This document shows, one piece after another, positions 1-64,000 of a stretch of 64,000 nt of DNA. Positions within the stretch are counted from its first letter, which is position 1, and every line of letters begins with the position of its first letter. Position numbers and translations under genes: made by a program. The notes beneath the pieces are model-generated. The model was not told where the DNA came from. It was given only the letters and a program-made list of their open reading frames with translations, and did not search any database. Source of the DNA: Natrinema halophilum (lineage in GTDB: Archaea > Halobacteriota > Halobacteria > Halobacteriales > Natrialbaceae); the NCBI RefSeq assembly GCF_013402815.2, contig NZ_CP084880.1, forward strand, positions 310,001-374,000, in the 5' to 3' direction.

Positions 1-198
1 GCCGTCATCGACCCCGATCAGCGAGCGGTCCGTACGACTATCGATACTGGAGAGTCTCCGACCGGTGCCGTCGGTGGAATGGTTCGACCCGAGACGTCCG
101 CCAGCCAACGAATGCGGAGTTCGCTGGCATCACTCGGCCTCCCGGTGGGGGACCGGGAATCGACGGTTTGTCCAGATGATAACTGCTATTGTGGTTAA
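1..198 (+). CDS. C-terminal end of a YVTN beta-propeller repeat protein (5' truncated)
   Basis: Frame 1 is open from the first base to TAA at 196-198 and codes for 65 residues. The opening stretch (AVIDPDQRAVRTTIDTGESP, then TGAV) is the pattern of one YVTN-family beta-propeller blade: a V-D-x strand, a V-x-T-I-x-x-G turn and a small-residue tail. After the blade comes a polar tail ending in a Cys-rich stretch (CPDDNCYCG) with four cysteines that could bind metal or form disulfides. Such proteins are usually secreted or surface scaffolds. The substrate and full length cannot be judged because the start lies outside the window. The blade assignment rests on one repeat only. Confidence 0.6.
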   Translation, partial: AVIDPDQRAVRTTIDTGESPTGAVGGMVRPETSASQRMRSSLASLGLPVGDRESTVCPDDNCYCG

Positions 199-1249
199 CG
201 GGACGATCTGCACGTGGGACGTTTCGCTGTCAATTACCGCGGCCAAATGAACCAGCCGACCGTCCCAACCAGATAGTGACGCCTTCATTCGTCCTGCGTG
301 ATGCCGGCCGTCTAGCCGATCGATGGTTACAAATCAGTTATCTCGTCCTCTCGACTTGCTCTGTTCACACTTCGGTCGAGATACTACTCGGATGACCTCG
401 AACAGGCCGTTCGTACGGCTCGTGGCCGACGCCGCCTTTCGACGTGTTATTTCGAGCCACAACTAATATATAAAACATTTCTCATTTGACAGAGATGTAA
501 CCGCCGCCGATAGCATCGACGAAGTCGAGACGGGGAATCGAGTCAGAATCGAAACAGAAGGCCCGGACAAGTCCCAGACGGGATTGTTTTCGCCGTATCC
601 ATCGCCTGCCATAGATATCTAGCATCGTATGTGAAGCGGAATGTGGATTAGAATATTGGTATAAAGGAACAAGACAACTCTGTTCGATAATCCGACTTTC
701 ATCTGGCCGAAGAGAATCACAAATACAAATCTGCGATATGCGGTCGTATACGGCAAACATTCGTTGCCTGCGCCCTCTTACAATGTTCGACACGCGACTG
801 GCCGGGAACCAATATTGTACAATTATCTCAATTTTATAAGTTAGTATATTTTATAAAATTCTGGTAGTTATTGTGGGTGTGCTTGAATGAACATTCATAT
901 ATTTGTAGAGGTTCGGTGGTGTCGGGTTCGAAACAGATGTCGGGAACCCACCTCGAGAGCCAAGCGGTGCCGTTCGCTCACACCGGTCCATCTGTACCAG
1001 ATACGAATCGGGTCTCGTCGATCGCCTCGAGTACACGACGAACGCTATCGTGCTGTGAGACGCTGGAAATCGGCTCTCGTTTACAGATCGCTCGTGGAAC
1101 ATTACTGTGGGATCGGGAGATAAAGGTCGTCTCGGACAGCATTTGCTTCAATTTGCCACACGATGACGCGAGTGGCACGCTTCCAGACGAAAATGCCACC
1201 GTGACACAGCGACCGACGTATTAAATAGATCCCTGCTTTTTTTCCGTTG
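199..1249. other. about 1.05 kb without a recognisable gene
   Basis: This stretch is AT-rich, especially around 440-480 and 820-890. The open frames in it on both strands (for example 482-793 minus and 871-1224 plus) have no acidic haloarchaeal composition and match no family I know. A plus-frame run near 490-610 has acidic haloarchaea-like content but no start codon and may be a relic. I see no tRNA or terminal repeats. Confidence 0.5.
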
Positions 1250-1393
1250 ATGTTCGACGCTCAAGACAACCCTCGAACGGAGTCCACGTACGAATGCTTG
1301 CAGTGCGGTGAAATCACACAGGCGATGTCCCACCCCGGGTCCTGCTCGGAGTGTGGCGGCGACATTCAGAATCGAGCGAATTCTCTCGAATAG
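1250..1393 (+). CDS. rubrerythrin-like zinc-ribbon mini-protein
   Basis: This 47-residue protein starts MFDAQDNPRTES and carries two CxxC knuckles (ECLQC and CSEC) about 18 residues apart, followed by a short tail ending ANSLE. It is the haloarchaeal rubrerythrin-like domain family, which is nearly always 45-55 residues long and starts with the same M-x-D-x-x-x-x-P motif. The two CxxC pairs should bind one metal ion, zinc or iron. There is no diiron helical bundle, so it is not a true rubrerythrin. The role is unknown; the family is common as single genes in halophile genomes. It ends before moeA and need not be cotranscribed with it. Confidence 0.85.
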   Translation: MFDAQDNPRTESTYECLQCGEITQAMSHPGSCSECGGDIQNRANSLE

Positions 1394-1569
1394 CAGCCGC
1401 CTTGATGACCGGCAGTCGTTACGTCCGGGAGGTCGAAGACTGCGGCAAGGTACGTATCGTTGTTCCACTAACGGGGTTTGTGCCGAGGGGAGTACGTCTG
1501 GGGCTTTGGGGCTTTGACGACCGGGGAAGCGGGGCTCGATGTCGCCGTCACAACACGTCTGACTGAGTG

Positions 1570-2835
1570 ATGGACAACGTTTTAGTGACCATCGGGAAAG
1601 GCATGTACATGGGAGGCGACCACGAGGATCTTGTCTGGCGTCGAAATATTCTGGAGCAAGTACTGACTGTTCGACAGGAGGTTGCATCCACCGTTGGGAC
1701 AGAAACAGTCCCCATCGACTCGATTTCGGGGCGAACAATAGCCGAACCTGTCGTTGCCGACCGAGATATGCCGGAACACGACTTCGCGACCATGGACGGG
1801 TTCGCATTCGATGCGACGGACCCATATCCGTTGACCGTCGTCGAAGGGGAAGTCTATCCGGAAAATAAACCATCGGCGCTCGAATCGGGCGAAGCGATCC
1901 GCGTTGCGACGGGCGCACCAATTCCAGAGGCGGCGAACGCGGTGTTGAAACGGGAAGATGCAACCGTCGAAGACGGTTTGCTCCATGGAACCGACATTTC
2001 GCCGGGAACGTACACGTACGAACGTGGCGGGAACGTCAGTGAAGGTGACGTCCTCTTCGAACGAGGCGATCGTCTCTCGGCCAAAGATGCGATTCTCCTC
2101 GGTGACCTCGGAAAATCACGCGTCGACGTCACCGAAACCGTTTCGACGGGGGTTCTTGCGACGGGAACGGAGATCCACGAGGGCCGATCGCGCGACCTCG
2201 ATTCACCTATGTTGTCCGGTCTCGTCCGCTCGTGGGGACACGAAGCGACCTACGAGGGAACCGTCCCGGACGAGTACGATCGAATCGAATCGTCGATCGA
2301 AGAACTCGCGACGGAATACGACGTCGTCATCACGACGGGAGGGACGAGCGTCGGGCACAAGGATCACGTCATCCGAGCGTTAGAGTCGCTCGGATCGGTC
2401 GTCTTCCACCGTGTTCGACTTCGACCCGGCAAGCCCATCGCGCTTGCTCGATTACCCGACCACGATGCGATCGTCTTCGCCATCCCGGGGAAACCGATCG
2501 GCGCGCATACTGTCGCCACGCTCGTGATGCGGCCGTTCTTCACTGGCGAAACGTCGATACCGACGGTGCCTGCGTCCATGGAACGAGCGGTCTCTCTCGG
2601 GCCCGACGGCTTCGAATACGCGATTCCCGTGACCCTCTCTACGAACGCTGGTGATCGTCGGGCCATGCCGCTCGGTCACAGTGATTCGCCCCTGCAGGTA
2701 TACGACGACCGGTTCGATCCGAGCGTCCTCTCTTCGAGCACCCGTGCGAGTCAAGCGGACGGCATCGTTATCACTCGAACGGCGCTCGAGGCCGACGAGA
2801 ACGTCGAGGTCGTTCCGTATTCGGCAATCGAATGA
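1570..2835 (+). CDS. moeA: molybdopterin molybdotransferase MoeA family
   Basis: About 421 residues. MoeA inserts molybdate into adenylated molybdopterin to give active cofactor in the cytoplasm. The order is typical: an N-terminal segment with the RDMPEHDFATMDGFAF motif (the P-x-x-x-x-S/T-x-M-D-G-(F/Y)-A signature), the central MoCF-like domain with the TTGGTSVGHKD loop and the RPGKPIALA / IPGKP motifs, and a C-terminal beta domain. GTG 1567, ATG 1570 and ATG 1609 are all possible starts; I chose ATG 1570. The stop overlaps the ATG of the next gene by four bases, so it is translationally coupled to a MocA/YgfJ-type transferase. That pairing suggests a copy dedicated to the molybdenum hydroxylases further right rather than the housekeeping one, which is inference. 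Confidence 0.88.
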   Translation: MDNVLVTIGKGMYMGGDHEDLVWRRNILEQVLTVRQEVASTVGTETVPIDSISGRTIAEPVVADRDMPEHDFATMDGFAFDATDPYPLTVVEGEVYPENKPSALESGEAIRVATGAPIPEAANAVLKREDATVEDGLLHGTDISPGTYTYERGGNVSEGDVLFERGDRLSAKDAILLGDLGKSRVDVTETVSTGVLATGTEIHEGRSRDLDSPMLSGLVRSWGHEATYEGTVPDEYDRIESSIEELATEYDVVITTGGTSVGHKDHVIRALESLGSVVFHRVRLRPGKPIALARLPDHDAIVFAIPGKPIGAHTVATLVMRPFFTGETSIPTVPASMERAVSLGPDGFEYAIPVTLSTNAGDRRAMPLGHSDSPLQVYDDRFDPSVLSSSTRASQADGIVITRTALEADENVEVVPYSAIE

Positions 2836-3485
2836 CGCGGGAGGACCTTCCGGTCGTCGACCCGCCACCGGTCGACGAGATCGAACGGGACGGCTCCGTT
2901 CACGGCGTCGTTCTGGCGGCAGGGACGAGCGATCGATACGGGTCGAAGAACAAATTACTCGAAACGATCGACGGAACCCCGTTGATTCGGCACGCAGTCG
3001 CGACGCTCGTCGAATCCAGCGCCGCGCCGGTCACTGTCGTTCTGGGATACGATCGAGAACGCGTTCGAAGGGTGCTCAGCGAGTACGACGTGGACTATCA
3101 GTACAACGAGTCCTACGAGAACGGCCAGAGCACCTCGGTTCGAACGGGAATTTCGGCCGCTCGCGAGCGCGATTCGGATGCTGTCGTCTTTGCGCTCGGT
3201 GACATGCCGGCGGTATCCCCGACTACGGTCGATCTGCTCGTTTCCGCTTATCAATCGGGGTGTGGCTCGGTACTCACCGCTGGCTACGACGGAACGCGGG
3301 GAAATCCGGTATTGTTCGACTCGCGGCATTTCGACTCTCTCGGTTCCGTATCGGGTGACGTCGGCGGACGGACCGTGCTCCGAAACGCGTCAGATGCAGC
3401 TATCGTCGAAACTGGCGACCCGGGCGTTCTTCGGGACGTCGACCGTCCGGGCGACCGAGAACGAATGGACTCCGGCCCGAAATAG
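2832..3485 (+). CDS. MocA/YgfJ-type molybdenum cofactor nucleotidyltransferase
   Basis: This 217-residue NTP transferase has the nucleotide-binding signature LAAGTSDRYGSKNKLL at its N-terminus and the ALGDMPAVSP metal-binding motif mid-protein. The family (MobA-like, MocA or YgfJ) adds CMP or GMP to molybdenum cofactor. YgfJ-type members are recurring accessory proteins of selenium-dependent molybdenum hydroxylases, and MocA makes the cytosine dinucleotide form for xanthine-dehydrogenase-type enzymes. Which nucleotide is used here cannot be read from sequence. It overlaps moeA by ATGA. The tail after about residue 200 is polar and probably disordered. Confidence 0.82.
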   Translation: MTREDLPVVDPPPVDEIERDGSVHGVVLAAGTSDRYGSKNKLLETIDGTPLIRHAVATLVESSAAPVTVVLGYDRERVRRVLSEYDVDYQYNESYENGQSTSVRTGISAARERDSDAVVFALGDMPAVSPTTVDLLVSAYQSGCGSVLTAGYDGTRGNPVLFDSRHFDSLGSVSGDVGGRTVLRNASDAAIVETGDPGVLRDVDRPGDRERMDSGPK

Positions 3486-3563
3486 CCGACAGGGGACTCC
3501 GATGAGTAACGGAGTATGCGGTGACAGTATCGAACGAAGCCCGAACCGTAAACGTGGGACAGT

Positions 3564-4373
3564 TCAGTGGTTTTTCGCTTCTGTTTCGTCCGCGACGTAC
3601 AGGCTTCGACGAAGGAGAAGCGGCATGAGCGATTCTTTTCCCATCACTTCCGTTTCTGGATCCGCCGCGTCATTATCGTAACGCTTGACTCGGTACGTGT
3701 CGAGTTCGTTCCGGTTTTCGGTGACGCATTCGAGCACTTCGAGGACGTCACCGGTCATCTCGTCTCGATAGGTCGTTCCGATTTCGATACCAATGACGGG
3801 GACGTCTGCCGGCCAATCCCAGTTGAAGTTGCGGGCGTACTGACCGAACTGCCAGACGAGATGATCCAAATCGGTGTCGTCGGTTACCTCTACTGCCAGT
3901 TGTTCGAGCTTTCGATCCCAGTAGTCGATCACGCAGGCTTTGAGGTCGTCCTGCAAGGTGTTTTCGACCAACCGTTTCTCGATGGGGTATCCGATTTCGA
4001 TACCGACGATAGCGTGATGATCGAGATGGGTGAGACAGCGTTGGCATTCCATCTCGTACACGGGGATGTCGATCGGGTTTTCGACGGACAGATGTGCCAT
4101 TTCTTTGCCACAGTTGGGACACCAGAGGAACAACACCTGATTATCGACCGTGGTCAGTTCGTCGAATACGGTTAAATCATCGAAGGCTTTCTCTTCAGGT
4201 GCCGGTTCGGATTCGATCGATTCCGCGTTCGGTGCAGTAGCGTGTGCGTATTGAGCCAACTCGTGGTCCTTAAGTAGCGACTTGATGACCGAATCATGAG
4301 ATGAGTGCGATTCCTCATCCTGTATCTTTTCTAATTGCTTCTTCGTCCAGTCGCGTATTCTGATTGTGGCCAT
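3564..4373 (-). CDS. ribbon-helix-helix and zinc-knuckle protein, haloarchaeal
   Basis: 269 residues. The first about 45 (starting MATIRIRDWTKKQLEKIQ) have the ribbon-helix-helix layout: a short basic strand followed by two helices. This suggests dimeric DNA binding. A polar acidic linker follows, then a CxxC ... CxxC pair (WCPNCGKE and ECQRC) consistent with one zinc site, and an alpha/beta C-terminal half of unknown fold. I do not recognise a characterised homologue. It faces moeA-mocA convergently and starts the minus-strand accessory block that also holds the S17e-like and rdfA genes. It may be a regulator of that block, but no operator is evident. Confidence 0.55.
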   Translation of the reverse strand: MATIRIRDWTKKQLEKIQDEESHSSHDSVIKSLLKDHELAQYAHATAPNAESIESEPAPEEKAFDDLTVFDELTTVDNQVLFLWCPNCGKEMAHLSVENPIDIPVYEMECQRCLTHLDHHAIVGIEIGYPIEKRLVENTLQDDLKACVIDYWDRKLEQLAVEVTDDTDLDHLVWQFGQYARNFNWDWPADVPVIGIEIGTTYRDEMTGDVLEVLECVTENRNELDTYRVKRYDNDAADPETEVMGKESLMPLLLRRSLYVADETEAKNH

Positions 4374-4492
4374 ACCATATACGCTCCGTACAATCGTGGT
4401 TAATTGTTTCTACTGTTCGCTCTAACGGGGCTAGTATGAGAGTGACAGATTCGAACAGCCGTGATCGAATGGGCACATCTCCGGCGATTTGT

Positions 4493-4681
4493 TCATTGAG
4501 CGTTATCAGTCCGCTCTCGAGTGACGTACCCGGCGATTCGGTTGCGTATCCGTTTCGATTCGACGTCGGTTAATTTCTCGACCCGATTTTTGTTTTCCTC
4601 GAAGTCAGACGAGAAACCCTCGGGATATCGTTCGAGAAGCGTGTTTCCGACGTTGATGATGTTTTCTGAATCGGCTGCCAT
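4493..4681 (-). CDS. ribosomal protein S17e-like mini-protein (copy A)
   Basis: 62 residues. The layout matches archaeal S17e (eS17): a short N-terminus, GNTLLERYPEGF, a charged N-K-x-x-V helix, and the family signature RIRNRIAGYVTRE at the C-terminus. Canonical halobacterial S17e is about 60-65 residues and starts with a conserved basic segment (roughly MAIKPxYVKKTG). Here the start is MAADSENIINVGN, so the basic rRNA-contacting end is lost. It sits alone in an accessory island, not in a ribosomal operon. It could be a specialised ribosome component, a paralogue with a new role, or a decaying duplicate. A second copy lies at 6673-6855. Confidence 0.7.
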   Translation of the reverse strand: MAADSENIINVGNTLLERYPEGFSSDFEENKNRVEKLTDVESKRIRNRIAGYVTRERTDNAQ

Positions 4682-5141
4682 TTTCGAATGTGTCTGTGTG
4701 TGCCAAACACAATAACGTTTGCCAAGTAGTCAATAAATTTTGATTTACGGTGATAGTGTATCGGCCAACGTCGTTTGCTACGGCGTACGCTTCGGGGTTG
4801 AGACAGCGGTGTCGCGACTGTCGCTATCGCTTCGCGGCGAAACGTGGCCGTCACCGTCATGAGTACGTGCAACCATAGGCGTCGTTGAATGTCATTGCAC
4901 GCCCTGATCGCGAATTCGCAGCCAGCGCCCATTCGCTGGCCGCAGCAGTGAGAGCGGTGGCTCCACCGTTTCAACGACTACTATCGCCTGTCAAGTGAGG
5001 GCCACCCGTGTATACATCCTATATACAGATGGTTCACAGGGTGTATACTTGTGGGTATTCTCCCGACATTCTACTGACCATACCAGTTCCCTGCCGTGAC
5101 CGATGTCGATATATTGATTACGGATGGGAGACTGAAGTTGA
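4682..5141. other. 460 bases without a gene; two direct GTGTATAC repeats
   Basis: No coding frame here is convincing. The octamer GTGTATAC occurs at 5008-5015 and again at 5041-5048, 33 bases apart (about three helical turns), about 95-135 bases upstream of the next plus-strand gene. This spacing would suit cooperative binding of a regulator, but the site is unproven. A short plus-strand run near 4787-4876 with two cysteines resembles a transposase zinc knuckle only weakly. Confidence 0.35.
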
Positions 5142-5399
5142 ATGGTAGCAGTTAGCATGCAATCGCGACTTACAGTAACCAGGATCGAATCGATTCCCTC
5201 GTCGGTGAATGTCCGCCACATCGACGAACTCTCCACGAGGGCCAAAGAATATCTCTATCGGGTCGTATGTGAGGACGGTCAGATAGCGGTCGATGCGGAT
5301 GTGAAAGCGGAGCTCGCCCGGTGCGACGTCGTCAAATTCACCGACTATTACCGTATCTCGGTTGTCGAACCGCATGCGAGCGGTCACGTTACTGCCTAG
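5142..5399 (+). CDS. small haloarchaeal protein of unknown function
   Basis: 85 residues, or 80 if it starts at the second ATG (5157, MQSRLTV). It has a helix with LSTRAKEYLYRVVCEDG followed by a short strand-turn ending DVVKFTDYYRISV. Small haloarchaeal proteins with the motif L-S-x-R-A-(K/R)-E-x-x-x-x-x-(V/L) then D-Y-Y-R-I/V are common orphan genes of unknown role. There is no signal peptide, membrane segment or metal motif. It is the only plus-strand gene in this block. Coding composition (acidic, GC-rich third positions) supports it as real. Confidence 0.6.
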   Translation: MVAVSMQSRLTVTRIESIPSSVNVRHIDELSTRAKEYLYRVVCEDGQIAVDADVKAELARCDVVKFTDYYRISVVEPHASGHVTA

Positions 5400-5517
5400 A
5401 CGTTCTTCTCTGACTCGTCGAACACGGTGGACGGGTACGTTTACGCGCACACTCGAGTGGGTTAGCGAGATCGGTATCTGGGGTCGCCGAGTGATGTGAG
5501 CGGGGAGTGAACCAGCG

Positions 5518-6510
5518 TCAGGCCCGGGAAGGCGCTTCGTTCCGTATACATTCTTCCACCTCTGAAATGCTGATATCGCAGCGAGAGTTGGTGAGTCGAC
5601 CGGTAACGAACGAAATGACACCTAACTCGTTCAGTACCCGTCGTGTCTGGTCGTGATCCAGATCGAGCGCCCGTTTGACTTCGGAGACCGTTCTAGAACG
5701 ATTGAGTATCTCCGTTAGATCCGCCACGGTCAGGTTTCGCGGCACACCGACTCCGTCAGCGATGAGCGATTCCTCCTCGTCGAGATCCGTATCGGCCAAA
5801 ATCTCGGCGACGGACCGTTCACCGAACCCCGACTGTGATGCATCATCTGCGGGCGATTCAGCGTCTCTGTCGCCCGACGACGACGAAGACTCGTCCTCTG
5901 TTGAAGACGCGGTCTCCGTTCCGACTGTTGACGATTGCGGTCCATCGGTATTCGTCGTTACATCGTCCGCGCTCTCCGATTCAGTATCGTCGATAGTTTG
6001 ATCGTCCGATTCGTCGGCTGACTCGTCTGGATCATGGATACCGTATTTTACCATGTATCGCCGTACGGTTTCAGACGTCACGTCGACTCCCAGCGCGTCG
6101 GTCATTTTGGGGAAGGAGTCGTACTGTTCATACACCGTTTCGAGGACGTCCGGGTCTTTGTACGGCGGTGTACTAGCAGGCGTCGCGAACGCTTCGGCCG
6201 ATTTCACACTCCGTGGAAGGGACCCAGACTGATGCGTCTCGAGTGTTCTATCACCGCTGCCGGCGGGGATGGAGAATTCGAGAGTGACGTCGACGTGTCC
6301 GTCAGTTAAATTTTCCTCGGCTGCCTGAACCGTCACATCGTCGCTCAATCTCCCGCCGTCGATCACCGGGACACCGACCTGGACGCGCGCAGTAACCGTT
6401 TCCGTGTCGCCGTCCGTTTCGGCGAGGGCTACACTCCGTACTTTTTTGTCAGTCTGCTCGAGATCTGCGAGAATCTCGGCAAACTCCCCAATCGCGGCGC
6501 TAACCACCAT
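5518..6510 (-). CDS. haloarchaeal protein with two predicted helix-turn-helix segments
   Basis: 330 residues in three parts. Residues 1-about 105 form a beta-rich domain of unknown fold. Residues about 110-160 hold a DNA-binding-like helical segment (around YEQYDSFPKMTDALGVD and ETVRRYMVKYGIHDP), which resembles a recombinase-type HTH. A very acidic, Ser-rich linker (about 160-250) joins this to a C-terminal helical domain with RTVSEVKRALDLDHDQTRRV, also HTH-like. I know no characterised homologue. It may be a nucleoid or regulatory protein of the surrounding island. The start ATG at 6510 is the only one that keeps the N-terminal domain intact. Confidence 0.6.
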   Translation of the reverse strand: MVVSAAIGEFAEILADLEQTDKKVRSVALAETDGDTETVTARVQVGVPVIDGGRLSDDVTVQAAEENLTDGHVDVTLEFSIPAGSGDRTLETHQSGSLPRSVKSAEAFATPASTPPYKDPDVLETVYEQYDSFPKMTDALGVDVTSETVRRYMVKYGIHDPDESADESDDQTIDDTESESADDVTTNTDGPQSSTVGTETASSTEDESSSSSGDRDAESPADDASQSGFGERSVAEILADTDLDEEESLIADGVGVPRNLTVADLTEILNRSRTVSEVKRALDLDHDQTRRVLNELGVISFVTGRLTNSRCDISISEVEECIRNEAPSRA

Positions 6511-6672
6511 ACTGTCTTGTTACCCAATAACATACAACTGTGTGGGGGTACCGGTAATTTTTTCCTGAATAGAATGATACCGGACGTTCCACGCCTTCCA
6601 GCGGGCAGACCTGTGAATGAATACGCGACGACGGCCGACTGGAGAAGTGGGGATACGAGTCGATTCGCTGCG

Positions 6673-6855
6673 TCAATGCGACTGCTTTTGCCGGGTGATG
6701 TATCCGGCGATGCGGTTTCGGAGCCGATTCGAACTGACGTAGGTCATGTTTTGGACGACTTCCTTGTTTGCGCTAAATTCGGTCGAAAACGCGTCCGGAT
6801 ACTGCTTGAGAAGCCGATTGCCGATATTCATTACGTCGTCTGGATCAGAGGTCAT
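6673..6855 (-). CDS. ribosomal protein S17e-like mini-protein (copy B)
   Basis: 60 residues, with the same architecture as the copy at 4493-4681: GNRLLKQYPDAF in the first helix and the C-terminal signature RLRNRIAGYITRQ. The two copies agree at the family core but differ across most of the N-terminal half, so they are old paralogues and not a recent duplication. Neither has the usual basic N-terminus of halobacterial S17e. This copy lies between the HTH-containing protein and the SMC-like gene, all on the minus strand. Function is unknown. Confidence 0.7.
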   Translation of the reverse strand: MTSDPDDVMNIGNRLLKQYPDAFSTEFSANKEVVQNMTYVSSNRLRNRIAGYITRQKQSH

Positions 6856-7051
6856 TTTCAGCCTACATTCAGCCGAGGTGGGGTTAAAGTCTTCGTTTGC
6901 GGTGGCTATCGTCGGTTTTCGGACTCGGAGGCGGAACCGTAGTCGATCGCCTCAGTCGGAACGACGGTTCTCACCGCGATCTGGTTCGGCATCCGGCACC
7001 GTTTCGACTCAGCGGGTCAGCTGCGAATATATAGTGAACGCTGCGTGGATA

Positions 7052-8842
7052 CTAGTCGGCGTCGATAGCGTCGCGGCTTGCCACCGACCACGATGTCGGA
7101 TCGATAGTCCGACCGTCACTGGTCGTGTGTTCCGGATACGTGGTGAAAACGAGGTACTCGGTTCGTTTGTCGAGGTACTCGACGAGCGTTTGCAGATTTT
7201 CGTCCGCGAGGCTTCCAACACCATCCACGAGCAGTATCGGCACCGCCTCGTCGACGTCGAACGATTCGTATCCCGCGAGTGCGGCAATGAAGCCGATCAG
7301 TTCGAGTTCACCTTCGCTGAGCGCCTCGAGGTTCGCTTCGCGGCCTTCCCGTGCCACGACCAGATCGAACCCGCCGGTCAGATGTGCTGATTCGAACCCG
7401 GTTTCGAACCGTTCGCTGATTTCCCGGATCGAGTCGCTAAATTCGTCGCGCGCCTGCTGTTTGATCTCCTGCTTTCGATTTCTGAGTTCCTCGATCTCTC
7501 GTTGAATCTCTTCTCGCTCCGCTTCCAGGGTTTCGATCTGATCGGCGCGCGATTCGAGTTCGTCGAGTTCGGTGCGTGCATCTTTAAGCTCCGCTTTCCG
7601 GTACTTGATTTCGCTTTCTACGTCCGCAATCGCATCGACCGTTTCGTCGACCATCTCGCTGAGGGTTTCGACGCGCTCGTCTGCGCTTTCGAAGCGGTCG
7701 CGGGCCTCCTCGAGACTTTGCTTTCGATCGGCGAGCTTTTCCTCGAGATCCTCGATTTCCCCCTCTAAGTCTCGTTTCCGCCGCCGCGCCTGAGCACGCT
7801 CTTCCCGTCGCGCCTCGAGTTTTTCGACCTGATCACGGCGTGTTTTGAGCTGGGCGCGTTTCTCGGTGATTTTCTCCCCGAGCGCGTCGAGCCGATTCTC
7901 GAGGTCGGATCGGGACACCGTCGAATCGCAGGTCCAGCAGACGACCGAGTCGCCGGAGAGTTCTCGGTTGACGGTAGTAATGAGGTCCAGGTGATCCTCT
8001 TCGAGAACCAGTTCGTTGGCCGAGTAGACGTTCTGCAACATCTCCAGTGCTCGGTTTACTTCCTGGCGCTTCTCGCGTGCGTCTTCGAGTTCGGATTCGA
8101 CGGTGTCATCTTCGTCGATATCGATGCTCTCGAGTTCAGAGCGGCGGTCCTCGAGGCGGTTTTCGACGCGCTCGATCGTCTGATCCAGGCGTTCGAGCTG
8201 GCTTTTCGCTTGGCTGCGGTTTGCCTGTGCCTGACTCAATTCGCTTTGCACGGACGTGGATTGCTCTTCGGAGCCGGACGCGTTGGAAAACTCCTCACGT
8301 CGGTCGTGGAGGTCTTCGATTTCGGTTTCGAGTTGCGTCACGCGCTCTTGAAGACCGGGGAGTCGCTTCCGTGCTTCTTTCGCCTGCGCTAACTCAGAAT
8401 CGATTCCTTCGCGCTCGCTTTTGAGATCCGCGATCTGGACGTCGATGTTCTGGAAATCGAGCGGACGAAGCAAGACCTCTTCCAGGTTCTTTCCCTCCCG
8501 AACGGCCCGCCGGATCTCGTTTTGCTCGCCGAGACACGCAAACAACGAGGTTCGGGCGATGTCGTATTCGGTCTCGAGATAGGGGGTTCCGTCGACGTCC
8601 ACCACGCCGTTAGATCGGCTGAGGTCGACTGAAACTGTTTTTTCCGGCGTTTGAAGGTAGACGCTTCCATGATCTTTTCCTTCTGTGAGCGTTGCTGCCG
8701 TTCCGAGGCCTGTTTTGATCGCTTCGATGAAACTCGACTTCCCTTGCCAGTTCGAGCCCTTGACCGCGTTCAGTCCGGGCTCGAGTTCTGCACTCCCCTC
8801 GTAAATTCCGGCGATGTTCTCGATTTCGATTTTCCAGGTCAT
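7052..8842 (-). CDS. archaea-specific SMC-related (Rad50-like) ATPase with zinc hook
   Basis: 596 residues from ATG 8842. Features in order: a Walker A loop GSNWQGKSS near residues 29-37, an ATPase N-lobe, a long charged coiled coil (about 160-490) interrupted at its middle by CWTC, the CxxC zinc-hook motif of Rad50-type proteins, then the signature-like LSEGELELIG and a Walker B-like ILLVDGVGSL. The Walker B acidic pair is D-G, not D-E, so hydrolysis may be slow or use another residue. It is too short for a true SMC and has no Mre11 neighbour. It overlaps the rdfA-family gene by ATGA, so the two are co-translated. The role is probably DNA or chromatin handling, by analogy only. Confidence 0.82.
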   Translation of the reverse strand: MTWKIEIENIAGIYEGSAELEPGLNAVKGSNWQGKSSFIEAIKTGLGTAATLTEGKDHGSVYLQTPEKTVSVDLSRSNGVVDVDGTPYLETEYDIARTSLFACLGEQNEIRRAVREGKNLEEVLLRPLDFQNIDVQIADLKSEREGIDSELAQAKEARKRLPGLQERVTQLETEIEDLHDRREEFSNASGSEEQSTSVQSELSQAQANRSQAKSQLERLDQTIERVENRLEDRRSELESIDIDEDDTVESELEDAREKRQEVNRALEMLQNVYSANELVLEEDHLDLITTVNRELSGDSVVCWTCDSTVSRSDLENRLDALGEKITEKRAQLKTRRDQVEKLEARREERAQARRRKRDLEGEIEDLEEKLADRKQSLEEARDRFESADERVETLSEMVDETVDAIADVESEIKYRKAELKDARTELDELESRADQIETLEAEREEIQREIEELRNRKQEIKQQARDEFSDSIREISERFETGFESAHLTGGFDLVVAREGREANLEALSEGELELIGFIAALAGYESFDVDEAVPILLVDGVGSLADENLQTLVEYLDKRTEYLVFTTYPEHTTSDGRTIDPTSWSVASRDAIDAD

Positions 8843-9489
8843 GATTCTGTTTGTGTTCCGCCGATCGTCTCTCGGTGCTGCTCGCAAACGTACCCGCGTT
8901 CGAGTGCCACATCGAGTGGGACTCGTGTGGGACACTCGTCACACCGCAATTGTATCTGGACCTCGACGGTGGACGACGCCGTTCCGTCGAGTTCTCCTTT
9001 GGCCGCCAGCGAAGCGAGTGCTTCGTCGACTTTTTCGCCAACGATATTCTGTGCGACGGAAATGCTGTTACGTTCCCAGTCCGTGCGTGCGTCCGACTGC
9101 TCCTTTTTCCCGCCGAGACATTCGTTCAAGTGGGTTCGCATCGTCCCCCACGAAACCATGTCGTCCAGCAACTGTTCGCCATCGATTCCCGCCGTCGAGA
9201 GCCGCTCGATGAACTCTTCGCGGACCAGTTCGTCATCGGCTGAAAGTGCTTCGTAATCGGCATCGATCTGCGTGTCGAGTGCCCCTCGCCCGTGTTCGTC
9301 GTAAACGCGTTTCAAGAGTCGCTTGTTGAACCACTCGGTCAGCGTCCGATATCCGACTTCGGTGTGTCCGCTCGCTCCTGTCCACCGTGCGAGAAGACCC
9401 TCGTTCAGCGATTCGTGTCGGGGATCGGCCGTCTCGAGGTCGTACTGATCGATCGTTGCGTCGACCTTGCAGCCGTCACCAGTGGACAT
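8839..9489 (-). CDS. RdfA family (rod-determining factor) protein
   Basis: 216 residues. The family core is visible: LLARWTGASG near residue 35, TLTEWFNKRLL, and the R/E-rich helix ending IDGEQLLDDMVSWGTMRTHL, which matches the haloarchaeal RdfA pattern (A-R-W-T-G ... D-Y-F-N-x-x-L-L ... V-D-x-L-x-x-D-F-V-S-H-x-x-x-x-x-Y-L). RdfA was identified in Haloferax volcanii as needed for rod shape; many halophiles carry several paralogues. The C-terminus adds two CxxC-like cysteines (CDEC) and a further C. Co-translation with an SMC-like ATPase suggests they act together. Two identical palindromes lie upstream (9638-9712). Confidence 0.78.
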   Translation of the reverse strand: MSTGDGCKVDATIDQYDLETADPRHESLNEGLLARWTGASGHTEVGYRTLTEWFNKRLLKRVYDEHGRGALDTQIDADYEALSADDELVREEFIERLSTAGIDGEQLLDDMVSWGTMRTHLNECLGGKKEQSDARTDWERNSISVAQNIVGEKVDEALASLAAKGELDGTASSTVEVQIQLRCDECPTRVPLDVALERGYVCEQHRETIGGTQTES

Positions 9490-9993
9490 CTATCGATACT
9501 ATTCGTCGTAATCTAATAAGCCTGACTATGCGTCCACCCCACGTGTACGACCACAAGTTGCCTCTCGTTTGGCACTCATCGGCGATGGTCGTTGCCCATC
9601 ATTGGCACACTTTGTGTCGGGGGACTCCATCTGATTCACACCCTAAGGGTGTACATAGCATCAGGGAAGTGTGGCTCAATCGACTACAGAATAATATACA
9701 CCCTAAGGGTGTGAACTGACGCCTCAGTCCGGATCGGGCGACCAGACACCTCGAGGACGGCGTCGTCACGTTTTCGGGCCGTACTCAGAGCGGGAACGCT
9801 CGAAGGCGAGGTGGCGGCGTCGTACCGGCGCGTCGTTACGGAGTAGCGTCTCGGTGCCCGTCAGAAACCGGCATCGTTTCTCGGGGGAGTGCTTGACGAT
9901 GTGTACTCACAGTACACCCAGTATTTTCCATCTGTATTCGACGATCGGAGAGGAGAAGACGCTGACGAGCCGTGTCGCCGCGTGTCGGTTCGT
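9490..9993. other. 504-base gap upstream of the rdfA-family gene
   Basis: No coding frame here is convincing. The gap holds the promoter side of the rdfA/SMC-like operon (minus strand) and the downstream side of the SsnA-like gene. The only structured signal is the pair of 15-base palindromes listed separately. Confidence 0.5.
9638..9712. promoter_or_regulatory. pair of identical 15-base palindromes (candidate operators)
   Basis: ACACCCTAAGGGTGT occurs at 9638-9652 and again at 9698-9712, exactly 60 bases apart. Each is a perfect inverted repeat of ACACCC with a TAA centre. They lie 149 and 209 bases upstream of the rdfA-family start and just downstream of the SsnA-like gene. Two identical palindromes at a spacing close to whole helical turns suggest a dimeric repressor or activator site. 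They could also be short hairpins in a transcript. The regulator is unknown. Confidence 0.5.
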
Positions 9994-11316
9994 CTAAAGC
10001 CGGTCCCAGAGTGCGGCACTCGCGGCCCCGACGGCTTCCATGTCTTCAGCGTCGATGCCGCGGACACCGTCGCCGCGTTCGTAGACGGTGTCTCCATCTA
10101 CAATCGTCCGAGTGACGTCGGCCTGACTCGCTGCGCTGACGACGTAGTAGGGAGCACTTTCGGGGAGAACCGGATTCGGTCCGAGATCCAGCGTCACGAA
10201 GTCGCCTCGCTTCCCCTCCTCGATACTACCGATTCGGTCTTCCATACCCATCACAGTTGCACTCCCGATCGTCGCCCACTCGAGGGCGACTGCATTGTCG
10301 AATCCGCTAGGATTGGTCTGTTTCAACTTGTGGATACCGACGGCTGTCCGCATCGTCTCGAACATATCGGGGTCCCATCCATCCCCACCGATGCCGATCG
10401 TCACGTCTTCTTCCTGCATTTTTTCGACGTTCGCGATGCCGACTGCGTTGTTCGTATTCGAGTACGGGTTGTGTGCGACGGCAACGTCGTTCTCGCCGAG
10501 TATTTCGATCTCTTCGTCGGTCGCGTGCACGCAGTGTGCCGCGATGACGTCGGCGTCGAAGAATCCCATCGATTCGAGGGCGGGAACCGGTCGCTCGCCG
10601 TACTCCTCGATGGACTTGTGAACGTCGACCAATCCCTCTTCGAGGTGAATCTGGATTGGTCGGTCGTCGGCCGTCGCCCGATCGACGCACTCTTCGACGA
10701 TCTCTTCCGGATTGGTAAACAGCGTGTGGAGGCAGTAGTGGCCGGTAACGCGATCGTATTGCTCTTCCGTTTCCTCGATGAATCGTTGATTCTCGTCGAT
10801 TCCTGCCAGCGCTTCGTCGCGGGAGTTTCGCGCCGTCGTCTCGAACGCGATCATGCCGCGGATCGGGGTCTGAGCGACACCCTCTGCGACGGCGTCCATC
10901 GCTCCCGGCAGCGTGTTCGGACCGGAGTAATTGTCGCAGAACGCGGTCACGCCGCTCTCGAGCATTTCCTTGCACGATCCGAGCGCCGAGAGTCGTGCGT
11001 CCTCCATTGTGAACGCTTCATCGACTTCCCACCAGATATCGACCAGTGCCTCGTAGAAGCTCTGTGGCGACACCGAAAGCGGGGCGCCCCGAATCGGCAG
11101 CGCGTACATATGCGTGTGGCAGTTTATCAGGCCGGGAATGACGACTTCGGAACGGGCATCGACGACGTCGTCACCGGATGCGTATCCGTCGGCGATGTCG
11201 ACGATTTCGCCGTCTTCGACGACGACGTGTACCTCTTCTCTGACCTCGCGCTCGTCGTTCATCGTGACGAGCGTACCAGCATTGAGTATCACAACATGTG
11301 AATCTCTATCAACCAC
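9994..11316 (-). CDS. SsnA-like amidohydrolase (ATZ/TRZ family)
   Basis: About 440 residues, cytoplasmic, metal-dependent deaminase or hydrolase. It has the HxH metal motif (NCHTHMYALP), the HLEE histidine, the later histidine AHCVHA and the catalytic-region aspartate GGDGWDPD. The stretch from FYEALVDIWWEVDE through GIDENQRFI resembles SsnA, a protein repeatedly found with selenium-dependent molybdenum hydroxylases and assigned an aminohydrolase step on a purine-derived substrate. The start may be GTG 11316 or GTG 11292 (MILNAGTLV); a TTTTTTA box at about 11320-11329 favours the latter as nearly leaderless. The substrate is not provable here; guanine or ring-opened purines are candidates. 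Confidence 0.75.
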   Translation of the reverse strand: MVDRDSHVVILNAGTLVTMNDEREVREEVHVVVEDGEIVDIADGYASGDDVVDARSEVVIPGLINCHTHMYALPIRGAPLSVSPQSFYEALVDIWWEVDEAFTMEDARLSALGSCKEMLESGVTAFCDNYSGPNTLPGAMDAVAEGVAQTPIRGMIAFETTARNSRDEALAGIDENQRFIEETEEQYDRVTGHYCLHTLFTNPEEIVEECVDRATADDRPIQIHLEEGLVDVHKSIEEYGERPVPALESMGFFDADVIAAHCVHATDEEIEILGENDVAVAHNPYSNTNNAVGIANVEKMQEEDVTIGIGGDGWDPDMFETMRTAVGIHKLKQTNPSGFDNAVALEWATIGSATVMGMEDRIGSIEEGKRGDFVTLDLGPNPVLPESAPYYVVSAASQADVTRTIVDGDTVYERGDGVRGIDAEDMEAVGAASAALWDRL

Positions 11317-11553
11317 TAAAAAACTATCTCCGATCCCCCTCTCCGAACCGGATCGGTCCCTGTGAAGTCTGACTGCACGGACCGGGTACAGCCGCCGAGT
11401 ACGACCCGGTGGCGACTCACTACACGCAGATACACTCGGATCGGTCCCGAAGCTTCACTGCTGGTCCACACTCGGATCGGGTCGGGTTCTGGTCCGAGCG
11501 TGCGTACCCGCGTACCTGAACTGTTATGATACCCGCGCGTGAGTGTACGAACC

Positions 11554-12909
11554 ATGACGGATTGTCTCGTGGAGAACGCTCGTGTCGTGACGAATGCAGG
11601 GCTGCAACGTGGATCGATTGCGATCGAAGACGGATCGATCACGGCGATCGATACTGAACTCTCGGTGACGGGAGCCGACGCCGAAACGGTCGTTCAGGCG
11701 GACGGTATGGTCGCACTTCCGGGTGCGATCGACGTCCATACGCACATGCACGACCCGTCGTTGTTCCCGGACGATATCGACTTCGCCTCCCAGACCGAAA
11801 GCGCCGTCGCCGGTGGCGTGACGACCGTCGTCGAACTGCCCACGCAAACACCCGTAACGACACCTGCAGCCGTTCGAGAGAAGCGAGACAGCTGTGCGGA
11901 TTTGGCACACATCGATTTTGGACTCGTCGCCGGGAACGTACAGGAAACGGATATCGACGTCGAGGGGATCGTCGAGGCCGGCGTGCCGGATTTCAAAACG
12001 TTCACGGCGGACCCGTACCGCGCAGACGACGAGACGATCCTCGATCTGATGACGGCTGTCGGTGCCGCCGGCGGTTCGGTTCGCGTCCACTGCGAGTCAC
12101 AGGCGATTTTGGATCGCGCGCGCGACCGTCTCGACGGGACCGATCCGGAGCTGTATCCCCGTTCGCGCCCGATCGAGGCCGAACTCGAGGCCATCAGTCG
12201 CGTGGGATGGCTCGCGGAATACGCGGACTGTCCCCTCCACGTCGTCCACATCTCGAGCGGGAGCGGCGCTGCGGTCGCCGATCGGTTCAAATCCCGTGCG
12301 AACGTTCCGGTGACGCTCGAGACGTGCCCGCAGTACCTCGGATTCTCCACCGAGGACGTCGAGAGGAAAGGTCCGTTTCTCAAGGTCAATCCGAGTCTGA
12401 AATCCGCCACCGAAGTCGAGCGACTCTGGCAGGCGCTTCGGGACGGGACGATCGACCTCGTTGCGACTGATCATTTCCCGACACACCGCGCGGACCGAGA
12501 GCGAGGGTGGGAGGACATCTGGGAGCCCTACGCGGGCCTTCCGGGTGTCGAGACGATGCTCGAGTTCCTCGCCAGCGAGGGCGTCCACGAGGGCCGGATC
12601 TCGTGGCCGCGGCTCCTCGAACTCGTCTGTGCGCGACCCGCCCGCGAGGCCGGCGTTTTCCCACGGAAGGGATCGCTCGAGGTGGGGACGGATGCCGACA
12701 TCGTCCTCCTTCGAAACGATCCGTGGGAGGTGTCGGCGGACGAGTTGACCTACAACGGTGGATGGACGCCGTTCGAGGGTCGGACCTGGAGCTGGCGGGT
12801 CGACACTGTCATCACGGACGGAGAGATCGCAGCACGCGAACACGACGTGGTCGCAAAACCAGGTGACGGATCGTATCTTTCTCGCGGACCCCGGATACCG
12901 GTCGAGTAA
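11554..12909 (+). CDS. allantoinase / dihydropyrimidinase-family cyclic amidohydrolase
   Basis: 451 residues from ATG 11554 (GTG 11539 adds five). All binuclear-centre ligands of cyclic amidohydrolases are visible: DVHTHMHDP (HxH), the carboxylated lysine in FKTFTADPY, RVHCESQ, VVHISSG, and the aspartate VATDHFPTH. Family members hydrolyse cyclic amides such as allantoin, hydantoins or dihydropyrimidines. With an M20 amidase, SsnA-like protein and molybdenum hydroxylases nearby, a ureide step of purine breakdown (allantoinase, or the HyuA role of bacterial selenium-linked clusters) is the best inference. Dihydroorotase is less likely because no pyrimidine genes are near. Confidence 0.78.
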   Translation: MTDCLVENARVVTNAGLQRGSIAIEDGSITAIDTELSVTGADAETVVQADGMVALPGAIDVHTHMHDPSLFPDDIDFASQTESAVAGGVTTVVELPTQTPVTTPAAVREKRDSCADLAHIDFGLVAGNVQETDIDVEGIVEAGVPDFKTFTADPYRADDETILDLMTAVGAAGGSVRVHCESQAILDRARDRLDGTDPELYPRSRPIEAELEAISRVGWLAEYADCPLHVVHISSGSGAAVADRFKSRANVPVTLETCPQYLGFSTEDVERKGPFLKVNPSLKSATEVERLWQALRDGTIDLVATDHFPTHRADRERGWEDIWEPYAGLPGVETMLEFLASEGVHEGRISWPRLLELVCARPAREAGVFPRKGSLEVGTDADIVLLRNDPWEVSADELTYNGGWTPFEGRTWSWRVDTVITDGEIAAREHDVVAKPGDGSYLSRGPRIPVE

Positions 12910-12939
12910 CGGGACGAACGTCTGCCCCCCGGAGTATCG

Positions 12940-14661
12940 TCAGTCGGTCATACTCGTCGCTGAGGTCTGAAGCGCCTCTGCGTCCTGGAGGTGTGCAAGC
13001 AGGGTGTCGTGAAGCGGCCCGTTCGATCCGAGCAGTTCGTTTCTCGTATCGAGGGCGGTGTTCGGATCGTAAGGGGTACCGTCGGCGTTCGTTACGGTCG
13101 CGCCGGCTGTCCGGGCGATGACGATCCCCGCATTCACGTCCCAGGGGTAGGTATCGTACTCCCAGACGGCGTCCGCGCTCCCGGCCGCGAGGTAACAGAG
13201 GTTCAATGCGGCGGAGCCGAGTCGACGAACGCCCCGTGCCTCGTGATAGCTGTGGGACAGGAACGAGCCGTCCGGATCGTATCCCGAGAGCAGCATGCAC
13301 TCGTCGAGGGACGTTCGTTCGGTCGTCGAGAGCGGCTTACCGTTGAGCGTCGCTTGTTCGCCGCTGATCGCGCTGAACATCTCGTCCGTCTCGGGTGCGT
13401 ACACGACCCCAACGACGGGGGTATCGTTCTCGAGGAGCGCGAGCGAGACGGAGTAGTTCGGGTTCCCGTGGGCGAAGTTTCCGGTGCCGTCGAGCGGATC
13501 GAGCGACCACGTGTAGTCACTCGACCCATCTCGCTGAACGGATTCCTCCGAGCGGATTCCGTGGTCGGGGAACTCGCTTTCGAGAACGGTCGTGATGATG
13601 TTCTCGGCTTTGTAGTCCGCCTCGGTGACGATATCGGACTTGTCAGTCTTGAACTCGACTGACTCCGTCTGCCCGTGGAGTTCGCGAAGCGCGGGCCCGG
13701 CCGCACGCGCCGCCTCCTCGGCGACTTGCTTCGCTCGTTCGAGAACGTCGCCCTCGTTTCGATCGTGGGTCCGTTGTCGCCACACCTGTTTCGAGCCCGT
13801 GTCCGCTTTTCCGTCACGGACTCCCCAGCCGAGCTTCTCCGAGACGGACGTGAAGAACTCGTCGTCGTAGCTCGTATTGACGACGTGAGCCGGCGTCTCT
13901 GCTCCTTCTATGGTGACGACGGCGTCCTCTTCGAGTTCCGTCTGGGCTCGGCCGCCGTCGACGAGCAGGTTCGCCGGTCCGGCGGAGACGACCCGGACGG
14001 TCGTGTCCGCATCGACGATGAGCGGCCGGACACCGAGCCGGTGCGTGTGAAGCGGGACGACCTGCAGTGAGGCGTTGTTTTTGGGATAGTGGATCGGGCC
14101 ACCGGCCGAGAGCGAAACGCCGGTCGAACCTGTCGGCGTCGAAACGGCGAGTCCGCTTCCCTCGTACTGGCCGATGAACTCTTCGCCGGCGAACACCTCG
14201 AGTTGCGTGATCTTCCGTTCGACCGGATTCTCCGGCGGAACGTGCTCTATCATCACGTCGTTAATGCCCGTACAATCGACGCCGTCGGCGTCGACGTGTA
14301 ACTGCTGGCGCTGATCTATCGTCGCCTTTCCGGTGACGGCCTCCGTCAGCGCGTCGGTGAGATCGGACGGTGAGATACTCGCGAGGAAGGCGAGGGAGCC
14401 AGCGTTGATCCCGAGAATCGGGATCTGCTTGGGGCTGAACTGGCGGACCCCTTCGAGGTAGGTTCCGTCGCCACCGAGGGTGACGCCGAGATATTCCGTT
14501 CCGGGATCGTAAACCGGGTCGATATCGTCGCCTACATTCACCGCGTTGACGGGGATGTTCTGTTTGCGGCCCCATTCTTCGATCGTTGCGAGTTCCTCGT
14601 CGCTGTCGGGACTGATGAGGACGATGAGTTCTTCCGTCGTGGCTAGTCGTCTTCCAATCAT
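12940..14661 (-). CDS. bifunctional NAD kinase / inositol-monophosphatase-family fusion
   Basis: 573 residues from ATG 14661; a longer frame begins at 14742 but adds a non-conserved basic tail. Residues 1-about 275 are an NAD kinase: the GGDGTYLEG loop, INAGSLAFLA, ND near residue 140, and STPTGSTGVSLSAGGP. After a linker comes an IMPase/FBPase-fold phosphatase: ADYKAEN, SEES, the metal motif DPLDGTGNF and the late WDVNAGIVIA. This fusion is common in haloarchaea; the first half makes NADP, and the second dephosphorylates a sugar phosphate, inositol phosphate or NADP-like substrate. It is probably housekeeping and not part of purine breakdown. The 3' end abuts the allantoinase-like gene convergently. 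Confidence 0.87.
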   Translation of the reverse strand: MIGRRLATTEELIVLISPDSDEELATIEEWGRKQNIPVNAVNVGDDIDPVYDPGTEYLGVTLGGDGTYLEGVRQFSPKQIPILGINAGSLAFLASISPSDLTDALTEAVTGKATIDQRQQLHVDADGVDCTGINDVMIEHVPPENPVERKITQLEVFAGEEFIGQYEGSGLAVSTPTGSTGVSLSAGGPIHYPKNNASLQVVPLHTHRLGVRPLIVDADTTVRVVSAGPANLLVDGGRAQTELEEDAVVTIEGAETPAHVVNTSYDDEFFTSVSEKLGWGVRDGKADTGSKQVWRQRTHDRNEGDVLERAKQVAEEAARAAGPALRELHGQTESVEFKTDKSDIVTEADYKAENIITTVLESEFPDHGIRSEESVQRDGSSDYTWSLDPLDGTGNFAHGNPNYSVSLALLENDTPVVGVVYAPETDEMFSAISGEQATLNGKPLSTTERTSLDECMLLSGYDPDGSFLSHSYHEARGVRRLGSAALNLCYLAAGSADAVWEYDTYPWDVNAGIVIARTAGATVTNADGTPYDPNTALDTRNELLGSNGPLHDTLLAHLQDAEALQTSATSMTD

Positions 14662-15379
14662 GGATATACACGGTGCTAACCGTCTCTGGCGAAACCGTCG
14701 CGCTATGAGCGACGCTTCTTGCGGGTAGTTAGCACCCAGCATTTATGACGCGTGTCTTGACTATAAACATTGGGTGCTGTGGGGCCGATTGTGGCCGATG
14801 TGGCGGCGTTTGTGACTGTTCCCACGGAATCTGGATCGGCAACAAACGGACCGACATTCCGCCCGGAACTCGAGCATCGACGTCCCATCTGCGACTGGCT
14901 TTCCGCGGTAGCCGCGACGAAAACAGATGTAGCCGTTTCGAGTGCCCCCTCGAGAGTGGTCTCCGCACACGCAGCGTATACGACATCGAACACCAAGCAT
15001 TCTACAGCGAGCGTTTTCGCGGCTCTTCGCGAGTCTTCTCGTATTTCGGCACGTCTCCGTCGCGAGCCCCCAGTCTCGACTCGGCTCGCCCTATCGCGGA
15101 GAGATGGAAGGATGACTGACGTCTCGTGGCGCCGTATCGATCGACTCGAGCGACGTCGACGGACGCTTCCTCGCGGACGGTCGGTCGCGGCAGAAATCGG
15201 TCTGCGAATCAACTCTGCTGCCGTCTCTCTCGGGCTGACCCGCAACCGCGTTCGACCGGTCTCGGATTCTCCGACGTGAGTACTATGGCCGGGCCATTTC
15301 GTTCCTCTCTGTCGGTGGCGGACAGCCAAGTGGAAGCGCGAAGCAAGTCTTTATGTGAGCCGCCTGCTTTGTCTATCCT
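14662..15379. other. 718-base region with no recognised gene
   Basis: An open plus frame at 14770-15279 (169 codons) and an opposing minus frame at 14703-15329 overlap completely. Neither has the acidic bias of its neighbours nor any family I recognise. A TATA-like CTTTATG at 15347-15353 sits about 27 bases before the threonine-synthase-like ATG and is probably its promoter. Whether either frame is coding cannot be decided by eye. Confidence 0.4.
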
Positions 15380-16639
15380 ATGGCGATGGACCACGTTACT
15401 ACACTCGAGTGTACGATTTGCGGGAAAGAGTACGATCCGGATCAGATCATTTACACCTGCCCGGAACACGAGGGTGTCTCGGGCATCCTCGAAGTGAAGT
15501 ACGATTACGACGTCATCGACGACAACTTCGACGCCGAACTCGACGGCAACATCGATAGTCAGTGGAAGTACGAGGCGTTCCTTCCCGTCGACGACGAAGC
15601 TGACGTCGTAACGCTCAACGAGGGCGGAACGGATCTTTTCGACGCCCCGAATTTGAGCGAGGAACTCGGCGTCGAAACCCTCGTCAAAGACGATGGTCGG
15701 AACCCGACCGGCTGTTTCAAAGATCGTGCGAGTTCCGTTGCGGTCACGAAAGCGAAACACGCCGGTCGCGACATCATTACCTGTGCATCGACCGGGAACG
15801 CAGCCGCCTCGCTTTCCGGTTACGCCGCACGCGGTGCGCTCGACTGTCGGATCTTCGTCCCCGGTGACGCTCCTGCCGGAAAGCTCGCACAGCCACTCGT
15901 CTACGGTGCCGACGTTCTTGCCGTCAACGGATCGTACGACGAGGCGTACGACCTGAGCGTCGAGGTCACCGACGAGTACGGCTGGTACAACCGCAACGCG
16001 GCGATCAACCCGTTCCAGGTCGAAGGGAAACGAACCGTCGGACACGAACTCGCCGAACAGTCGAAAGTACGCGGTGAGATTCCGGACTGGATCGTCTTCT
16101 CGATGGGAGACGGCTGTACGATCGCTGGTGCCTGGAAAGGCTTCCGCGAATTCTACGAACTCGATTACGTCGACGATACGCCCAAAATGCTCGGCGTTCA
16201 GGCCGAGGGCGCATCCGCAATCCACGACGCGTTCCACGACCACGACGATGTCCAGGACATCGCCGATACGCTTGCCGACAGCATTGCCGTCGGTCGGCCC
16301 CGGAACACGATCAAGGCGTGCCGTGCACTCGAAGAAAGCGGCGGCACTTCCCTCCTCGTCGAGGACGACGCAATCCTCGAGGCTGAGAAACTGCTGGGAA
16401 GCACCGAAGGGATCTACACTGAACCGGCCGGTGCGACGCCACTCGCCGGCGTCAAGCGCGCGATCGAAGACGGGATCATTCAGTCCGACGAAACGGTCGT
16501 CATCAACTCGACCGGGTTCGGACTCAAAGACACCGAGAGCGCGAAACAGGCGACCGGTGACGTCATGCGGATCGACCCGGACATCACGGAAGTCCAACAG
16601 CGCTACGACGTCCCGGCATCCGCAGCGGCCGACGACTAA
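15380..16639 (+). CDS. thrC: threonine-synthase-like PLP enzyme (fold type II)
   Basis: 419 residues. The N-terminus carries a rubredoxin-like knuckle (CTICGKEY ... TCPEHEG) seen in archaeal threonine synthases. The PLP lysine is K114 in NPTGCFKDRAS; the phosphate-binding loop is ASTGNAAAS; later motifs are GDGCTI and NSTGFGLKD. The family makes threonine from O-phosphohomoserine. Its place between ureide hydrolases is suggestive: bacterial selenium-linked purine clusters have a fold-II PLP lyase (YgeX, diaminopropionate ammonia-lyase) at the same functional position, so a lyase role is possible. By sequence alone, threonine synthase is the safer call. A TATA box about 27 bases upstream implies a nearly leaderless transcript. 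Confidence 0.75.
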   Translation: MAMDHVTTLECTICGKEYDPDQIIYTCPEHEGVSGILEVKYDYDVIDDNFDAELDGNIDSQWKYEAFLPVDDEADVVTLNEGGTDLFDAPNLSEELGVETLVKDDGRNPTGCFKDRASSVAVTKAKHAGRDIITCASTGNAAASLSGYAARGALDCRIFVPGDAPAGKLAQPLVYGADVLAVNGSYDEAYDLSVEVTDEYGWYNRNAAINPFQVEGKRTVGHELAEQSKVRGEIPDWIVFSMGDGCTIAGAWKGFREFYELDYVDDTPKMLGVQAEGASAIHDAFHDHDDVQDIADTLADSIAVGRPRNTIKACRALEESGGTSLLVEDDAILEAEKLLGSTEGIYTEPAGATPLAGVKRAIEDGIIQSDETVVINSTGFGLKDTESAKQATGDVMRIDPDITEVQQRYDVPASAAADD

Positions 16640-16898
16640 GCGACGCGATTTGAGGGTGACCTTTTTCCGCCGGTATCGGACGACCCAATCGTCCCGGGAT
16701 CGAATTCGTTCCTCGAATACGGAGCCGACATCTCTAATCCCGTGATCCCGGGTCCAGCCACCGCCAGAGAGGGACGATCGTGACAGCTTCGAGCCGGTTC
16801 CGAGCCGAAAACGAACCGCGAGAATACCATAGACCGCGAGACCCTCGCAGGCCCCGTCGGACACACCACCTGCGGTGAATTCCAGTCTCCGGATACCG

Positions 16899-17936
16899 CT
16901 AGAGGTAGCCGTCTGCGAACTCGTCGATCATGAGCTCTGGATCGTCACCGAGCGGGTACAGGATCGGGCACAGACAGCCGTTGTCGGCGTACTCCCGGAC
17001 CTTCTCGCGACACTGTTCTGGACGACCGCTCGCCGTCAACTTGTGGACCACCTCGTCCGGGATGAGGTCCATCCCTTTCTTGATGTCGTCCTTGTCGGCC
17101 GGCCAGCCACCGATGGCGTCTCCCACCTCGTCGATCAGGTCCTGACTCACGCCGCTGGCTTTCATGATGTGTGGCTGCTGGCCGAGATACTGCGTGATGA
17201 GTTCCCGGGCGTTGTCCAGTGCCTTCTCTTCGTCGTGGTCCATCGAGCAGACGATCAGTTGCGGTCGATCGATTTCGTCGATGGATCGATCCGATCGCTC
17301 CGCCCCGGTCTCGAGTGCGTCGAGCGCCTTCTGGTTGTACTCGGGACTGACGAGGTAGTTCATGAGGGCTCCGTCCGCGAAGTGGCCCGTCAACTCCATC
17401 ATCTTGAACCCGGTCGCACCGACGTACACGGGCACGGTCCGGGGACCGGAATCGCCGTGAACGACGTCGAGTTCGATGTCACGGACGTTGACGTGCTCGC
17501 CGTCGTATGTCACGTTCTCCATCTCGAGCAGCCGTTTCGTCACTTCGACGCACTCGCGCATTGCCCGGGGCGCGTCCGACCGGTCGACCCCGACCTTCTC
17601 AGCGAGGGGGTCCCACCAGGCACCGATCCCACAGAGGACCCGGTCCGGTCCGGCTAGTTCCTCGAGGGTGCTCATCGTCTGTGCGATGAGGGCCGTGTTT
17701 CGCGTCCAGTTGTTGATGACGCCGGAGCCGATTTTGATGTCGTCGGTGACGGCGGCGTAGGCTGCCATCGGGGTGATGGCGTCCCGTGCGAGGCGCGATT
17801 CGGCCTGCCAGACCTCGTTGAAGCCTTGCTCCTCGGCGTACTGTACCAGTTCCATATTCTCTCGAATCGGGTGCTTGTCCTGCAGGTAAATCCCGACTCT
17901 GTCGCTCCCGTCGCTTGCCTCGTGACTGTAGCTCAT
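16899..17936 (-). CDS. LLM-class (F420-dependent) oxidoreductase
   Basis: 345 residues from ATG 17936. It is a luciferase-like TIM barrel of the F420-dependent methylenetetrahydromethanopterin-reductase/N5,N10 type: [10 protein letters not shown] start, [41 protein letters not shown] and [17 protein letters not shown] near residue 190. Such enzymes oxidise or reduce small substrates with F420 (or FMN). A TATA element GTTATATATC (17965-17974) puts the transcript start within a few bases of ATG. It lies within the hydrolase block, and an F420:NADP oxidoreductase gene lies at 33525-34193. The substrate is unknown. It could act on a purine- or pyrimidine-ring intermediate, which is inference. Confidence 0.78.
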
Positions 17937-18176
17937 AGAGTCGTTCCCAAGTAGAAGAGCGGGTGATATATAACTATGGGGCAAGGTAGCACAGACCCGG
18001 TATACGTTCGCGCTGTGCCATCAGACCGGGAACAGCTGAGGCGTCTGTGTGGCGAACCGAGTCGAGGTATCCGAGCAGTGAAACCGGTCTGGATGCAGGT
18101 GTTGCAATCTGTCGTGGTCCAGTCCGTCGCAATCCGGCGAACGCTGGGTGCCACACGCGTGTGCGATTCGCGCCAA

Positions 18177-19814
18177 TCAAGAGAGTCGGCGAGAACGAGA
18201 TGGCCGAGTCTGTCCGTCCCACTCTTCGGTCGAGCGGAGCACGGAGCCGTTCCGTCGCTCGGTCGGTTTGCCGTCTTCGACCGCGATTTCACCGCCGACG
18301 AGAACGAAGTCGAAATCCTCCGTCAACTGGTTCGGCTCTTCGTACGTCGGCCGTTCGACGATCGCGTCGAGATCGAACGCCACGAGATCGGCGACGTATC
18401 CCTCTTTTACGTATCCCCGGTCTGGAAGCCCGAGAAGGTCGGCCGGTCGACCCGCCGCCTTGTACACCATGCGTTCGAGCGTCAGCGCCTCGCGTTCCCG
18501 GACGTATCGTTCGAGGATCCGCGGGAACGTCCCGATCGCTCGCGGGTGGGGTTTGCCGCCGAAGATGCCGTCGCTGCAGAACGTCCCTCGCGGATCGGCG
18601 AGGAAGCGCTCGATGTCGGTTTCGGACATGATGAAGTCCGCCATCGTTACGTCGAGGTCCTCTTCGACGAGGAGGTCGCACATCGCGTCGACGGGATCCC
18701 GATCGCGTTCGGCGGCGATTTCCGCGATCGTTTCGCCCTGGTGTTGTCCGCTTTCCGTCCGCGTGATCAGGATATTGTCCCACGTCCCGGCCGCGCGGGC
18801 GAGATTCTCCCAGTCACCCTGCTCCGAGATGTCCGTGGCGATTCGCTCTCGCGCCGACTCGTCGCGGAGCCGTTCGAGGATCGCCGCCGAATCGTCCTGT
18901 CGCGCCCACGGTGGCAACAGCGCCGTGAGCATCGTCGAACCGGCAGTATAGGGGTACTGATCGAAGGAAACGCGCTGTCCCCGTTCTTCCGCGTCGTCGA
19001 ACAGTGAGAGGACGTCTTCGGAGGCGCCCCAGTTTTGCTGGCCGCCAACTTTGAGGTGGGAGACGTGCGCGTCACAGCCGCCGCGATGACAGATGTCGAG
19101 GTACCGTTCGATGGATTCGACAACGTAATCGGTCTCGTTCCAGACGTGGGAAATCATAAACGAGTCGTACTCACCGAGGGTCGACGCCAGCGCTTCCAGT
19201 TCGGGGTCGCGCCCGTAGGAACTCGGCGGATAGATCATCCCTTTCGACAGTCCGAACGCACCCTCTTCGATTGCAGCGGCCAGTTCCGCCTGGAGCGTCT
19301 CGAGTTCGTCGTCCTCGAGCGGGCGGTCTTCGAACCCGGCCAGCAGCGATCGGAGGTTTCCGTGGGGGGCGTAGAAGGCGGTGTTGACGGCCGGCTCCGC
19401 GTCACTCAGCTCGTCGAGAAACCCGTGTACGGTCGTCCACGGCCATTCGTCCCCGATCGTGCCGTCGAGCGACTGGATTCGGTTCGCCCACTCCTCGTTG
19501 AGGTCCGACGGGACGGGAGCGACGCTGACGCCGTCCTGCCCGAGAACTTCCGTCGTGACGCCCTGCGTTATCTTTTCGGCCGCCTCCGGCTTCTCGAACA
19601 GACGAAGTTCCGAGTGGGCGTGCATGTCGATGAACCCCGGTGCCAGAAACGAGCCGTCGAGGTCGACTTCGCGGTCGGCACCGGCGGGATCGTCGGCAAT
19701 TCGCTGGATTCGCTCCCCTTCGACGAGGACGTTCCCCGAGTACGCGTCGGCGCCACTTCCGTCGAGAACTCGTGCGTTACGGAACTCTATAGAGTCCGTG
19801 TTAGTAGTCGACAT
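18177..19814 (-). CDS. N-acyl-D-amino-acid deacylase-like amidohydrolase
   Basis: 545 residues from ATG 19814. It belongs to the D-aminoacylase group of amidohydrolases: APGFIDMHAHSELRLF (HxH), GVTTEVLGQDG, SKGMIYPP, the histidine pair in AHVSHLKVGG, and CSDGIFGG with the late aspartate. These enzymes cleave N-acyl-D-amino acids, N-acyl-D-glutamate or related carbamoyl or dipeptide bonds in the cytoplasm. Next to a hydantoinase-like enzyme and a carbamoylase it fits a ureide or hydantoin breakdown set. The last about 30 residues are basic and repetitive and may be a tail outside the fold. Divergently arranged with the M20 gene. Confidence 0.78.
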   Translation of the reverse strand: MSTTNTDSIEFRNARVLDGSGADAYSGNVLVEGERIQRIADDPAGADREVDLDGSFLAPGFIDMHAHSELRLFEKPEAAEKITQGVTTEVLGQDGVSVAPVPSDLNEEWANRIQSLDGTIGDEWPWTTVHGFLDELSDAEPAVNTAFYAPHGNLRSLLAGFEDRPLEDDELETLQAELAAAIEEGAFGLSKGMIYPPSSYGRDPELEALASTLGEYDSFMISHVWNETDYVVESIERYLDICHRGGCDAHVSHLKVGGQQNWGASEDVLSLFDDAEERGQRVSFDQYPYTAGSTMLTALLPPWARQDDSAAILERLRDESARERIATDISEQGDWENLARAAGTWDNILITRTESGQHQGETIAEIAAERDRDPVDAMCDLLVEEDLDVTMADFIMSETDIERFLADPRGTFCSDGIFGGKPHPRAIGTFPRILERYVREREALTLERMVYKAAGRPADLLGLPDRGYVKEGYVADLVAFDLDAIVERPTYEEPNQLTEDFDFVLVGGEIAVEDGKPTERRNGSVLRSTEEWDGQTRPSRSRRLS

Positions 19815-19965
19815 ATTACTGTTATCGTGTATCGATGATTTGGTTCTTTTGGTCAGCACAGTGTGCCCGGCATTTTGGACGCTGTGGCAACCTCGTCACG
19901 CCGAACGCGCGGATACACGGTAGAGCGTCGGAATGTTAAAGACGGTGGGCTAGGTGTGATGATAT

Positions 19966-21198
19966 ATGACAACCGCAACGATAGACGAGCGACGGTTCCG
20001 CGAACGGTTCGACGAGTTCAGTCAGATCGGTGCGACCGATGCCGGTGGCGTGAACCGCCCGGCACTCTCCGACGAGAACAAAAAAGCGCGCGACACGCTG
20101 GTCGAGTGGTTCCGCGATGCGGGCCTCGAGGTGCGTATCGACGAGATGGGGAACATCTTCGGGCGCCGGGAGGGCCGCGATTCGTCTGCTGCCCCGGTCA
20201 TGTCTGGCTCTCACATCGACAGCCAGTACAACGGCGGTCGGTACGACGGTGTCGTCGGCGTTTTGAGCGCTCTCGAGGTCGTCGAGGCGTTGAACGACGC
20301 CGGCGTCGAAACGGACCGCCCCCTCGAAATCGTCGCCTGGAGCAACGAGGAGGGTGTTCGGTTTCAGCCCGATATGCTCGGCAGCGGCGTGTTCACCGAC
20401 GTCTTCGACCTCGAGTACGCATACGACCGGGAGGACAAGGACGGGAACCGGTTCGGCGACGAACTCGAGCGGGTCGGGTACAAGGGTGAGGAACCCTGCG
20501 AACCGGACGACATCCACTGCTATTTCGAACTCCACGTCGAGCAAGGACCGTTCCTCGAACAGGCCGATCTGAGCGTCGGCGTCGTCGAGGGCGTCTTCGG
20601 CTTTTCGTGGATGAACGTCTCGTTCGAAGGCCAGGCGAACCACGCCGGCCCGACGCCGATGAACATGCGCCACGATGCGTTCGTCGCCACGGCGGACGTA
20701 ACGAAGGCCGTCCGCGAGATAACCGCGACCGAAGGGACCGACCTCGTCGGCACGGTCGGCAGCGTCGACGTCTGGCCCAACGCGATCAACGTCATCCCCG
20801 AACGCGTCGAGTTCACCCTCGACTTCCGGTCGTACGACAACGCGGTCGTCGAGACGGCCGTCGAACGCATCCAGAACGAGATCGAGTGGGCCGCCGAACG
20901 GGAGGGTCTCGAGTACGAGATCGAGGAGATCATGCGGGTCGATGCCGATCCGTTCGACGCGGACTGCATCGAGACCGTCGCCAACGCAGCCGAGGATGCC
21001 GGCTGTGAGTACACCCGGCTGGTAAGCGGTGCGGGACACGACGCCAATTATCTGAACACGATCGCGCCGACGAGCATGATCTTCGTTCCGAGCGTCGACG
21101 GAATCAGTCACCGGGAGAACGAGTACACCGAGTGGGAAGACATCGTTACCGGCGCAGACGTCCTCCTCCGGGCCGTCACGGAACAAGCGTCGCTCTGA
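19966..21198 (+). CDS. M20-family N-carbamoyl-amino-acid / allantoate amidohydrolase
   Basis: 410 residues. Zinc ligand motifs of the hydantoinase/carbamoylase branch of M20 are present: MSGSHIDSQYNGGRYDGVVG, AWSNEEGVRFQPDMLGSG, and LHVEQGPFLE, then the dimerisation domain FEGQANHAGPTPM and the C-terminal SGAGHDANY. Family members hydrolyse N-carbamoyl-L-amino acids, allantoate or ureidoglycolate. Position next to an allantoinase-like enzyme (11.5 kb) supports an allantoate- or ureide-type role, equivalent to YgeY in bacterial clusters. Substrate specificity cannot be read directly. A short tandem repeat follows its stop. Confidence 0.82.
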   Translation: MTTATIDERRFRERFDEFSQIGATDAGGVNRPALSDENKKARDTLVEWFRDAGLEVRIDEMGNIFGRREGRDSSAAPVMSGSHIDSQYNGGRYDGVVGVLSALEVVEALNDAGVETDRPLEIVAWSNEEGVRFQPDMLGSGVFTDVFDLEYAYDREDKDGNRFGDELERVGYKGEEPCEPDDIHCYFELHVEQGPFLEQADLSVGVVEGVFGFSWMNVSFEGQANHAGPTPMNMRHDAFVATADVTKAVREITATEGTDLVGTVGSVDVWPNAINVIPERVEFTLDFRSYDNAVVETAVERIQNEIEWAAEREGLEYEIEEIMRVDADPFDADCIETVANAAEDAGCEYTRLVSGAGHDANYLNTIAPTSMIFVPSVDGISHRENEYTEWEDIVTGADVLLRAVTEQASL

Positions 21199-21210
21199 GG
21201 ACCGCGGGTA

Positions 21211-21289
21211 TCCTCCGCTGTGGCTTTCGGTTCCTCCGCTGTGGCTCTCGTTCCGTTGTGGCTTTCGGTTCCTCCGCTGTGGCTCTCGT
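21211..21289. repeat. tandem repeat, four about 20-base units
   Basis: Units at 21211-21231, 21232-21251, 21252-21269 and 21270-21289 share the core TCCTCCGCTGTGGCTTTCGGT with a few substitutions; unit 3 is shortened to TCCGTTGTGGC. A fifth partial unit starts at 21290. It lies just after the M20 gene stop and before the next amidohydrolase. It is probably replication slippage in an intergenic spacer; no regulatory role is evident. Confidence 0.85.
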
Positions 21290-21408
21290 TCCATTGCCGA
21301 GGAATTCGAGCGGTTCGTCTGCCAAATGATCGTGCCGATCGCAATCGCTCGCGAAACGCATTTCCGATGTAGTAATCATTTTAACTGTCCGGGGAGAGTA
21401 ACGAACGG

Positions 21409-22737
21409 ATGATACTATCTGGCACAGTCCTCGCCGATTCCGAGACCGTCATCGACGATGGGAGTGTGGTCGTCGAGGGGTCACGAATCGAAGCGGTGGG
21501 GCAACGGGACGAGGTCGTCGATCGGTATCCGGATCGGGAGGAACGAACGTTCGACATCCTTCTTCCCGGGCTCGTCGGGGGACACATCCATTCGGTCCAG
21601 AGCCTCGGGCGAGGCATCGCGGACGATTCGGAGCTGCTCGACTGGCTTTTCGAATACATCCTTCCGATGGAGGCGTCCCTCTCGGAAGCGGAGATGGAAA
21701 TCGCGGCGAAACTGGGCTATCTCGAGATGATCGAGAGCGGGACCACGACGTGTATCGATCACCTGTCCGTGAACCACGCCGACCGCGCGTTCGAGGCGGC
21801 CGGCGAAATGGGGATCCGCGGTCTGCTCGGCAAAGTCCTCATGGATCAACGGTCGCCGGAGGGCCTCGACGAAGCGACCGACGACGCGCTCGCCGAGACG
21901 GAACGGCTCATCCAGAAGTATCACGGCTCATTCGACGACCGCATCCGGTATGCCGTGACGCCCCGGTTCGCCGTTTCGTGTACCGAGGAATGTCTCCGCG
22001 GCGCTCGCGAACTCGCGGATGCGTACGACGGCGTCCGTATCCACACACACGCGAGCGAAAATCAAAGCGAGATCGAAACGGTCGAATCGGACACCGGGAT
22101 GCGGAACATCCACTGGCTGGACGAGGTCGGTCTCACCGGAGAGGACGTCGTGCTCGCCCACTGCGTCTGGACAGACGAGAGCGAACGCGAGGTGCTGGCC
22201 GAGACCGGGACCCACGTCACCCACTGCCCGTCGTCGAATATGAAACTGGCGAGCGGGATCGCGCCCATCGTGGACTATCTGGACCGCGGCATCAACGTTG
22301 CGCTCGGGAACGACGGCCCGCCCTGTAACAACACGCTCGATCCGTTCACGGAGATGCGACAGGGCAGCCTTCTCCAGAAGGTCGACCATCTCGATCCCGT
22401 CGCGGCACCGGCAGAGACGCTCTTCGAGATGGCGACGATCAACGGCGCGAAAGCCGCCGGTTTCGAGCAACTCGGAGAACTGAAACCCGGGTGGCGGGCG
22501 GACATCGTCGGCGTTCGCACCGACGTGACTCGTGCGACGCCGTTGCACGATCCCCTCTCCCACCTCGTCTTCGCCGCCCACGGTGAGGACGTCGTCTTCT
22601 CGATGGTCGACGGAGAGGTCGTAATGGACGACGGTGACGTTACGACCGTCGACGCGGACGAGATCCGCCAGCAGGCACGGGATGTCGGACTCTCGCTCGA
22701 GGAACACCGCGATGCTGCGGACGAAGTACGGCCCTAA
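21409..22737 (+). CDS. amidohydrolase, ATZ/TRZ-type deaminase
   Basis: 442 residues. HxH metal motif GGHIHSVQSLGRG, a THASEN histidine, VVLAHCVWT, and GNDGPPCNNTLD (aspartate and substrate loop) define the ATZ/TRZ/MtaD/8-oxoguanine-deaminase group. These enzymes deaminate purine-like rings (guanine, 8-oxoguanine, 5'-deoxyadenosine or triazines). Guanine deaminase itself usually shows a different aspartate loop (DVGGG), so guanine is not assured. In this purine locus a purine or oxopurine deaminase is the natural reading. It is convergent with the PhnE-type permease, overlapping its 3' end by four bases. Confidence 0.72.
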   Translation: MILSGTVLADSETVIDDGSVVVEGSRIEAVGQRDEVVDRYPDREERTFDILLPGLVGGHIHSVQSLGRGIADDSELLDWLFEYILPMEASLSEAEMEIAAKLGYLEMIESGTTTCIDHLSVNHADRAFEAAGEMGIRGLLGKVLMDQRSPEGLDEATDDALAETERLIQKYHGSFDDRIRYAVTPRFAVSCTEECLRGARELADAYDGVRIHTHASENQSEIETVESDTGMRNIHWLDEVGLTGEDVVLAHCVWTDESEREVLAETGTHVTHCPSSNMKLASGIAPIVDYLDRGINVALGNDGPPCNNTLDPFTEMRQGSLLQKVDHLDPVAAPAETLFEMATINGAKAAGFEQLGELKPGWRADIVGVRTDVTRATPLHDPLSHLVFAAHGEDVVFSMVDGEVVMDDGDVTTVDADEIRQQARDVGLSLEEHRDAADEVRP

Positions 22738-23681
22738 ACCATTGCCGCTCGGAGGCGACTCGAGAGATAATCGCAACTGACGACGAGGACGAACACCGCA
22801 CCGATCGCCGTGAGTAACTTCGGATACTGGAGTCTGTTTATCGTGATGGTGAGGTAGTAGCCGAGCCCACCGGCACCGACGAACCCGAGTATCGTCGCGG
22901 ACCGAATCGCACACTCCCAGCGGTACAGCGTGTACGACACCAGCGTCGGCGTGATCTGGGGGACCATCCCGTGGACGACCGTCTGCAGTCGCGTCGCGCC
23001 GGTCGAGTAGACTGCCTCGACGGGGAGCGGATCGGTATCCTCGAGGAAGTCCGCGTACAGCTTCCCGAGCACACCCCCGTTGTGAATGCCGATCGCCAGC
23101 GCCCCGGCGAACGGGCCGAGACCAATCGCCGCCACGAACAGGAATCCCCACACGAGGTCCGGAACCGACCGAAGGAAGCTCAACACGCCGCGGGCGATCC
23201 GATGGAGCGCGAGGCCGACGTACCGCGTCGTCGGGCTCGAGCGATCGTACAGCGGCCCGCGGTGCGTTACGTTCGCGGCGCCGACCAGTGCGAGCGGAAT
23301 CGCCAGACCGACAGCGAGCACGATGCCGACGATGCTGATTGCGACAGTTTCGACGGCGGCCCACAGCAGCCCATCTCGAAGCGTCCGCCCCAGCAGATAC
23401 TCCCTCGAGACGTTCGGTGGAATTCCGTCAGCGATAAAGCTCCACATCTGCCTCCGCGCATCAGCGCTCAGGAGGGCGACGAGATCGACTTCGGCGATCC
23501 ACGCGGCGAGACCGAGTAGCAGCCCGAGGACCAGTACCCACGTCAGAGACTGCTTCGACAGCCCGCCGCCGGCCGTCCGTTCCGGTGGCGTCGAATCGCC
23601 TACCGAATGCAGACGTGGATCAGAGAGCCGGGCCACGTTCGTCCCCGGTTCCTCGTTGTGCTCTGGCCCCCCAGCAGTCAT
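22734..23681 (-). CDS. PhnE-type ABC transporter permease
   Basis: 315 residues with about 5-6 membrane segments, for example WVLVLGLLLGLAAWIAEV near residue 50 and IVGIVLAVGLAIPLALVGA. The permease coupling loop GATRLQTVVHGMVPQITP and the GFVGAGGLGYYL motif are typical of PhnE. The N-terminal 40 residues are polar. It is co-translated with the ATPase (ATGA at 23678-23681). PhnCDE systems take up phosphonates or phosphite, but no phosphonate catabolism gene is in the window. The ligand may differ. Confidence 0.85.
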   Translation of the reverse strand: MTAGGPEHNEEPGTNVARLSDPRLHSVGDSTPPERTAGGGLSKQSLTWVLVLGLLLGLAAWIAEVDLVALLSADARRQMWSFIADGIPPNVSREYLLGRTLRDGLLWAAVETVAISIVGIVLAVGLAIPLALVGAANVTHRGPLYDRSSPTTRYVGLALHRIARGVLSFLRSVPDLVWGFLFVAAIGLGPFAGALAIGIHNGGVLGKLYADFLEDTDPLPVEAVYSTGATRLQTVVHGMVPQITPTLVSYTLYRWECAIRSATILGFVGAGGLGYYLTITINRLQYPKLLTAIGAVFVLVVSCDYLSSRLRAAMV

Positions 23682-24427
23682 CGTCTCACAGCCTCCTGTT
23701 TCGTTCGCTGGCCCTCGTCGTCGCCGAAGATCGCCTCGAGGAGTTCGTCGTCGACCCGCTCGGCTGATCGATCGAATGCGAGTCCCCCGTCGGCTATTCC
23801 GAGTATTCGGTCGAATCGTTCCAGAGCGAGGTCGACGTCGTGCATCACGACCATCAGTGCGCGATCCGCCGACGACTGGTGCAACAGATCGACGATCGTG
23901 TCGCTCGTCGTCGGATCGAGGTTCGCCGTCGGTTCGTCGGCGAGCAATACCCGCGCGTTCTGCAATACCGCTCGGACGACCGCGACACGTTGGCGCTCGC
24001 CAGCACTGAGCTGATCGGCGCGGGTATATACGTACTCTCCCAATCCGGCGGCTTCGAGGAGTTCGATCGCTCGATCAGTATCGGAGGGGACGAACGGCTC
24101 GATCAAGCCGCGGAGCCGGGAGCACGAGCCGATCTGACCGACGATGCTGTTCTCGAGGGCGGTTCGCCGGCCGATCAGCGTGTCTGCCTGGTAGACGAGC
24201 GCCACGTCGTCGTTATCGTAGTGATGCGTCCCGTCGAGTGAGACCCGTCCGACGTCCGGCTGGATCGCGCCCGCTGCCAGCCGAAGGAGCGTCGTTTTTC
24301 CGGCGCCCGACGGACCGATCACGGCGACCGATTCGTCGGCAGCGATCGAAACCGAGAGGTCTCGAACAGCCGGGGCTGATGCGCCTTCGAACCGCTTTGT
24401 GACGTTCTCGAACGAGAGCAACGACAT
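23678..24427 (-). CDS. PhnC-type ABC transporter ATPase
   Basis: 249 residues from ATG 24427. Walker A GPSGAGKTTLLRL, Q-loop LVYQADTL, signature LSAGERQRVAVV, and Walker B VLLADEPTANLD, with the H-loop in MVVMHDVDLAL. It powers the PhnE-type permease. PhnC-like ATPases resemble this in length (about 250) and in the long insertion before the signature. The gene ends inside the permease start and lies two bases after the binding-protein stop, so the three form one operon ordered phnD-phnC-phnE on the minus strand. Confidence 0.88.
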   Translation of the reverse strand: MSLLSFENVTKRFEGASAPAVRDLSVSIAADESVAVIGPSGAGKTTLLRLAAGAIQPDVGRVSLDGTHHYDNDDVALVYQADTLIGRRTALENSIVGQIGSCSRLRGLIEPFVPSDTDRAIELLEAAGLGEYVYTRADQLSAGERQRVAVVRAVLQNARVLLADEPTANLDPTTSDTIVDLLHQSSADRALMVVMHDVDLALERFDRILGIADGGLAFDRSAERVDDELLEAIFGDDEGQRTKQEAVRR

Positions 24428-24429
24428 GA

Positions 24430-25314
24430 TTAGACGTCTGTAATTCCCATCAGCTCGACTGCTGCCTCGATATCTGCGAAATCGTCGTGATCTGCTTCGA
24501 CGTATCGGTCGACGTTTAGCTGATCGAGCATCTCGTCCGAGACTGACTCGTGGAGGGTGAGAAACGCCTGTTGAATCTCCTCGGCCCGATCGTCGTCGAC
24601 GGACGGGCCCACGGCCCACGGGTAGTCGGCAAATGAAGGCGTTCGCCAGATTTCGATGGCTCCGTCCGTTTTGCCCGCTTCGTGCTTTGCGTCGAAAATG
24701 CGTGCGTTCAACGAGCCCGCATCGGCGTCTCCGTTCGCGACCGTCCGAACCACAGCATCGTGAGCACCGACGTGGGTAGTCGAGAGGTCCGCCTCGAGAT
24801 CGATGTCCCACTCTTCGTTGGCGTAGTACGTGGGCATAACGGTCCCGGACGTGCTAATCGGGTCGCCGAACACGAAATCGACGTCGGATGCGTCGCGGAG
24901 GTCGGTCGGGTCTTCGATTCCGCTACTTTCGTGGGCGACGAAGACGGATTCCCACTTCGTCGATCCGTCCTTTTCACCGACGGCGATCGCTCTGACGTCG
25001 GCGCGCTGACTCGCGATGACGTACGAAACGCCGCCGAAGTACGCGATATCGACGTGATCTCCGGTCGTCGCTTGAACGAGTCCCGCGTAATCCGACGTCG
25101 TATCGAGGCTGATCGTGACTCCGAGTTCATCCTCCAGGTGGTTCGCGAGTGGCGTGTTTTTGTCGATGGCTGTATCCGGATCGACGTCCGGGATAACGCC
25201 GATAGAGAGTTCGTCGCTCGTTGCACTTCCGAGACAGCCCGCCGTAGAAACGACGCCTGTCCCGAGTACACCAAGAAACGTACGTCTGGTTGAGCGCCCG
25301 CGAAGCTGCGTCAT
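24430..25314 (-). CDS. PhnD-type substrate-binding lipoprotein
   Basis: 294 residues. The N-terminus has a twin-arginine signal and lipobox (STRRTFLGVLGTGVVSTAGC), so it is exported folded and lipid-anchored, typical of haloarchaeal binding proteins. The mature part has the PhnD/transferrin-like layout: LSIGVIPDVDP at the start, then DIAYFGGVSYVIA in lobe 1, FVFGDPISTSGTVMPTYY near the hinge, and GDADAGSLNARIF. The SxSG(T/Y) loop contacts the ligand in phosphonate proteins. It is the first gene of the transporter operon. The actual ligand is uncertain; purine-locus context leaves open an oxyanion or ureide. Confidence 0.85.
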   Translation of the reverse strand: MTQLRGRSTRRTFLGVLGTGVVSTAGCLGSATSDELSIGVIPDVDPDTAIDKNTPLANHLEDELGVTISLDTTSDYAGLVQATTGDHVDIAYFGGVSYVIASQRADVRAIAVGEKDGSTKWESVFVAHESSGIEDPTDLRDASDVDFVFGDPISTSGTVMPTYYANEEWDIDLEADLSTTHVGAHDAVVRTVANGDADAGSLNARIFDAKHEAGKTDGAIEIWRTPSFADYPWAVGPSVDDDRAEEIQQAFLTLHESVSDEMLDQLNVDRYVEADHDDFADIEAAVELMGITDV

Positions 25315-25580
25315 TATCCTTGATGAAAGATCCCGTTCGGTATAAAATTGGTGTCAGTCGATTTGAGCCACAACTGTGCCACAGGACCTGTTGTGTACTT
25401 TCTGTGGCGATCGAACGAAACGGCACTCTCGCGAGTACGCCGCCATCTCGATTAGGGGCAACTGACTGCGGGCCAGAAACGGTATCCTGATCACGCCATT
25501 CCTCTCGGCTGCAACGATGGTCTCGAGCTCGTCAGCCCCATCCATCTCGGAGACGATCGTCACTAACTGTTATTACGAAC

Positions 25581-25868
25581 GTGACCGTACTGGCGGACGT
25601 GCACATCGACGTCAGTGGAATGGTTTGCCCGCAACCGGTGAGCATCGTCCGCCGCTGTCTCGAGGAACTCGAACCCGGCGACGAACTGGTCGTTACCGGT
25701 GATTATCCGCCAGCCGAACGCAGTATTTGCAGAACCTGCTACAAGCACGGATATGCGGTCACCGATGCCACCGACGACGACTCTGACGGTGCGGAAACGT
25801 TCACCCTTCGAATTCGTGTAACCGAGGGCGTCACACCCTCCACGGGTGAGACGAGACACCGTAACTGA
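25581..25868 (+). CDS. TusA/SirA-family sulfurtransferase-like protein (copy 1)
   Basis: 95 residues, start GTG 25581. It has the single catalytic cysteine motif of TusA: VCPQP with C16, followed by the expected beta-alpha-beta-alpha-beta pattern. Two further cysteines (ICRTCYKHGY) and the GDYPPAERS loop match the TusA-like protein beside SelD at 44524-44784 closely, so the two are paralogues. TusA-type proteins carry persulfide (or perselenide) between partners. In orphan-SelD genomes a SirA-like protein is a known companion of the selenium genes. It stands alone here, beside the molybdenum hydroxylase genes. A C-terminal tail of about 15 residues is polar. Confidence 0.82.
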   Translation: MTVLADVHIDVSGMVCPQPVSIVRRCLEELEPGDELVVTGDYPPAERSICRTCYKHGYAVTDATDDDSDGAETFTLRIRVTEGVTPSTGETRHRN

Positions 25869-25937
25869 TCGGTCGGTAGCCGCCGAAACCGCACCGGTTC
25901 ACCGCCTTGCATCGCCTCCAGTTCCGGATGGTTTTCG

Positions 25938-26750
25938 TCACGAGTCGCTCTCAAAACCGTCGTCGAACCGCCACGCGAGAACTACTTCGTCGACCAAGCC
26001 GGCTTCCGTCCGATACCGTCCCTCGCGTCTGGCGTCGACGGTCCATCCGTCGGACTCGAGCGTTTCGATGGTACCCTGCTTCGTTGCCGGAAGCGGGCGG
26101 TAGACTTTCCCGTATCCTCGCGACCGGGCCCACTTGAGGCCGTACTCTCGCAGCCGACTCCCGAGACTGACATCGCCACCACTCGTTTCGACGACGCCGC
26201 TCGTTAACGTCACCGTGTGTTTGTCCTGCGGCCGAGACGAACTGAGAAGGACCCATCCCCGCATTTCGGTGGCCGTGTACGCGGCGTATGCGACGCGTTC
26301 ACGCACACGATCCTGGCGAAACAGTCGTCCCTCGGTCGCCACCCGACGAGAAATCTGTTCCGTTTCAACGTCAGGGTTCTCGCCGTCGTTCTGCTGGAGA
26401 CGCTCACACAGGTCGGTGTACCCCCTCCAGCCGACCGGGCGAATCGTAACGTCGCCGTTTACCGATCGAGCGGTGACGGTTTCGGGGTCGGGAAGCGTTG
26501 CAACGTCGAAACCGATTCGAAGTCGATTTCCATCGGCCGTGAGTATCCCGAGGCGTTTGAGTGCCACACAGTGATGGACGGCGGCACGCTGGTCGGTTAC
26601 GGAATCGGATCGATAGACCAGACGCTCACGGGCCACCGGTTCGTGATTGCGGACGTACTCGTAGATGCGCCGCTGTCTCTCGCTGAAATAACGACACTGT
26701 TGATCCACTCGAGTCGTACTTTGGGCGTTACGTTGGTTGTCAGTGGCCAT
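25938..26750 (-). CDS. HTH plus GNAT-like acetyltransferase protein
   Basis: 270 residues. The first about 75 look like a winged helix (QRRIYEYVRNHEPVARERLVYR, then AVHHCVALKRLGILTADGNRLRIG). The C-terminal half has a GNAT-like pattern: the VRERVAYAAYTATEMRGWVLL beta strands, SRLREYGLKWARSRGYGKVYRPL (helix and Q/RxxG-type acetyl-CoA loop), and a final TIETLESDGWTVD. The fusion could be a ligand-sensing regulator or an N-acetyltransferase. It faces the TusA-like gene convergently. I know no characterised example. Confidence 0.55.
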   Translation of the reverse strand: MATDNQRNAQSTTRVDQQCRYFSERQRRIYEYVRNHEPVARERLVYRSDSVTDQRAAVHHCVALKRLGILTADGNRLRIGFDVATLPDPETVTARSVNGDVTIRPVGWRGYTDLCERLQQNDGENPDVETEQISRRVATEGRLFRQDRVRERVAYAAYTATEMRGWVLLSSSRPQDKHTVTLTSGVVETSGGDVSLGSRLREYGLKWARSRGYGKVYRPLPATKQGTIETLESDGWTVDARREGRYRTEAGLVDEVVLAWRFDDGFESDS

Positions 26751-27015
26751 TCTCTTCCTCCGACGGCGCGTGCCCGCCTTCGAGAGCAGGTACCGTCCGC
26801 ACAGGCTATCTACACGTTATCGAGCCACTTAACTCCTCAGCTGTGTGGCACGTTTGGCTGTCCGCCACAGATCCGTGGACGACAGCCACGTCGAATGGCA
26901 CAACAGACACCGCGGTTTCCGTCCGGACGATATCCGAAACTATCCTCCTCGGACCGTCAAGCCACCAATGACCGCTGCAAAATAACGAGCTAGCAACGAT
27001 GCTCGGACCGGCGCG

Positions 27016-29466
27016 TTACGCTTCGCGGCGCTCGATCGCCGCTTTGACGTCCGTCGCAGTGATCGGGAGCGACGTCATGCGCACCCCAACGGCGTCACTA
27101 ATCGCGTTACTGAGCGCGGGTGGGATTCCGTTCGTCGGCAGTTCGCCGATGGATTTGGCGCCGAACGGGCCCGTCGGCTCGTGTGTTTCGACCAGGATCG
27201 TCTCCATCGGTGGGTGATCCGTCGTCCGTGGCATCCCGTATTGACGGAACCCGGTCGTCTGTGGGTTCCCCTCGTCGTCGAACTCCAACCCGCCACTCGT
27301 CGCGTACTCGAGGCTCATGTGTTGGCCTCCCTCGACCTGCCCCTCGGCAAGCGGTGGATTGATCGCAACGCCGCAGTCGGCCGCGTAGACCAGTTTGTTC
27401 AGTTCGAACTCGCCGGTCTCCTCGTCGACGGTGACGTCCACGAATTGCGCGCCGAACGGCGGCGGACTCTCGTCCGTCGAGTGGTGGCCGTCGCCCATGA
27501 TCTGTTCGCGTTCGTCGTGGCCGTAGGTCGCTTCGTAGCCGATTTCCTCTAAGTCGACGCTCGCGTCCGTCTCCTCGCTGTAGACTTCCCCGTTTCCGGT
27601 CTCGAGGTTCGCTTCGGGTTCCTCGAGGAGTTTCGATCCCCAGTACAATAGGCGATCTTTGGCGTCTTCGGCTGCTTTTTTGACCGCCGTTCCGCTGATG
27701 TACGTCGTCGACGACGCGTAGGAGCCGTAGTCGAACGGCGTGATGTCAGTATCTGACGATTTGACGACGATATCATCCGGTCGACAGCCGAGCACTTCGG
27801 CTGCGACCTGGCTGAACATCGTATCGTTTCCCGTTCCAGTGTCGACACCGCCGACGTGAAGGTGGAACGAGCCGTCCTCGTTCATCATAAGTTTTGCAGC
27901 GCCGAGTTCCTTGCCAGCGACCCCGCTTCCCTGTGCACACATCGCCATCCCGACCCCACGATGGAGGTTGTCTTCCTCGGGTTGCTCGACGTCGTCCCAG
28001 CCGATCGCGTCCATGCCGCGTTCGATACACTCTTCCAGGCCACAGGAGCGAATTCGTCGGGCAAAACGATCGTCGTCCTTGAGGATGGTCGAAACGTCGT
28101 CGAGATCCCCCTTTCGTATCGCGTTTTGGCGCTTGAACTCGATGGGGTCTATCCCGAGGTCGCGGGCAACCTCATCCATGTGTGCCTCGACGGCGAAGTG
28201 ACCCTGTGGGGCACCGTACCCGCGCATCGCGGCACCCATCGGCAGGTTCGTGTGAACGACGTCGCCCTCGAACCGGATGTTCGGAACGCGCGGATACAGC
28301 GGAAGCGCCTTTGTTCCGACGTTCGTTGCGACCGTCATCCCGTGGGTGCCGTACGCTCCGGCGTTCGAGCGCGCATAGAGGTCCATCGCCACGATCGTCC
28401 CGTCCTCGGTCACTGCCGATCGCATCGTCATGTCCATCGGATGGCGCGACCGCAGCGCGTAGAATTCCTCCTGTCGCGTCATCTCGAGTTTGACGGGTCG
28501 GTCGACCTCGAGGTGAAGTGCGAACGCGATCGGTTCGATCGCCATCTCCTGTTTCGCGCCGAAACCGGCGCCGACGCGGGGTTTATCCACGCGGATATCT
28601 CGGATCGGCACGTCGAAGACGTGCGCGAGCTGTCGTCGCGTGTGATTTGGCACCTGCGTTGCGGTGATGAACGTGTATCTGTCGTCTTCGTCCGTATAGG
28701 CGATCGTCGTGTGGGGCTCTGGAACGCAGTGGGACTGATACGGCGTGTCCAGTTCGGTCTCGTGTACATGGACGTCGTCACGCTCGAACGCTTGCTCGAC
28801 GTCGCCGATTTCTCCTTCGAAGTGCGACTCGAGGTTACGTTCGTACTCCGCGCCGCTCTGTGCGTTTTCCACCTCGTCGTCTTCGAACAGCCGTGGCGCA
28901 TCCGGTTCCATCGCCCTCTCTACGTCGAAAACGGCGTCGCGTTCCTCGTACTCGACCTCGATCGCGCGGGCGGCTCGATCCGCGATCTCACCGGTTTCGG
29001 CGGCGACGGCCGCGACCGGATCTCCCACGAACCGAACGTGTCTCCTGAGAACGCGCATATCCCACGGACTCGGTTCCGGATAGGACTGGCCGGAACTCGA
29101 GTACAGCGTGTTGGGAACGGCGTCGTCCCAGGGTGTGACGACTGCGTATACGCCGTCCATCGATTCGGCCTTGCTTGTATTGATATCTGTCACGATGCCG
29201 TGTGCGACGTCGCTGCGGACGACCGTCCCGTGGGCGAGGTCGGGAAACTGACGGCTGTAATCGGCTGTATACTGCGCCTCGCCCGTAACGATCTTCCGCG
29301 CGTCGTCCTTTTCGACGTCCGTCGTGAGATTTTCGCGTTCGTCACTAGGTTTGCGGTTGTTCTCCGGTTCGTCCCACTCCATCGGGGACTGCTCGGAGTC
29401 GGCGACTCGTCGCTCGCCTTCTTCGGTCGTGTCGTCGGGACGATCTCGTTCAGTCGGTTTACTCAT
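27016..29466 (-). CDS. molybdenum hydroxylase large (Mo) subunit, copy 1 (xanthine dehydrogenase family)
   Basis: 816 residues. The Mo-subunit pattern is complete: KIVTGEAQYTADY, VRSDVAHG, cofactor-contacting KPRVGAGFGAKQEM near residue 300, GAAMRGYGAPQGHFA, VGGVDTGTGNDTMFSQ, SYASSTTYISG, and the C-terminal GAKSIGELPTNGIPPALSNA in which the Glu is the catalytic base equivalent of xanthine dehydrogenase. It hydroxylates purines or other N-heterocycles using water. A polar leader of about 60 residues precedes the domain. It overlaps the 2Fe-2S gene by ATGA. No FAD subunit is in the window, so electrons must leave by another route. Selenium-dependence is inferred from context. Confidence 0.87.
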   Translation of the reverse strand: MSKPTERDRPDDTTEEGERRVADSEQSPMEWDEPENNRKPSDERENLTTDVEKDDARKIVTGEAQYTADYSRQFPDLAHGTVVRSDVAHGIVTDINTSKAESMDGVYAVVTPWDDAVPNTLYSSSGQSYPEPSPWDMRVLRRHVRFVGDPVAAVAAETGEIADRAARAIEVEYEERDAVFDVERAMEPDAPRLFEDDEVENAQSGAEYERNLESHFEGEIGDVEQAFERDDVHVHETELDTPYQSHCVPEPHTTIAYTDEDDRYTFITATQVPNHTRRQLAHVFDVPIRDIRVDKPRVGAGFGAKQEMAIEPIAFALHLEVDRPVKLEMTRQEEFYALRSRHPMDMTMRSAVTEDGTIVAMDLYARSNAGAYGTHGMTVATNVGTKALPLYPRVPNIRFEGDVVHTNLPMGAAMRGYGAPQGHFAVEAHMDEVARDLGIDPIEFKRQNAIRKGDLDDVSTILKDDDRFARRIRSCGLEECIERGMDAIGWDDVEQPEEDNLHRGVGMAMCAQGSGVAGKELGAAKLMMNEDGSFHLHVGGVDTGTGNDTMFSQVAAEVLGCRPDDIVVKSSDTDITPFDYGSYASSTTYISGTAVKKAAEDAKDRLLYWGSKLLEEPEANLETGNGEVYSEETDASVDLEEIGYEATYGHDEREQIMGDGHHSTDESPPPFGAQFVDVTVDEETGEFELNKLVYAADCGVAINPPLAEGQVEGGQHMSLEYATSGGLEFDDEGNPQTTGFRQYGMPRTTDHPPMETILVETHEPTGPFGAKSIGELPTNGIPPALSNAISDAVGVRMTSLPITATDVKAAIERREA

Positions 29467-30008
29467 CGATCCGTCTCACCTCGTGAATCGACCTCGAGTC
29501 CCGTGTCCTCGCAGCGACACGAGTATCCGCCATCGGCAGCAACCGTCTGCTCACCCATTCGTTCCGATGCCTCGAGGACCGCTTCGACGATTTTCTTGTA
29601 TCCGGTACACCGACAGAGGTTGTCAGACAGCGCCTCCCGGACTTCAGCCTCGCTCGGTGATGGGTTCTCCTCCAGCAGCGCCTTCGATCGCATAATCATC
29701 CCCGGAATACAGAATCCACACTGCAGCGCCGAGTTGTCGACGAACGCCTGCTGAACCGGGTGCAGATCGTCCTGAGTGCCGAGCCCTTCGACCGTCTCGA
29801 TGGTCGCACCGTCGGCCTTCACGACCGGCGTTATACACGACATCGTCGGCTCTCCATCGATCTGGACGGTACACATTCCACACGCGCCGGTGTCACAGCC
29901 GCGCTTAGCACCGGTGTATCCGTTCTGACGCAACACGTCGAGCAGGAGGTCTGATTTCGATACCTCGAAGGACCGTTCGTTACCGTTGATTGTACATTCG
30001 ATGTGCAT
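29463..30008 (-). CDS. molybdenum hydroxylase 2Fe-2S subunit, copy 1
   Basis: 181 residues starting at ATG 30008 (MHIECTING); a longer reading frame begins at 30047 but adds no conserved residues. It has the plant-type 2Fe-2S site C-x4-C-x2-C-x11-C (GCDTGACGMC and SC after 11 residues) and the second site CGFC ... CRC of the xanthine-dehydrogenase family. It passes electrons from the molybdenum subunit. The C-terminal 25 residues carry an extra CRC and are not in the usual fold. It is the first gene of a two-gene minus-strand operon; AT-rich DNA upstream (30090-30120) likely holds the promoter. Confidence 0.88.
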   Translation of the reverse strand: MHIECTINGNERSFEVSKSDLLLDVLRQNGYTGAKRGCDTGACGMCTVQIDGEPTMSCITPVVKADGATIETVEGLGTQDDLHPVQQAFVDNSALQCGFCIPGMIMRSKALLEENPSPSEAEVREALSDNLCRCTGYKKIVEAVLEASERMGEQTVAADGGYSCRCEDTGLEVDSRGETDR

Positions 30009-30288
30009 ATGGCTCACTCTATGGGGGATGCTACCACTATACCTCACACCACACGTACCGGAACCTTAAGATTTGTCGAGGTTTCTGCTCACTAATAATA
30101 TGTAATAAAACATTTTTGGAGGTTATCCTTATTCACAGATACGTGAGATCACGAATGCCTGAAAGTCCCGAATCCGCGAACGACGTCCGTTCGATAGGTC
30201 GGGAGTGTGACCCGCGGAGACGGGTCAGATAACGGAGAGTGCGAAGAATGGAGGGAATGGTGGTCCGAAGTGTCAGATTGGGGTTAGC

Positions 30289-32733
30289 TCACTCGTCGTC
30301 TTCGAGGGCGGCTCTGATTTTTTCCGGGGTGATCGGCATGTCGGTGATCCGAACGCCGACCGTTTCACGGATGGCGTTGCTCAGCGCGGGCGGAACCGTG
30401 TTCGTCGGCACTTCCGCCACGGATTTGGCGCCGAACGGGCCGGTCGGCTCGTGCGTTTCGACCAGAATCGACTCGATCGTCGGCGTCTCCGACGCCGTAG
30501 GCCAGTCGTAGTCGCCGAAACTCGTCACCTCCGATCGGCCGTCGTCGTCGAACGTAATGCCTTCGCTGACCGCCATCTCGTAGCTCATGTGGTTTGCGCC
30601 TTCGACCTGTCCCTCTGCCATGCCGGGGTTGATCGCGACCCCGCAATCGACCGCGACGACGAGCTTGTTGACCTCGAACTCGCCGGTTTCTTCGTCGACG
30701 GTGACGTCCGCGAACTGTGCGGCAAACGGCGGCGGACTCTCCTCCGTGCAGTGGGTCCCTTTTCCGAGGATGTGTTCGCGTTCATCGTGCCCGTAGGCGG
30801 CCTCGTAACCGATCTCTTCGAGGCTGACGCTCTCACCCGTCTCTTCACTGTAGACCTCCCCGTCTCCCGTCTCGAGGTTCGCTTCGGGTTCCTCGAGAAG
30901 TTTCGAGCCCCAGTGAAGGATGCGCTCTTTCGCGTCCTCTGCGGCCTTTTTGACCGCCATGCCGCTGATGTAAGTCGTCGAGGAGGCGTACGCCCCGTAG
31001 TCGAAGGGCGTGACGTCCGTGTCGGACGATTTAATGACGATGTCCGTTTCGGGACAGCCGAGCACTTCGGCTGCGATCTGGATGAACGCCGTGTCCGCTC
31101 CGGTTCCGATATCGACGCCGCCGACGTGCAGGTGGAACGACCCGTCCTCGTTCATCATGAGCTGGGCGGCACCGAGTTCGTCGCCCGCGACACCGGTCCC
31201 CTGTGCGGAGAGTGCCATCCCGATGCCTCGGTGGCGGTGCTCCTCGTCCGGTTGGTCGATGTCGCCCCATCCGATCGCGTCCATACCGCGTTCGATACAC
31301 TCGTCGAGGCCGCACGAGCGGATTCGTCGCTCTGCACCTTCGCCACCCATCATGCCGGCGATTTCGTCGAGATCGCCGACTTCCATGTAATGGCGTTTGC
31401 GGAACTCGATGGGATCGAGGTCGAGATCGCGGGCCACCTCGTCTAAGTGTCCCTCGAGCGCGAGGGTGCCCTGTGGGGCGCCGTAGCCACGCATCGCCCC
31501 CGTCTGTGGGGTGTTCGTGTGGACGATATCGGCTTTGAATCGCGCGTTCGGAACCTTCGAGTACAGCGGCATCGGCTTGCTACCGACGTTTCCGGCGACG
31601 GTCATGCCGTGACTCCCGTACGCGCCCGTGTTCGAGAGCGCGTACAGATCGATGGCTTCGATCGACCCATCGTCGGTAACTGCGGTGCGCGCTCGGACTT
31701 TCATCGGGTGTCGCGAGCGCATCCCGGCGAACTCCTCTTCGCGCGTCGCTTCGTAGATGACTGGACGGTCGGCCGCGAGGGCCAGCGCGAGCGGAATCGG
31801 CTCGACGACCATCGCCTGTTTGCCGCCGAAGCCGCCACCGACCCGTGGCTTCGAGACGCGAATGTCCCGAATGGGGATGTCGAACAGGTGAGCTAGCTGT
31901 CGGCGCGTGTGATTGGGTACCTGCGTACTCGTGACGAGTACGTGTCTGTCGTCCTCGTCGGTGTACGCGAGGGTGGTATGTTTCTCGATCTGGGCGTGGG
32001 ACTGTCGGATCGTCTCCCACTCGGTTTCGTGGACGTGGACGTCGTCACGATCGACGGCCCCGTCGACGTCACCGATCTCGCCCTCGATCTGGGACATCCG
32101 ATTGCGGCTGTAATCGTGCCCGACGATCTTGTTCTCGACCTCGTCGTCGCCGAATATCTGGGGGGCGTCCTCGGAGTATGCCTCCTCGGGATCGAGTACG
32201 TAGTCGTTCTCCTCGTATTCGACCTCGATGGCGTCGGCCGCGGCGCGTGCAGTCTCGGCGTCGTCAGCCGCGATTGCTGCGACCGGATCGCCGATGTAGC
32301 GGACGTGCTCGTTGAGCACGTTCATGTCCCATGGGCTCGGTTCGGGGTAGGACTGACCCGCGCTCGTATACTTCGCGTCCGGGGTTTCGTCGGACCACGG
32401 CGTCAGAACGGCGTGGACGCCGTCCATCTCTTCTGCGTCGTTCGTGTCGATATTCGCCACTCGACCGTGTGGAACGTCGCTACGGACGACGGCGGCGTGT
32501 GCGAGGTCCGGGAACTTCTTCTCGTAATCCGCTGTGTATTTCGCCTGACCGGTGACGAGTTTCGGATCGTCGTCTTTCTCGGCCGATTGGGAGACGCTGG
32601 CTCGTTCGTCGGGGGCTAGATTGTTGTTCTCCGGTTCGTCCCACTCGAGTGGATGGTCCTCGAATTCCGTGACGTCCTGTTCCGGGTGCGATGCGGTACC
32701 ACCATCGGGCTTCGGATCGTTTTCGTTACTCAT
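30289..32733 (-). CDS. molybdenum hydroxylase large (Mo) subunit, copy 2
   Basis: 814 residues from ATG 32733. It is a clear paralogue of the copy at 27016-29466, with the same order: KLVTGQAKYTADY, PRVGGGFGGKQAM (more canonical than copy 1's GAGFGAKQ), GAMRGYGAPQGTLA, VGGVDIGTGADTAF, AYASSTTYISG and GAKSVAEVPTNTVPPALSNA with the conserved Glu. The acidic leader is about 55 residues. It overlaps its 2Fe-2S gene by eight bases. Purine-degrading bacteria with selenium-dependent enzymes often have two (xanthine dehydrogenase and purine hydroxylase), so two substrates are plausible. Tandem duplication is visible from sequence; the substrates are not. Confidence 0.87.
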   Translation of the reverse strand: MSNENDPKPDGGTASHPEQDVTEFEDHPLEWDEPENNNLAPDERASVSQSAEKDDDPKLVTGQAKYTADYEKKFPDLAHAAVVRSDVPHGRVANIDTNDAEEMDGVHAVLTPWSDETPDAKYTSAGQSYPEPSPWDMNVLNEHVRYIGDPVAAIAADDAETARAAADAIEVEYEENDYVLDPEEAYSEDAPQIFGDDEVENKIVGHDYSRNRMSQIEGEIGDVDGAVDRDDVHVHETEWETIRQSHAQIEKHTTLAYTDEDDRHVLVTSTQVPNHTRRQLAHLFDIPIRDIRVSKPRVGGGFGGKQAMVVEPIPLALALAADRPVIYEATREEEFAGMRSRHPMKVRARTAVTDDGSIEAIDLYALSNTGAYGSHGMTVAGNVGSKPMPLYSKVPNARFKADIVHTNTPQTGAMRGYGAPQGTLALEGHLDEVARDLDLDPIEFRKRHYMEVGDLDEIAGMMGGEGAERRIRSCGLDECIERGMDAIGWGDIDQPDEEHRHRGIGMALSAQGTGVAGDELGAAQLMMNEDGSFHLHVGGVDIGTGADTAFIQIAAEVLGCPETDIVIKSSDTDVTPFDYGAYASSTTYISGMAVKKAAEDAKERILHWGSKLLEEPEANLETGDGEVYSEETGESVSLEEIGYEAAYGHDEREHILGKGTHCTEESPPPFAAQFADVTVDEETGEFEVNKLVVAVDCGVAINPGMAEGQVEGANHMSYEMAVSEGITFDDDGRSEVTSFGDYDWPTASETPTIESILVETHEPTGPFGAKSVAEVPTNTVPPALSNAIRETVGVRITDMPITPEKIRAALEDDE

Positions 32734-33271
32734 TCGTCTCACCGTTGCGTTCGGTTCCCTCGCAAGCGTTTGGGGCAGACGGCGTGCCGCCATCCGTCGC
32801 GACGGCCCCGTCACCGTTCATTCGCGCTGCGGCGTCGAGTATCGCTTCGACGGGTTTCTGATATCCGGTACACCGACACAGATTGTCGTCGATAGCCTCC
32901 CGAACCTCCGCTTCGGTCGGGTCGGGAGTCTCCTCGAGCAGTTCCTTCGTCTGGACGATCATTCCCGGGATACAGAACCCACACTGAACTGCGAAGTGGT
33001 CGACGAACGCCTGCTGGATCGGATGGAGCTCGTCCTGACTACCGATGCCTTCGATCGTCTGGATCGTTGCGCCATCAGCTTCCTGGACGGCTTTTCCACA
33101 CGCCATCTCGGCGCTCCCTTCGATGAGGACCTTCGAAGCCCCGCAGATGCCACCGTCACAGCCGCATTTCACGCCCGTGTACCCTTCGCGACGGAGCACC
33201 GATGCGAGATCGTCGTCCGGCGCTGCCTCGATGTCAAGCGATTCGCCGTTGACGGTCAGGCTGAACTGCAC
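32726..33271 (-). CDS. molybdenum hydroxylase 2Fe-2S subunit, copy 2 (Cys-to-Ser in plant-type site)
   Basis: 181 residues, start GTG 33271 with an AGGAGGG ribosome site six bases upstream (33278-33284), unusual in mostly leaderless haloarchaea. The second cluster site is normal (CGFC ... CRC). In the first, plant-type site the run is C38-x4-C43-x2-S46-x11-C58: the third cysteine ligand of copy 1 is serine here. An extra cysteine sits at C36. Serine can ligate iron in engineered ferredoxins but changes potential and stability. So this cluster may be altered, or C36 may substitute. The upstream gap is divergent with the F420 oxidoreductase gene. Confidence 0.87.
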   Translation of the reverse strand: MQFSLTVNGESLDIEAAPDDDLASVLRREGYTGVKCGCDGGICGASKVLIEGSAEMACGKAVQEADGATIQTIEGIGSQDELHPIQQAFVDHFAVQCGFCIPGMIVQTKELLEETPDPTEAEVREAIDDNLCRCTGYQKPVEAILDAAARMNGDGAVATDGGTPSAPNACEGTERNGETNE

Positions 33272-33277
33272 TGTGAT

Positions 33278-33284
33278 CCCTCCT
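33278..33284 (-). promoter_or_regulatory. Shine-Dalgarno site before GTG of the 2Fe-2S subunit
   Basis: AGGAGGG on the minus strand, six bases before GTG 33271. It decides that GTG is the true start of copy 2 of the 2Fe-2S subunit; the gene has a leader, unlike most genes here. Confidence 0.65.
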
Positions 33285-33524
33285 GCGAACGTGTCACTAG
33301 CATACGTATCGTTGTGTAAGATGTGAGATAGCGCTACATATAACTATGGTTGGTTCGACGAGCCCGAACTGAGGCGATCGGACCGACAGTCTGCTTTTCA
33401 TGGGCAAATCGTCGAACAGATCGTCGTGCCATAGATTGTGTCGGCCGGCCACATGAGCTTCGGAGTGGCCACAGACGCCTCGTTCAGGCATAGTTCTAAG
33501 AGCGTGACTCTCGAGATCGAAACT

Positions 33525-34193
33525 ATGGAGATTGCACTCCTCGGCGGAACTGGCGATATCGGTGAAGGACTCGCTCTGCGGTGGGCTCGTGACACCGAGC
33601 ATAGCGTCGTAATCGGCTCGAGAGACCCGGAGAAGGCAACGAGCCGGGCGAACGATTACGACGAACTCCTTTCGGCTCGTGGTGTCGATATCGACGTAAC
33701 CGGTGTTGGCAACGAGGAAGCCGCGGCGACTGCAGATGTCGTCGTCGTGAGCGTTCCGCCCGAGTACGCCACAGATACGGTCGATACCATCGCATCGCAA
33801 CTCGACGACGAGACCGTTCTCGTGAGTCCCGCAGTGGCGATGCGTCGCGACGGTGCGGGCTTTCACTACGAGGCCCCAGAGGCCGGCTCGGTCGCCGAAG
33901 CGATCGAGGATACAGCACCGAACGACGTCCCAATCGTCGGTGCCTTCCAGAACCTCGCGGCCGGCGCGCTCAGTGACCTGGATCGGGACCTGGCTGCGGA
34001 CGTTATCGTCACCAGCGACGACGCGGAGGCAAAAGCTCTCGTGTCATCGCTTGCGGCAGAGATCGACGGGTTGCGAGCCCTCGACGGCGGTCCGCTTGCC
34101 GTTACCGCGCTCGTCGAGAGCATGACGCCGCTCTTGATCAACCTCGCGATGAACAACGACGGAATGCACGACCTCGGCGTTCGATTTCAGTAA
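33525..34193 (+). CDS. F420H2:NADP+ oxidoreductase-like (NADPH-dependent F420 reductase family)
   Basis: 222 residues from ATG 33525. It opens with a Rossmann loop MEIALLGGTGDIGEGLALR (GxGxxG), then SRDPEKA, the NADP-binding arginine region, and ADVVVVSVPPEYA. The C-terminal part FQNLAAGAL and SMTPLLINLAMNN matches the family that moves hydride between F420 and NADP. It is divergent from the second molybdenum hydroxylase operon. With the F420-type oxidoreductase at 16.9 kb and a transhydrogenase at 48.5 kb, it can balance F420, NADP and NAD pools. Direct coupling to the hydroxylases is inference. Confidence 0.83.
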   Translation: MEIALLGGTGDIGEGLALRWARDTEHSVVIGSRDPEKATSRANDYDELLSARGVDIDVTGVGNEEAAATADVVVVSVPPEYATDTVDTIASQLDDETVLVSPAVAMRRDGAGFHYEAPEAGSVAEAIEDTAPNDVPIVGAFQNLAAGALSDLDRDLAADVIVTSDDAEAKALVSSLAAEIDGLRALDGGPLAVTALVESMTPLLINLAMNNDGMHDLGVRFQ

Positions 34194-34353
34194 CGGCCTT
34201 CGCCGGTCTCCGCGACTGAGACCGCCGAACAGAACCAACTGCGGATGGACGTTCGTGAGCAGTTTTCGCGTTCCGACCGCGACCTCGGTGCCGACACCAT
34301 CGGCTCAGTAGTGGTTTCTCAAAACGGATGAAGACCCGATTGCTGTGGCCGAC

Positions 34354-34734
34354 TCAGTCGTTTGCGGCGATCGCTTCGATTTCGACGCCGACGCCCTTCG
34401 GCAGGTTCGCCACCTCGACGGCGCTCCGGGCCGGGGGTTCATCATCGAAGAATTCGGCGTACGTTTCGTTCATCTCGTCGAAGGACTCGATGTCGTCGAG
34501 AAAGACCGTGACCTTGAGTACGTCGCTCATCTCGAGGTCGGCTTCTGCCAGCACGGCTTCGACGTTGGACAGAGACTGTTCAGTCTGGACGGCGATGGGT
34601 TCGTCGTCGAGTAATTCGCCGTCAGGCGTCATCGGAATCTGACCGGCAGTGAACGTCACGTCGCCGTTGGTCGTCGCTTGACTGTACGCACCGACTGCAG
34701 CCGGCGCTTCGTCAGTACTGAGGATACGCTTCAT
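34354..34734 (-). CDS. ridA: RidA family enamine/imine deaminase
   Basis: 126 residues from ATG 34734. Family features: PAAVGAYSQA near the N-terminus, FTAGQIPMTPDGEL, LKVTVFLDDIESF, and the C-terminal PPARSAVEVANLPKGVGVEIEAIA, where R is the substrate-binding arginine. RidA hydrolyses reactive enamines and imines made by PLP enzymes and some catabolic steps. Near pdxS and a PLP lyase-like protein this fits detoxification of such intermediates. It is single and minus strand. Confidence 0.9.
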   Translation of the reverse strand: MKRILSTDEAPAAVGAYSQATTNGDVTFTAGQIPMTPDGELLDDEPIAVQTEQSLSNVEAVLAEADLEMSDVLKVTVFLDDIESFDEMNETYAEFFDDEPPARSAVEVANLPKGVGVEIEAIAAND

Positions 34735-34909
34735 ACGGTTTGCATACAGGTACGACCGTTTAAACGTTACCAAGTGAGGGGGTTCCCCTGTAGCATCCGA
34801 TTGGATATGGCACGTCAGCGTTGCGAACCAGTATATCACATCGAACGTGACAACTCCGACTTTCACGCACGCTATTCCGTAGCTGACTATCAGGTGTCAC
34901 ACGAGGGGA

Positions 34910-35830
34910 TCAAACGCCCCGGCCCTGCATCTTCTCTTCCTCGGAGAGGTCGACGTTCGCGTCGCCTTTCATCCCCTTGCCGAGGTTCTTCGAAATTTCC
35001 GCGAGCGTTTCGGGGTCGTCCCAGTTGTTGGTCGCTTCGACGATCGCTTCGGCCATCACGGGCGGGTTTTCGGCGCCGAAGATGCCGCTGCCGACGAAGA
35101 TGCCGTCGCACTCGTGGTGCATCATGAGCGCGGCGTCGGCAGGCGTCGCGATGCCGCCGGCGGCGAAGTTGACGACGGGGAGCCGGCCCATTTCGGCGGT
35201 CTCGTGGACCAGTTCCGCGGGCGCTTCGATCTCGCGGGCGTAAGCTTCGCGCTCCTCGTGGCTCATCCCCTCGAGTTTGCGGATGGCGCCTTTGATGGTG
35301 CGCTGGTGGTGGACGGCCTGGTTGACGTCGCCGGTGCCGGCCTCGCCTTTGGTGCGGATCATCGCCGCGCCTTCGTCGATCCGGCGCAGCGCCTCGCCGA
35401 GGTCGCGCGCGCCACAGACGAACGGGGCGGTGAAGTCGCGCTTGTCGATGTGGTAGGCGTCGTCGGCGGGCGTCAGCACCTCGCTTTCGTCGATCATGTC
35501 GACACCGACGGCCTCGAGAATCTGGGCCTCTTTGGTGTGGCCGATGCGGGATTTGCCCATAACGGGGATCGAAACCGAGTCGACGATCTCCGCGACGTCG
35601 GCGGGGTCTGCCATCCGGGCGACGCCGCCGCGCTTGCGGATGTCCGCGGGGACGGCCTCGAGAGCCATGACGGCGACGGCGCCGGCGTCCTCGGCGATAC
35701 GAGCCTGTTCGGTGTCGACGACGTCCATGATGACGCCGCCTTTCTGCATGCGCGCGAAGCCGCGCTTGACGAGTTCGGTCCCGCGTCGCAGTTCCTCGAG
35801 ATCGGCTGGTGGATCTATTGCGTTCACCAT
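34910..35830 (-). CDS. pdxS: pyridoxal 5'-phosphate synthase lyase subunit
   Basis: 306 residues from ATG 35830. Highly conserved PdxS (SNZ) TIM barrel: [47 protein letters not shown], the ribose-5-phosphate-binding lysines and [26 protein letters not shown]. It makes PLP from ribulose 5-phosphate or ribose 5-phosphate, glyceraldehyde phosphate and ammonia from PdxT; pdxT is not in the window. A TAATAAC element near 35855-35861 implies a leaderless transcript from 35830. The gene is more GC-rich than its neighbours, fitting strong conservation. PLP supply suits the PLP enzyme in the locus. Confidence 0.95.
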
Positions 35831-35973
35831 GGTAGTCGATATCTCCGGCACAATCGTTATTAGCATGTCGTCGGACGGCTACGTTGCACGGGTGTGCCAC
35901 GCGATGGTCACAATTTGCCACAGCCTGACGGACTGTCGCAAAACTATTTGGCGGATAACTCATTCAGGAAACC

Positions 35974-35980
35974 TTTTTAT
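35974..35980 (+). promoter_or_regulatory. TATA element of the purine permease gene
   Basis: TTTTTAT centred about 27 bases before ATG 36004, so the transcript would start at or next to the start codon (leaderless). This supports the ATG at 36004 over upstream TTG 35980 and ATG 35995. Confidence 0.6.
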
Positions 35981-36003
35981 TGATATGGTTTAACATGGAT
36001 CAT

Positions 36004-37401
36004 ATGTCAGATTCAACTGACAATACTTCGCGGGTGGCGGGGTTCTTCGGGTTCGAAGAACACGGTACCGACCTGAAAACAGAGGTGGTGGCAGGAATCA
36101 CGACGTTCCTCACGATGTCGTACATCATCGTCGTCAACCCTGCAATTCTCTCCGCGGCGATTCAGATAGATGGCTACACCGATCAGGAAGTCTTCCAGAT
36201 GATCGCCATCGCGACGATTCTATCGTCAGTGATTGGCATTCTCGTCATGGCCCTGTACGCGAATCGACCGTTCGGATTGGCGCCGGGGATGGGGCTGAAC
36301 GCGTACTTCGCGTTCACGGTCGTCATCGGACTCGGTGTCCCGTGGCAAACGGCGCTTGCGGCCGTCTTCGTCGAGGGGATCATTTTCATCCTGTTGACGT
36401 TCGTGGGCGCGAGACGATACATCATCGAACTGTTCCCGGAACCGGTCAAGTTCGCCGTCGGTGCAGGTATCGGGTTGTTCCTCCTGTTGCTCGGCCTCAT
36501 CGAGATGAACGTGATCGTTGCGGCCGACGCGACGCTGGTCCAGATGAACGACGTGGCGACTGACCCCGTTGCGCTCCTTTCGCTTGCGGGTCTCGCGTTG
36601 ACCTTCATTCTCTACGCGAAGGGAATTACTGGTGCGATAATCATGGGGATAATTACGACTGCGCTTGCGGGCTGGGGCCTCACGCTCGGCGGCGTAGTCG
36701 ACCGCGGGGTACTCGCGCCAGAAAATCTCTCCTCGGCACAGTACGACATATCGCCGCTGTTCGGTGCGTTCATCGACGGCTTCAGCGAGATCGAACCGGC
36801 AACGTTCGCGCTGGTCGTGTTCACGTTCTTCTTCGTCGACTTTTTCGACACTGCGGGCACGCTCATCGGTGTCTCGCAGTTCGGCGGATTCCTCGACGAA
36901 AACGGTGACTTGCCCGAGATGGAGAAGCCGCTCATGGCCGACGCAGTCGGAACCACTGCCGGTGCGATACTCGGGACGTCGACGGTGACGACCTTCGTCG
37001 AGAGTTCGGCGGGGATTGAGGAAGGGGGCCGGACTGGGATGACGGCGCTCGTCGCCGGCATCCTCTTTCTGTTGTCCCTGCTCGCTGTCCCCCTGATCAC
37101 AGCGATTCCGCAGTACGCGTCTTATCTCGCGCTGGTCGTCGTCGGGCTCATTATGCTGGGCAGTGTGACGGATATCGACTGGGACAATCCGGCCTGGCTC
37201 ATCCCGAGCGGACTCACCATCACCGTCATGCCGCTTACAGCTTCCGTTGCCGACGGACTTGCGGCGGGAATCGTCACTTATCCGATCGTCAAAGCAGCGA
37301 TGGGTGAACTGGATGACGTCCGCCCAGGTCAGTGGCTTCTGGCTGTGGCGTTTATTTTCTATTACTACATCACCGCAGGAGGTGTAATATCTGGTACATA
37401 A
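36004..37401 (+). CDS. NCS2-family purine permease, AzgA/PbuG type
   Basis: 465 residues from ATG 36004. About 14 membrane segments. AzgA-branch motifs: GFEEHGTDLKTEVVAGITTFLTMSYI at the N-terminus (residues about 20-45, GTDLKTEVVAG is diagnostic), GMGLNAYFAF, FFFVDFFDTAGTLIG and LGTSTVTTFVESSAG. Members import adenine, guanine or hypoxanthine by proton symport. It neighbours a second, UraA-type permease, adenine deaminase and the molybdenum hydroxylases, so it probably supplies purine bases. Substrate preference within purines is not readable. Confidence 0.88.
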   Translation: MSDSTDNTSRVAGFFGFEEHGTDLKTEVVAGITTFLTMSYIIVVNPAILSAAIQIDGYTDQEVFQMIAIATILSSVIGILVMALYANRPFGLAPGMGLNAYFAFTVVIGLGVPWQTALAAVFVEGIIFILLTFVGARRYIIELFPEPVKFAVGAGIGLFLLLLGLIEMNVIVAADATLVQMNDVATDPVALLSLAGLALTFILYAKGITGAIIMGIITTALAGWGLTLGGVVDRGVLAPENLSSAQYDISPLFGAFIDGFSEIEPATFALVVFTFFFVDFFDTAGTLIGVSQFGGFLDENGDLPEMEKPLMADAVGTTAGAILGTSTVTTFVESSAGIEEGGRTGMTALVAGILFLLSLLAVPLITAIPQYASYLALVVVGLIMLGSVTDIDWDNPAWLIPSGLTITVMPLTASVADGLAAGIVTYPIVKAAMGELDDVRPGQWLLAVAFIFYYYITAGGVISGT

Positions 37402-37574
37402 AATCCGTTTGTTGTTCGTTCATTTGATTCCACAATCCGAGCAATAATCTGTGGAATAATGTGATAACGAACTAGTGTGTGGCTCTTTGCTCCCCATTTT
37501 CGTCATATAGTGGCCAAATACCTGCCCTACAAAGAACTTATCAAGGTCGGGGATGATCTGGGTTATGTTATCCC

Positions 37575-38960
37575 ATGTCATCCAGTGATGGGTCGATCGA
37601 TCTGGCGTATGAACTAGAAGACAAACCGCCGATACCGGAGGCGCTTTTACTCGGATTGCAACACGTATCGGCGATGTTCGTCCCGACGATTGCGGTGGCA
37701 ATCATCGTCGCCGGTGCAGTCGGGGTCAGCAGCGGTGACACGACGTACCTCATCCAGATGGTCCTGGTATTCTCCGGGTTGGCCACGCTCGTTCAGGTCT
37801 TCCCGTTTGGACCGGTCGGTGCGAAACTTCCGATCGTGATGGGGACGAGTTTCGCGTTCGTCGGCGCGGCGATAGCCATCGGCAGTCAGTACGGGCTCGA
37901 TGCGGTCTTCGGTGCGGTCGTCATCGGTGCGCTGGTCGAGATTCTGATCGGCTGGCAGTACGATCGGATCAAAACTCTGTTCCCACCGCTCGTTACTGGC
38001 CTCATCGTCATGATCCTCGGTCTCTACCTGATCCCGGTCGGGATGGACTACATGGCAGGCGGGGTCGGCGCGTCCGATTACGGTTCATACACGAACCTCG
38101 GCCTCGCATTGCTCGTCCTGGGTGTCACCGTCGGAATGAACCTGTTTATGGACGGAATCTGGCGGCTTCTCAGCATTCTGATTGGAATCGTCGTCGGCTA
38201 CATCGCCGCCGTCGCCCTGGGCGTCGTAGATTTCTCCACTGTCGCGGACGCGGGCTGGTTCGCACTCCCGATTCCGGGCCGATTCGGGTTCCAGTTCGAA
38301 CCGGTCGCCATCCTGACGATCACCGCGATTCACATCACAGCTGCGATAGAATCCATCGGGGATATGTCCGGAATCACGGCTGCAGAAGGACGAAACCCTG
38401 ACAATGACGAAATTAGTGGCGGCCTCTTCGTCGACGGTCTCGGCAGTTCGATCGGCGCCATTTTCGGCGCGTTCCCGCTGACGACGTTCTCACAGAACGT
38501 CGGAATAATCAACTTCACTGGCGTTATGAGCCGCTATGTGGTCGGCATTAGCGGTGCCGTGTTGCTGGTTCTCGGATTCATTCCGAAGGTCAGCGCCGTC
38601 GTCGCGACGATCCCAAGCGCCGTTCTCGGCGGTGCGGTGATCGTCATGTTCGGTATGGTGATGGCGAGCGGCCTCCGGCTCATCTTCTTGAACGAACGCA
38701 TGAACCGCCGGAACATGGTGATCATAGCCGTCTCGATCGGTCTCGGTCTCGGCGTCGAAGTTCGAGCCGAAATCTTCGAAGCGATGCCGACCGGGGTCCG
38801 CATTTTCTTCGGCAACGCGATTATCATGACCGCGATCTGTGCGGTCCTGCTCAATACGCTCGTCCCGCGCCCGGACGGAGAGTACGAGATGGGACTCGAA
38901 GAGCCGGTCGACGGCGACGATCCATCACCGGCGGAACCCACTGCCATGAACGAAGACTAA
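37575..38960 (+). CDS. NCS2-family xanthine/uracil permease
   Basis: 461 residues, about 14 membrane segments. UraA/XanQ/UapA-type motifs: ITAIHITAAIESIGDMSGI (the catalytic-site glutamate in segment 8), DGLGSSIGAIFGAFPLTTFSQNVGIINFTGV with the QNxGxxxxTxV signature of segment 10, and GAVIVMFGMVMASG. Full QN and T pattern fits xanthine- or urate-type members. The C-terminus is acidic and polar. Next to the AzgA-type permease, the pair gives one carrier for adenine/guanine-like bases and one for oxopurines. The function is inferred from family and neighbours. Confidence 0.87.
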   Translation: MSSSDGSIDLAYELEDKPPIPEALLLGLQHVSAMFVPTIAVAIIVAGAVGVSSGDTTYLIQMVLVFSGLATLVQVFPFGPVGAKLPIVMGTSFAFVGAAIAIGSQYGLDAVFGAVVIGALVEILIGWQYDRIKTLFPPLVTGLIVMILGLYLIPVGMDYMAGGVGASDYGSYTNLGLALLVLGVTVGMNLFMDGIWRLLSILIGIVVGYIAAVALGVVDFSTVADAGWFALPIPGRFGFQFEPVAILTITAIHITAAIESIGDMSGITAAEGRNPDNDEISGGLFVDGLGSSIGAIFGAFPLTTFSQNVGIINFTGVMSRYVVGISGAVLLVLGFIPKVSAVVATIPSAVLGGAVIVMFGMVMASGLRLIFLNERMNRRNMVIIAVSIGLGLGVEVRAEIFEAMPTGVRIFFGNAIIMTAICAVLLNTLVPRPDGEYEMGLEEPVDGDDPSPAEPTAMNED

Positions 38961-39075
38961 TACTGATTACAAAGCGAGCATACAGCATAGGTATGCACAG
39001 AACAGGTCCGACCGATCGCACGCCCGGCCAATCGACGGCCGTCGCAGTACACGGGAGTAGCATCACGACCCATAC

Positions 39076-40746
39076 ATGAACCGCGTCGACACACTCGTTC
39101 GGGGAACGCTCGTCAACGTCAACACCGGGTCCCTCGAAGACCGGGCGATCGCCATAGACGATGGGGAAATAGTCGCGCTCGAGGAGCGGCCGGCAGATCG
39201 GGAACTCGAGGCCGAATACGTCGCTCCGGGATTGATCGACGCACACGTACACGTCGAGTCGAGCATGGTCACGGTGCCTCAGTACGGCGAAGCACTGGTG
39301 CCTCGCGGGGTGACAAGTATCATCCACGACCCCCACGAAATCGCGAACGTCCTCGGCGCCGACGGCGTCCGGGCCGCCTTCGAAGACGCGACGCAAACCC
39401 CGTTGAAGGTCAGGTTCGGCGTCCCGTCGAGCGTGCCCGCTTCGAATTTGCAGGACGGCGGTGCGACGCTCGACGCCGACGACGTCTCGCCGCTGCTCGA
39501 TCACGAACTGGTCGTCGCACTCGCGGAGGTGATGGACCTGCCCGCTCTCGTCGGGGGCGACGAGGACCTGCACGCGAAAATCGGTGCCGCGCGTGAGCGC
39601 GGGCTCACGGTCGACGGACACCTTCCGCGGGTGTCCGGTTCGGACCTGCAGGAGGCTGCACGATACCTCGACAACGATCACGAGAGTATTACCGAGGCCG
39701 AGGCACGCGAGAAAGTCGACCTCGGATTCCGCGTCTACCTGCGCGAAGGATCGTCGACGAAGAACCTCGCCGACCTCGTGAGTCTCGTCGACGACGTTCC
39801 CACGCGTCGGCTGTCGCTGTGTACGGACGACCGCGACGTAGTCGATCTGGTCGAAAACGGCGGCGTCGACTTCGCGGTGCGAAAGGCGATCGACGAGGGC
39901 GTCGACCCTGTCGAAGCCGTCCAGATGGCGACGCTGAACACGGCCGAGTCCTACGACCTTCCGTTCGGACGGATCGAACCGGGTGCGCCAGCCGATCTCG
40001 TCTTGCTCGACGACCTCGAGTCGTGGAGCGTCGATCACGTCCTCGTCGATGGACGGCTCGATCCGACGAGCACTCAGCGCGATCCACCATCGACCGCACT
40101 CTCGACGGGGACCGTGGATTTCGCTCCGGTTGCGGAGCCCGATCTCGCGCTCCCCGCCCCTGAATCGGCGTCGGAGACGGCCACCGTCCGCGTAATCGAC
40201 CTCGTCGGGGGGATTCAGACGGGACGTGCCGAAGCGTCACTTCCCGTCGACGACGGTACGATCCAACCGGCACCCGACGAGGACGTGCTTCCGATCGCGG
40301 TCATCGAACGGCACGGCCGCGACGCCGGCATCGGCCGCGGCTTCGTCGAGGGGCTCGGCCTCGAGCGCGGGGCGATCGGGTCGACGGTCGCACACGACGC
40401 ACACAACTGCGTCGTTGCGGGAACGTCCTACGATGCGATGGCTCGAGTTGCGAATCATCTCCGAGCGGTCGACGGTGGTATCGCGGTGTGCGATCCCGAA
40501 CGTGAGGGTGACGACATTTCGGCGATTCCGTTGCCCGTGGCCGGGTTAATGTCGGACGAGCCGTTGACTGACGTCTTCGAGCAGTTCAAATCGGTCACCG
40601 CCCGGGCGGAAGACCTCGGCCTCGACCGCCACGGTCTGATGACGCTTTCGTTCCTCGCTCTCGAGGTGATCCCGGAGTACCGGTTGACGAACCGGGGGCT
40701 CGTCGACGTCGAGCGCTGGGACCACGTCGACGCAGTGGTCGAGTGA
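39076..40746 (+). CDS. ade: adenine deaminase
   Basis: 556 residues, converting adenine to hypoxanthine plus ammonia. Adenine-deaminase (AdeC) features: APGLIDAHVHVESSMVTVPQY (metal HxH and the E-S-S motif), PRGVTSIIHDPHEIANV, the metal-binding and substrate region AEVMDLPALVGGD, SLCTDDRDV, and a C-terminal domain ending in the AHDAHNCVVAGTSYDAM and SFLALEVIPEYRLTNRGLVD motifs. It is followed 120 bases later by the DsrE-type gene and probably opens the plus-strand purine/selenium run. The hypoxanthine product can enter hydroxylation to xanthine or salvage by the phosphoribosyltransferase at 47.8 kb. Confidence 0.92.
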   Translation: MNRVDTLVRGTLVNVNTGSLEDRAIAIDDGEIVALEERPADRELEAEYVAPGLIDAHVHVESSMVTVPQYGEALVPRGVTSIIHDPHEIANVLGADGVRAAFEDATQTPLKVRFGVPSSVPASNLQDGGATLDADDVSPLLDHELVVALAEVMDLPALVGGDEDLHAKIGAARERGLTVDGHLPRVSGSDLQEAARYLDNDHESITEAEAREKVDLGFRVYLREGSSTKNLADLVSLVDDVPTRRLSLCTDDRDVVDLVENGGVDFAVRKAIDEGVDPVEAVQMATLNTAESYDLPFGRIEPGAPADLVLLDDLESWSVDHVLVDGRLDPTSTQRDPPSTALSTGTVDFAPVAEPDLALPAPESASETATVRVIDLVGGIQTGRAEASLPVDDGTIQPAPDEDVLPIAVIERHGRDAGIGRGFVEGLGLERGAIGSTVAHDAHNCVVAGTSYDAMARVANHLRAVDGGIAVCDPEREGDDISAIPLPVAGLMSDEPLTDVFEQFKSVTARAEDLGLDRHGLMTLSFLALEVIPEYRLTNRGLVDVERWDHVDAVVE

Positions 40747-40865
40747 CTCGGGACAGTCGCGCCGAGACGGGAAGGCGGAACGACAGGCGGTCGACGGCCG
40801 GTTCGTCCGAATGATATTTTGTGGGATGCTAACTCTTATTATCGCACTCGGCCAACGTCTCGGAC

Positions 40866-41237
40866 ATGATCCACGTCGGGTTTCTGCTTACCGGTGGCCC
40901 CTTCGATAGCGAACGGTGGCGGACAGCATACGAACTCGGCCGGGCAGCGCTCGACGCCGGTCACGAGGTCACGTACTTCCATTATCTCGACGGCGCCTAC
41001 GTTCCGGTCGCCGACCAGCACCTCCCCGACTGTTCGGAGGCGGGACTGTACGACGAAATGCCGACGGATAAGTTTCAGGACCTGATCGACGACGGTGCCG
41101 AGGTGATTTGCTGCGGCCTCTGTGTGAACGCACGGGGTATCGACGCCGAAACGGACTACCCGGACGGCGTCGAAGTCGGTCTGCTGCCGGATCTGGCGGA
41201 TATACTCGGCGAGGCCGATCGGGTGATCTCGCTATGA
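40866..41237 (+). CDS. DsrE-like protein (first of a DsrE/F/H-type trio)
   Basis: 123 residues. DsrE/TusD-type alpha/beta fold: MIHVGFLLTGGPFDSERWRTAY, GHEVTYFHYLDG and the active-site-like ICCGLCVNARGID with C82, C83 and C86; C56 is separate. In DsrE/TusD one cysteine carries persulfide. It overlaps the next gene by ATGA. The trio is absent from housekeeping sulfur operons here and sits directly upstream of the XdhC-YqeB fusion. I infer a chalcogen-transfer role for the molybdenum cofactor; the partner and the element are unproven. Confidence 0.75.
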   Translation: MIHVGFLLTGGPFDSERWRTAYELGRAALDAGHEVTYFHYLDGAYVPVADQHLPDCSEAGLYDEMPTDKFQDLIDDGAEVICCGLCVNARGIDAETDYPDGVEVGLLPDLADILGEADRVISL

Positions 41238-41587
41238 AACGAGACGTCCTCGTCTTGCTCACGCGAGGGCCATACGGTCGCGTCCACGTCCCTGAAGGGC
41301 TTCGGGCGGCTCGTGGCGTCGCTGCCGGCTTCGATCGTCACGACGTCTCCGTCGTGTTCACGCAGGACGGTATCTACGCCGCTCGAGCGGCGGTCGACCG
41401 CGATGCGCTCAACATGACCGACCATCTCATCGACCTCGCAGAGGAAGAGGGTGAGTTGTTCGTCGACGAGGCATCGATGACGGCACGCGACGTCACACCC
41501 GAGGAAATAGCTCCCGACGTCGGCATCAAGACCGGCGAGGAGATCGCGTCGATGATCAAGCAGGCTGATCACACTCTCGACTTTTGA
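41234..41587 (+). CDS. DsrF/TusC-like protein (second of the trio)
   Basis: 117 residues, start overlapping the DsrE-like stop (ATGA at 41234-41237). It shows the DsrE-superfamily pattern (KRDVLVLLTRGPYG, FDRHDVSVVFTQDGIYAA, DLAEEEGELFVDE) with no cysteine at all, as in TusC/DsrF, which are structural members of the TusBCD complex. The C-terminus is EIASMIKQADHTLDF. It is probably one subunit of a hetero-oligomer with the flanking two proteins. Confidence 0.7.
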   Translation: MKRDVLVLLTRGPYGRVHVPEGLRAARGVAAGFDRHDVSVVFTQDGIYAARAAVDRDALNMTDHLIDLAEEEGELFVDEASMTARDVTPEEIAPDVGIKTGEEIASMIKQADHTLDF

Positions 41588-41589
41588 CA

Positions 41590-41835
41590 ATGTTGTATTT
41601 GATTGACAAACCGATGGCGGAAATCGGACTGCGATCGGCGGCGAACGACGACGACGGAATCGTCGTCCTGATACAGGACGGCGTCTTGCTCGATCCGGAT
41701 CTCGACGCGCCGACGCTCGCAGTCGAACGCGACCTCGAGATGCGCGGTCTGACCGCGCCCGAACGAATCGACACCGTCACGTACGACGAACTGATGACGC
41801 TCATGGTCGATCACGAGGTGACGAGTTTCGTATGA
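41590..41835 (+). CDS. DsrH/TusB-like small protein (third of the trio)
   Basis: 81 residues from ATG 41590 (TTG 41584 would overlap the previous stop). It has MLYLIDKPMAEIGL at the N-terminus, then VVLIQDGVLLDP and a C-terminal TYDELMTLMVDHEVTSFV, the usual DsrH/TusB layout (L-L-x-x-D-G-V and a final (D/E)-H). It has no cysteine. The DsrH role is as a partner subunit. It overlaps the ATG of the XdhC-YqeB fusion by four bases, so all four genes form one co-translated set. Confidence 0.7.
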   Translation: MLYLIDKPMAEIGLRSAANDDDGIVVLIQDGVLLDPDLDAPTLAVERDLEMRGLTAPERIDTVTYDELMTLMVDHEVTSFV

Positions 41836-43409
41836 CGCTCTTCGATCGCGTCGACGAACTCGTCGAGCAGGGACGGCCGGCCTCGATGCTGACCGTCGTG
41901 GGCAAAGACGGAAGTGCGCCGCGGGACGTCGGGGCGAAAATGCTCGTGACCGACGAAGACGAGTACGGAACGATCGGCGGCGGAACGGTCGAAGGGCTCG
42001 CCGTCGACGAAGCTCGTGACGTCCTCCGCGGCGACGCCGATCCCGGGGTCCGGTCGTACGAACTGCGTCCCGGCGGCAACACCGGCATGGTCTGTGGCGG
42101 GTCCATGGACGTCTTTATCGATCGAATCCGGGGCCGCTCTCGGCTCCATGTCGCGGGCGGTGGACACATCGGCGTCGAACTCGCGGCGATGGGGAACCGA
42201 CTCGGTTACGACGTCACCGTCGTCGACGACCGCGAGGAATACGCATCCTCGGACCGGTTTGCTGCGGAGGCGGACGTCGTTCACGGGGACTACGACGAGG
42301 TCCTCGCCGAACTCCCGATGACGTCGGAAACGGCGGTCGCCGTCGCGACGCGAAGCGGAACGTTCGACCGACAGGCCGTCGCCGCCGCAATCGACGGTGG
42401 CGCCGGCTACGTCGGCGTCGTTGCCAGCGAAGACAAGGCGGCTCACATTTTCGATTCGTTGCTCGAGGAGGGTTACTCGCGCCGAGACCTCGTTCGCGTC
42501 CGCGCGCCCGTCGGGCTCGACCTCGGTGGGGGTGGACCCGAAGACGTCGCGCTCTCGGTTCTCGCCGAGATGCACCGCGATCGCTACGACACGACAGGCG
42601 AGCGAGCGACCAGACACGATCTCGAGGACCTCGTCGTCGTTCGCGGTGGCGGCGACCTCGGGAGTGGTGTGGTCTATCGCCTCCATCGAGCAGGCTATCC
42701 GGTCATCGTGGCTGAGACGGCGCGGCCGACCGTCGTCCGCCGCGCGGTCGCGTTCGGCGCTGCGATGTACGAGGACGAAGTCTCCATACAGGGCGTCACG
42801 GGCCGTCAGGCCGCCGATATCGACGACGCACTCGCCGCTATCAAAGACGACGAGGTGCCCGTCCTCGAGGACCCGAACGCGACCGTCGTCGACGAACTCG
42901 AGCCGAAGGCCGTCGTCGATGCGATTATGGCCAAGGGGAAGACGGACACCGGAACCCGCCGGGACCTCGCGGACGTCGTCATCGGTCTCGGTCCGGGATT
43001 CGAGGCCGGCGAGAACGTGGACGCCGTCGTCGAAACCGATCGTGGACACGAACTCGGACACGTCATCTACGACGGGAAACCCAGCCCGTACGACGGCGAA
43101 CCGGGTGAACGTCGTGGGTACACTCACGAGCGAGTTCTCAGAGCCCCAAGCGACGGCGTGTGGTCGCCGTCGGTCGAAATCGGCGACATCGTCGAGGCGG
43201 AGGCAACCGTCGGCTACGTCGACGACGATCCGGTCGTCACGGCAATCGGCGGGCTCGTCCGGGGACTCGTCCACGACGGCGTTTCCGTCTCTTCTGGCGC
43301 GAAACTCGGTGACGTCGATCCCCGAGATGACGTCGACTACACGAAGATTTCCGACAAAGCGCTCTGTCTCGGCGGCGGCGTTCTCGAAGCGTTGCTCAAC
43401 CTCTCCTAG
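41832..43409 (+). CDS. XdhC-YqeB fusion protein, selenium-dependent hydroxylase accessory
   Basis: 525 residues. Residues 1-about 252 are XdhC/CoxF-type: GSAPRDVGAKMLV, GGGTVEGLA, the MVCGG site with C88, a Rossmann VAGGGHIGVELA, then APVGLDLGG and EDVALSVLAEM. After a short linker, residues about 266-525 match YqeB: VVRGGGDLGSGVVYRLHRAGY, VVRRAVAFGAAMYEDEVSI, VIGLGPGFEAG, HELGHVIYDG, ERVLRAPSDG and ISDKALCLGGGVLEALL. XdhC binds and sulfurates (or protects) the cofactor before insertion; YqeB is a selenium-dependent-hydroxylase maturation protein. Joining them suggests one step-by-step handover. It is last in the DsrE/F/H-like operon and faces selD. Confidence 0.87.
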   Translation: MTLFDRVDELVEQGRPASMLTVVGKDGSAPRDVGAKMLVTDEDEYGTIGGGTVEGLAVDEARDVLRGDADPGVRSYELRPGGNTGMVCGGSMDVFIDRIRGRSRLHVAGGGHIGVELAAMGNRLGYDVTVVDDREEYASSDRFAAEADVVHGDYDEVLAELPMTSETAVAVATRSGTFDRQAVAAAIDGGAGYVGVVASEDKAAHIFDSLLEEGYSRRDLVRVRAPVGLDLGGGGPEDVALSVLAEMHRDRYDTTGERATRHDLEDLVVVRGGGDLGSGVVYRLHRAGYPVIVAETARPTVVRRAVAFGAAMYEDEVSIQGVTGRQAADIDDALAAIKDDEVPVLEDPNATVVDELEPKAVVDAIMAKGKTDTGTRRDLADVVIGLGPGFEAGENVDAVVETDRGHELGHVIYDGKPSPYDGEPGERRGYTHERVLRAPSDGVWSPSVEIGDIVEAEATVGYVDDDPVVTAIGGLVRGLVHDGVSVSSGAKLGDVDPRDDVDYTKISDKALCLGGGVLEALLNLS

Positions 43410-43502
43410 AGACAGCTCGGACAAGCCGTTTGCAGTCGGTGTCCGTTCGATTCCACAGCCCGTACCCCGGTCAGGGGCTCGTGGACGATCAGCTGCGGGC
43501 GA

Positions 43503-44531
43503 TCAGCCGTGGACCCGTTCGATCGTCGGATCGACGATCGTCGCGCCGGAATCGGTCGTAACGCGGCCGACGTGACGATAGAACACGTTTGCATCTGAGA
43601 GGGAGGACTCGAACGCGTCCGTCTGTCGGTCAGGGACCGCTAGTAATAGCCCCCCGCTCGTTTCCGCACTCTCGCCGTCTTCGAGGCCGTAGCCGAAAAG
43701 CTGGGAGAGCTCGAGGGTGCCGTCGATGATGGGGAGGTGCGTGAGCTCGACGCCGACGCCGGCGTTCTCCGCGAGGACGCGAGCCTGTCCCAGGAGCCCG
43801 AAGCCCGTGATATCGGTCGCGGCCGTCGCGTATTCCCGGGCCGCGAGCATCGCGTCCCTGTTCGGCGTCGTCATCCACGCGAGCGCCTCGTCTGCGATGT
43901 CCTGTACGGGTCGGGCCGTCGTTTCCGCGATCGTCTCGCCGAATTCTCCGTCTCGCACACGGAGCGCGCCCATCGCCGGTTGCGTGCCGAGCGGTTTCGT
44001 CAGATAGAGACGGTCCGACGGCGAGGCGTCGCTCGTCTGGAGGACGTGTTCCGACGGAGTGGTGGCGATGACGGACCCGCCCGCGATCGGCCATGGGTTC
44101 ATGATCGTGTGTCCACCCGCGACGACGCCCTCCATGTCGTCCACCGCGTCGACGATGCCGCACAGAACGTCCGTGGCCGCGTCCGTTAGTTCCTGTGGCA
44201 GGCCGAGGACCACCAGAAATGTCAGATCATCGCCAGCACCGGTCGCGAACGCGTCGCTGGCCGCATTACACGCGGCGATGCGACCGAATTCGTACGGGTC
44301 GTCTATAATCGGCGTGAAGAAATCGATCGTGGAGACGACACTGAGACCGTCGGCGATGACGCGAGCGCTCGCGTCCTCGCCGACACCGAACTGCAGTTCC
44401 TCCTGAGCCTCGGATAACCCGACGTCTGTGAGCAACGAGTCGAGTTCGGCCTGACCGACTTTACACGAACAGCCGTGAAGCTCTGCGTATTCGGTCAGGG
44501 CTGGTGAGCGGTCGTCACCTGCGTCAGACAT
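43503..44531 (-). CDS. selD: selenide, water dikinase (selenophosphate synthase), Cys form
   Basis: 342 residues from ATG 44531. It makes selenophosphate from selenide and ATP. Motifs: HGCSCKVG with C21, C23 and K24 (equivalents of E. coli C17, C19 and K20; Cys, not selenocysteine), GEDASARV, TIDFFTPIIDDPYEFGRIAA, GGHTIMNPWPI, TKPLGTQPAMG, TDITGFGLLGQ and TSGGLLLAV. The active set is complete. No selA, selB or MnmH gene is seen in the window, fitting the orphan-SelD trait in which selenophosphate serves selenium-dependent molybdenum hydroxylases. It overlaps the TusA-like gene by eight bases and is convergent with the XdhC-YqeB fusion. Confidence 0.93.
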   Translation of the reverse strand: MSDAGDDRSPALTEYAELHGCSCKVGQAELDSLLTDVGLSEAQEELQFGVGEDASARVIADGLSVVSTIDFFTPIIDDPYEFGRIAACNAASDAFATGAGDDLTFLVVLGLPQELTDAATDVLCGIVDAVDDMEGVVAGGHTIMNPWPIAGGSVIATTPSEHVLQTSDASPSDRLYLTKPLGTQPAMGALRVRDGEFGETIAETTARPVQDIADEALAWMTTPNRDAMLAAREYATAATDITGFGLLGQARVLAENAGVGVELTHLPIIDGTLELSQLFGYGLEDGESAETSGGLLLAVPDRQTDAFESSLSDANVFYRHVGRVTTDSGATIVDPTIERVHG

Positions 44532-44784
44532 CCTCTTCCTCCGATCGGCTCGAGTCGGCAGATGGACGAATGAGCAATTCAAAGCTACCGTCGGCGTCTT
44601 CGGGTGCCGGCCGATCCTCGACTTCGTAGCCGTGTTTCGTACATGTTCGGCGGAGATTGGTTTCTGCTGGCGGGTAATCTCCCCGAACGAGCAGTTCGTC
44701 GTTCTCGCCCAGGTCGGACAACCGCCGACGAACGATGAGAGCGGGACGCGGACATACTTCCCCTGTGACGTCCACACGTTCCAT
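44524..44784 (-). CDS. TusA/SirA-family protein beside SelD (copy 2)
   Basis: 86 residues from ATG 44784. The active motif is EVCPRP with C11; a second cysteine is in the RRTCTKHGYEV segment. It is closely related to the copy at 25581-25868 (both share GDYPPAE, an RTC stretch and KHGY), but lacks that copy's extra cysteines. It is cotranscribed with selD by an eight-base overlap. SirA-like proteins beside orphan SelD were noted in published surveys. A likely role is to carry selenium as perselenide to or from SelD; sulfur carriage is the alternative. Confidence 0.85.
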   Translation of the reverse strand: MERVDVTGEVCPRPALIVRRRLSDLGENDELLVRGDYPPAETNLRRTCTKHGYEVEDRPAPEDADGSFELLIRPSADSSRSEEEDV

Positions 44785-45034
44785 ACCGATCCATTCCGAC
44801 CCTGTCCGAATAATTGTATCGCCACGCCTGGGTAGCGTCGGTGGGATCTCGTCACCTGTCTCCGACCGGTTCCGGCGGGAGCCGAATTCGGTTTCTCCTT
44901 CGAGCCGCCACCGGATTCCAATTCGATTTCGACCGGTTTGCTTTTTACGGGACGCTCGAGACGCACGTCCCGAGTCGTAGCCCAGAGGCGATTCCCGCCG
45001 CAACCCTCATCTCCCCGGCCACTGTGGATACACT

Positions 45035-45784
45035 ATGAATCTTGCCGAAACGCTCGGCCTCGGGGACGACGAACTCGTTTCGTTCGTCGGCGCTGGCGGA
45101 AAAAAGACTGCCATGACTCGGTTAGTCGCTGAGGCGAGCGAACGAGGTCTCGAGGCGGGATACACCACGACGACACACATGCCGCCGCCGGATCTTCCGC
45201 TCGTTCTCGCCGACCCGGATCGCATCGAGTCCAGTGTCGACGATGCCACAGCTCCGATCGCACTGGCCCGTACACGCGTCTCCAATCCATCCCGCGTCGA
45301 CGAGAAGGTACGAGGATACCAGCCGGCTACCCTCAATTCGCTGTTCGACGATGCTCCGTTCGACTGGCTCCTCGTCAAAGCCGATGGGGCCAGAATGCGC
45401 GAATTCAAAGCACCTGGCCCGAACGAACCGCCGATTCCACAGACGAGCACGGTCGTCGTTCCGGTTGCATCCGTTCAAGCTGTCGGCCAGCCACTCGCCG
45501 ACGACGTCGTCCACCGTGTCGATCGAATCGAACGCTGTGCGGATATCTCGGCAGGCGAGCGTATCACACCGGACGTCATCGGACAGGTTCTCGCTCATCC
45601 TGACGGTGGCCTGAAGCACGTTCCCGACGATGCGACGGTCGTTCCGCTCGTTAACAAAGCGGACGATGCCACGCTTGCGAGACAGGCAACGGATGCCGTC
45701 TCGACGGCCCTCGAGCGCACTTCCCGGCTCGACCGGGGGATCGTCACCTCGTTCGAAACGAACCGTCTCACCGCCGTCACGTGA
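45035..45784 (+). CDS. yqeC: selenium-cofactor biosynthesis protein YqeC
   Basis: 249 residues. YqeC features: a P-loop-like VGAGGKKTAMTRL near residues 18-30 (most homologues read GGKT; here one residue is changed to K), TTTTHMPPPD, the diagnostic VKADGARMREFKAPGPNEPPIPQ and a C-terminal VVPLVNKADD. YqeC is found only with selenium-dependent molybdenum hydroxylases and its enzyme role is not established; nucleotide binding is expected. It is divergent from the tusA-selD pair across a 250-base gap that should hold both promoters. Confidence 0.9.
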   Translation: MNLAETLGLGDDELVSFVGAGGKKTAMTRLVAEASERGLEAGYTTTTHMPPPDLPLVLADPDRIESSVDDATAPIALARTRVSNPSRVDEKVRGYQPATLNSLFDDAPFDWLLVKADGARMREFKAPGPNEPPIPQTSTVVVPVASVQAVGQPLADDVVHRVDRIERCADISAGERITPDVIGQVLAHPDGGLKHVPDDATVVPLVNKADDATLARQATDAVSTALERTSRLDRGIVTSFETNRLTAVT

Positions 45785-46069
45785 CCAGTTCCACTCCACT
45801 CGCCTCCATACTCGCCGCTCGAGAGACGCCTATCTCCCGGGACCGACGACAACTGGTCCCATTCCTCATTCCGGCCGGGAATGGGAGTTTTTATCCCAAA
45901 CAAACACAGATGCGTAACTAACGACGAAAACAAAACAAATCGGCTTCGAATCGTTCCGTCGATTTCACCAATGTATGCGTGTTTCCGATCCCATCCGGAT
46001 CCCGCTGAACTGCTCACCCATTGTCCCGTGAAGCGTCGGTATCCGAAACCGTTTCCCTCGTAGCCACCA

Positions 46070-47284
46070 ATGACGACCCGTCCCACTACCGAAAACGGAT
46101 CACAGGCTATCCCGTGGCGATCCCCATTTCTTCACGTCATACTAGCAAGTTCGTTGATCGGCGTCATGGGCGTCTCCCTGCTCAGTCCGGTATTGCCGGC
46201 GCTCAGAGCTGCCTTCGATATCACTGACTCGCAAGTCGGCTTGATCATTACTGTCTATACGCTACCCGGAATACTTCTGACTCCGTTCGTTGGACTCGTC
46301 GCAGACCGACTGGGTCGGCGACGAACGTTAATTCCGTTGTTGTTCATCTTTGGGACTGCCGGAACCGCTATCGCGGTTACGAACACCTTCGAGATGGTCC
46401 TCGTCCTCCGGTTCGTCCAGGGAATCGGTGCCAGTGCGCTAATCACGCTCGCTATCACTCTCATCGGGGACTACTACGAGGGACAACGACAACGATCGAT
46501 TGTCGGCATCAATAGCAGCGCAATCGGGACGGGTGCAGCGCTTTATCCGTTGATCGGTGGAGCCCTCGCGGCGATACGGTGGAACGTCCCGTTTCTCTTT
46601 TTCGGCGTCGCGTTTCTGGTCGGGATCGCCGCGGCGTTGATCCTCGAGGAACCGGCCGTCGATGCGCCTCCGTCGCTTCGGACGTACTTAAAACGCGTCG
46701 TACAAGCCGTAACGAGGCGTGATGCGTTCGGGATTTACGTCGCATCGTTTGCCACCTTCTTCCTGTTCTACGGCGGCGTACTTACTGCGATACCGCTTTT
46801 GCTCACCGACGAGTACGGAGTCGTCGAACCGTATCTCGGATTTCTCCTTGCGATCGTCTCCTTCTCTAATGCCATCACAGCATCCTTCTACGGCCGTCTC
46901 GAACCGTACTTCGATCTCCCCTCGCTCGTCGCGTTTGGATTCACGTGCTTCGGCCTCGCGCTGCTCGGAATTCGAGTCGTTACGTCGCCAGCAGAGGTCG
47001 GTCTGTTGCTCGTGATCTTTGGCGTCGGATTCGGTATCGTCATGCCGTCGCTTAATGCATCGATCGTTTCGCTTGCCGCCGACCACCTGCGCGCGAGTAT
47101 GCTCGGAACGCAGACGAGCATGCTTCGAATCGGACAGACGATCGGCCCAATTGCGTTCACAGGGGTGGCCGCAGTCGGTTTCGAGAAACAGTTAGCCGGA
47201 TATCGCGTCGTTCTCCCTGTCGCCGGTCTGCTTTCGATACTGGCTGCGGTGACCGGATGGCTCTATATCTCGTTTCGGTCATGA
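46070..47284 (+). CDS. MFS transporter
   Basis: 404 residues, 12 membrane segments, with the loop 2-3 motif GLVADRLGRRRTL and FVQGIGASALITLA in segment 4-5. The family moves small molecules by proton exchange or symport. I cannot identify a substrate; position beside yqeC and before the purine phosphoribosyltransferase is compatible with purine or ureide efflux, or with no link at all. A TATA-like TTTTTAT near 45890 may be its promoter, leaving a leader of about 150 bases, which is long for a haloarchaeon. Confidence 0.8.
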   Translation: MTTRPTTENGSQAIPWRSPFLHVILASSLIGVMGVSLLSPVLPALRAAFDITDSQVGLIITVYTLPGILLTPFVGLVADRLGRRRTLIPLLFIFGTAGTAIAVTNTFEMVLVLRFVQGIGASALITLAITLIGDYYEGQRQRSIVGINSSAIGTGAALYPLIGGALAAIRWNVPFLFFGVAFLVGIAAALILEEPAVDAPPSLRTYLKRVVQAVTRRDAFGIYVASFATFFLFYGGVLTAIPLLLTDEYGVVEPYLGFLLAIVSFSNAITASFYGRLEPYFDLPSLVAFGFTCFGLALLGIRVVTSPAEVGLLLVIFGVGFGIVMPSLNASIVSLAADHLRASMLGTQTSMLRIGQTIGPIAFTGVAAVGFEKQLAGYRVVLPVAGLLSILAAVTGWLYISFRS

Positions 47285-47790
47285 GGCTCTCGATCGTAAA
47301 AACGACTCGTATGCGGGATTCACACCGAAAATACTGCATGGTACTAGAAATAGCCATGTCGGCATTTTTGAAACATAGTAGATAATAATTGATAATAGAA
47401 AAATAAGCGAAAAATTTGGATATAGTCATATTATCGACTCAGTGGGTGAGCTAAAAGGTATGAAAAACAAATAGATGTTCGCACATTAGATGAACAAAAA
47501 TAGAATAATATTGTGTAAAATATAATGTATATTTATAAAACCATCTGATAGTGTATAGTATGATATTCCTAAAGATGTAAACACCGGGTCGGTCGTTCAC
47601 TGCCCGTATTTCTGGTGGAGTTTCGGACGATACATGACGGGAAACCAGGACTGAGGTGATATCTGGACGCCGTACCAGTATATTTTCGTGTAACTGTTCA
47701 GTAGTATCTGCGGAGGTGTGAATTGCTAGTCTCGTTTCTCCCGGAGGCCCGCAATCAGTATCTTTTACGTGCCCGACGAGAAGTAGAGAT
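47285..47790. other. 506-base AT-rich gap
   Basis: The stretch 47340-47580 is far more AT-rich than its neighbours and holds no frame of note. GTATCTTTTA at 47757-47766 is a good TATA element for the following gene, centred about 28 bases before its ATG. Confidence 0.5.
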
Positions 47791-48342
47791 ATGGCAAAAT
47801 TGGAAGAATCGGTTCACGAGGCGCCGATTATCAATAAAGGCGATTACGAGTATCTCGTCCACCCGATCAGCAACTGCGTTCCAAAACTCGAGCCGGCCCT
47901 CCTTCGAGAAGTCGCTTCGCGGATCGTCGCGGTCGCAGACCTCGAGGAGGTAGACAAAATCGTCACACCCGCTGCGATGGGAATCCATATTTCGACAGCT
48001 GTTTCTCTTCTGTCTGACATTCCGCTGGTCGTTATTCGCAAACGCGAGTACGGATTGGAGGGGGAAGTTTCGTTGACCCAGCAAACCGGCTACGCGGAGA
48101 GCGAGATGTACATCAACGATGTCGAGGAATCTGATTCGGTTCTCCTGATCGACGACATGCTCAGCACCGGTGGGACGCTCCGCGCTATAACGTCCGTTCT
48201 CGAGTCGATGGGTGTCGATATCGTCGATGTCATCGTGGTCATGCACAAGGTCGGTGGCGAGAATGCGCTCGAGGGATGCTCCTATGACGTGACGTCGCTC
48301 CTCGAGATAATAGTTCAAGACGGCCGGGTCGAAATCGTCTAA
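47791..48342 (+). CDS. purine (hypoxanthine/guanine) phosphoribosyltransferase family
   Basis: 183 residues. The PRPP motif is [17 protein letters not shown]; before it come [30 protein letters not shown], typical of the haloarchaeal HGPRTase-like group (related to APRT and PurR-type proteins). It converts free purine base plus PRPP into nucleotide. Known haloarchaeal members may prefer adenine, guanine or hypoxanthine. In this locus it offers a salvage branch beside breakdown. The leaderless promoter (TATA near 47757) agrees with ATG 47791. Confidence 0.87.
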
Positions 48343-48551
48343 CTAATTGTTCGATTCGCGTACCGAGAGGGACATCCGTTTTCGAACGAGCGCGCGCTGG
48401 GCGGTCTGTCGACGAATTTGCCCGGTAGAACCCCTCTTCGTCGTGTCCCCGCCGATCGTTACTTCCCGTTTCACGACAAGAGGCGAGAATCTCCGTTTTA
48501 CGTGAGTTGAACACAAACATATACATAGGAGTTATCAGTAAGAGAATTTGT

Positions 48552-49775
48552 ATGATTATCGGTGTTCCACGTGAGGTCGCGGTAAACGAAAGACGGGCGG
48601 CCCTTACGCCGCCGGTGGCAGAGGGCCTCGTCGAACGAGGGTTCGACGTTCTCGTTTCGGCCGGTACCGGCGATGAAGCGGGCTGGAGTAATACGGAGTA
48701 TCGAGACGCCGGATGCGAGGTCGTCGACGATCGAGGCGCAGTCTTCGACCGATCCGATGTCATCTTCCAGGTGCGCGGCTTAGGTGCCAGCCCGGAAGCA
48801 GAACCAGACCAGTACGACGAGGAGCAGATCGTCATCGGGCTCCTCGGGCCGTACGAACTCGAGGACGAACTGGAAACGCTTGCAGAACGCAACGTTACAG
48901 CGTTTGCTCTCGAGCTCATCCCGCGGATCAGCCGGGCCCAGAGTATGGACGCGCTCTCTTCGATGGCCAGCGTCGGCGGGTACAAGGCCGCCCTAGTCGC
49001 GGCCGAAGAGTTGCCAAAGCTATTTCCAATGCAGATGACCGCAGCCGGAACCGTCCGTCCCGCGGACGTATTCGTCGTGGGTGCGGGCGTCGCGGGTCTG
49101 CAGGCGATCGCGACGGCGGACCGGCTCGGTGCCAACGTACGCGCGTACGACATCCGGCCGGAAGTCAAAGAGGAAGTAGAAAGCCTCGGTGCTGAATTCG
49201 TCGAACTGGACTTAGAAACCGACGACACGTCCGACGAAGAGGGCCACGCCAGAGAACAAGACGAGGAGTTCTACCGCAAACAACGCGAGATGATGAACCG
49301 CGTGATCGCCGACTCCGACGTCGTAATCACGACGGCGGCCGTCCCCGGCAGACCGTCTCCCGAACTCGTGACCAACGAGATGATCGAAGGGATGGAACGC
49401 GGATCGGTCATCGTCGACCTCGCGGCCGAAGGCGGCGGAAACTGCGAACCCACACAGGCAGACGAGACGGTCACCTACGAGGGCGTCACCGTGTTCGGCC
49501 CGACTAATCTCCCGGGAACCGTCTCTCGCACGACGAGCCGACTCTATGCGAACAACGTGACCAATTTCCTCGACAATCTACTCGAAGACGATGAACTCAC
49601 GATCGACACAGCAGACGAAATCGTGGACGCGACGATGCTCACCCACGATGGAACGATACGAAACCCACACGAACAGCCCGACGAAGAAGATGACGAGGAG
49701 GCGGAAGACGAGTCCGACGAGGCCGAACCCGACGAAGACGAAGAGACGACCGTGGAGGCGACCGATGACGAATAA
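48552..49775 (+). CDS. pntA: NAD(P) transhydrogenase alpha part 1 (NAD-binding domain I)
   Basis: 407 residues from ATG 48552. It opens MIIGVPREVAVNERRAALTP, typical of the AlaDH/PntA N-domain, with the NAD-binding RPADVFVVGAGVAGLQAIATADRLGA and the RQD-loop region. The C-terminal about 35 residues are almost all D and E, a haloarchaeal tail not in bacterial proteins. With the next two genes it forms the split three-subunit proton-translocating transhydrogenase, which uses the membrane potential to reduce NADP with NADH. A TATA-like ACATATACAT near 48516 gives an almost leaderless transcript. Confidence 0.9.
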   Translation: MIIGVPREVAVNERRAALTPPVAEGLVERGFDVLVSAGTGDEAGWSNTEYRDAGCEVVDDRGAVFDRSDVIFQVRGLGASPEAEPDQYDEEQIVIGLLGPYELEDELETLAERNVTAFALELIPRISRAQSMDALSSMASVGGYKAALVAAEELPKLFPMQMTAAGTVRPADVFVVGAGVAGLQAIATADRLGANVRAYDIRPEVKEEVESLGAEFVELDLETDDTSDEEGHAREQDEEFYRKQREMMNRVIADSDVVITTAAVPGRPSPELVTNEMIEGMERGSVIVDLAAEGGGNCEPTQADETVTYEGVTVFGPTNLPGTVSRTTSRLYANNVTNFLDNLLEDDELTIDTADEIVDATMLTHDGTIRNPHEQPDEEDDEEAEDESDEAEPDEDEETTVEATDDE

Positions 49776-49823
49776 TCACCGTATCGACGAACGCACCGCA
49801 GTCGCCGCCACACGGAGGGACCG

Positions 49824-50108
49824 ATGAGCGAGATCGTTACGTACCTGACGTTCTTCGTGCTGGCCGCGTTCCTCGGCTACTCGGTCATCACCAAGATTCC
49901 AGCAACGCTCCACACGCCGCTGATGTCCGGTTCTAACGCCATTACGGGCATCACGCTGGTGGGCGCCGTCGTCGTCGCCGGCTCGAGTTCGTCAACCCTG
50001 GCGACGGCGCTTGGCTTTCTGGCGGTAGTCATGGCCACGGTCAACGTCGTCGGCGGCTACATGGTGAGCCATTTCATGCTCTCTGACTTCCACGGAGGAG
50101 GTGACTGA
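49824..50108 (+). CDS. NAD(P) transhydrogenase alpha part 2 (membrane domain)
   Basis: 94 residues with three membrane segments (VTYLTFFVLAAFLGYSVI, AITGITLVGAVVVAG and ATALGFLAVVMATVNVVGGY). It is the small membrane part (PntA2) of domain II that in E. coli is fused to PntA. The HTPLMSGSNAITG loop is diagnostic. It follows the NAD-binding subunit by 48 bases and precedes pntB by three bases. Confidence 0.9.
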   Translation: MSEIVTYLTFFVLAAFLGYSVITKIPATLHTPLMSGSNAITGITLVGAVVVAGSSSSTLATALGFLAVVMATVNVVGGYMVSHFMLSDFHGGGD

Positions 50109-50111
50109 CGG

Positions 50112-51548
50112 ATGGTTGAACTGTTCTCGGAGACCGTCCTCTCGCTCGTGTATCTGATCGCCGCCATCCTGTTCATCCAGGGACTACGGGACATGACCCA
50201 TCCCCGGACCGCGGTCCGGGGCAATCTCACGTCGGCGGCGGGGATGTTCGTCGCCGTTGGCGCGACGGTCCTCTGGTTCGAGATCCTGCAACCGGAGGTG
50301 CTCCTCGGCGGGCTCGTCGTCGGTGCCGCGATTGGTGTTGGACTTTCGACCACGGTCGAGATGACGGAGATGCCACAGCTGGTCGGGCTGTTCAACGGGC
50401 TGGGCGGTGGCGCCTCGGCGCTCGTCGCCGGCGCGGAAGTCTTCCAGCTCGGAACGGCAAACGGCGGCGCGATTCCCGCAGACGTCGGGATTGCGGCGGC
50501 CGCATCCGGAATCGTCGGCGCGGTCACCTTTACGGGAAGCATGGTCGCCGCCGGCAAACTCCACGGCCTCGTGACGGGATCTGCAATCCGATACACCGGT
50601 GAACACGCCGTCAAGGCGCTTCTGTTGTTGATCGCCGTTCTGAGCGGCGTCTACATGGTCGTTCAGCCGGAGGTGCTCGCGGGTCTACTCCAGGGGTCTG
50701 CGGTCCCCTCCTACTGGCTCCTGATCCTCGCCGCATCGGTACTCGGCGTGATGCTCGTCATTCCGATCGGGGGCGCGGACATGCCCGTCGTGATCGCACT
50801 GTTGAACGCGTATTCCGGTCTGGCGGCCGCCGGAACCGGTTTCGTTCTCGGTAACAGCGCGCTGATCATCGCCGGCACGCTCGTTGGCGCCGCTGGAATC
50901 ATCCTCACGGTGATCATGTGCGAATCGATGAACCGATCGCTGGCGAACGTCCTCTTCGGTGGATTCGGTGAAGCGGCTGCTTCCTCCGAAGAGATGGACG
51001 AGATCTACGAGGGCAACATCACGGAAACCTCCCCCGAAGAGCTCGATATGCTTCTCGATACCGCAAATCGGGTCGTCATCGTCCCCGGATACGGGATGGC
51101 CGTCGCACAGGCACAGCACGCCGTCGCCGAACTCTCGGAACTACTCGACGAAAACGGCGTCGAGGTCGCGTTCGGCATCCACCCTGTCGCCGGCAGAATG
51201 CCCGGACACATGAACGTGCTCCTGGCCGAAGCGGACGTCCCCTACGACAAGATGAAGGAACTCGAGGAAATTAACCCGACGTTCGCCCAGACCGACGTCG
51301 TGATCGTGATCGGCTCGAACGACGTTGTGAATCCGCTCGCGAACACCGACGACTCGAGTCCGATCGCCGGGATGCCAGTTCTCAACGTCGCAGAGGCGGG
51401 GACTGTCGTCGTCAACAAGCGAAGTCTCAGTCCCGGTTTTTCGGGCATTCCGAACCCGCTGTTCGCCGAAGACAACTGTCTGATGCTCTTTGGCGACGGC
51501 CAGGAGACGATGCAAGAGGTCGTCGGTCAGTACAAGGAAAACCACTGA
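50112..51548 (+). CDS. pntB: NAD(P) transhydrogenase subunit beta
   Basis: 478 residues: about nine N-terminal membrane segments forming the proton channel, then domain III for NADP. Motifs: RTAVRGNLTSAAGMFVAVG, MPQLVGLFNGLGGGASALVA, MPVVIALLNAYSGLAAAGTGF, VVIVPGYGMAVAQAQHAV, GIHPVAGRMPGHMNVLLAEA and VNKRSLSPGFSG, all canonical. Completes the transhydrogenase operon. NADPH supplied here can feed F420 reduction by the oxidoreductase at 33.5 kb. Confidence 0.93.
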   Translation: MVELFSETVLSLVYLIAAILFIQGLRDMTHPRTAVRGNLTSAAGMFVAVGATVLWFEILQPEVLLGGLVVGAAIGVGLSTTVEMTEMPQLVGLFNGLGGGASALVAGAEVFQLGTANGGAIPADVGIAAAASGIVGAVTFTGSMVAAGKLHGLVTGSAIRYTGEHAVKALLLLIAVLSGVYMVVQPEVLAGLLQGSAVPSYWLLILAASVLGVMLVIPIGGADMPVVIALLNAYSGLAAAGTGFVLGNSALIIAGTLVGAAGIILTVIMCESMNRSLANVLFGGFGEAAASSEEMDEIYEGNITETSPEELDMLLDTANRVVIVPGYGMAVAQAQHAVAELSELLDENGVEVAFGIHPVAGRMPGHMNVLLAEADVPYDKMKELEEINPTFAQTDVVIVIGSNDVVNPLANTDDSSPIAGMPVLNVAEAGTVVVNKRSLSPGFSGIPNPLFAEDNCLMLFGDGQETMQEVVGQYKENH

Positions 51549-52027
51549 ATCCGTACCGAAATCCGGGCCGGAAGGTAAGCAGGGCGAGTCACTCGGGGGT
51601 TCGTCTCCGAGGCAGTACATCGTTCTGCATCTCCCTCGACAAACGGTCCGTCGGTTTTTCGCCCCACACATTCCCCTCCCAAAAACCAAACGTTTGTCAG
51701 GCCAGATACGAGAGAAGGCCTTATAACGTTGGGTAAAAACCAAATTTAAAATTAGTAACAAGTTTCAAATGCATAATTGGGACATGTGTGGGATTCTCAC
51801 GGATGCGGGACGCCGATCGTGATTCCGGGTGGTCAATCGATTCGCTGGGGCAGACCGCAAGCCGGTTGTATCCGCTACCGAACTCTCGCTCGAGATCACA
51901 CAGAGAGTTGCCGATCACGATGCCCTCAAAAGTCATGGATTCTGTCGTCGGAATTCGTGCGGTCGTCACGATACGCCGGCGGACGCTTCGTTCCAGTCGA
52001 TAACTTCGAAAAGGTGTAATTACCGTT
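51549..52027. other. 479 bases without a gene
   Basis: No coding frame is convincing. 51720-51780 is AT-rich. The gap separates pntB from a convergent MBL-fold gene; I see no clear hairpin terminator. Confidence 0.5.
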
Positions 52028-52990
52028 TCAAGCGAGTTCGTAATACCAGACTCCATCCCGCTCGGAGCGGACGATAGTCCCGTCGTCTTCGAGCAGGTCG
52101 AGATGACCGATGACCTCGGACATGCCGGGATAAATCTCCGTCATCGGAAGATCCGGGAACATCGCCTCCATCACCTCGTATGCCGTCAGGCCCCCATGTT
52201 CGTCAATCAGGGTTGCGATCCGTTGTTTGCGCTCCTGATGATGATCGACGATCTCGTCGATTCGCGCATTTAGATCGGATACCGGTTCTCTGTGCCCGCC
52301 GTAGGCAACCGTCGCGTCGACGCGCTTCATCCGCCGAAGCGACTCGAGGTACATGGGGAGGCTCCTGGTTCGTTCGTCGGTCGTTCCCGGAACGAGCGTG
52401 AGCAACGGGTTGGGCGAGATGTCGTTCATGATGTGGTCACCGGTAAACGCGGCGTCGTGAGCCGGGTCTACGTAACAGACCGATCCGGGGGAGTGGCCGG
52501 GCGTGTACACGACGTCTAACTCGAGTCCAACGTCGAGACGATCACCATCAGTCAGACACTCGTAGACAGTCACCGCTTCCCGAAAATCGGTGTACGGTTC
52601 CGGAAGGGAGATGGCACTCTCTGCGGACTGTTCGGGGACGCCCATTCGTTGCAAGAACGGAACGAAAAACTGCTGTTCGCGTTCGAAACAGCCGTCAGGA
52701 TCCGTAAGCAGTTCCCTCGCATCCTCGTGGCAGTAGATCTGCGCACCAGATTCTGCTCGAATTCGATGACAGATACCGAAGTGATCCATGTGCGGGTGGG
52801 TGATCAGCACTCGCTCTATGTCCTCGAGTGCGTATCCGGCCCCGTCGAGTTGTTCAGTCAGTTCGCCATACGCTTCGGTAGTCGATGGCCCTGGGTCGAG
52901 CAGCGTTGGCTTGCCAGCCGTGATCAAATAGCTGTTTACCTTCCCGATCTGAAATGGGGTCGGTATCTCGAACCGTTCGACGTGATCCAT
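52028..52990 (-). CDS. MBL-fold metallohydrolase with C-terminal winged helix
   Basis: 320 residues. The zinc motif THPHMDHFG (HxHxDH) is near residue 66, with YTPGHSPGSVCY (third histidine) and GDHIMND (bridging aspartate). The C-terminal 70 residues form a winged-helix-like region (LTAYEVMEAMFPDLPMTE), the LACTB2 or hydroxyacylglutathione-hydrolase-like layout common in archaea. It is a cytoplasmic hydrolase of unknown ester or thioester substrate. Nearness to an acyl-CoA mutase suggests thioester hydrolysis, which is inference. Confidence 0.82.
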   Translation of the reverse strand: MDHVERFEIPTPFQIGKVNSYLITAGKPTLLDPGPSTTEAYGELTEQLDGAGYALEDIERVLITHPHMDHFGICHRIRAESGAQIYCHEDARELLTDPDGCFEREQQFFVPFLQRMGVPEQSAESAISLPEPYTDFREAVTVYECLTDGDRLDVGLELDVVYTPGHSPGSVCYVDPAHDAAFTGDHIMNDISPNPLLTLVPGTTDERTRSLPMYLESLRRMKRVDATVAYGGHREPVSDLNARIDEIVDHHQERKQRIATLIDEHGGLTAYEVMEAMFPDLPMTEIYPGMSEVIGHLDLLEDDGTIVRSERDGVWYYELA

Positions 52991-53268
52991 ACGATATGTC
53001 CGCAGGCAACGAGTATAACAACTGTGATGTGCCTTTCAGGAGGCCAATCGACCGCCAGGTGGGGACCTCGCCGACCGTAAAATCGGAAGCGTTGCCATCC
53101 ATCGTCTATCGCCGGAATGCCGACTCGACCGAACAGCTAGCGTCCAGGTTCGGATCTAAACACCTCGTTTTATTCATTTCTTCGTATTGCCTGGTACTTG
53201 ACGGCTCAAACAATAGCCTCCATCTCCCATTGACAAAGCTTTAGAATCCAGCCAATGAGTACCAACCC

Positions 53269-54966
53269 ATGTTTGATGAAGTCGATCTGAATCGCATTCA
53301 AAACGAACGAGAAAGGTGGGAGAACGAAACGCTCGAGCCATTTCTAGCACGAGGCGAACGAAAGGATCGGTTCGCGACGGTGTCGAACCACGAGGTCGAC
53401 CGACTGTATACGCCCGAAGACATAGCCGACCTCGATTACGACGAAGACCTCGGTTTTCCCGGCGAACCGCCGTACACCCGCGGTCCGTATCCGACGATGT
53501 ATCGGGGCCGGACGTGGACGATGCGACAATTCGCGGGATTCGGGACCGCCGAAGAAACCAACGAACGGTTTCACTACCTCATCGACGAGGGACAGACCGG
53601 CCTCTCGACGGCCTTCGACATGCCGTCGCTGATGGGTATCGACTCAGATCATCCGATGAGCGACGGAGAGGTTGGCAAGGAAGGCGTCGCCGTCGATACG
53701 CTCGCGGACATGGAGGTCCTCTTCGATGGGATCGATATCGGTGAAGTGTCTACCTCGTTTACGATCAATCCCTCCGCAGCCGTCATCTACGCGATGTACA
53801 TTGCATTAGCCGACCAGAAAGGCGTTCCGCGTGAAGAGATCCGAGGGACCCTCCAGAACGACATGTTCAAGGAATTTATCGCACAGAGAGAGTGGGTTGT
53901 TCCCCCTCATCCATCCCTCGACATCGTCACCGACACCATCGAGTTCGCCGTCGAGGAAACGCCGAATTTCCATCCCGTCTCAGTCTCCGGCTATCACATT
54001 CGAGAAGCTGGTTCGACCGCCGTTCAGGAGGCGGCGTTTACCCTCGCCGACGGCTTCGCCTACGTCGAAGATTGCCTGGACCGTGGACTCGACGTCGACG
54101 AGTTTGCCCCGCAACTCTCGTTTTTCTTCAATTCCCACAACTCTATCTTTGAGGAGATAGCCAAGTTCCGCGCATCACGTCGAATCTACGCCCGCGTAAT
54201 GGACGAGTGGTACGACGCGGAATCCCCCGAATCGAAGCGACTGAAATTCCACACACAGACCGCCGGTCAGTCGTTGACTGCCCAACAGCCGCTCAACAAC
54301 GTCGTTCGAGTCACCATTCAGGCACTCGCGGGCGTTCTCGGAGGCACCCAATCGCTGCACACGAACAGCTTCGACGAAGCGCTCGCCCTTCCCAGCGAGA
54401 AAGCCGTTCGCGTCGCGTTGCGCACTCAGCAGATCATCGCCGAGGAGTCGGGTGCAGCAGACATCGTCGATCCGATGGGCGGAAGTTTCGCCATCGAAAC
54501 ACTTACGAACGAGATGGAAGCCGAGATCATGGGTTACATCGACGAAATCAAGGAAATAGGCGATGGTTCCGTCCGAGACGGCGTCCTCGACGGTATCGAA
54601 TCCGGCTACTTCGATCGTGAAATTCAGGATGCGAGTTTCGAGTACCAGACGAGAGTCGAACGAGGCGAAGAGACTGTCGTCGGTGTCAACGAGTACACGA
54701 TCGAAGAAGACACTTCACCAGATCTCCTGACCGTCGACGAGACCACACGAGACCGCCAAATCGAACGCCTCGAGCGCGTCAAAGCCGAACGCGACGATAG
54801 CCAGGTCGACGCGACGCTCGAGGCGTTATCGAGCGCTATCGAAGACGATGAGAACGTGATTCCATACATTGTCGATGCGGTGAAAGCGTACGCCACGATG
54901 GGTGAAGTGATGCAGGTGTTCAAAGACCAGTACGGTTCCTATCGTGAGGGCCTAAACGCTACCTGA
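53269..54966 (+). CDS. acyl-CoA mutase large subunit, isobutyryl-CoA-mutase-like active site
   Basis: 565 residues, a (beta/alpha)8 B12-dependent mutase large subunit: RGPYPTMYRGRTW, FDMPSLMGIDSDHP, VSGYHIREAGS, ADGFAYVEDC, GGTQSLHTNSFDEA. At the specificity positions of methylmalonyl-CoA mutase (Tyr89 and Arg207) it has F88 (RQFAGF) and Q206 (IAQREW); the catalytic His244 equivalent is H243. Phe/Gln is the pair reported for isobutyryl-CoA mutase. So the expected reaction is isobutyryl- to butyryl-CoA, or another non-carboxylated acyl-CoA, not methylmalonyl-CoA. The B12-binding small subunit and MeaB-type chaperone are not in the window. Confidence 0.85.
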   Translation: MFDEVDLNRIQNERERWENETLEPFLARGERKDRFATVSNHEVDRLYTPEDIADLDYDEDLGFPGEPPYTRGPYPTMYRGRTWTMRQFAGFGTAEETNERFHYLIDEGQTGLSTAFDMPSLMGIDSDHPMSDGEVGKEGVAVDTLADMEVLFDGIDIGEVSTSFTINPSAAVIYAMYIALADQKGVPREEIRGTLQNDMFKEFIAQREWVVPPHPSLDIVTDTIEFAVEETPNFHPVSVSGYHIREAGSTAVQEAAFTLADGFAYVEDCLDRGLDVDEFAPQLSFFFNSHNSIFEEIAKFRASRRIYARVMDEWYDAESPESKRLKFHTQTAGQSLTAQQPLNNVVRVTIQALAGVLGGTQSLHTNSFDEALALPSEKAVRVALRTQQIIAEESGAADIVDPMGGSFAIETLTNEMEAEIMGYIDEIKEIGDGSVRDGVLDGIESGYFDREIQDASFEYQTRVERGEETVVGVNEYTIEEDTSPDLLTVDETTRDRQIERLERVKAERDDSQVDATLEALSSAIEDDENVIPYIVDAVKAYATMGEVMQVFKDQYGSYREGLNAT

Positions 54967-55434
54967 ACTCCACCTCGGACGGCAGTAGTTTCGGCTTTTC
55001 GAGATCGGCCGACCTGCGTGCCGGTGGTCGAATAATTGCATAGCGGTAGTTCGGAGCGCGTCGTCACGGAGGACGTCCGATTTGAAACGGGGTGACCATT
55101 GACCACACGTCGGTCTGGTGACTGTTGTATTACATAGCATTGTGTCGAGACCAGATTCTGCCAGTTGCTGACTCCGAACGAAAATAATCTATCGACAACA
55201 TATCTATCTCAAATTCAGTTTGTAAGTAGTACATATTCGACGAAAGAGGGACGAAAAGCCGCTCTCGACTGAACGAGAACGTGTGACCGGTCGCTGACAG
55301 TCACCCCACGTCGAGGCCGGATCATCGTTCGACATCAGTGATTCCACACGGTGGTCTGTCCGGTGATAAACTACTGGTGATGCCGGAGAGCGTAATTTCG
55401 GAACGTTTGTCAAATAGACGCGAAAAAAGGAGAC
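54967..55434. other. 468 bases without a gene
   Basis: No coding frame is convincing. It is AT-rich around 55120-55230. No repeat or transposon edge is visible. Confidence 0.5.
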
Positions 55435-56440
55435 ATGTGCCGTTCTCGACTCTTCGCTTCCCTCTGTGGTCTCGTTTTCCTCCTCAATCTCGCCAGAATC
55501 GTCTTTGCACCGCTATTGGATGTAATCATTACGGATTTCTCGATCGGAGAGGGGACTGCTGGACTCGTGGTGACGCTCGCGTGGGTCGGAAGCGCGTCTC
55601 CTCGATTACCGACTGGGTGGCTCCTGGCGAAAGTGCCGCGACACTACGTCGTGATCGGTTCCGGAACGATTCGTACGGCCGCATCCGGATTCGCTGCGAC
55701 CGCAACGACGACCCGTCACCTCATGGCCGGGGCCTTCTTGATGGGGATCGCTTCCGGCGTATACTTCGTCTCGGCGAATCCGTTTCTGAGCGAGTTCTTT
55801 CCGGATCGCATCGGCCGTATTATGGGAATTCACGGTGCCGCCAGCTAGATCGCCGCGGTGGTCGCCGCGCCACTCGTGGCGCTTACGCTCGTTGCCGATT
55901 GGCGACTCTCGCTGTGGGCGATCACCGTCGGTGGTCGCCGCGGTAACGGTCTTTACGTGGTTCACTGCGAGAAAGACCGAGTTACCGAGAGCTAATCAGG
56001 AGGATCGAAACTTCGTCACCGGTGGGCTATCGGAGTGGCGCCTCTCGTGACCGCGATTGCGATTGCCGGCGCAGCGTCGTTCGTCTGACAAGGCGTGTTC
56101 AACTTCTATGAACTGTACATGCAGTCGAAGGGGCTATCAGGGCAGGTAGCAGGATTGCTTCTCTCCCTCGTTTTCATCGCCGGTATTCCAGCGTCTTACT
56201 TCGGCGGTGATCTGGCCGATAGGCTGCCGCGTGTTCCGTACATGCTCGGCATCGTCGGCGTCTTCACCATCACTCTTTTCGTACTAACAGTCGTCGACGG
56301 GCTGGTCGGGCTGGTCGCCATCTCCGGGATCATCGGCTTCGTTATTTCGGACCAGTGCCGTCTTCCTCGGTATCACGGTCGTCGTTCTCATGCTCATCGA
56401 TCAAACCGGACGATTGCCTCAGATTCGGTCGAAAGTCGAC
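55435..56440 (+). pseudogene. MFS transporter pseudogene
   Basis: The region reads as an MFS protein in several frames: SLCGLVFLLNLARIVFAPLL, GLVVTLAWVGSASPRLPTGWLLAKVP, AGAFLMGIASGVYFVSANPF, then a TAG stop (55846-55848) where the family has a residue, IAAVVAAPLVALTLVADWRL, a frame change near 55930, a TGA (56086-56088) where FVWQGVFNF is expected, FNFYELYMQSKG, YFGGDLADRLPR and another frame change near 56360 before the last membrane segment. Two nonsense codons are single transitions (CAG to TAG, TGG to TGA). It is therefore inactive and decaying. Confidence 0.85.
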
Positions 56441-56737
56441 CCCTTCCATGCTGACGAAAGACGAAGCCTCTCGAACCACTTGCCCTCGAGGCGATCGTCT
56501 CCAAATCGACGACGGGATAGATATCCGAGAGCATCGACTTGATGCATGTTTACCAAATGAATTTCTGCAATGCCTGCGACGTTGACCCGTTCTCAATGTT
56601 TTTCAAGATGGACAGCCAACCATCGTCAGTTACGAGATGCAGGGTATCGTCCGTAAATCGTGGCTCGAAACTACTGAGGACCCCACATTCTCAAGTGAAA
56701 CCGATGAAATCGATACAGACAGTGGATTGCAATTACG

Positions 56738-58093
56738 ATGGAACGACGCAATATTCTTCGAGTCCTAATTCTGGCCGTCTTGGTTGGGACCGCCAGCAGT
56801 CTTGCAGTCACGTGGTTCAATGCACCAACTGATGCAACCGATGCCGCGGCGAATCAGCGCAATATACCGCTTGAAGATCGTACTCCTGTCGTCGAGAAAC
56901 GCGATGGAGCGACCGTCATCACGACCGATCCGCCGGGAGGGAGCGACGGCCTTGGGGCTATCGTCGCCTTCAGTGCCGACGGGCGGCCGCTCTATCACAA
57001 CGACACGTATGGTAACTACTTCGATGTTGATCCCGATCCACCCGACTCGAAGACCGTCCGTTACGTTGCAGGAAGCCGGTACGACCCGTGCCCTCACAAC
57101 CTCAAAGCGCAGGCGGATGGGACCGTCGACGGCGGTTGTGCAGAGGTCGCAATTGAACGCGTCAACCTCACCACTGGGACTACCGAACGGATACATACTG
57201 CAGTCACTGGCTGGGATATCTGGCACGACGTTGATCGGATCGACGAACACCGACTTCTCGTGGCCGACATCGCTCGAGATCGCGTGTTCACGCTGAACAC
57301 AACCACCGACGAGGTGACGTGGGAGTGGCGCGCCAGTGCAGATCTCGATCCGGATACCGGTGGGAAATCCGGCGATTGGACACACGTAAATGACGTCGAA
57401 CTGCTCGCCGATGGTCGGGTGATGGTCAGTCTCCGTAACCAGGACCGGGTTGTCTTTCTCGAGCCGGGTGAAGGGCTCCAGCGTGACTGGACGCTCGGCG
57501 CTGAAGACGCGTACGGAATCCTCTACGAGCAGCACAACCCGGACTACATCCCGCCCGCCCGCGGCGGTCCGGCGGTTATCGTCTCCGACTCTGAGAACAA
57601 TCGCGTCCTCGAGTATCAGCGTGAAAACGCGACGTGGACACGAACCTGGGAGTGGAAAGACGAACGACTCCGGTGGCCGCGCGACGCTGACCGACTCCCC
57701 GGAGGTCATACGCTCGTGACTGACTCCCAGGGAAATCGCGTGATCGAACTCTCCGAGAATAACGACATCGTGTGGAGCGTAAATATCGCAACACCCTACG
57801 AAGCAGAGCGTCTCGGGACCGGAGATGAGAGCACAACTGGGCGGAGCACAGCTGCACTTGCCAGAGGCCCCATCGAGCCAGCGGCCGATGGTATGGATCG
57901 AACTTCGAAGACTGGCCTCTCGTGGATCATCGCCTTTATCACCGGTCCGGTTGTCAACGGCATACTCCATGTGGCACCGACATGGATGACTATCGGAGAT
58001 CTGGTGGTTGCTGGCGTATTCGGCATCACGGCAGGGACGGCCACCATCTTGGAGGTATACTGGTCAGGAATCGGCCACCGGCTACGGCGATGA
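56738..58093 (+). CDS. arylsulfotransferase (ASST)-like membrane-anchored protein
   Basis: 451 residues. An N-terminal membrane segment (LRVLILAVLVGTASSLAVTW), then a beta-propeller-like domain rich in W-x-W and D/N turns (GWDIWHDVDRIDEHRLLVADIA, HVNDVELLADGRVMVSLRNQ, WPRDADRLPGGHTLVTDSQGNR), which is the haloarchaeal arylsulfotransferase-type family, and a C-terminal membrane region (about residues 395-440). So the propeller faces outside. Sulfate transfer is the family name only; the catalytic histidine of bacterial ASST is not verified. It overlaps the next small ORF by four bases. Confidence 0.7.
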   Translation: MERRNILRVLILAVLVGTASSLAVTWFNAPTDATDAAANQRNIPLEDRTPVVEKRDGATVITTDPPGGSDGLGAIVAFSADGRPLYHNDTYGNYFDVDPDPPDSKTVRYVAGSRYDPCPHNLKAQADGTVDGGCAEVAIERVNLTTGTTERIHTAVTGWDIWHDVDRIDEHRLLVADIARDRVFTLNTTTDEVTWEWRASADLDPDTGGKSGDWTHVNDVELLADGRVMVSLRNQDRVVFLEPGEGLQRDWTLGAEDAYGILYEQHNPDYIPPARGGPAVIVSDSENNRVLEYQRENATWTRTWEWKDERLRWPRDADRLPGGHTLVTDSQGNRVIELSENNDIVWSVNIATPYEAERLGTGDESTTGRSTAALARGPIEPAADGMDRTSKTGLSWIIAFITGPVVNGILHVAPTWMTIGDLVVAGVFGITAGTATILEVYWSGIGHRLRR

Positions 58094-58191
58094 TCGGGAG
58101 ACACATCTCACTCGAAGAGCGATTTGAGCAAGGATGGACGATTTGGGTTGTTACCGCCTTCACAGTCGGGCTATCACGGATCGTCGAGTAA
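58090..58191 (+). CDS. 33-residue ORF coupled to the ASST-like gene
   Basis: ATG 58090 overlaps the previous stop (ATGA), giving MIGRHISLEERFEQGWTIWV and 13 more residues up to TAA at 58191. The segment WTIWVVTAFTVGLSRIVE is a plausible membrane helix. It could be a real small membrane protein or the truncated start of a longer gene that was lost. Tight spacing suggests it was once a second gene in the operon. Confidence 0.4.
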   Translation: MIGRHISLEERFEQGWTIWVVTAFTVGLSRIVE

Positions 58192-58606
58192 GCGCTGTCT
58201 CGGAGCGGTCGGATTTTGTCTGACATCGATCAAACCGGGCTCCTCACAATTGGAGAAGCTAGAATAAGAGAGGATCTGCTCAGCAATTCGAGGCAGGGTT
58301 TTGGGGCCCCTATCTCGAAAGTACTTCGATTGACGTCACAAATAAGTGTGGTTGCCAAAAGAGAATTATAATCAATATTTGTTTTATTGGTTTCTATACA
58401 TTCAAATCTCTTACCCAAAACGGGGCAATAGTAACATATTCTACACAATATAGTGACAATTTTTCGAAGGTAACAGAGAACGTCTCCCACGATTAGAAAT
58501 GTTTATTCTATAATATTTTTGTTTCAGACTCAACTTTTGAAATCAACAATCTCTTTATACCATTGCAGACGGTAACCGTGAACGACAGGTGAATACTCAC
58601 ACCCAG
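58192..58606. other. 415-base AT-rich gap
   Basis: No gene was recognised. A CTTTATA element at 58553-58559 may serve the small ORF at 58607. Low GC from here to about 62.6 kb marks foreign or decayed DNA. Confidence 0.45.
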
Positions 58607-58705
58607 ATGGAAGAACAGCAGTCGAATCTCCGTTTCATTCGGCGACACCTGAGCGATATACCAACAATAGCGAGCAGAGGAATATTCAAGAACCTATGTC
58701 TATGA
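58607..58705 (+). CDS. 32-residue ORF upstream of the low-GC membrane protein
   Basis: ATG 58607 to TGA 58703-58705, starting MEEQQSNLRFIRRHL. Its stop overlaps the second ATG of the next gene (58702), an ATGA arrangement typical of real haloarchaeal co-translated pairs. It is basic and helical. It has no known family. Either a leader peptide that couples translation or a true small protein. Confidence 0.4.
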   Translation: MEEQQSNLRFIRRHLSDIPTIASRGIFKNLCL

Positions 58706-59376
58706 ATCACCAAAATTCATCGCCTACGGACTCCTTCGGCGACATATTTGATGTCGTTTGTTGTGGGATCGACGAATGGATCACATCCCATGGATCACGA
58801 GGAAAGATAAACATCAAAAATAAAATTTACAATTTTATCAAAGAATATTTAGTCGAAACGGGGAACCGTGAAGTAGCAGCAGAAATGACCTACTCGAAAT
58901 ATATAACTGACTGCGACATCGCTATCGGTGACGAAATCGGCATTGCAATAGTTTATGATTTGCCAAACAAAACTGACTGGATTCATCAACGACTACGAGC
59001 ATTGTCAAAACACTTCAACTACATCGCCATATATGGGCATCGAATTCGCCAAGAGAAAACTGATGTCTGGCGGAACGTAAAGAAAACCATTAATACCTAC
59101 TCGGGGCGCGCTCATTCAAACCAGAAACATTCTGTAGTAGTCCTTCAGACCTTCGATCTCATCGAGTACAGAATCCCGCTAACGAGACGATATATAGCCA
59201 AGAATGTAATCCAAAAATTAATACTGTATCTGATGTGGATTGTATTCACTGTCACTGGCGCGTACCTCCTTGATGCAACCTCGAGTAGTAACGTTCTCTC
59301 ACAAGCATATATCGGCGCCATTCTCGCGTTCAACGTTGTCGTGATACTCTTTCTTGTTCTATTGGTGAGGATGTGA
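58696..59376 (+). CDS. low-GC protein with nuclease-like core and two C-terminal membrane segments
   Basis: 226 residues; ATG 58696 or ATG 58702 (the latter overlaps the small ORF by ATGA). The middle reads MTYSKYITDCDIAIGDEIGIAIVYDLPNK as two parts: a D-x-D-x-x-x-x strand then a G-I-x-I-x-x-D-L strand. This resembles the core of a PD-(D/E)xK nuclease-like fold, but the E-x-K pair is absent, so it may be inactive. Residues about 170-226 hold two membrane helices (LILYLMWIVFTVTGAYLL and IGAILAFNVVVILFLVLLV). Base composition is markedly AT-rich versus neighbours, a sign of transfer. The function is unknown. Confidence 0.5.
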   Translation: MSMNHQNSSPTDSFGDIFDVVCCGIDEWITSHGSRGKINIKNKIYNFIKEYLVETGNREVAAEMTYSKYITDCDIAIGDEIGIAIVYDLPNKTDWIHQRLRALSKHFNYIAIYGHRIRQEKTDVWRNVKKTINTYSGRAHSNQKHSVVVLQTFDLIEYRIPLTRRYIAKNVIQKLILYLMWIVFTVTGAYLLDATSSSNVLSQAYIGAILAFNVVVILFLVLLVRM

Positions 59377-59515
59377 TACTCCTCTCTAACAATGGCTATC
59401 GGCGGTAGATGGTATTCGCTGGTTTTGAATTGATGTAGAATCGCCAGGGGATGATTTCTGACGAGTAGCCCTCGAGACCGCTGTCGGTGCTCGAACAAGC
59501 GCCGATAGAGAGACG

Positions 59516-59920
59516 CTAGTCACCGCCGCTTCGGTCATCGTCGTCTGGGCGGCCGTGAATTGGTCCCTCGCTGTCCGTAAGATGGCGTGGACGACGACTG
59601 TTACGAACGGCGAGTATCTCTGCCACGATGCTGGTTGCGATCTGAGACGGTGAACCGCCGCCGAGGTCGAGCCTGACGGACGTGTAGAGGCGGTTTACGT
59701 CTCCCTCTGAGAGCGGCCGTCCATCATCGATGAACGCTTCTTTCATTTCTTCGAAACACTTTCGAGGACCCATTAGCCCGATATAGGGGGCCGGCGTCTC
59801 TAGCAGTTCCTCGAGGGCGATTCGGTCGTCGAAATTGTGCGTCATTACTACGGCGTACGTATCTGTATCGACCTTGTCGCCCGGCTCGGATATCCGCCGG
59901 CACCCTGCTCGTCGATTACC
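59516..59920 (-). pseudogene. xdhC 3' fragment (decayed)
   Basis: The minus strand codes for an XdhC C-terminal domain: VDTDTYAVVMTHNFDDR, APYIGLMGPRKCFEEM, VRLDLGGGSPSQIATSIVAEILAV, then a polar tail HGRPDDDDRSGGD. Upstream (higher coordinates) the frame breaks: the N-terminal MVCGG half and the Rossmann start are missing or in stop-containing frames. Within the fragment LMGPRKC and RLDLGG keep family features. It is a relic of another xdhC-type accessory gene, separate from the fused one at 41.8 kb. Confidence 0.7.
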
Positions 59921-60591
59921 ATCTTCGCTCCCGGGCGACGGTTCGCGCTCCCATCGACATCGACGACCGGGCTAGAACCGCGTTCCGACGACATCGAGAC
60001 AGTTGCCGATCGAGTCGATTACGTCCCCCCTCGGAACGTTCCAGTCGCTCGCACTTATTGGAAGAACGTAATCAAGTAGGGCTGTTATATCTTCGCTTTT
60101 GCCGGAATCACCTGGCTTGAGCCGAACTAGTGGTGTCTGATTCGGGGATTTCGTACCTCTGTTCGCACCACGATCAGAGTCAGACGGGTTCGACTAAGTC
60201 CATACTGACCAAAACCGATCCGGGAACGCCGAGTCCCAGCTAACGACTGCTGTTGCTATTAGAACTTTCTGCTCATTATCCGATGCTGACACAGTGGAAC
60301 ATCGAGTTGCTGGCGGTTGTTCAAAGAAGCGGGAGTGACTAATCCAGACTCACGCCGTATAGCCGCCGAGTCTGGTGCTGATGAGCAAGAATCGTCCTGC
60401 GACATATTCTGTATGAGTTGAGCCACGTGTCGCGTGGTTTCCTCGTGCTACGCAGCCATCTATCCTATCGGAGTCCCAGCCGACGCGACTGGCGTGTCTC
60501 TTGGACGTTAGCACCGAAAACGTCGACCACTTTTTCCCCGTGGTTCGAAGAGTACGTTACTGCCAACCGTGCAGGATAGATCCCTTTTGTA
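59921..60591. other. 671 bases without a gene
   Basis: It may include the lost 5' part of the xdhC fragment near 59921-60080. The ten-base GAGTCCCAGC repeats at 60231-60240 and 60471-60480. No other signal is evident. Confidence 0.4.
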
Positions 60592-60855
60592 TTATGTGTC
60601 GAATTCAGAAATGACTCGATCGTAGCTCTGGATGGAGTACCGTCCGTTCACGCGACGGCTGTCACGGATGTAATGCCCGTTACGCCCCCAAATTTGACAC
60701 GTTACCTGCGTATTTCGCTGGAATTGGTTCCCTTTTAATGATTGCCAGCTGCCGTCACAAACTGTACACAGGAACCGAATTTTCGGCTCACCGAGTCTCC
60801 GACCGCGACTGCTCCTGCATATGATTAATTCCTTGCGCTCGGAGTGAGTAGTCAT
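60592..60855 (-). CDS. small cysteine-containing protein of unknown function
   Basis: 87 residues from ATG 60855 (a longer frame starts at 60903). It holds CTVCDGSWQSLKG and, 20 residues on, TCQIWGRNGHYIRD: a zinc-ribbon-like layout with one of the four expected cysteines missing. The region is mildly AT-rich and isolated. It may be a real haloarchaeal orphan or a decaying fragment. Confidence 0.35.
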   Translation of the reverse strand: MTTHSERKELIICRSSRGRRLGEPKIRFLCTVCDGSWQSLKGNQFQRNTQVTCQIWGRNGHYIRDSRRVNGRYSIQSYDRVISEFDT

Positions 60856-61210
60856 TTCTAATGGACTAGAATATGGCCGGGTACTACTGGAAAATCTCAA
60901 CACGGTCCTTTACAGATATAGTGATGTAATTGGAGTTTTCTAACTCGTAACGTACCACCTAGTCCCTCTGAATGCGATTCCCTCTGTTTGGTAGTCATAC
61001 ACAGTGTGTATCCTCGGTAATAAACTCATTCAACCCTTCCGGCAATACCGGAAGTTATTCTATTCTAGTAATTTCATCTAACTCATGACATAGCACAACA
61101 TCATTAACTAATGCTGAAGATAACGGCACATATATTCAATAAATGATTTATATTGTAGACATTTAATCTTATCAGTAGATATTTGACGATGCCGAATCGT
61201 ATATTGGCTT
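60856..61210. other. 355-base AT-rich gap upstream of an IclR gene
   Basis: No gene. It contains the 19-base inverted repeat listed below and several TATA-like AT runs (for example TTTATAT at 61147-61153) that could start the IclR transcript. Confidence 0.45.
61036..61054. promoter_or_regulatory. inverted repeat CTTCCGG-N5-CCGGAAG
   Basis: Seven-base arms with a five-base centre, about 160 bases upstream of an IclR-type regulator gene. IclR-family regulators bind short palindromes, often near their own gene, so it is a candidate autoregulatory site. It could equally form an RNA hairpin. Confidence 0.3.
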
Positions 61211-61969
61211 ATGACGAATCGTCTCAAGGCCATCCGGATCACATTCGAAATCGTAGAAGCCCTGAGTGAACTTGATGGTGCGGGCGTATCGGAGTTAGCA
61301 TACGCGATCGACAGGCCTGTTAGCACGGTCCATGATCATCTCAAATCTCTTGAAGAACTTGAGTACCTCGTTCAACACGAATCCGAGTATCATGTGGGGA
61401 CGAAATTCCTCGAAATCGGCCAACGCGAACTCCACCAGAAGCGCTTCTACAAGATCGCCAAACCCGAAATCGTCCAGTTGGCAGAGGAGACGGGTGAGTT
61501 CGCCGGCCTCATGATTGAAGAGCATAATCTCGGCGTCATGCTACACTCGCACAAAGGAGACAATGCTGTCGATATCCGCTCATTTCCTGGGGAGCGGATG
61601 CCATTGCACTCTTTGGCTGCCGGCAAAGTGATTCTAGCTCATTTACCAGAGGAACGTCGAGCTGAGATTATCGACAAAAACGAACTTCCGGCGATAACGG
61701 AAGAGACGATCACTGATCCGTCAACACTACGTGAGGAGCTTTTGATTATTCGGGAGCGTTGGTTCGCGCTCGATCAAGGCGAGCGGATCGAAGACGTTCG
61801 AACCCTAGCCGCGCCGATTTTTGACGAGGTGGGGGCGATTGTGGCTTCCATCGCAATTGCGGTCCCTATTCACCGAATGGACGAAAACGAATTCATCGAA
61901 TCAATGTCTAACCCAGTCATGCGGACTGCTATCATAGGGGGGGCAAATCTCAAATACGCCGACGCATGA
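61211..61969 (+). CDS. IclR family transcriptional regulator (first)
   Basis: 252 residues. The N-terminal winged HTH is clear (ITFEIVEALSELDGAGVSELA, DRPVSTVHDHLKSLEELEYLV), followed by the IclR effector domain (MPLHSLAAGKVILAHLPEERR, then VRTLAAPIFDEVGAIVASIAIA). IclR proteins sense small carboxylate or aromatic ligands and repress or activate adjacent catabolic genes. No obvious target is directly next to it; it may act on the acyl-CoA ligase operon to the right. Confidence 0.87.
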   Translation: MTNRLKAIRITFEIVEALSELDGAGVSELAYAIDRPVSTVHDHLKSLEELEYLVQHESEYHVGTKFLEIGQRELHQKRFYKIAKPEIVQLAEETGEFAGLMIEEHNLGVMLHSHKGDNAVDIRSFPGERMPLHSLAAGKVILAHLPEERRAEIIDKNELPAITEETITDPSTLREELLIIRERWFALDQGERIEDVRTLAAPIFDEVGAIVASIAIAVPIHRMDENEFIESMSNPVMRTAIIGGANLKYADA

Positions 61970-62010
61970 CGTTGGCAGACGATGCTGAGCTATGACGTGG
62001 CGTCGCTCAG

Positions 62011-62169
62011 TTAATAAGTTTGTGGCGTTGTATCTTTCCGCCGGGCGAACACGTCGAACTCGTCGAGAAAAACGAAGGGAAGATGCTCAAACAACGCGAG
62101 TATCTTCGTCTCCACGACATTGAAGAACAACTCTACCGAAGGATCGTCTTGCAGGATCGCTGTGCGCAT
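62011..62169 (-). mobile_element. N-terminal remnant of a haloarchaeal IS transposase
   Basis: The minus strand reads ATG 62169 to TAA 62011: MRTAILQDDPSVELFFNVVE, then TKILALFEHLPFVFLDEFDV and FARRKDTTPQTY. This is the N-terminus of a DDE transposase common in haloarchaea (the L-F-E-H-L-x-F-x-F-L-x-E-F-D-V-F-A run is characteristic by memory). The catalytic domain is missing: only 52 residues are left of an expected several hundred. Plus-strand frames over it are shadows. No intact terminal repeat was found. Confidence 0.72.
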
Positions 62170-62402
62170 ACCACCTCAGTGTTCACCCTGCTCCTTGTTG
62201 TGTTACTCGTTTTATTACAACCTCTGATCGTCACGGACATATATACAATTCACAGTCCAGCGTGAAGTTCGATTTCGGTTTTCGTAAGTGAACATCTATG
62301 ATCTTCGATGGCATCTTTGACGGTCTAATACTGATTCCAGGGCCCGACTGTTGTCTGAGATTTCAAAGGGAATAACAGCACTAGACCTGTTATGATAGTA
62401 TA

Positions 62403-62415
62403 TTCCATCATGGAA
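62403..62415. promoter_or_regulatory. inverted repeat TTCCATCATGGAA
   Basis: A perfect palindrome of TTCCAT around one base, about 205 bases before the ATG of the second IclR gene. It resembles the TTCC...GGAA half-sites typical of IclR operators and shares TTCC/GGAA with the site at 61036. Candidate operator, unproven. Confidence 0.3.
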
Positions 62416-62619
62416 AGACAATTTCATCTTAAACAGAAGGGTAATTATGAATGGCAGCCGAAGATAGGACAGTTCGCATATACATATTGTGAGTTGATTA
62501 ATACCTATACAAATATTTGTTCACCTCTATCGAACAATTGGTTTTGAAGATTTTGAACGATAGCGTTGTATGTTCACAAATACCGAAAGTATATAGGCCA
62601 TACCCTTGAATGGAAGGGC

Positions 62620-63399
62620 ATGCTCACAGATAACACGTCACGGCAGGTTCAGTCGGTCCGGACGGCGTTCCATTTGGTCAACATGATCCAAGAGTTCAAC
62701 GGGGCTACGCTAGCGGAATTGGTCGAGCATCACGACCTTGCAAAGAGTACCATCCACAACTACCTCGCGACGCTTGAAGGGCTGGGGTACGTCGTCAACG
62801 AGAACGGAACCTATCGACTCGGTCTGCGTTTCCTGACCCACGGGATGTCTGCAAAGAAGAGCGTGGCCGTCCAGACGGAGGTCTCCCGATCTCTCAATGC
62901 GATCTCCCAGGAGGTGTCGTCCCCGATATGGTGGATCGTTGAGGAGGTCGGTCGAGCTAACTTCCTCGAGTACTTTGGCACGGGATCGCCCAAACGAATA
63001 TATGGTCGCGTTGGAAAGCGGTCGTATCTGCACACTCATGCGCCGGGAAAGGCTATCCTCGCAGCACTCCCAGATGACGACGTCGAAACAATCATCGCCC
63101 ATCATGGACTGCCCGAACAGACAATAAAGACTACTACGGACGACGACGCACTCGCCGCGGAACTCGAAACCATTCGCGAAAACGGATATGCAGTCAGTAA
63201 CGGCGAAGCTGTCCTCGGCGTAGAGTCGATCGGTGTTGCGTTCACGGTCCCAAATGGGGCCGTACACGCGGTTGGGATCTTCGGCTATTCGCAAGACCTC
63301 ACTGGAGAGAGTAAATTGATGCGGTTGCAGGAGACGGTGATAAATGCCGTCGCTGGCCTTGAAGAGTCGCTACACGGAGGTGGCGATACCCATGTCTAA
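62620..63399 (+). CDS. IclR family transcriptional regulator (second)
   Basis: 259 residues from ATG 62620. Winged HTH at the N-terminus (TAFHLVNMIQEFNGATLAELV, DLAKSTIHNYLATLEGLGYV) and IclR effector domain (LHTHAPGKAILAALPDDDVE, ENGYAVSNGEAVLGVESIGVA). Only distantly similar to the first IclR protein at 61211. Its stop overlaps the ATG of the acyl-CoA ligase by eight bases, so it is in the same operon and probably controls that pathway in response to a carboxylate. Confidence 0.87.
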   Translation: MLTDNTSRQVQSVRTAFHLVNMIQEFNGATLAELVEHHDLAKSTIHNYLATLEGLGYVVNENGTYRLGLRFLTHGMSAKKSVAVQTEVSRSLNAISQEVSSPIWWIVEEVGRANFLEYFGTGSPKRIYGRVGKRSYLHTHAPGKAILAALPDDDVETIIAHHGLPEQTIKTTTDDDALAAELETIRENGYAVSNGEAVLGVESIGVAFTVPNGAVHAVGIFGYSQDLTGESKLMRLQETVINAVAGLEESLHGGGDTHV

Positions 63400-64000
63400 C
63401 GGTGATTCGAGGCTGGCGATCCGGACGATGAAGGAGCTGATAGAGACGACGGCGACCGACCACCCCAAGCGGACGTTCCTTCGGTACCGGAATGAGACCT
63501 ACACGTACGCCGAGATTGATGAGAGAGCGAACGCAATCGCAAACAGCCTCTATTCGCAGGGTGTCCGACAAGGCGATTTCGTCTGCCTGTTTCTCTATAA
63601 CCGGCCGGAGTACCTGACCACCCTGTTCGCGCTCGCGAAAATTGGCGCCATCTCCGCGCCGATCGACACGCGATTCAATGGTGAGACGCTCCAGCACGTT
63701 CTCTCGGAGACCGGCGCGGAGGTCATCGTTCTAGACACAAACACGCGAACCGACTACGAGGCGATTGACAACCACCTGCCGAATATATCGACCGAGTACT
63801 TTATAGGGGAGAGCCACGCCAAGTTCTCGTATAGACCGTTCGACAAACTGCTCGAAGGCGACGTTTCATCGTCGCCGACCGTTGAAATCGACGGTTCAGA
63901 CCCCTTTTCCGCAATTTACATTCAGCAGAAGGCGTCCGAGCGGCCGAAGGGCGTGATGCTTCCTAACTTCTCGTACATCAATACAGGTTGGGAAAGTGCG
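63392..64000 (+). CDS. AMP-binding acyl-CoA ligase family (3' truncated by window)
   Basis: The frame is open from ATG 63392 to the window edge (203 codons). The N-terminus is a standard ANL-family domain: IETTATDHPKRTFLRYRNETYTYAEID, ANSLYSQGVRQGDFVCLFLYNRPEYL, FALAKIGAISAPIDTRF, resembling CaiC-type ligases. The phosphate loop, normally T-S-G-T-T-G-x-P-K-G, reads I-Q-Q-K-A-S-E-R-P-K-G here, lacking the usual Ser/Thr/Gly. It may be inactive or use a modified loop. It is coupled to the IclR gene. Confidence 0.78.
   Translation, partial: MSNGDSRLAIRTMKELIETTATDHPKRTFLRYRNETYTYAEIDERANAIANSLYSQGVRQGDFVCLFLYNRPEYLTTLFALAKIGAISAPIDTRFNGETLQHVLSETGAEVIVLDTNTRTDYEAIDNHLPNISTEYFIGESHAKFSYRPFDKLLEGDVSSSPTVEIDGSDPFSAIYIQQKASERPKGVMLPNFSYINTGWESA

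Follow-up and report, generated by a model that had tools for sequence, protein, structure and literature searches.

What becomes of a plant-type [2Fe-2S] cluster in a molybdenum hydroxylase when a serine stands where one of its four cysteine ligands is expected? The question is raised by a locus of Natrinema halophilum lying within a 64,000-nucleotide stretch of DNA (contig NZ_CP084880.1, positions 310,001 to 374,000; hereafter, the window), which encodes two pairs of small and large hydroxylase subunits, referred to here as copy 1 and copy 2. The genes and codons concerned are as follows.

27016..29466, minus strand: copy-1 large (molybdopterin) subunit, by profile match
29463..30047, minus strand: copy-1 small subunit, with a normal four-cysteine cluster II
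30289..32733, minus strand: copy-2 large (molybdopterin) subunit (Pfam Ald_Xan_dh_C, MoCoBD_1 and MoCoBD_2)
32726..33271, minus strand: copy-2 small subunit, 181 aa, GTG start at 33271 (Fer2 and Fer2_2)
33134..33136, minus strand: codon 46 of the copy-2 small subunit, TCG (Ser), two substitutions from TGC/TGT
33164..33166, minus strand: codon 36 of the copy-2 small subunit, TGC (Cys), the additional cysteine, read from the DNA

Genomes and alignments

Relatives were drawn from three sets: the family (125 genomes), the order (392 genomes), and, among the matches listed, 84,980 GTDB species. The alignment comprised 160 small subunits after removal of duplicates, its GTDB part likewise being taken from among the matches listed.

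The copy-2 small subunit and its partner

Cluster II of the copy-2 small subunit reads GVK-C36-G-C38-DGGI-C43-GA-S46-KVLIEGSAEMA-C58, a spacing of C38-x4-C43-x2-S46-x11-C58. C36 precedes C38 by two residues, and the canonical four-cysteine plant-type pattern C-x4-C-x2-C-xn-C is absent. Cluster I is intact (C97-x2-C100-x31-C132-x-C134), and its four cysteines are invariant in 160/160 aligned small subunits. The copy-1 small subunit has the usual KRGC-DTGA-CGMC. An earlier note on this DNA had described exactly this arrangement, namely serine in place of the third cysteine of copy 2, an extra cysteine ahead of C38, a normal second cluster (our cluster I), and cysteine at the third place in copy 1 and the family, and each element was borne out.

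Pfam domains, fold, cluster I, and the adjoining molybdopterin large subunit all place the protein in the xanthine oxidase family. It scores 22.6 bits against Fer2 (cut-off 21; copy 1 is stronger at 39.1) and 109.4 bits against Fer2_2 (cut-off 30.3; copy 1, 117.9). Three more specific NCBIfam models were not reached: Se_dep_XDH TIGR03311 (131 bits against a cut-off of 830, the model describing a fused protein), XdhC_XDHase NF043084 (144 bits, below the equivalog cut-off of 217), and glyceraldDH_gamma NF041020 (169 bits, below the equivalog cut-off of 290). The AF2 model (pLDDT 85, with cluster-II loop blocks at 84-89) shows a predicted fold that is ordinary for the family, and every top PDB match is to a small subunit of this kind (Z 20-25, rmsd 1.4-2.1, ~150 residues). 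Small subunits of the CoxS/XdhC type (4zoh_C, 1n5w_A, 1rm6_C, 3hrd_D; fold Z 24-25) share with copy 2 the Fer2 and Fer2_2 domains, the cluster I motif, and the adjoining molybdopterin large subunit, and differ from it in that copy 2 has serine at the third ligand position, the additional C36, and altered surroundings. The copy-2 large subunit likely starts at ATG 32733, so that its first 8 nt overlap the end of the small-subunit gene; an identical 8-nt overlap is annotated between the corresponding genes on pNG700 of H. marismortui and pHH400 of H. hispanica. The copy-2 proteins of Haloarcula hispanica ATCC 33960 are WP_014031287.1 and WP_014031288.1.

Conservation of Ser46 and Cys36

Alignment with other haloarchaeal copies, a check proposed in the earlier note, revealed that S46 and C36 are conserved together: C36, C38, C43, S46, and C58 are all present in 37/37 distinct copy-2 orthologs, which span at least 8 haloarchaeal genera with pairwise identity down to 51%. 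The concern voiced there that close relatives might all carry cysteine thus did not hold, as every copy-2 ortholog has S46. Among the matches listed, all 123 other family members aligned have Cys at position 46, and outside the S46 group the cluster II ligands do not vary among the xanthine oxidase family proteins compared. The serine codons of the orthologs are TCG (35), TCC (1), and TCT (1). Among the S46 proteins, L139 and L140 diverge furthest (~57% identity to the window protein); they have L for K35 and V for A45, yet keep both C36 and S46. When columns 36, 46, and 47 were left out of the tree, the S46 proteins all lay beyond one branch (SH-aLRT 100), requiring a single change; on this tree the clade has a single origin, with its ligand set apparently fixed since the subfamily arose. 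Further positions that distinguish the clade (K47, M56, A57, G59, A23, and F93) are for the most part close to the cluster along the sequence. A degenerate DNA pattern of the motif matched 6/392 genomes across the phylum, each a SelD carrier already identified in the order sample, while the reversed control pattern matched 0/392.

Position 36 is R, E, K, V, or another residue in 117/123 of the C46 homologs. The remaining six are clostridial-type small subunits (L095, L096, L102, L107, L108, and L109), which combine C36 (KCGCKEGECGAC) with a normal third cysteine, so that C36 was rejected as a feature restricted to proteins that have lost the ligand.

Values of dN/dS for the copy-2 small subunit are 0.12-0.43, similar to those of the copy-1 small subunit, and ~0.1 for the copy-2 large subunit; judged by these ratios, the copy-2 small subunit is under purifying selection. 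The suggestion that the altered cluster is weak through decay is disfavoured by the same values and by the fact that 32 genomes in the order sample retain the signature. Neither a sequencing error nor decay of a copy that no longer functions has anything in its favour beyond the departure from a family-wide ligand. Given one S46 clade with this residue shared by 32 genomes of the order that were sequenced separately, a serine codon two base changes from cysteine, purifying selection, and a retained partner large subunit, we regard this explanation as excluded for practical purposes, its probability being negligible.

Linkage to selenium genes

The two pairs lie in a compact selenium/purine island (window positions 24430-45784), which also contains the following.

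25581..25868, plus strand: TusA/SirA-like sulfurtransferase (profile search and locus comparison)
33531..34193, plus strand: NADPH-dependent F420 reductase NpdG, divergently oriented next to copy 2 (TIGR01915, 245 bits, cut-off 150)
40866..41587, plus strand: two DsrE/TusC-like proteins, conserved beside YqeB
41832..43409, plus strand: XdhC-YqeB fusion, selenium-dependent Mo cofactor maturation (TIGR03309, 340 bits, cut-off 220; also matches XdhC_C and XdhC_CoxI)
43503..44489, minus strand: SelD, selenophosphate synthetase (TIGR00476, 244 bits, cut-off 125; NF010705, 306 bits, cut-off 291)
45035..45784, plus strand: YqeC, selenium cofactor biosynthesis (TIGR03172, 183 bits, cut-off 73)

Linked SelD, YqeB, and YqeC, the combination by which selenium-dependent molybdenum hydroxylases are recognised, are thus found together in the window. 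The island also encodes a xanthine permease (one of two purine permeases in all), an adenine deaminase, and allantoate-amidohydrolase-like and allantoinase-like enzymes. A selenate-like ABC substrate-binding protein in the island scores below the TIGR04553 cut-off. A pdxS-like gene (34910-35866, named by sequence reading) lies between RidA and the permease, and adjoins the copy-2 large subunit gene in L157. MoeA-like and MocA-like molybdenum cofactor genes occur on the same plasmid-like contig (window positions 1567-3485).

Synteny of the island is maintained in the loci examined, and the linkage of SelD, YqeB, and YqeC is conserved; NpdG adjoins copy 2 in most loci, L139 and L140 included, though not in all. 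The orphan-SelD locus of Haloarcula marismortui pNG700 has the same gene set and order as the window (small and large subunits of copy 2, then of copy 1, two DsrE, XdhC-YqeB, SelD, TusA, YqeC). This locus was linked to selenium use by Haft & Self 2008 (PMC2276186), in which a term search found no mention of iron-sulfur ligands, and is likewise tied to selenium use in passages of Zhang et al. 2008 (PMC2432076), where no ligand change is mentioned. The literature searched held nothing specific on serine-ligated plant-type ferredoxins or on purine/selenium in haloarchaea.

In the family sample, SelD scores above cut-off in 12/125 genomes, and the S46/C36 protein is present in these 12 and in no others (hypergeometric 6e-17, a value that ignores kinship). 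SelD was found in 33/392 genomes of the order sample, 32 of which have the S46/C36 protein; the lone exception (G282) is an assembly 72% complete, with the contig cut. No S46/C36 protein was found in any SelD-less genome among the 392 of the order. In part, this association stems from the inheritance of the island as a single unit. Copy-1-like pairs are common without SelD (Cys46 is present in 18/18 copy-1-like proteins from SelD-less genomes), and two SelD genomes, G311 and G419 (loci L139 and L140), have the copy-2 pair only, with no copy 1 match, which suggests that the copy-2 pair is the SelD-linked enzyme. The same two genomes disfavour copy 2 as a mere accessory of copy 1. To judge from sequence comparison, the tracking of SelD by an S46/C36 subunit appears to be new here.

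Could C36 and/or S46 then serve selenium chemistry, for example with C36 relaying selenium or acting as a docking point during its delivery, rather than tuning a cluster? The near-perfect co-occurrence of signature and SelD would fit, as would the retention of only the copy-2 pair in G311 and G419. However, three bacterial loci (L090, L110, and L111) have YqeB, and in two cases YqeC, near family small subunits that keep a four-cysteine cluster II without C36; the signature is therefore not needed for the selenium pathway generally, and S46 was rejected as a general feature of selenium hydroxylases. Furthermore, the known labile selenium site described in passages of Zhang et al. 2008 (PMC2432076) is at the Mo centre. 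A role in selenium chemistry thus seems very improbable.

Proposed electron exit from a probably FAD-free enzyme

A PF00941 search of the whole genome found no FAD subunit gene, despite the presence of two molybdenum hydroxylase pairs, leaving no candidate for an FAD partner encoded elsewhere in the genome. PF00941 was likewise found in none of five other genomes carrying the copy-2 pair (G015, G023, G028, G065, and G093). Desulfovibrio aldehyde oxidoreductase also lacks FAD, and the copy-2 complex may, by analogy, function without it. With FAD possibly absent, cluster II (Fe/S II) would become the point of electron exit, and electrons would pass from Mo to Fe/S I, to Fe/S II, and on to an external low-potential acceptor, which would be a ferredoxin or possibly an F420-linked protein. 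A role for NpdG linked to this acceptor is speculation. We regard the enzyme as probably a purine-type molybdenum hydroxylase that depends on selenium and lacks FAD.

Loss of the cluster would be one way to accommodate a missing ligand. Cluster II could be absent, labile, or sensory/regulatory, with a disulfide possible across C36-G-C38 and electrons leaving from Fe/S I. The CxC pair is indeed present, the residues beside C58 are remodelled, and [2Fe-2S] clusters are often destabilised by loss of a ligand. We nevertheless consider this improbable, given that C38, C43, and C58 are invariant in 37/37 orthologs, that electrons would have far to travel to the surface if cluster I were the sole centre, and that dN/dS carries no sign of relaxed selection.

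Ligation of cluster II

E. coli SdhB (1NEK chain B) offers a plant-type site with the same C-x4-C-x2-D-x11-C spacing, and copy 2 resembles it both in this spacing and in having a non-cysteine residue at the third position. It differs from copy 2 in having Asp rather than Ser, in lacking an additional cysteine, and in being a different enzyme. Asp63 of this protein we take to be a cluster ligand in 1NEK; mitochondrial SdhB has Cys where E. coli SdhB has Asp. In rat xanthine oxidoreductase (XOR), the Fe/S II ligands are Cys43, 48, 51, and 73, and electrons flow from Mo via Fe/S I and Fe/S II to FAD (PMC3509653). Cys51 is the third Fe/S II cysteine, in the same place as Ser46, and was mutated to Ser and Ala (Iwasaki et al. 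2000, as cited in passages of PMC3509653). The same passages report that Cys43Ser or Cys51Ala yields insoluble or monomeric protein, which suggests that the third-cysteine position matters for folding. The Cys51 variants are laboratory mutants, whereas the copy-2 serine is natural and fixed. Rubredoxin centres with a Cys-to-Ser ligand change have potentials 100-200 mV lower, and in [2Fe-2S] clusters the Raman bands are upshifted by ~10 cm-1 when a ligand is oxygen (PMC6006211).

On the strength of the rat XOR Cys51, E. coli SdhB Asp, and rubredoxin Cys-to-Ser precedents, we favour a native cluster in which Ser46 supplies an oxygen ligand. C38, C43, and C58 are retained, the third cysteine is replaced by Ser46, and C36 is added, all being conserved together. 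We propose that Fe/S II, the outer, ferredoxin-type cluster of the SelD-linked hydroxylase, is retained with noncanonical ligands: the Ser46 oxygen would bind the inner iron (Fe2), giving a 3-Cys/1-Ser cluster of more negative potential, and C36 would be a second-shell residue stabilising or protecting the cluster II site. We hold this explanation tentatively, at close to an even chance.

The strict conservation of C36, equal to that of S46 (37/37), would also be expected if C36 had taken over from the third cysteine, giving an all-cysteine cluster (C36, C38, C43, and C58) on a shifted loop, with S46 in the second shell. Such a swap accords with the invariance of C36 wherever S46 occurs and with the other residues found at position 36 in most C46 homologs. 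On the other hand, C36 also occurs in the six clostridial-type homologs whose third cysteine is intact, and by itself implies no ligand role. In plant-type sites, the first two cysteines hold Fe1 and the third and fourth hold Fe2; C36, a residue beside C38, would therefore need to reach the other iron. An unused S46 would, moreover, be expected to drift, and it never does. We judge the swap, the foremost alternative to Ser46 ligation, possible, though on the unlikely side.

If Ser46 is indeed the ligand, the change would tune the step by which electrons leave Fe/S II. The more specific proposal, that a natural serine-ligated cluster (3 Cys + 1 Ser) forms a low-potential exit that replaces the FAD subunit and delivers electrons to a ferredoxin or F420-linked acceptor, is one that we advance as doubtful.

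Implications

The S46/C36 arrangement is, by its distribution among the proteins compared, a natural, inherited redesign of a known subunit family, and a new variant tied to a selenium locus. Through its co-occurrence with SelD, it can serve to recognise the selenium-linked hydroxylase of haloarchaea by sequence. As a fixed natural serine, Ser46 would provide a ready system for the study of oxygen-ligand tuning of Fe/S II, with copy 1 as a matched control in the same genome.

Follow-up and report, generated by a model that had tools for sequence, protein, structure and literature searches.

A predicted DsrEFH/TusDCB-type gene trio adjoins the XdhC-YqeB gene of the haloarchaeal selenium-dependent molybdenum hydroxylase system

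Three consecutive small genes of the DsrE superfamily, termed here D1, D2, and D3, lie directly upstream of the gene for an XdhC-YqeB fusion protein in all 23 halobacterial genomes in which YqeB was detected, and the involvement of this trio in the selenium-dependent molybdenum hydroxylase system is well supported. We put at roughly 55% the probability that the trio forms a DsrEFH-type complex that hands sulfur or selenium, carried on Cys83 of D1, to the molybdenum cofactor on XdhC-YqeB. An initial annotation of this DNA had proposed a chalcogen relay of this type, an interpretation that is partly supported by the present analysis.

The trio was analysed in a 64,000-nucleotide stretch (the window) on contig C2 of the 4.84 Mb haloarchaeal host genome (Table 1). 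The known markers of the selenium-dependent molybdenum hydroxylase system are SelD, YqeB, and YqeC. All three scored above their curated cut-offs in the window, which identifies the system: XdhC-YqeB scored 340 bits with TIGR03309 (cut-off 220) and contained the Pfam domains XdhC_CoxI and XdhC_C, and SelD scored 249 bits with TIGR00476 (cut-off 125) and 311 bits with NF010705 (cut-off 291). The two xanthine-dehydrogenase-type molybdenum hydroxylases span positions 27016–33271, and their first and second large subunits scored 661 and 658 bits with the XdhA model (cut-off 780) and 295 and 262 bits with the Se_dep_XDH model, under its cut-off of 830. The two nearby TusA-like CPxP proteins that had been noted previously, one of them overlapping selD, were confirmed, and the top NCBIfam model for the selD-overlapping protein was YedF (TIGR03527), matched in its N-terminal domain with 28.9 bits, under the cut-off of 110. 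The locus type was defined in 2008 by Haft and Self (PMC2276186) and Zhang et al. (PMC2432076), its archaeal example being pNG700 of Haloarcula marismortui. The window also encodes an adenine deaminase and other amidohydrolases, as well as purine permeases.

Table 1. Features of the window, with the evidence for each assignment
Feature	Position	Strand	Evidence
D1, DsrE/TusD-like, 123 aa, CCGLC motif	40866..41237	+	Pfam DsrE, TusD model, PDB profile
D2, DsrF/TusC-like, 117 aa, no cysteine	41234..41587	+	Pfam DsrE, TusC model, PDB profile
D3, DsrH/TusB-like, 81 aa, no cysteine	41590..41835	+	Pfam DsrH, TusB model, PDB profile
XdhC-YqeB fusion, 525 aa (molybdenum-cofactor chaperone half and selenium-cofactor half)	41832..43409	+	TIGR03309, XdhC domains
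selD, selenide water dikinase	43503..44531	-	Start inferred at ATG 44531
TusA-like CPxP protein	44524..44784	-	Pfam TusA 55.8 bits; overlaps selD by 8 nt
yqeC, selenium-cofactor protein	45035..45784	+	TIGR03172 183 bits (cut-off 73)
Second TusA-like protein, CPQP	25581..25868	+	Pfam TusA 59.5 bits
Large subunit of a molybdenum hydroxylase of the xanthine dehydrogenase family; presumed client	27016..29466	-	MoCoBD_1, MoCoBD_2, Ald_Xan_dh_C
Large subunit of the second molybdenum hydroxylase; presumed client	30289..32814	-	MoCoBD_1, MoCoBD_2, Ald_Xan_dh_C
MoeA-like molybdopterin molybdotransferase	1567..2835	+	NCBIfam MoeA-type matches
MocA/YgfJ-like molybdenum cofactor cytidylyltransferase	2832..3485	+	TIGR03310 132.9 bits, under cut-off 186

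The D1/D2 and D3/XdhC-YqeB junctions are 4-nt ATGA overlaps, whereas a 2-nt gap separates the D2 stop codon from D3; the ATGA joins described earlier are therefore present at the two outer junctions and not between D2 and D3. The earlier observation that the trio leads directly into XdhC-YqeB was borne out by the overlap with D3 and by the adjacency of the genes in all 23 genomes.

The three reading frames are coding, and the Pfam, NCBIfam, and PDB matches agree with the DsrEFH/TusDCB-like order originally assigned to them. With Pfam DsrE (cut-off 22.7), D1 and D2 scored 71.8 and 49.4 bits, respectively, and D3 scored 21.8 bits with Pfam DsrH, slightly under the cut-off of 24.4. The top NCBIfam models were TusD for D1, TusC for D2, and TusB for D3, giving the order D-C-B, with scores well under the equivalog cut-offs in each case (TIGR03012, 19.9 bits against 89.25; TIGR03010, 35 bits against 94.15; and TIGR03011, 23 bits against 49.2, respectively). 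Profile searches of the PDB returned DsrE (2hy5_A, E = 7e-4) for D1, DsrF (2hy5_B, E = 1e-6) for D2, and the DsrH-like TM0979 (E = 1e-7) for D3. In the family tree, D1 grouped with TusD with moderate support (92/68), with YedF placed apart, and D2 grouped with a DsrF-like protein (support 91/79). AlphaFold models built from an 11-sequence input were of a confidence too low to be relied on (mean pLDDT of 55.8 for D1 and 68.5 for D3); with the D1 model, Foldseek placed TusD (2d1p_A) at the top and DsrE (2hy5_A) in third place, both with weak E-values, and with the D3 model it gave no match. The homology of D3 is weak but consistent. The gene order and the cysteine at the carrier position both correspond to a DsrEFH/TusBCD-type set in the broad sense. 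Because the family matches are distant and all under the equivalog cut-offs, and because YedF lies apart in the tree, the trio is a distant DsrEFH/TusDCB-type set and not TusBCD proper.

The cysteines of D1 are at positions 56, 82, 83, and 86, the last three within the CCGLC motif, and all four are invariant in the 23 genomes, across which D2 and D3 contain no conserved cysteine. Cys83 aligns with Cys78 of TusD/DsrE, and DsrE-Cys78 is the proven persulfide carrier of DsrEFH (PMC3397948). The previous description of D1 as the only cysteine-containing subunit, with a TusD-like CCxxC motif, is accordingly correct as to D1 alone, but the CGxC pattern is closer to those of YchN, YedF, and stand-alone DsrE proteins than to TusD. 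The CGxC pattern had also suggested that D1 might be the DsrE domain of YedF split off as a separate protein; this origin was rejected, because D1 clusters with TusD in the tree, away from YedF, and the motif is also found in DsrE proteins from unrelated contexts. D3 has no equivalent of DsrH Cys20, a residue that marks the DsrEFH of sulfur oxidisers and that E. coli TusB likewise lacks. In the XdhC-YqeB fusion, the XdhC half contains Cys88, and the last motif conserved in YqeB contains Cys512; every haloarchaeal copy that was examined has Cys512, as against only 3 of 71 bacterial copies.

The genomic-context survey that the initial annotation had called for was carried out on a sample of 292 genomes of Halobacteria. 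YqeB scored over the cut-off in 23 of them, and SelD over the cut-off and a full-length D1 were found in exactly the same 23, so that proximity of the trio to yqeB and selD exceeds chance. Random placement would produce such a match with a probability of ~1e-34, a value that is only a bound on naive chance because of linkage and shared ancestry; the genes are physically linked, and their joint inheritance accounts for part of the co-occurrence. The 23 genomes belong to six genera, each of which also includes genomes without all three markers, indicating that the whole set has switched together on several occasions. Across the 22 loci that were fetched, the junctions were −4, +2 (once +1 and once +3), and −4 nt, matching the window, and all 22 contained the trio, XdhC-YqeB, SelD, TusA, YqeC, and a hydroxylase. 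D2 and YqeB were both found on the same 14 haloarchaeal plasmid records, including pNG700 (trio at 249606–250575), whose locus resembles that of the window in its XdhC-YqeB fusion, TusA-like protein, selD, yqeC, hydroxylases, and trio. These results establish a strong link between the trio and selenium.

Secondary replicons often carry the block, which appears and disappears as a whole, as would be seen if the trio were a passenger that a plasmid block for purine catabolism retained solely through linkage. However, all three trio genes are under purifying selection, with pN/pS values in five pairs of 0.01–0.12 for D1, 0.06–0.21 for D2, and 0.08–0.45 for D3, and the junctions are fixed in 23 of 23 genomes while other neighbours vary (adenine deaminase in 7 and a PhnD-like protein in 14 of the 22 fetched loci). 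Retention as a passenger is therefore quite improbable. In addition, two further genomes contain remnants of the trio and XdhC-YqeB and no SelD. In G073, D1, D2, and XdhC-YqeB are in frameshifted pieces; in G130, the adenine deaminase is kept, together with the first 34 codons of D1 and an XdhC fragment just downstream. These remnants indicate that the trio decayed jointly with XdhC-YqeB.

DsrEFH and TusBCD receive persulfide from a TusA-type donor and pass it to DsrC/TusE. The trio resembles DsrEFH of Allochromatium vinosum and TusBCD of E. coli in its three small genes of the DsrE/DsrH fold, arranged D-C-B, with a carrier cysteine and a TusA-like protein near. It differs from them in falling under the equivalog cut-offs, in having CGxC in place of a single cysteine, in its coupling to XdhC-YqeB, and in lacking DsrC/TusE, MnmA, and a dsrAB context. 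The distant homology to TusBCD would permit a function in tRNA 2-thiouridine synthesis, as in bacteria. The host genome, however, gave no match to the DsrC/TusE family and only 22.4 bits with MnmA (cut-off 236.95), and the trio occurs in only 23 of the 292 Halobacteria. No 2-selenouridine synthase (SelU) was found in the host either. Since DsrC/TusE, MnmA, and SelU are missing from the host, a tRNA-thiolation role of the bacterial type is very unlikely, to the point of being negligible; a clear role of this kind, which the earlier annotation had named as evidence against its proposal, did not emerge. With SelU and tRNA-Sec as the alternatives looked for, and the latter likewise without a match above the Rfam cut-off, the host showed no second use for SelD.

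For the preferred reading, D1, D2, and D3 would assemble into a complex of the DsrEFH/TusBCD type that serves specifically in the maturation of the haloarchaeal selenium-dependent molybdenum hydroxylases. The chalcogen would be held by D1 on Cys83, most probably in the form of a persulfide or selenopersulfide, assisted by Cys86 and Cys82, and D2 and D3 would be structural subunits. D1 could be loaded by the selD-overlapping TusA-like protein or with SelD-derived selenium, and the atom would then be passed to the XdhC-YqeB fusion, in which Cys88 and Cys512 are candidate acceptors. XdhC-YqeB would keep the molybdenum cofactor and deliver it to the hydroxylase. In the simplest model, the translationally coupled XdhC-YqeB would stand in for DsrC/TusE as the acceptor. 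We infer the formation of the complex, the transfer of a chalcogen and its direction, the acceptor, and the identity of the chalcogen as sulfur or selenium. Sulfuration of the molybdenum cofactor by a cysteine desulfurase has been described to occur while the cofactor is bound to XdhC, before insertion (title of Neumann 2007, cited by PMC6239281), and C. difficile needs both YqeB and SelD to use purines in a selenium-dependent manner (PMC11448449). That the trio is specifically a dedicated selenium relay, in which activated selenium travels via XdhC-YqeB to the molybdenum cofactor, we propose only tentatively. Such a relay would give a direct handle on the insertion of the selenido ligand.

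If it does carry selenium, the trio would be, to our knowledge, the first relative of DsrEFH/TusBCD to do so. The trio is a concrete candidate, testable by deletion, for the unsolved step of selenium insertion into the hydroxylases, and the roles of DsrEFH/TusBCD-type proteins are likely widened past tRNA thiolation and sulfur oxidation. In agreement with the earlier annotation, the open-access literature yielded no report of the trio in selenium-hydroxylase loci, nor of a chalcogen carrier to the molybdenum cofactor of selenium hydroxylases, although a report elsewhere may exist. Table 1 of Zhang et al. 2008, in the portion available, gives the pNG700 genes flanking the trio and not the trio itself (PMC2432076), DsrE is not mentioned in the available part of Haft and Self (PMC2276186), and later surveys (including PMC5322559) name DsrE, in the text available, only for YedF and one selenoprotein. 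The DsrEFH type II group is found alongside yeeE-tusA or dsr genes of the reductive kind, with its subtype 2 being 7% archaeal (PMC13293266); the trio is similar to it in being DsrEFH-like but divergent and in having a single active cysteine, and is set apart from it, judging by the description, in sitting in a selenium hydroxylase locus.

Unlike TusD, with its single cysteine, D1 has a CxxC motif, and selenium is labile in selenium-dependent molybdenum hydroxylases (PMC2432076). The trio might thus be a redox or protective partner, with D1 keeping selenide or the selenido ligand reduced or repairing the cofactor. This role is unlikely, however, as homology and gene order indicate a chalcogen carrier complex and Cys83 occupies the carrier position.

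The trio was also searched for in 80 YqeB loci from GTDB contigs, 6 haloarchaeal and 74 bacterial. It was present in five of the six haloarchaeal loci, the sixth being cut off upstream. The haloarchaeal trio HMMs gave no match in the 74 bacterial loci except a weak one of D1 to YedF, and in 37 of these genomes, scanned with Pfam DsrE, YedF was the only match near yqeB; strongly divergent or DsrH-only genes could escape these searches, and some loci are incomplete. In E. coli, yqeB has no DsrE gene next to it, and the order in Enterococcus faecalis is sclA-selD-yedF-DUF3343-yqeC-yqeB. Because selenium hydroxylase loci of bacteria function with no trio at their side, the trio is not a universal part of the system.

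The main rival to the preferred reading places the trio upstream of SelD, where, together with the TusA-like protein, it would gather, reduce, or store selenium for SelD as a split counterpart of YedF. YedF, a SirA/TusA-DsrE fusion (TIGR03527), likewise brings TusA and DsrE domains and a CGxC motif into selenium loci. Some bacterial selD/yqeB loci have YedF, the CGAC and CGTC motifs of which align with CGLC of D1, and the selD-overlapping haloarchaeal TusA-like protein matches the YedF model over that model's N-terminal half; moreover, YedF is reported to be missing from archaea (PMC5322559). In contrast to YedF, the haloarchaeal proteins are encoded by separate genes and include three DsrE/DsrH-type subunits, and the DsrE part is translationally coupled to XdhC-YqeB and not to selD, in 23 of 23 genomes. 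D1 gave no match with TIGR03527 and falls away from YedF in the tree, the support for its grouping with TusD being moderate. A function before SelD is accordingly possible but rather doubtful.

As the bacterial YqeB loci searched showed no DsrE-type neighbour other than YedF, the trio was added to the selenium locus in haloarchaea. Another genome of the Halobacteriota (G473) encodes a DsrEFH-like trio with the motif CSRCAAARG, located by a ferredoxin and an ArsR-type regulator and without YqeB, and the trio of the selenium loci was apparently recruited from a wider stock of such DsrEFH-like sets.

The last YqeB motif of the window's XdhC-YqeB fusion protein (SDKALCLGG) contains Cys512, and a Cys at this position was invariant across all of the haloarchaeal YqeB copies examined. 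The same position in bacterial YqeB is mostly Ala, with Cys in 3 of 71.

Among the relatives of D1, the DsrE/TusD-like protein of the window, found in this analysis, the nearest belongs to a DsrE-DsrF-DsrH-like trio in G473, a genome of the same phylum outside Halobacteria, which lacks YqeB. The first gene product of this trio bears CSRCAAARG, and its neighbours encode a ferredoxin, a low-molecular-weight phosphatase-like protein, and an ArsR-type regulator bearing an Fe-S motif.

Two selenium hydroxylase loci, in G073 and G130, are decayed and still carry pieces of the trio and of XdhC-YqeB; SelD is missing from both genomes. In a Clostridia MAG (G295, locus L156), the gene for a stand-alone DsrE protein with an ACGTC motif is flanked on one side by the end of a selD-like gene and on the other by a cysteine-desulfurase-like gene, a further DsrE-selenium neighbourhood.

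A PhnD-like substrate-binding protein gene adjoins the second TusA-like gene. For the Haloarcula locus, Haft and Self (PMC2276186) proposed selenate as the cargo of a phosphate-type transporter gene product. The ORF flanked by the second TusA-like gene on one side and the hydroxylase on the other had no Pfam match, and a hypothetical protein occupies the corresponding position in Natrinema caseinilyticum (L060).

Coordinates of the features described
Feature	Source	Position
PhnD-like and second TusA-like genes	Window	24430-25868
ORF	Window	25938-26750
XdhC-YqeB (codon 512, Cys)	Window	41832-43409
DsrE-DsrF-DsrH-like trio	G473	L163:3343-5474
Decayed locus	G073	L053:9000-9900
Decayed locus	G130	L143:2300-2500
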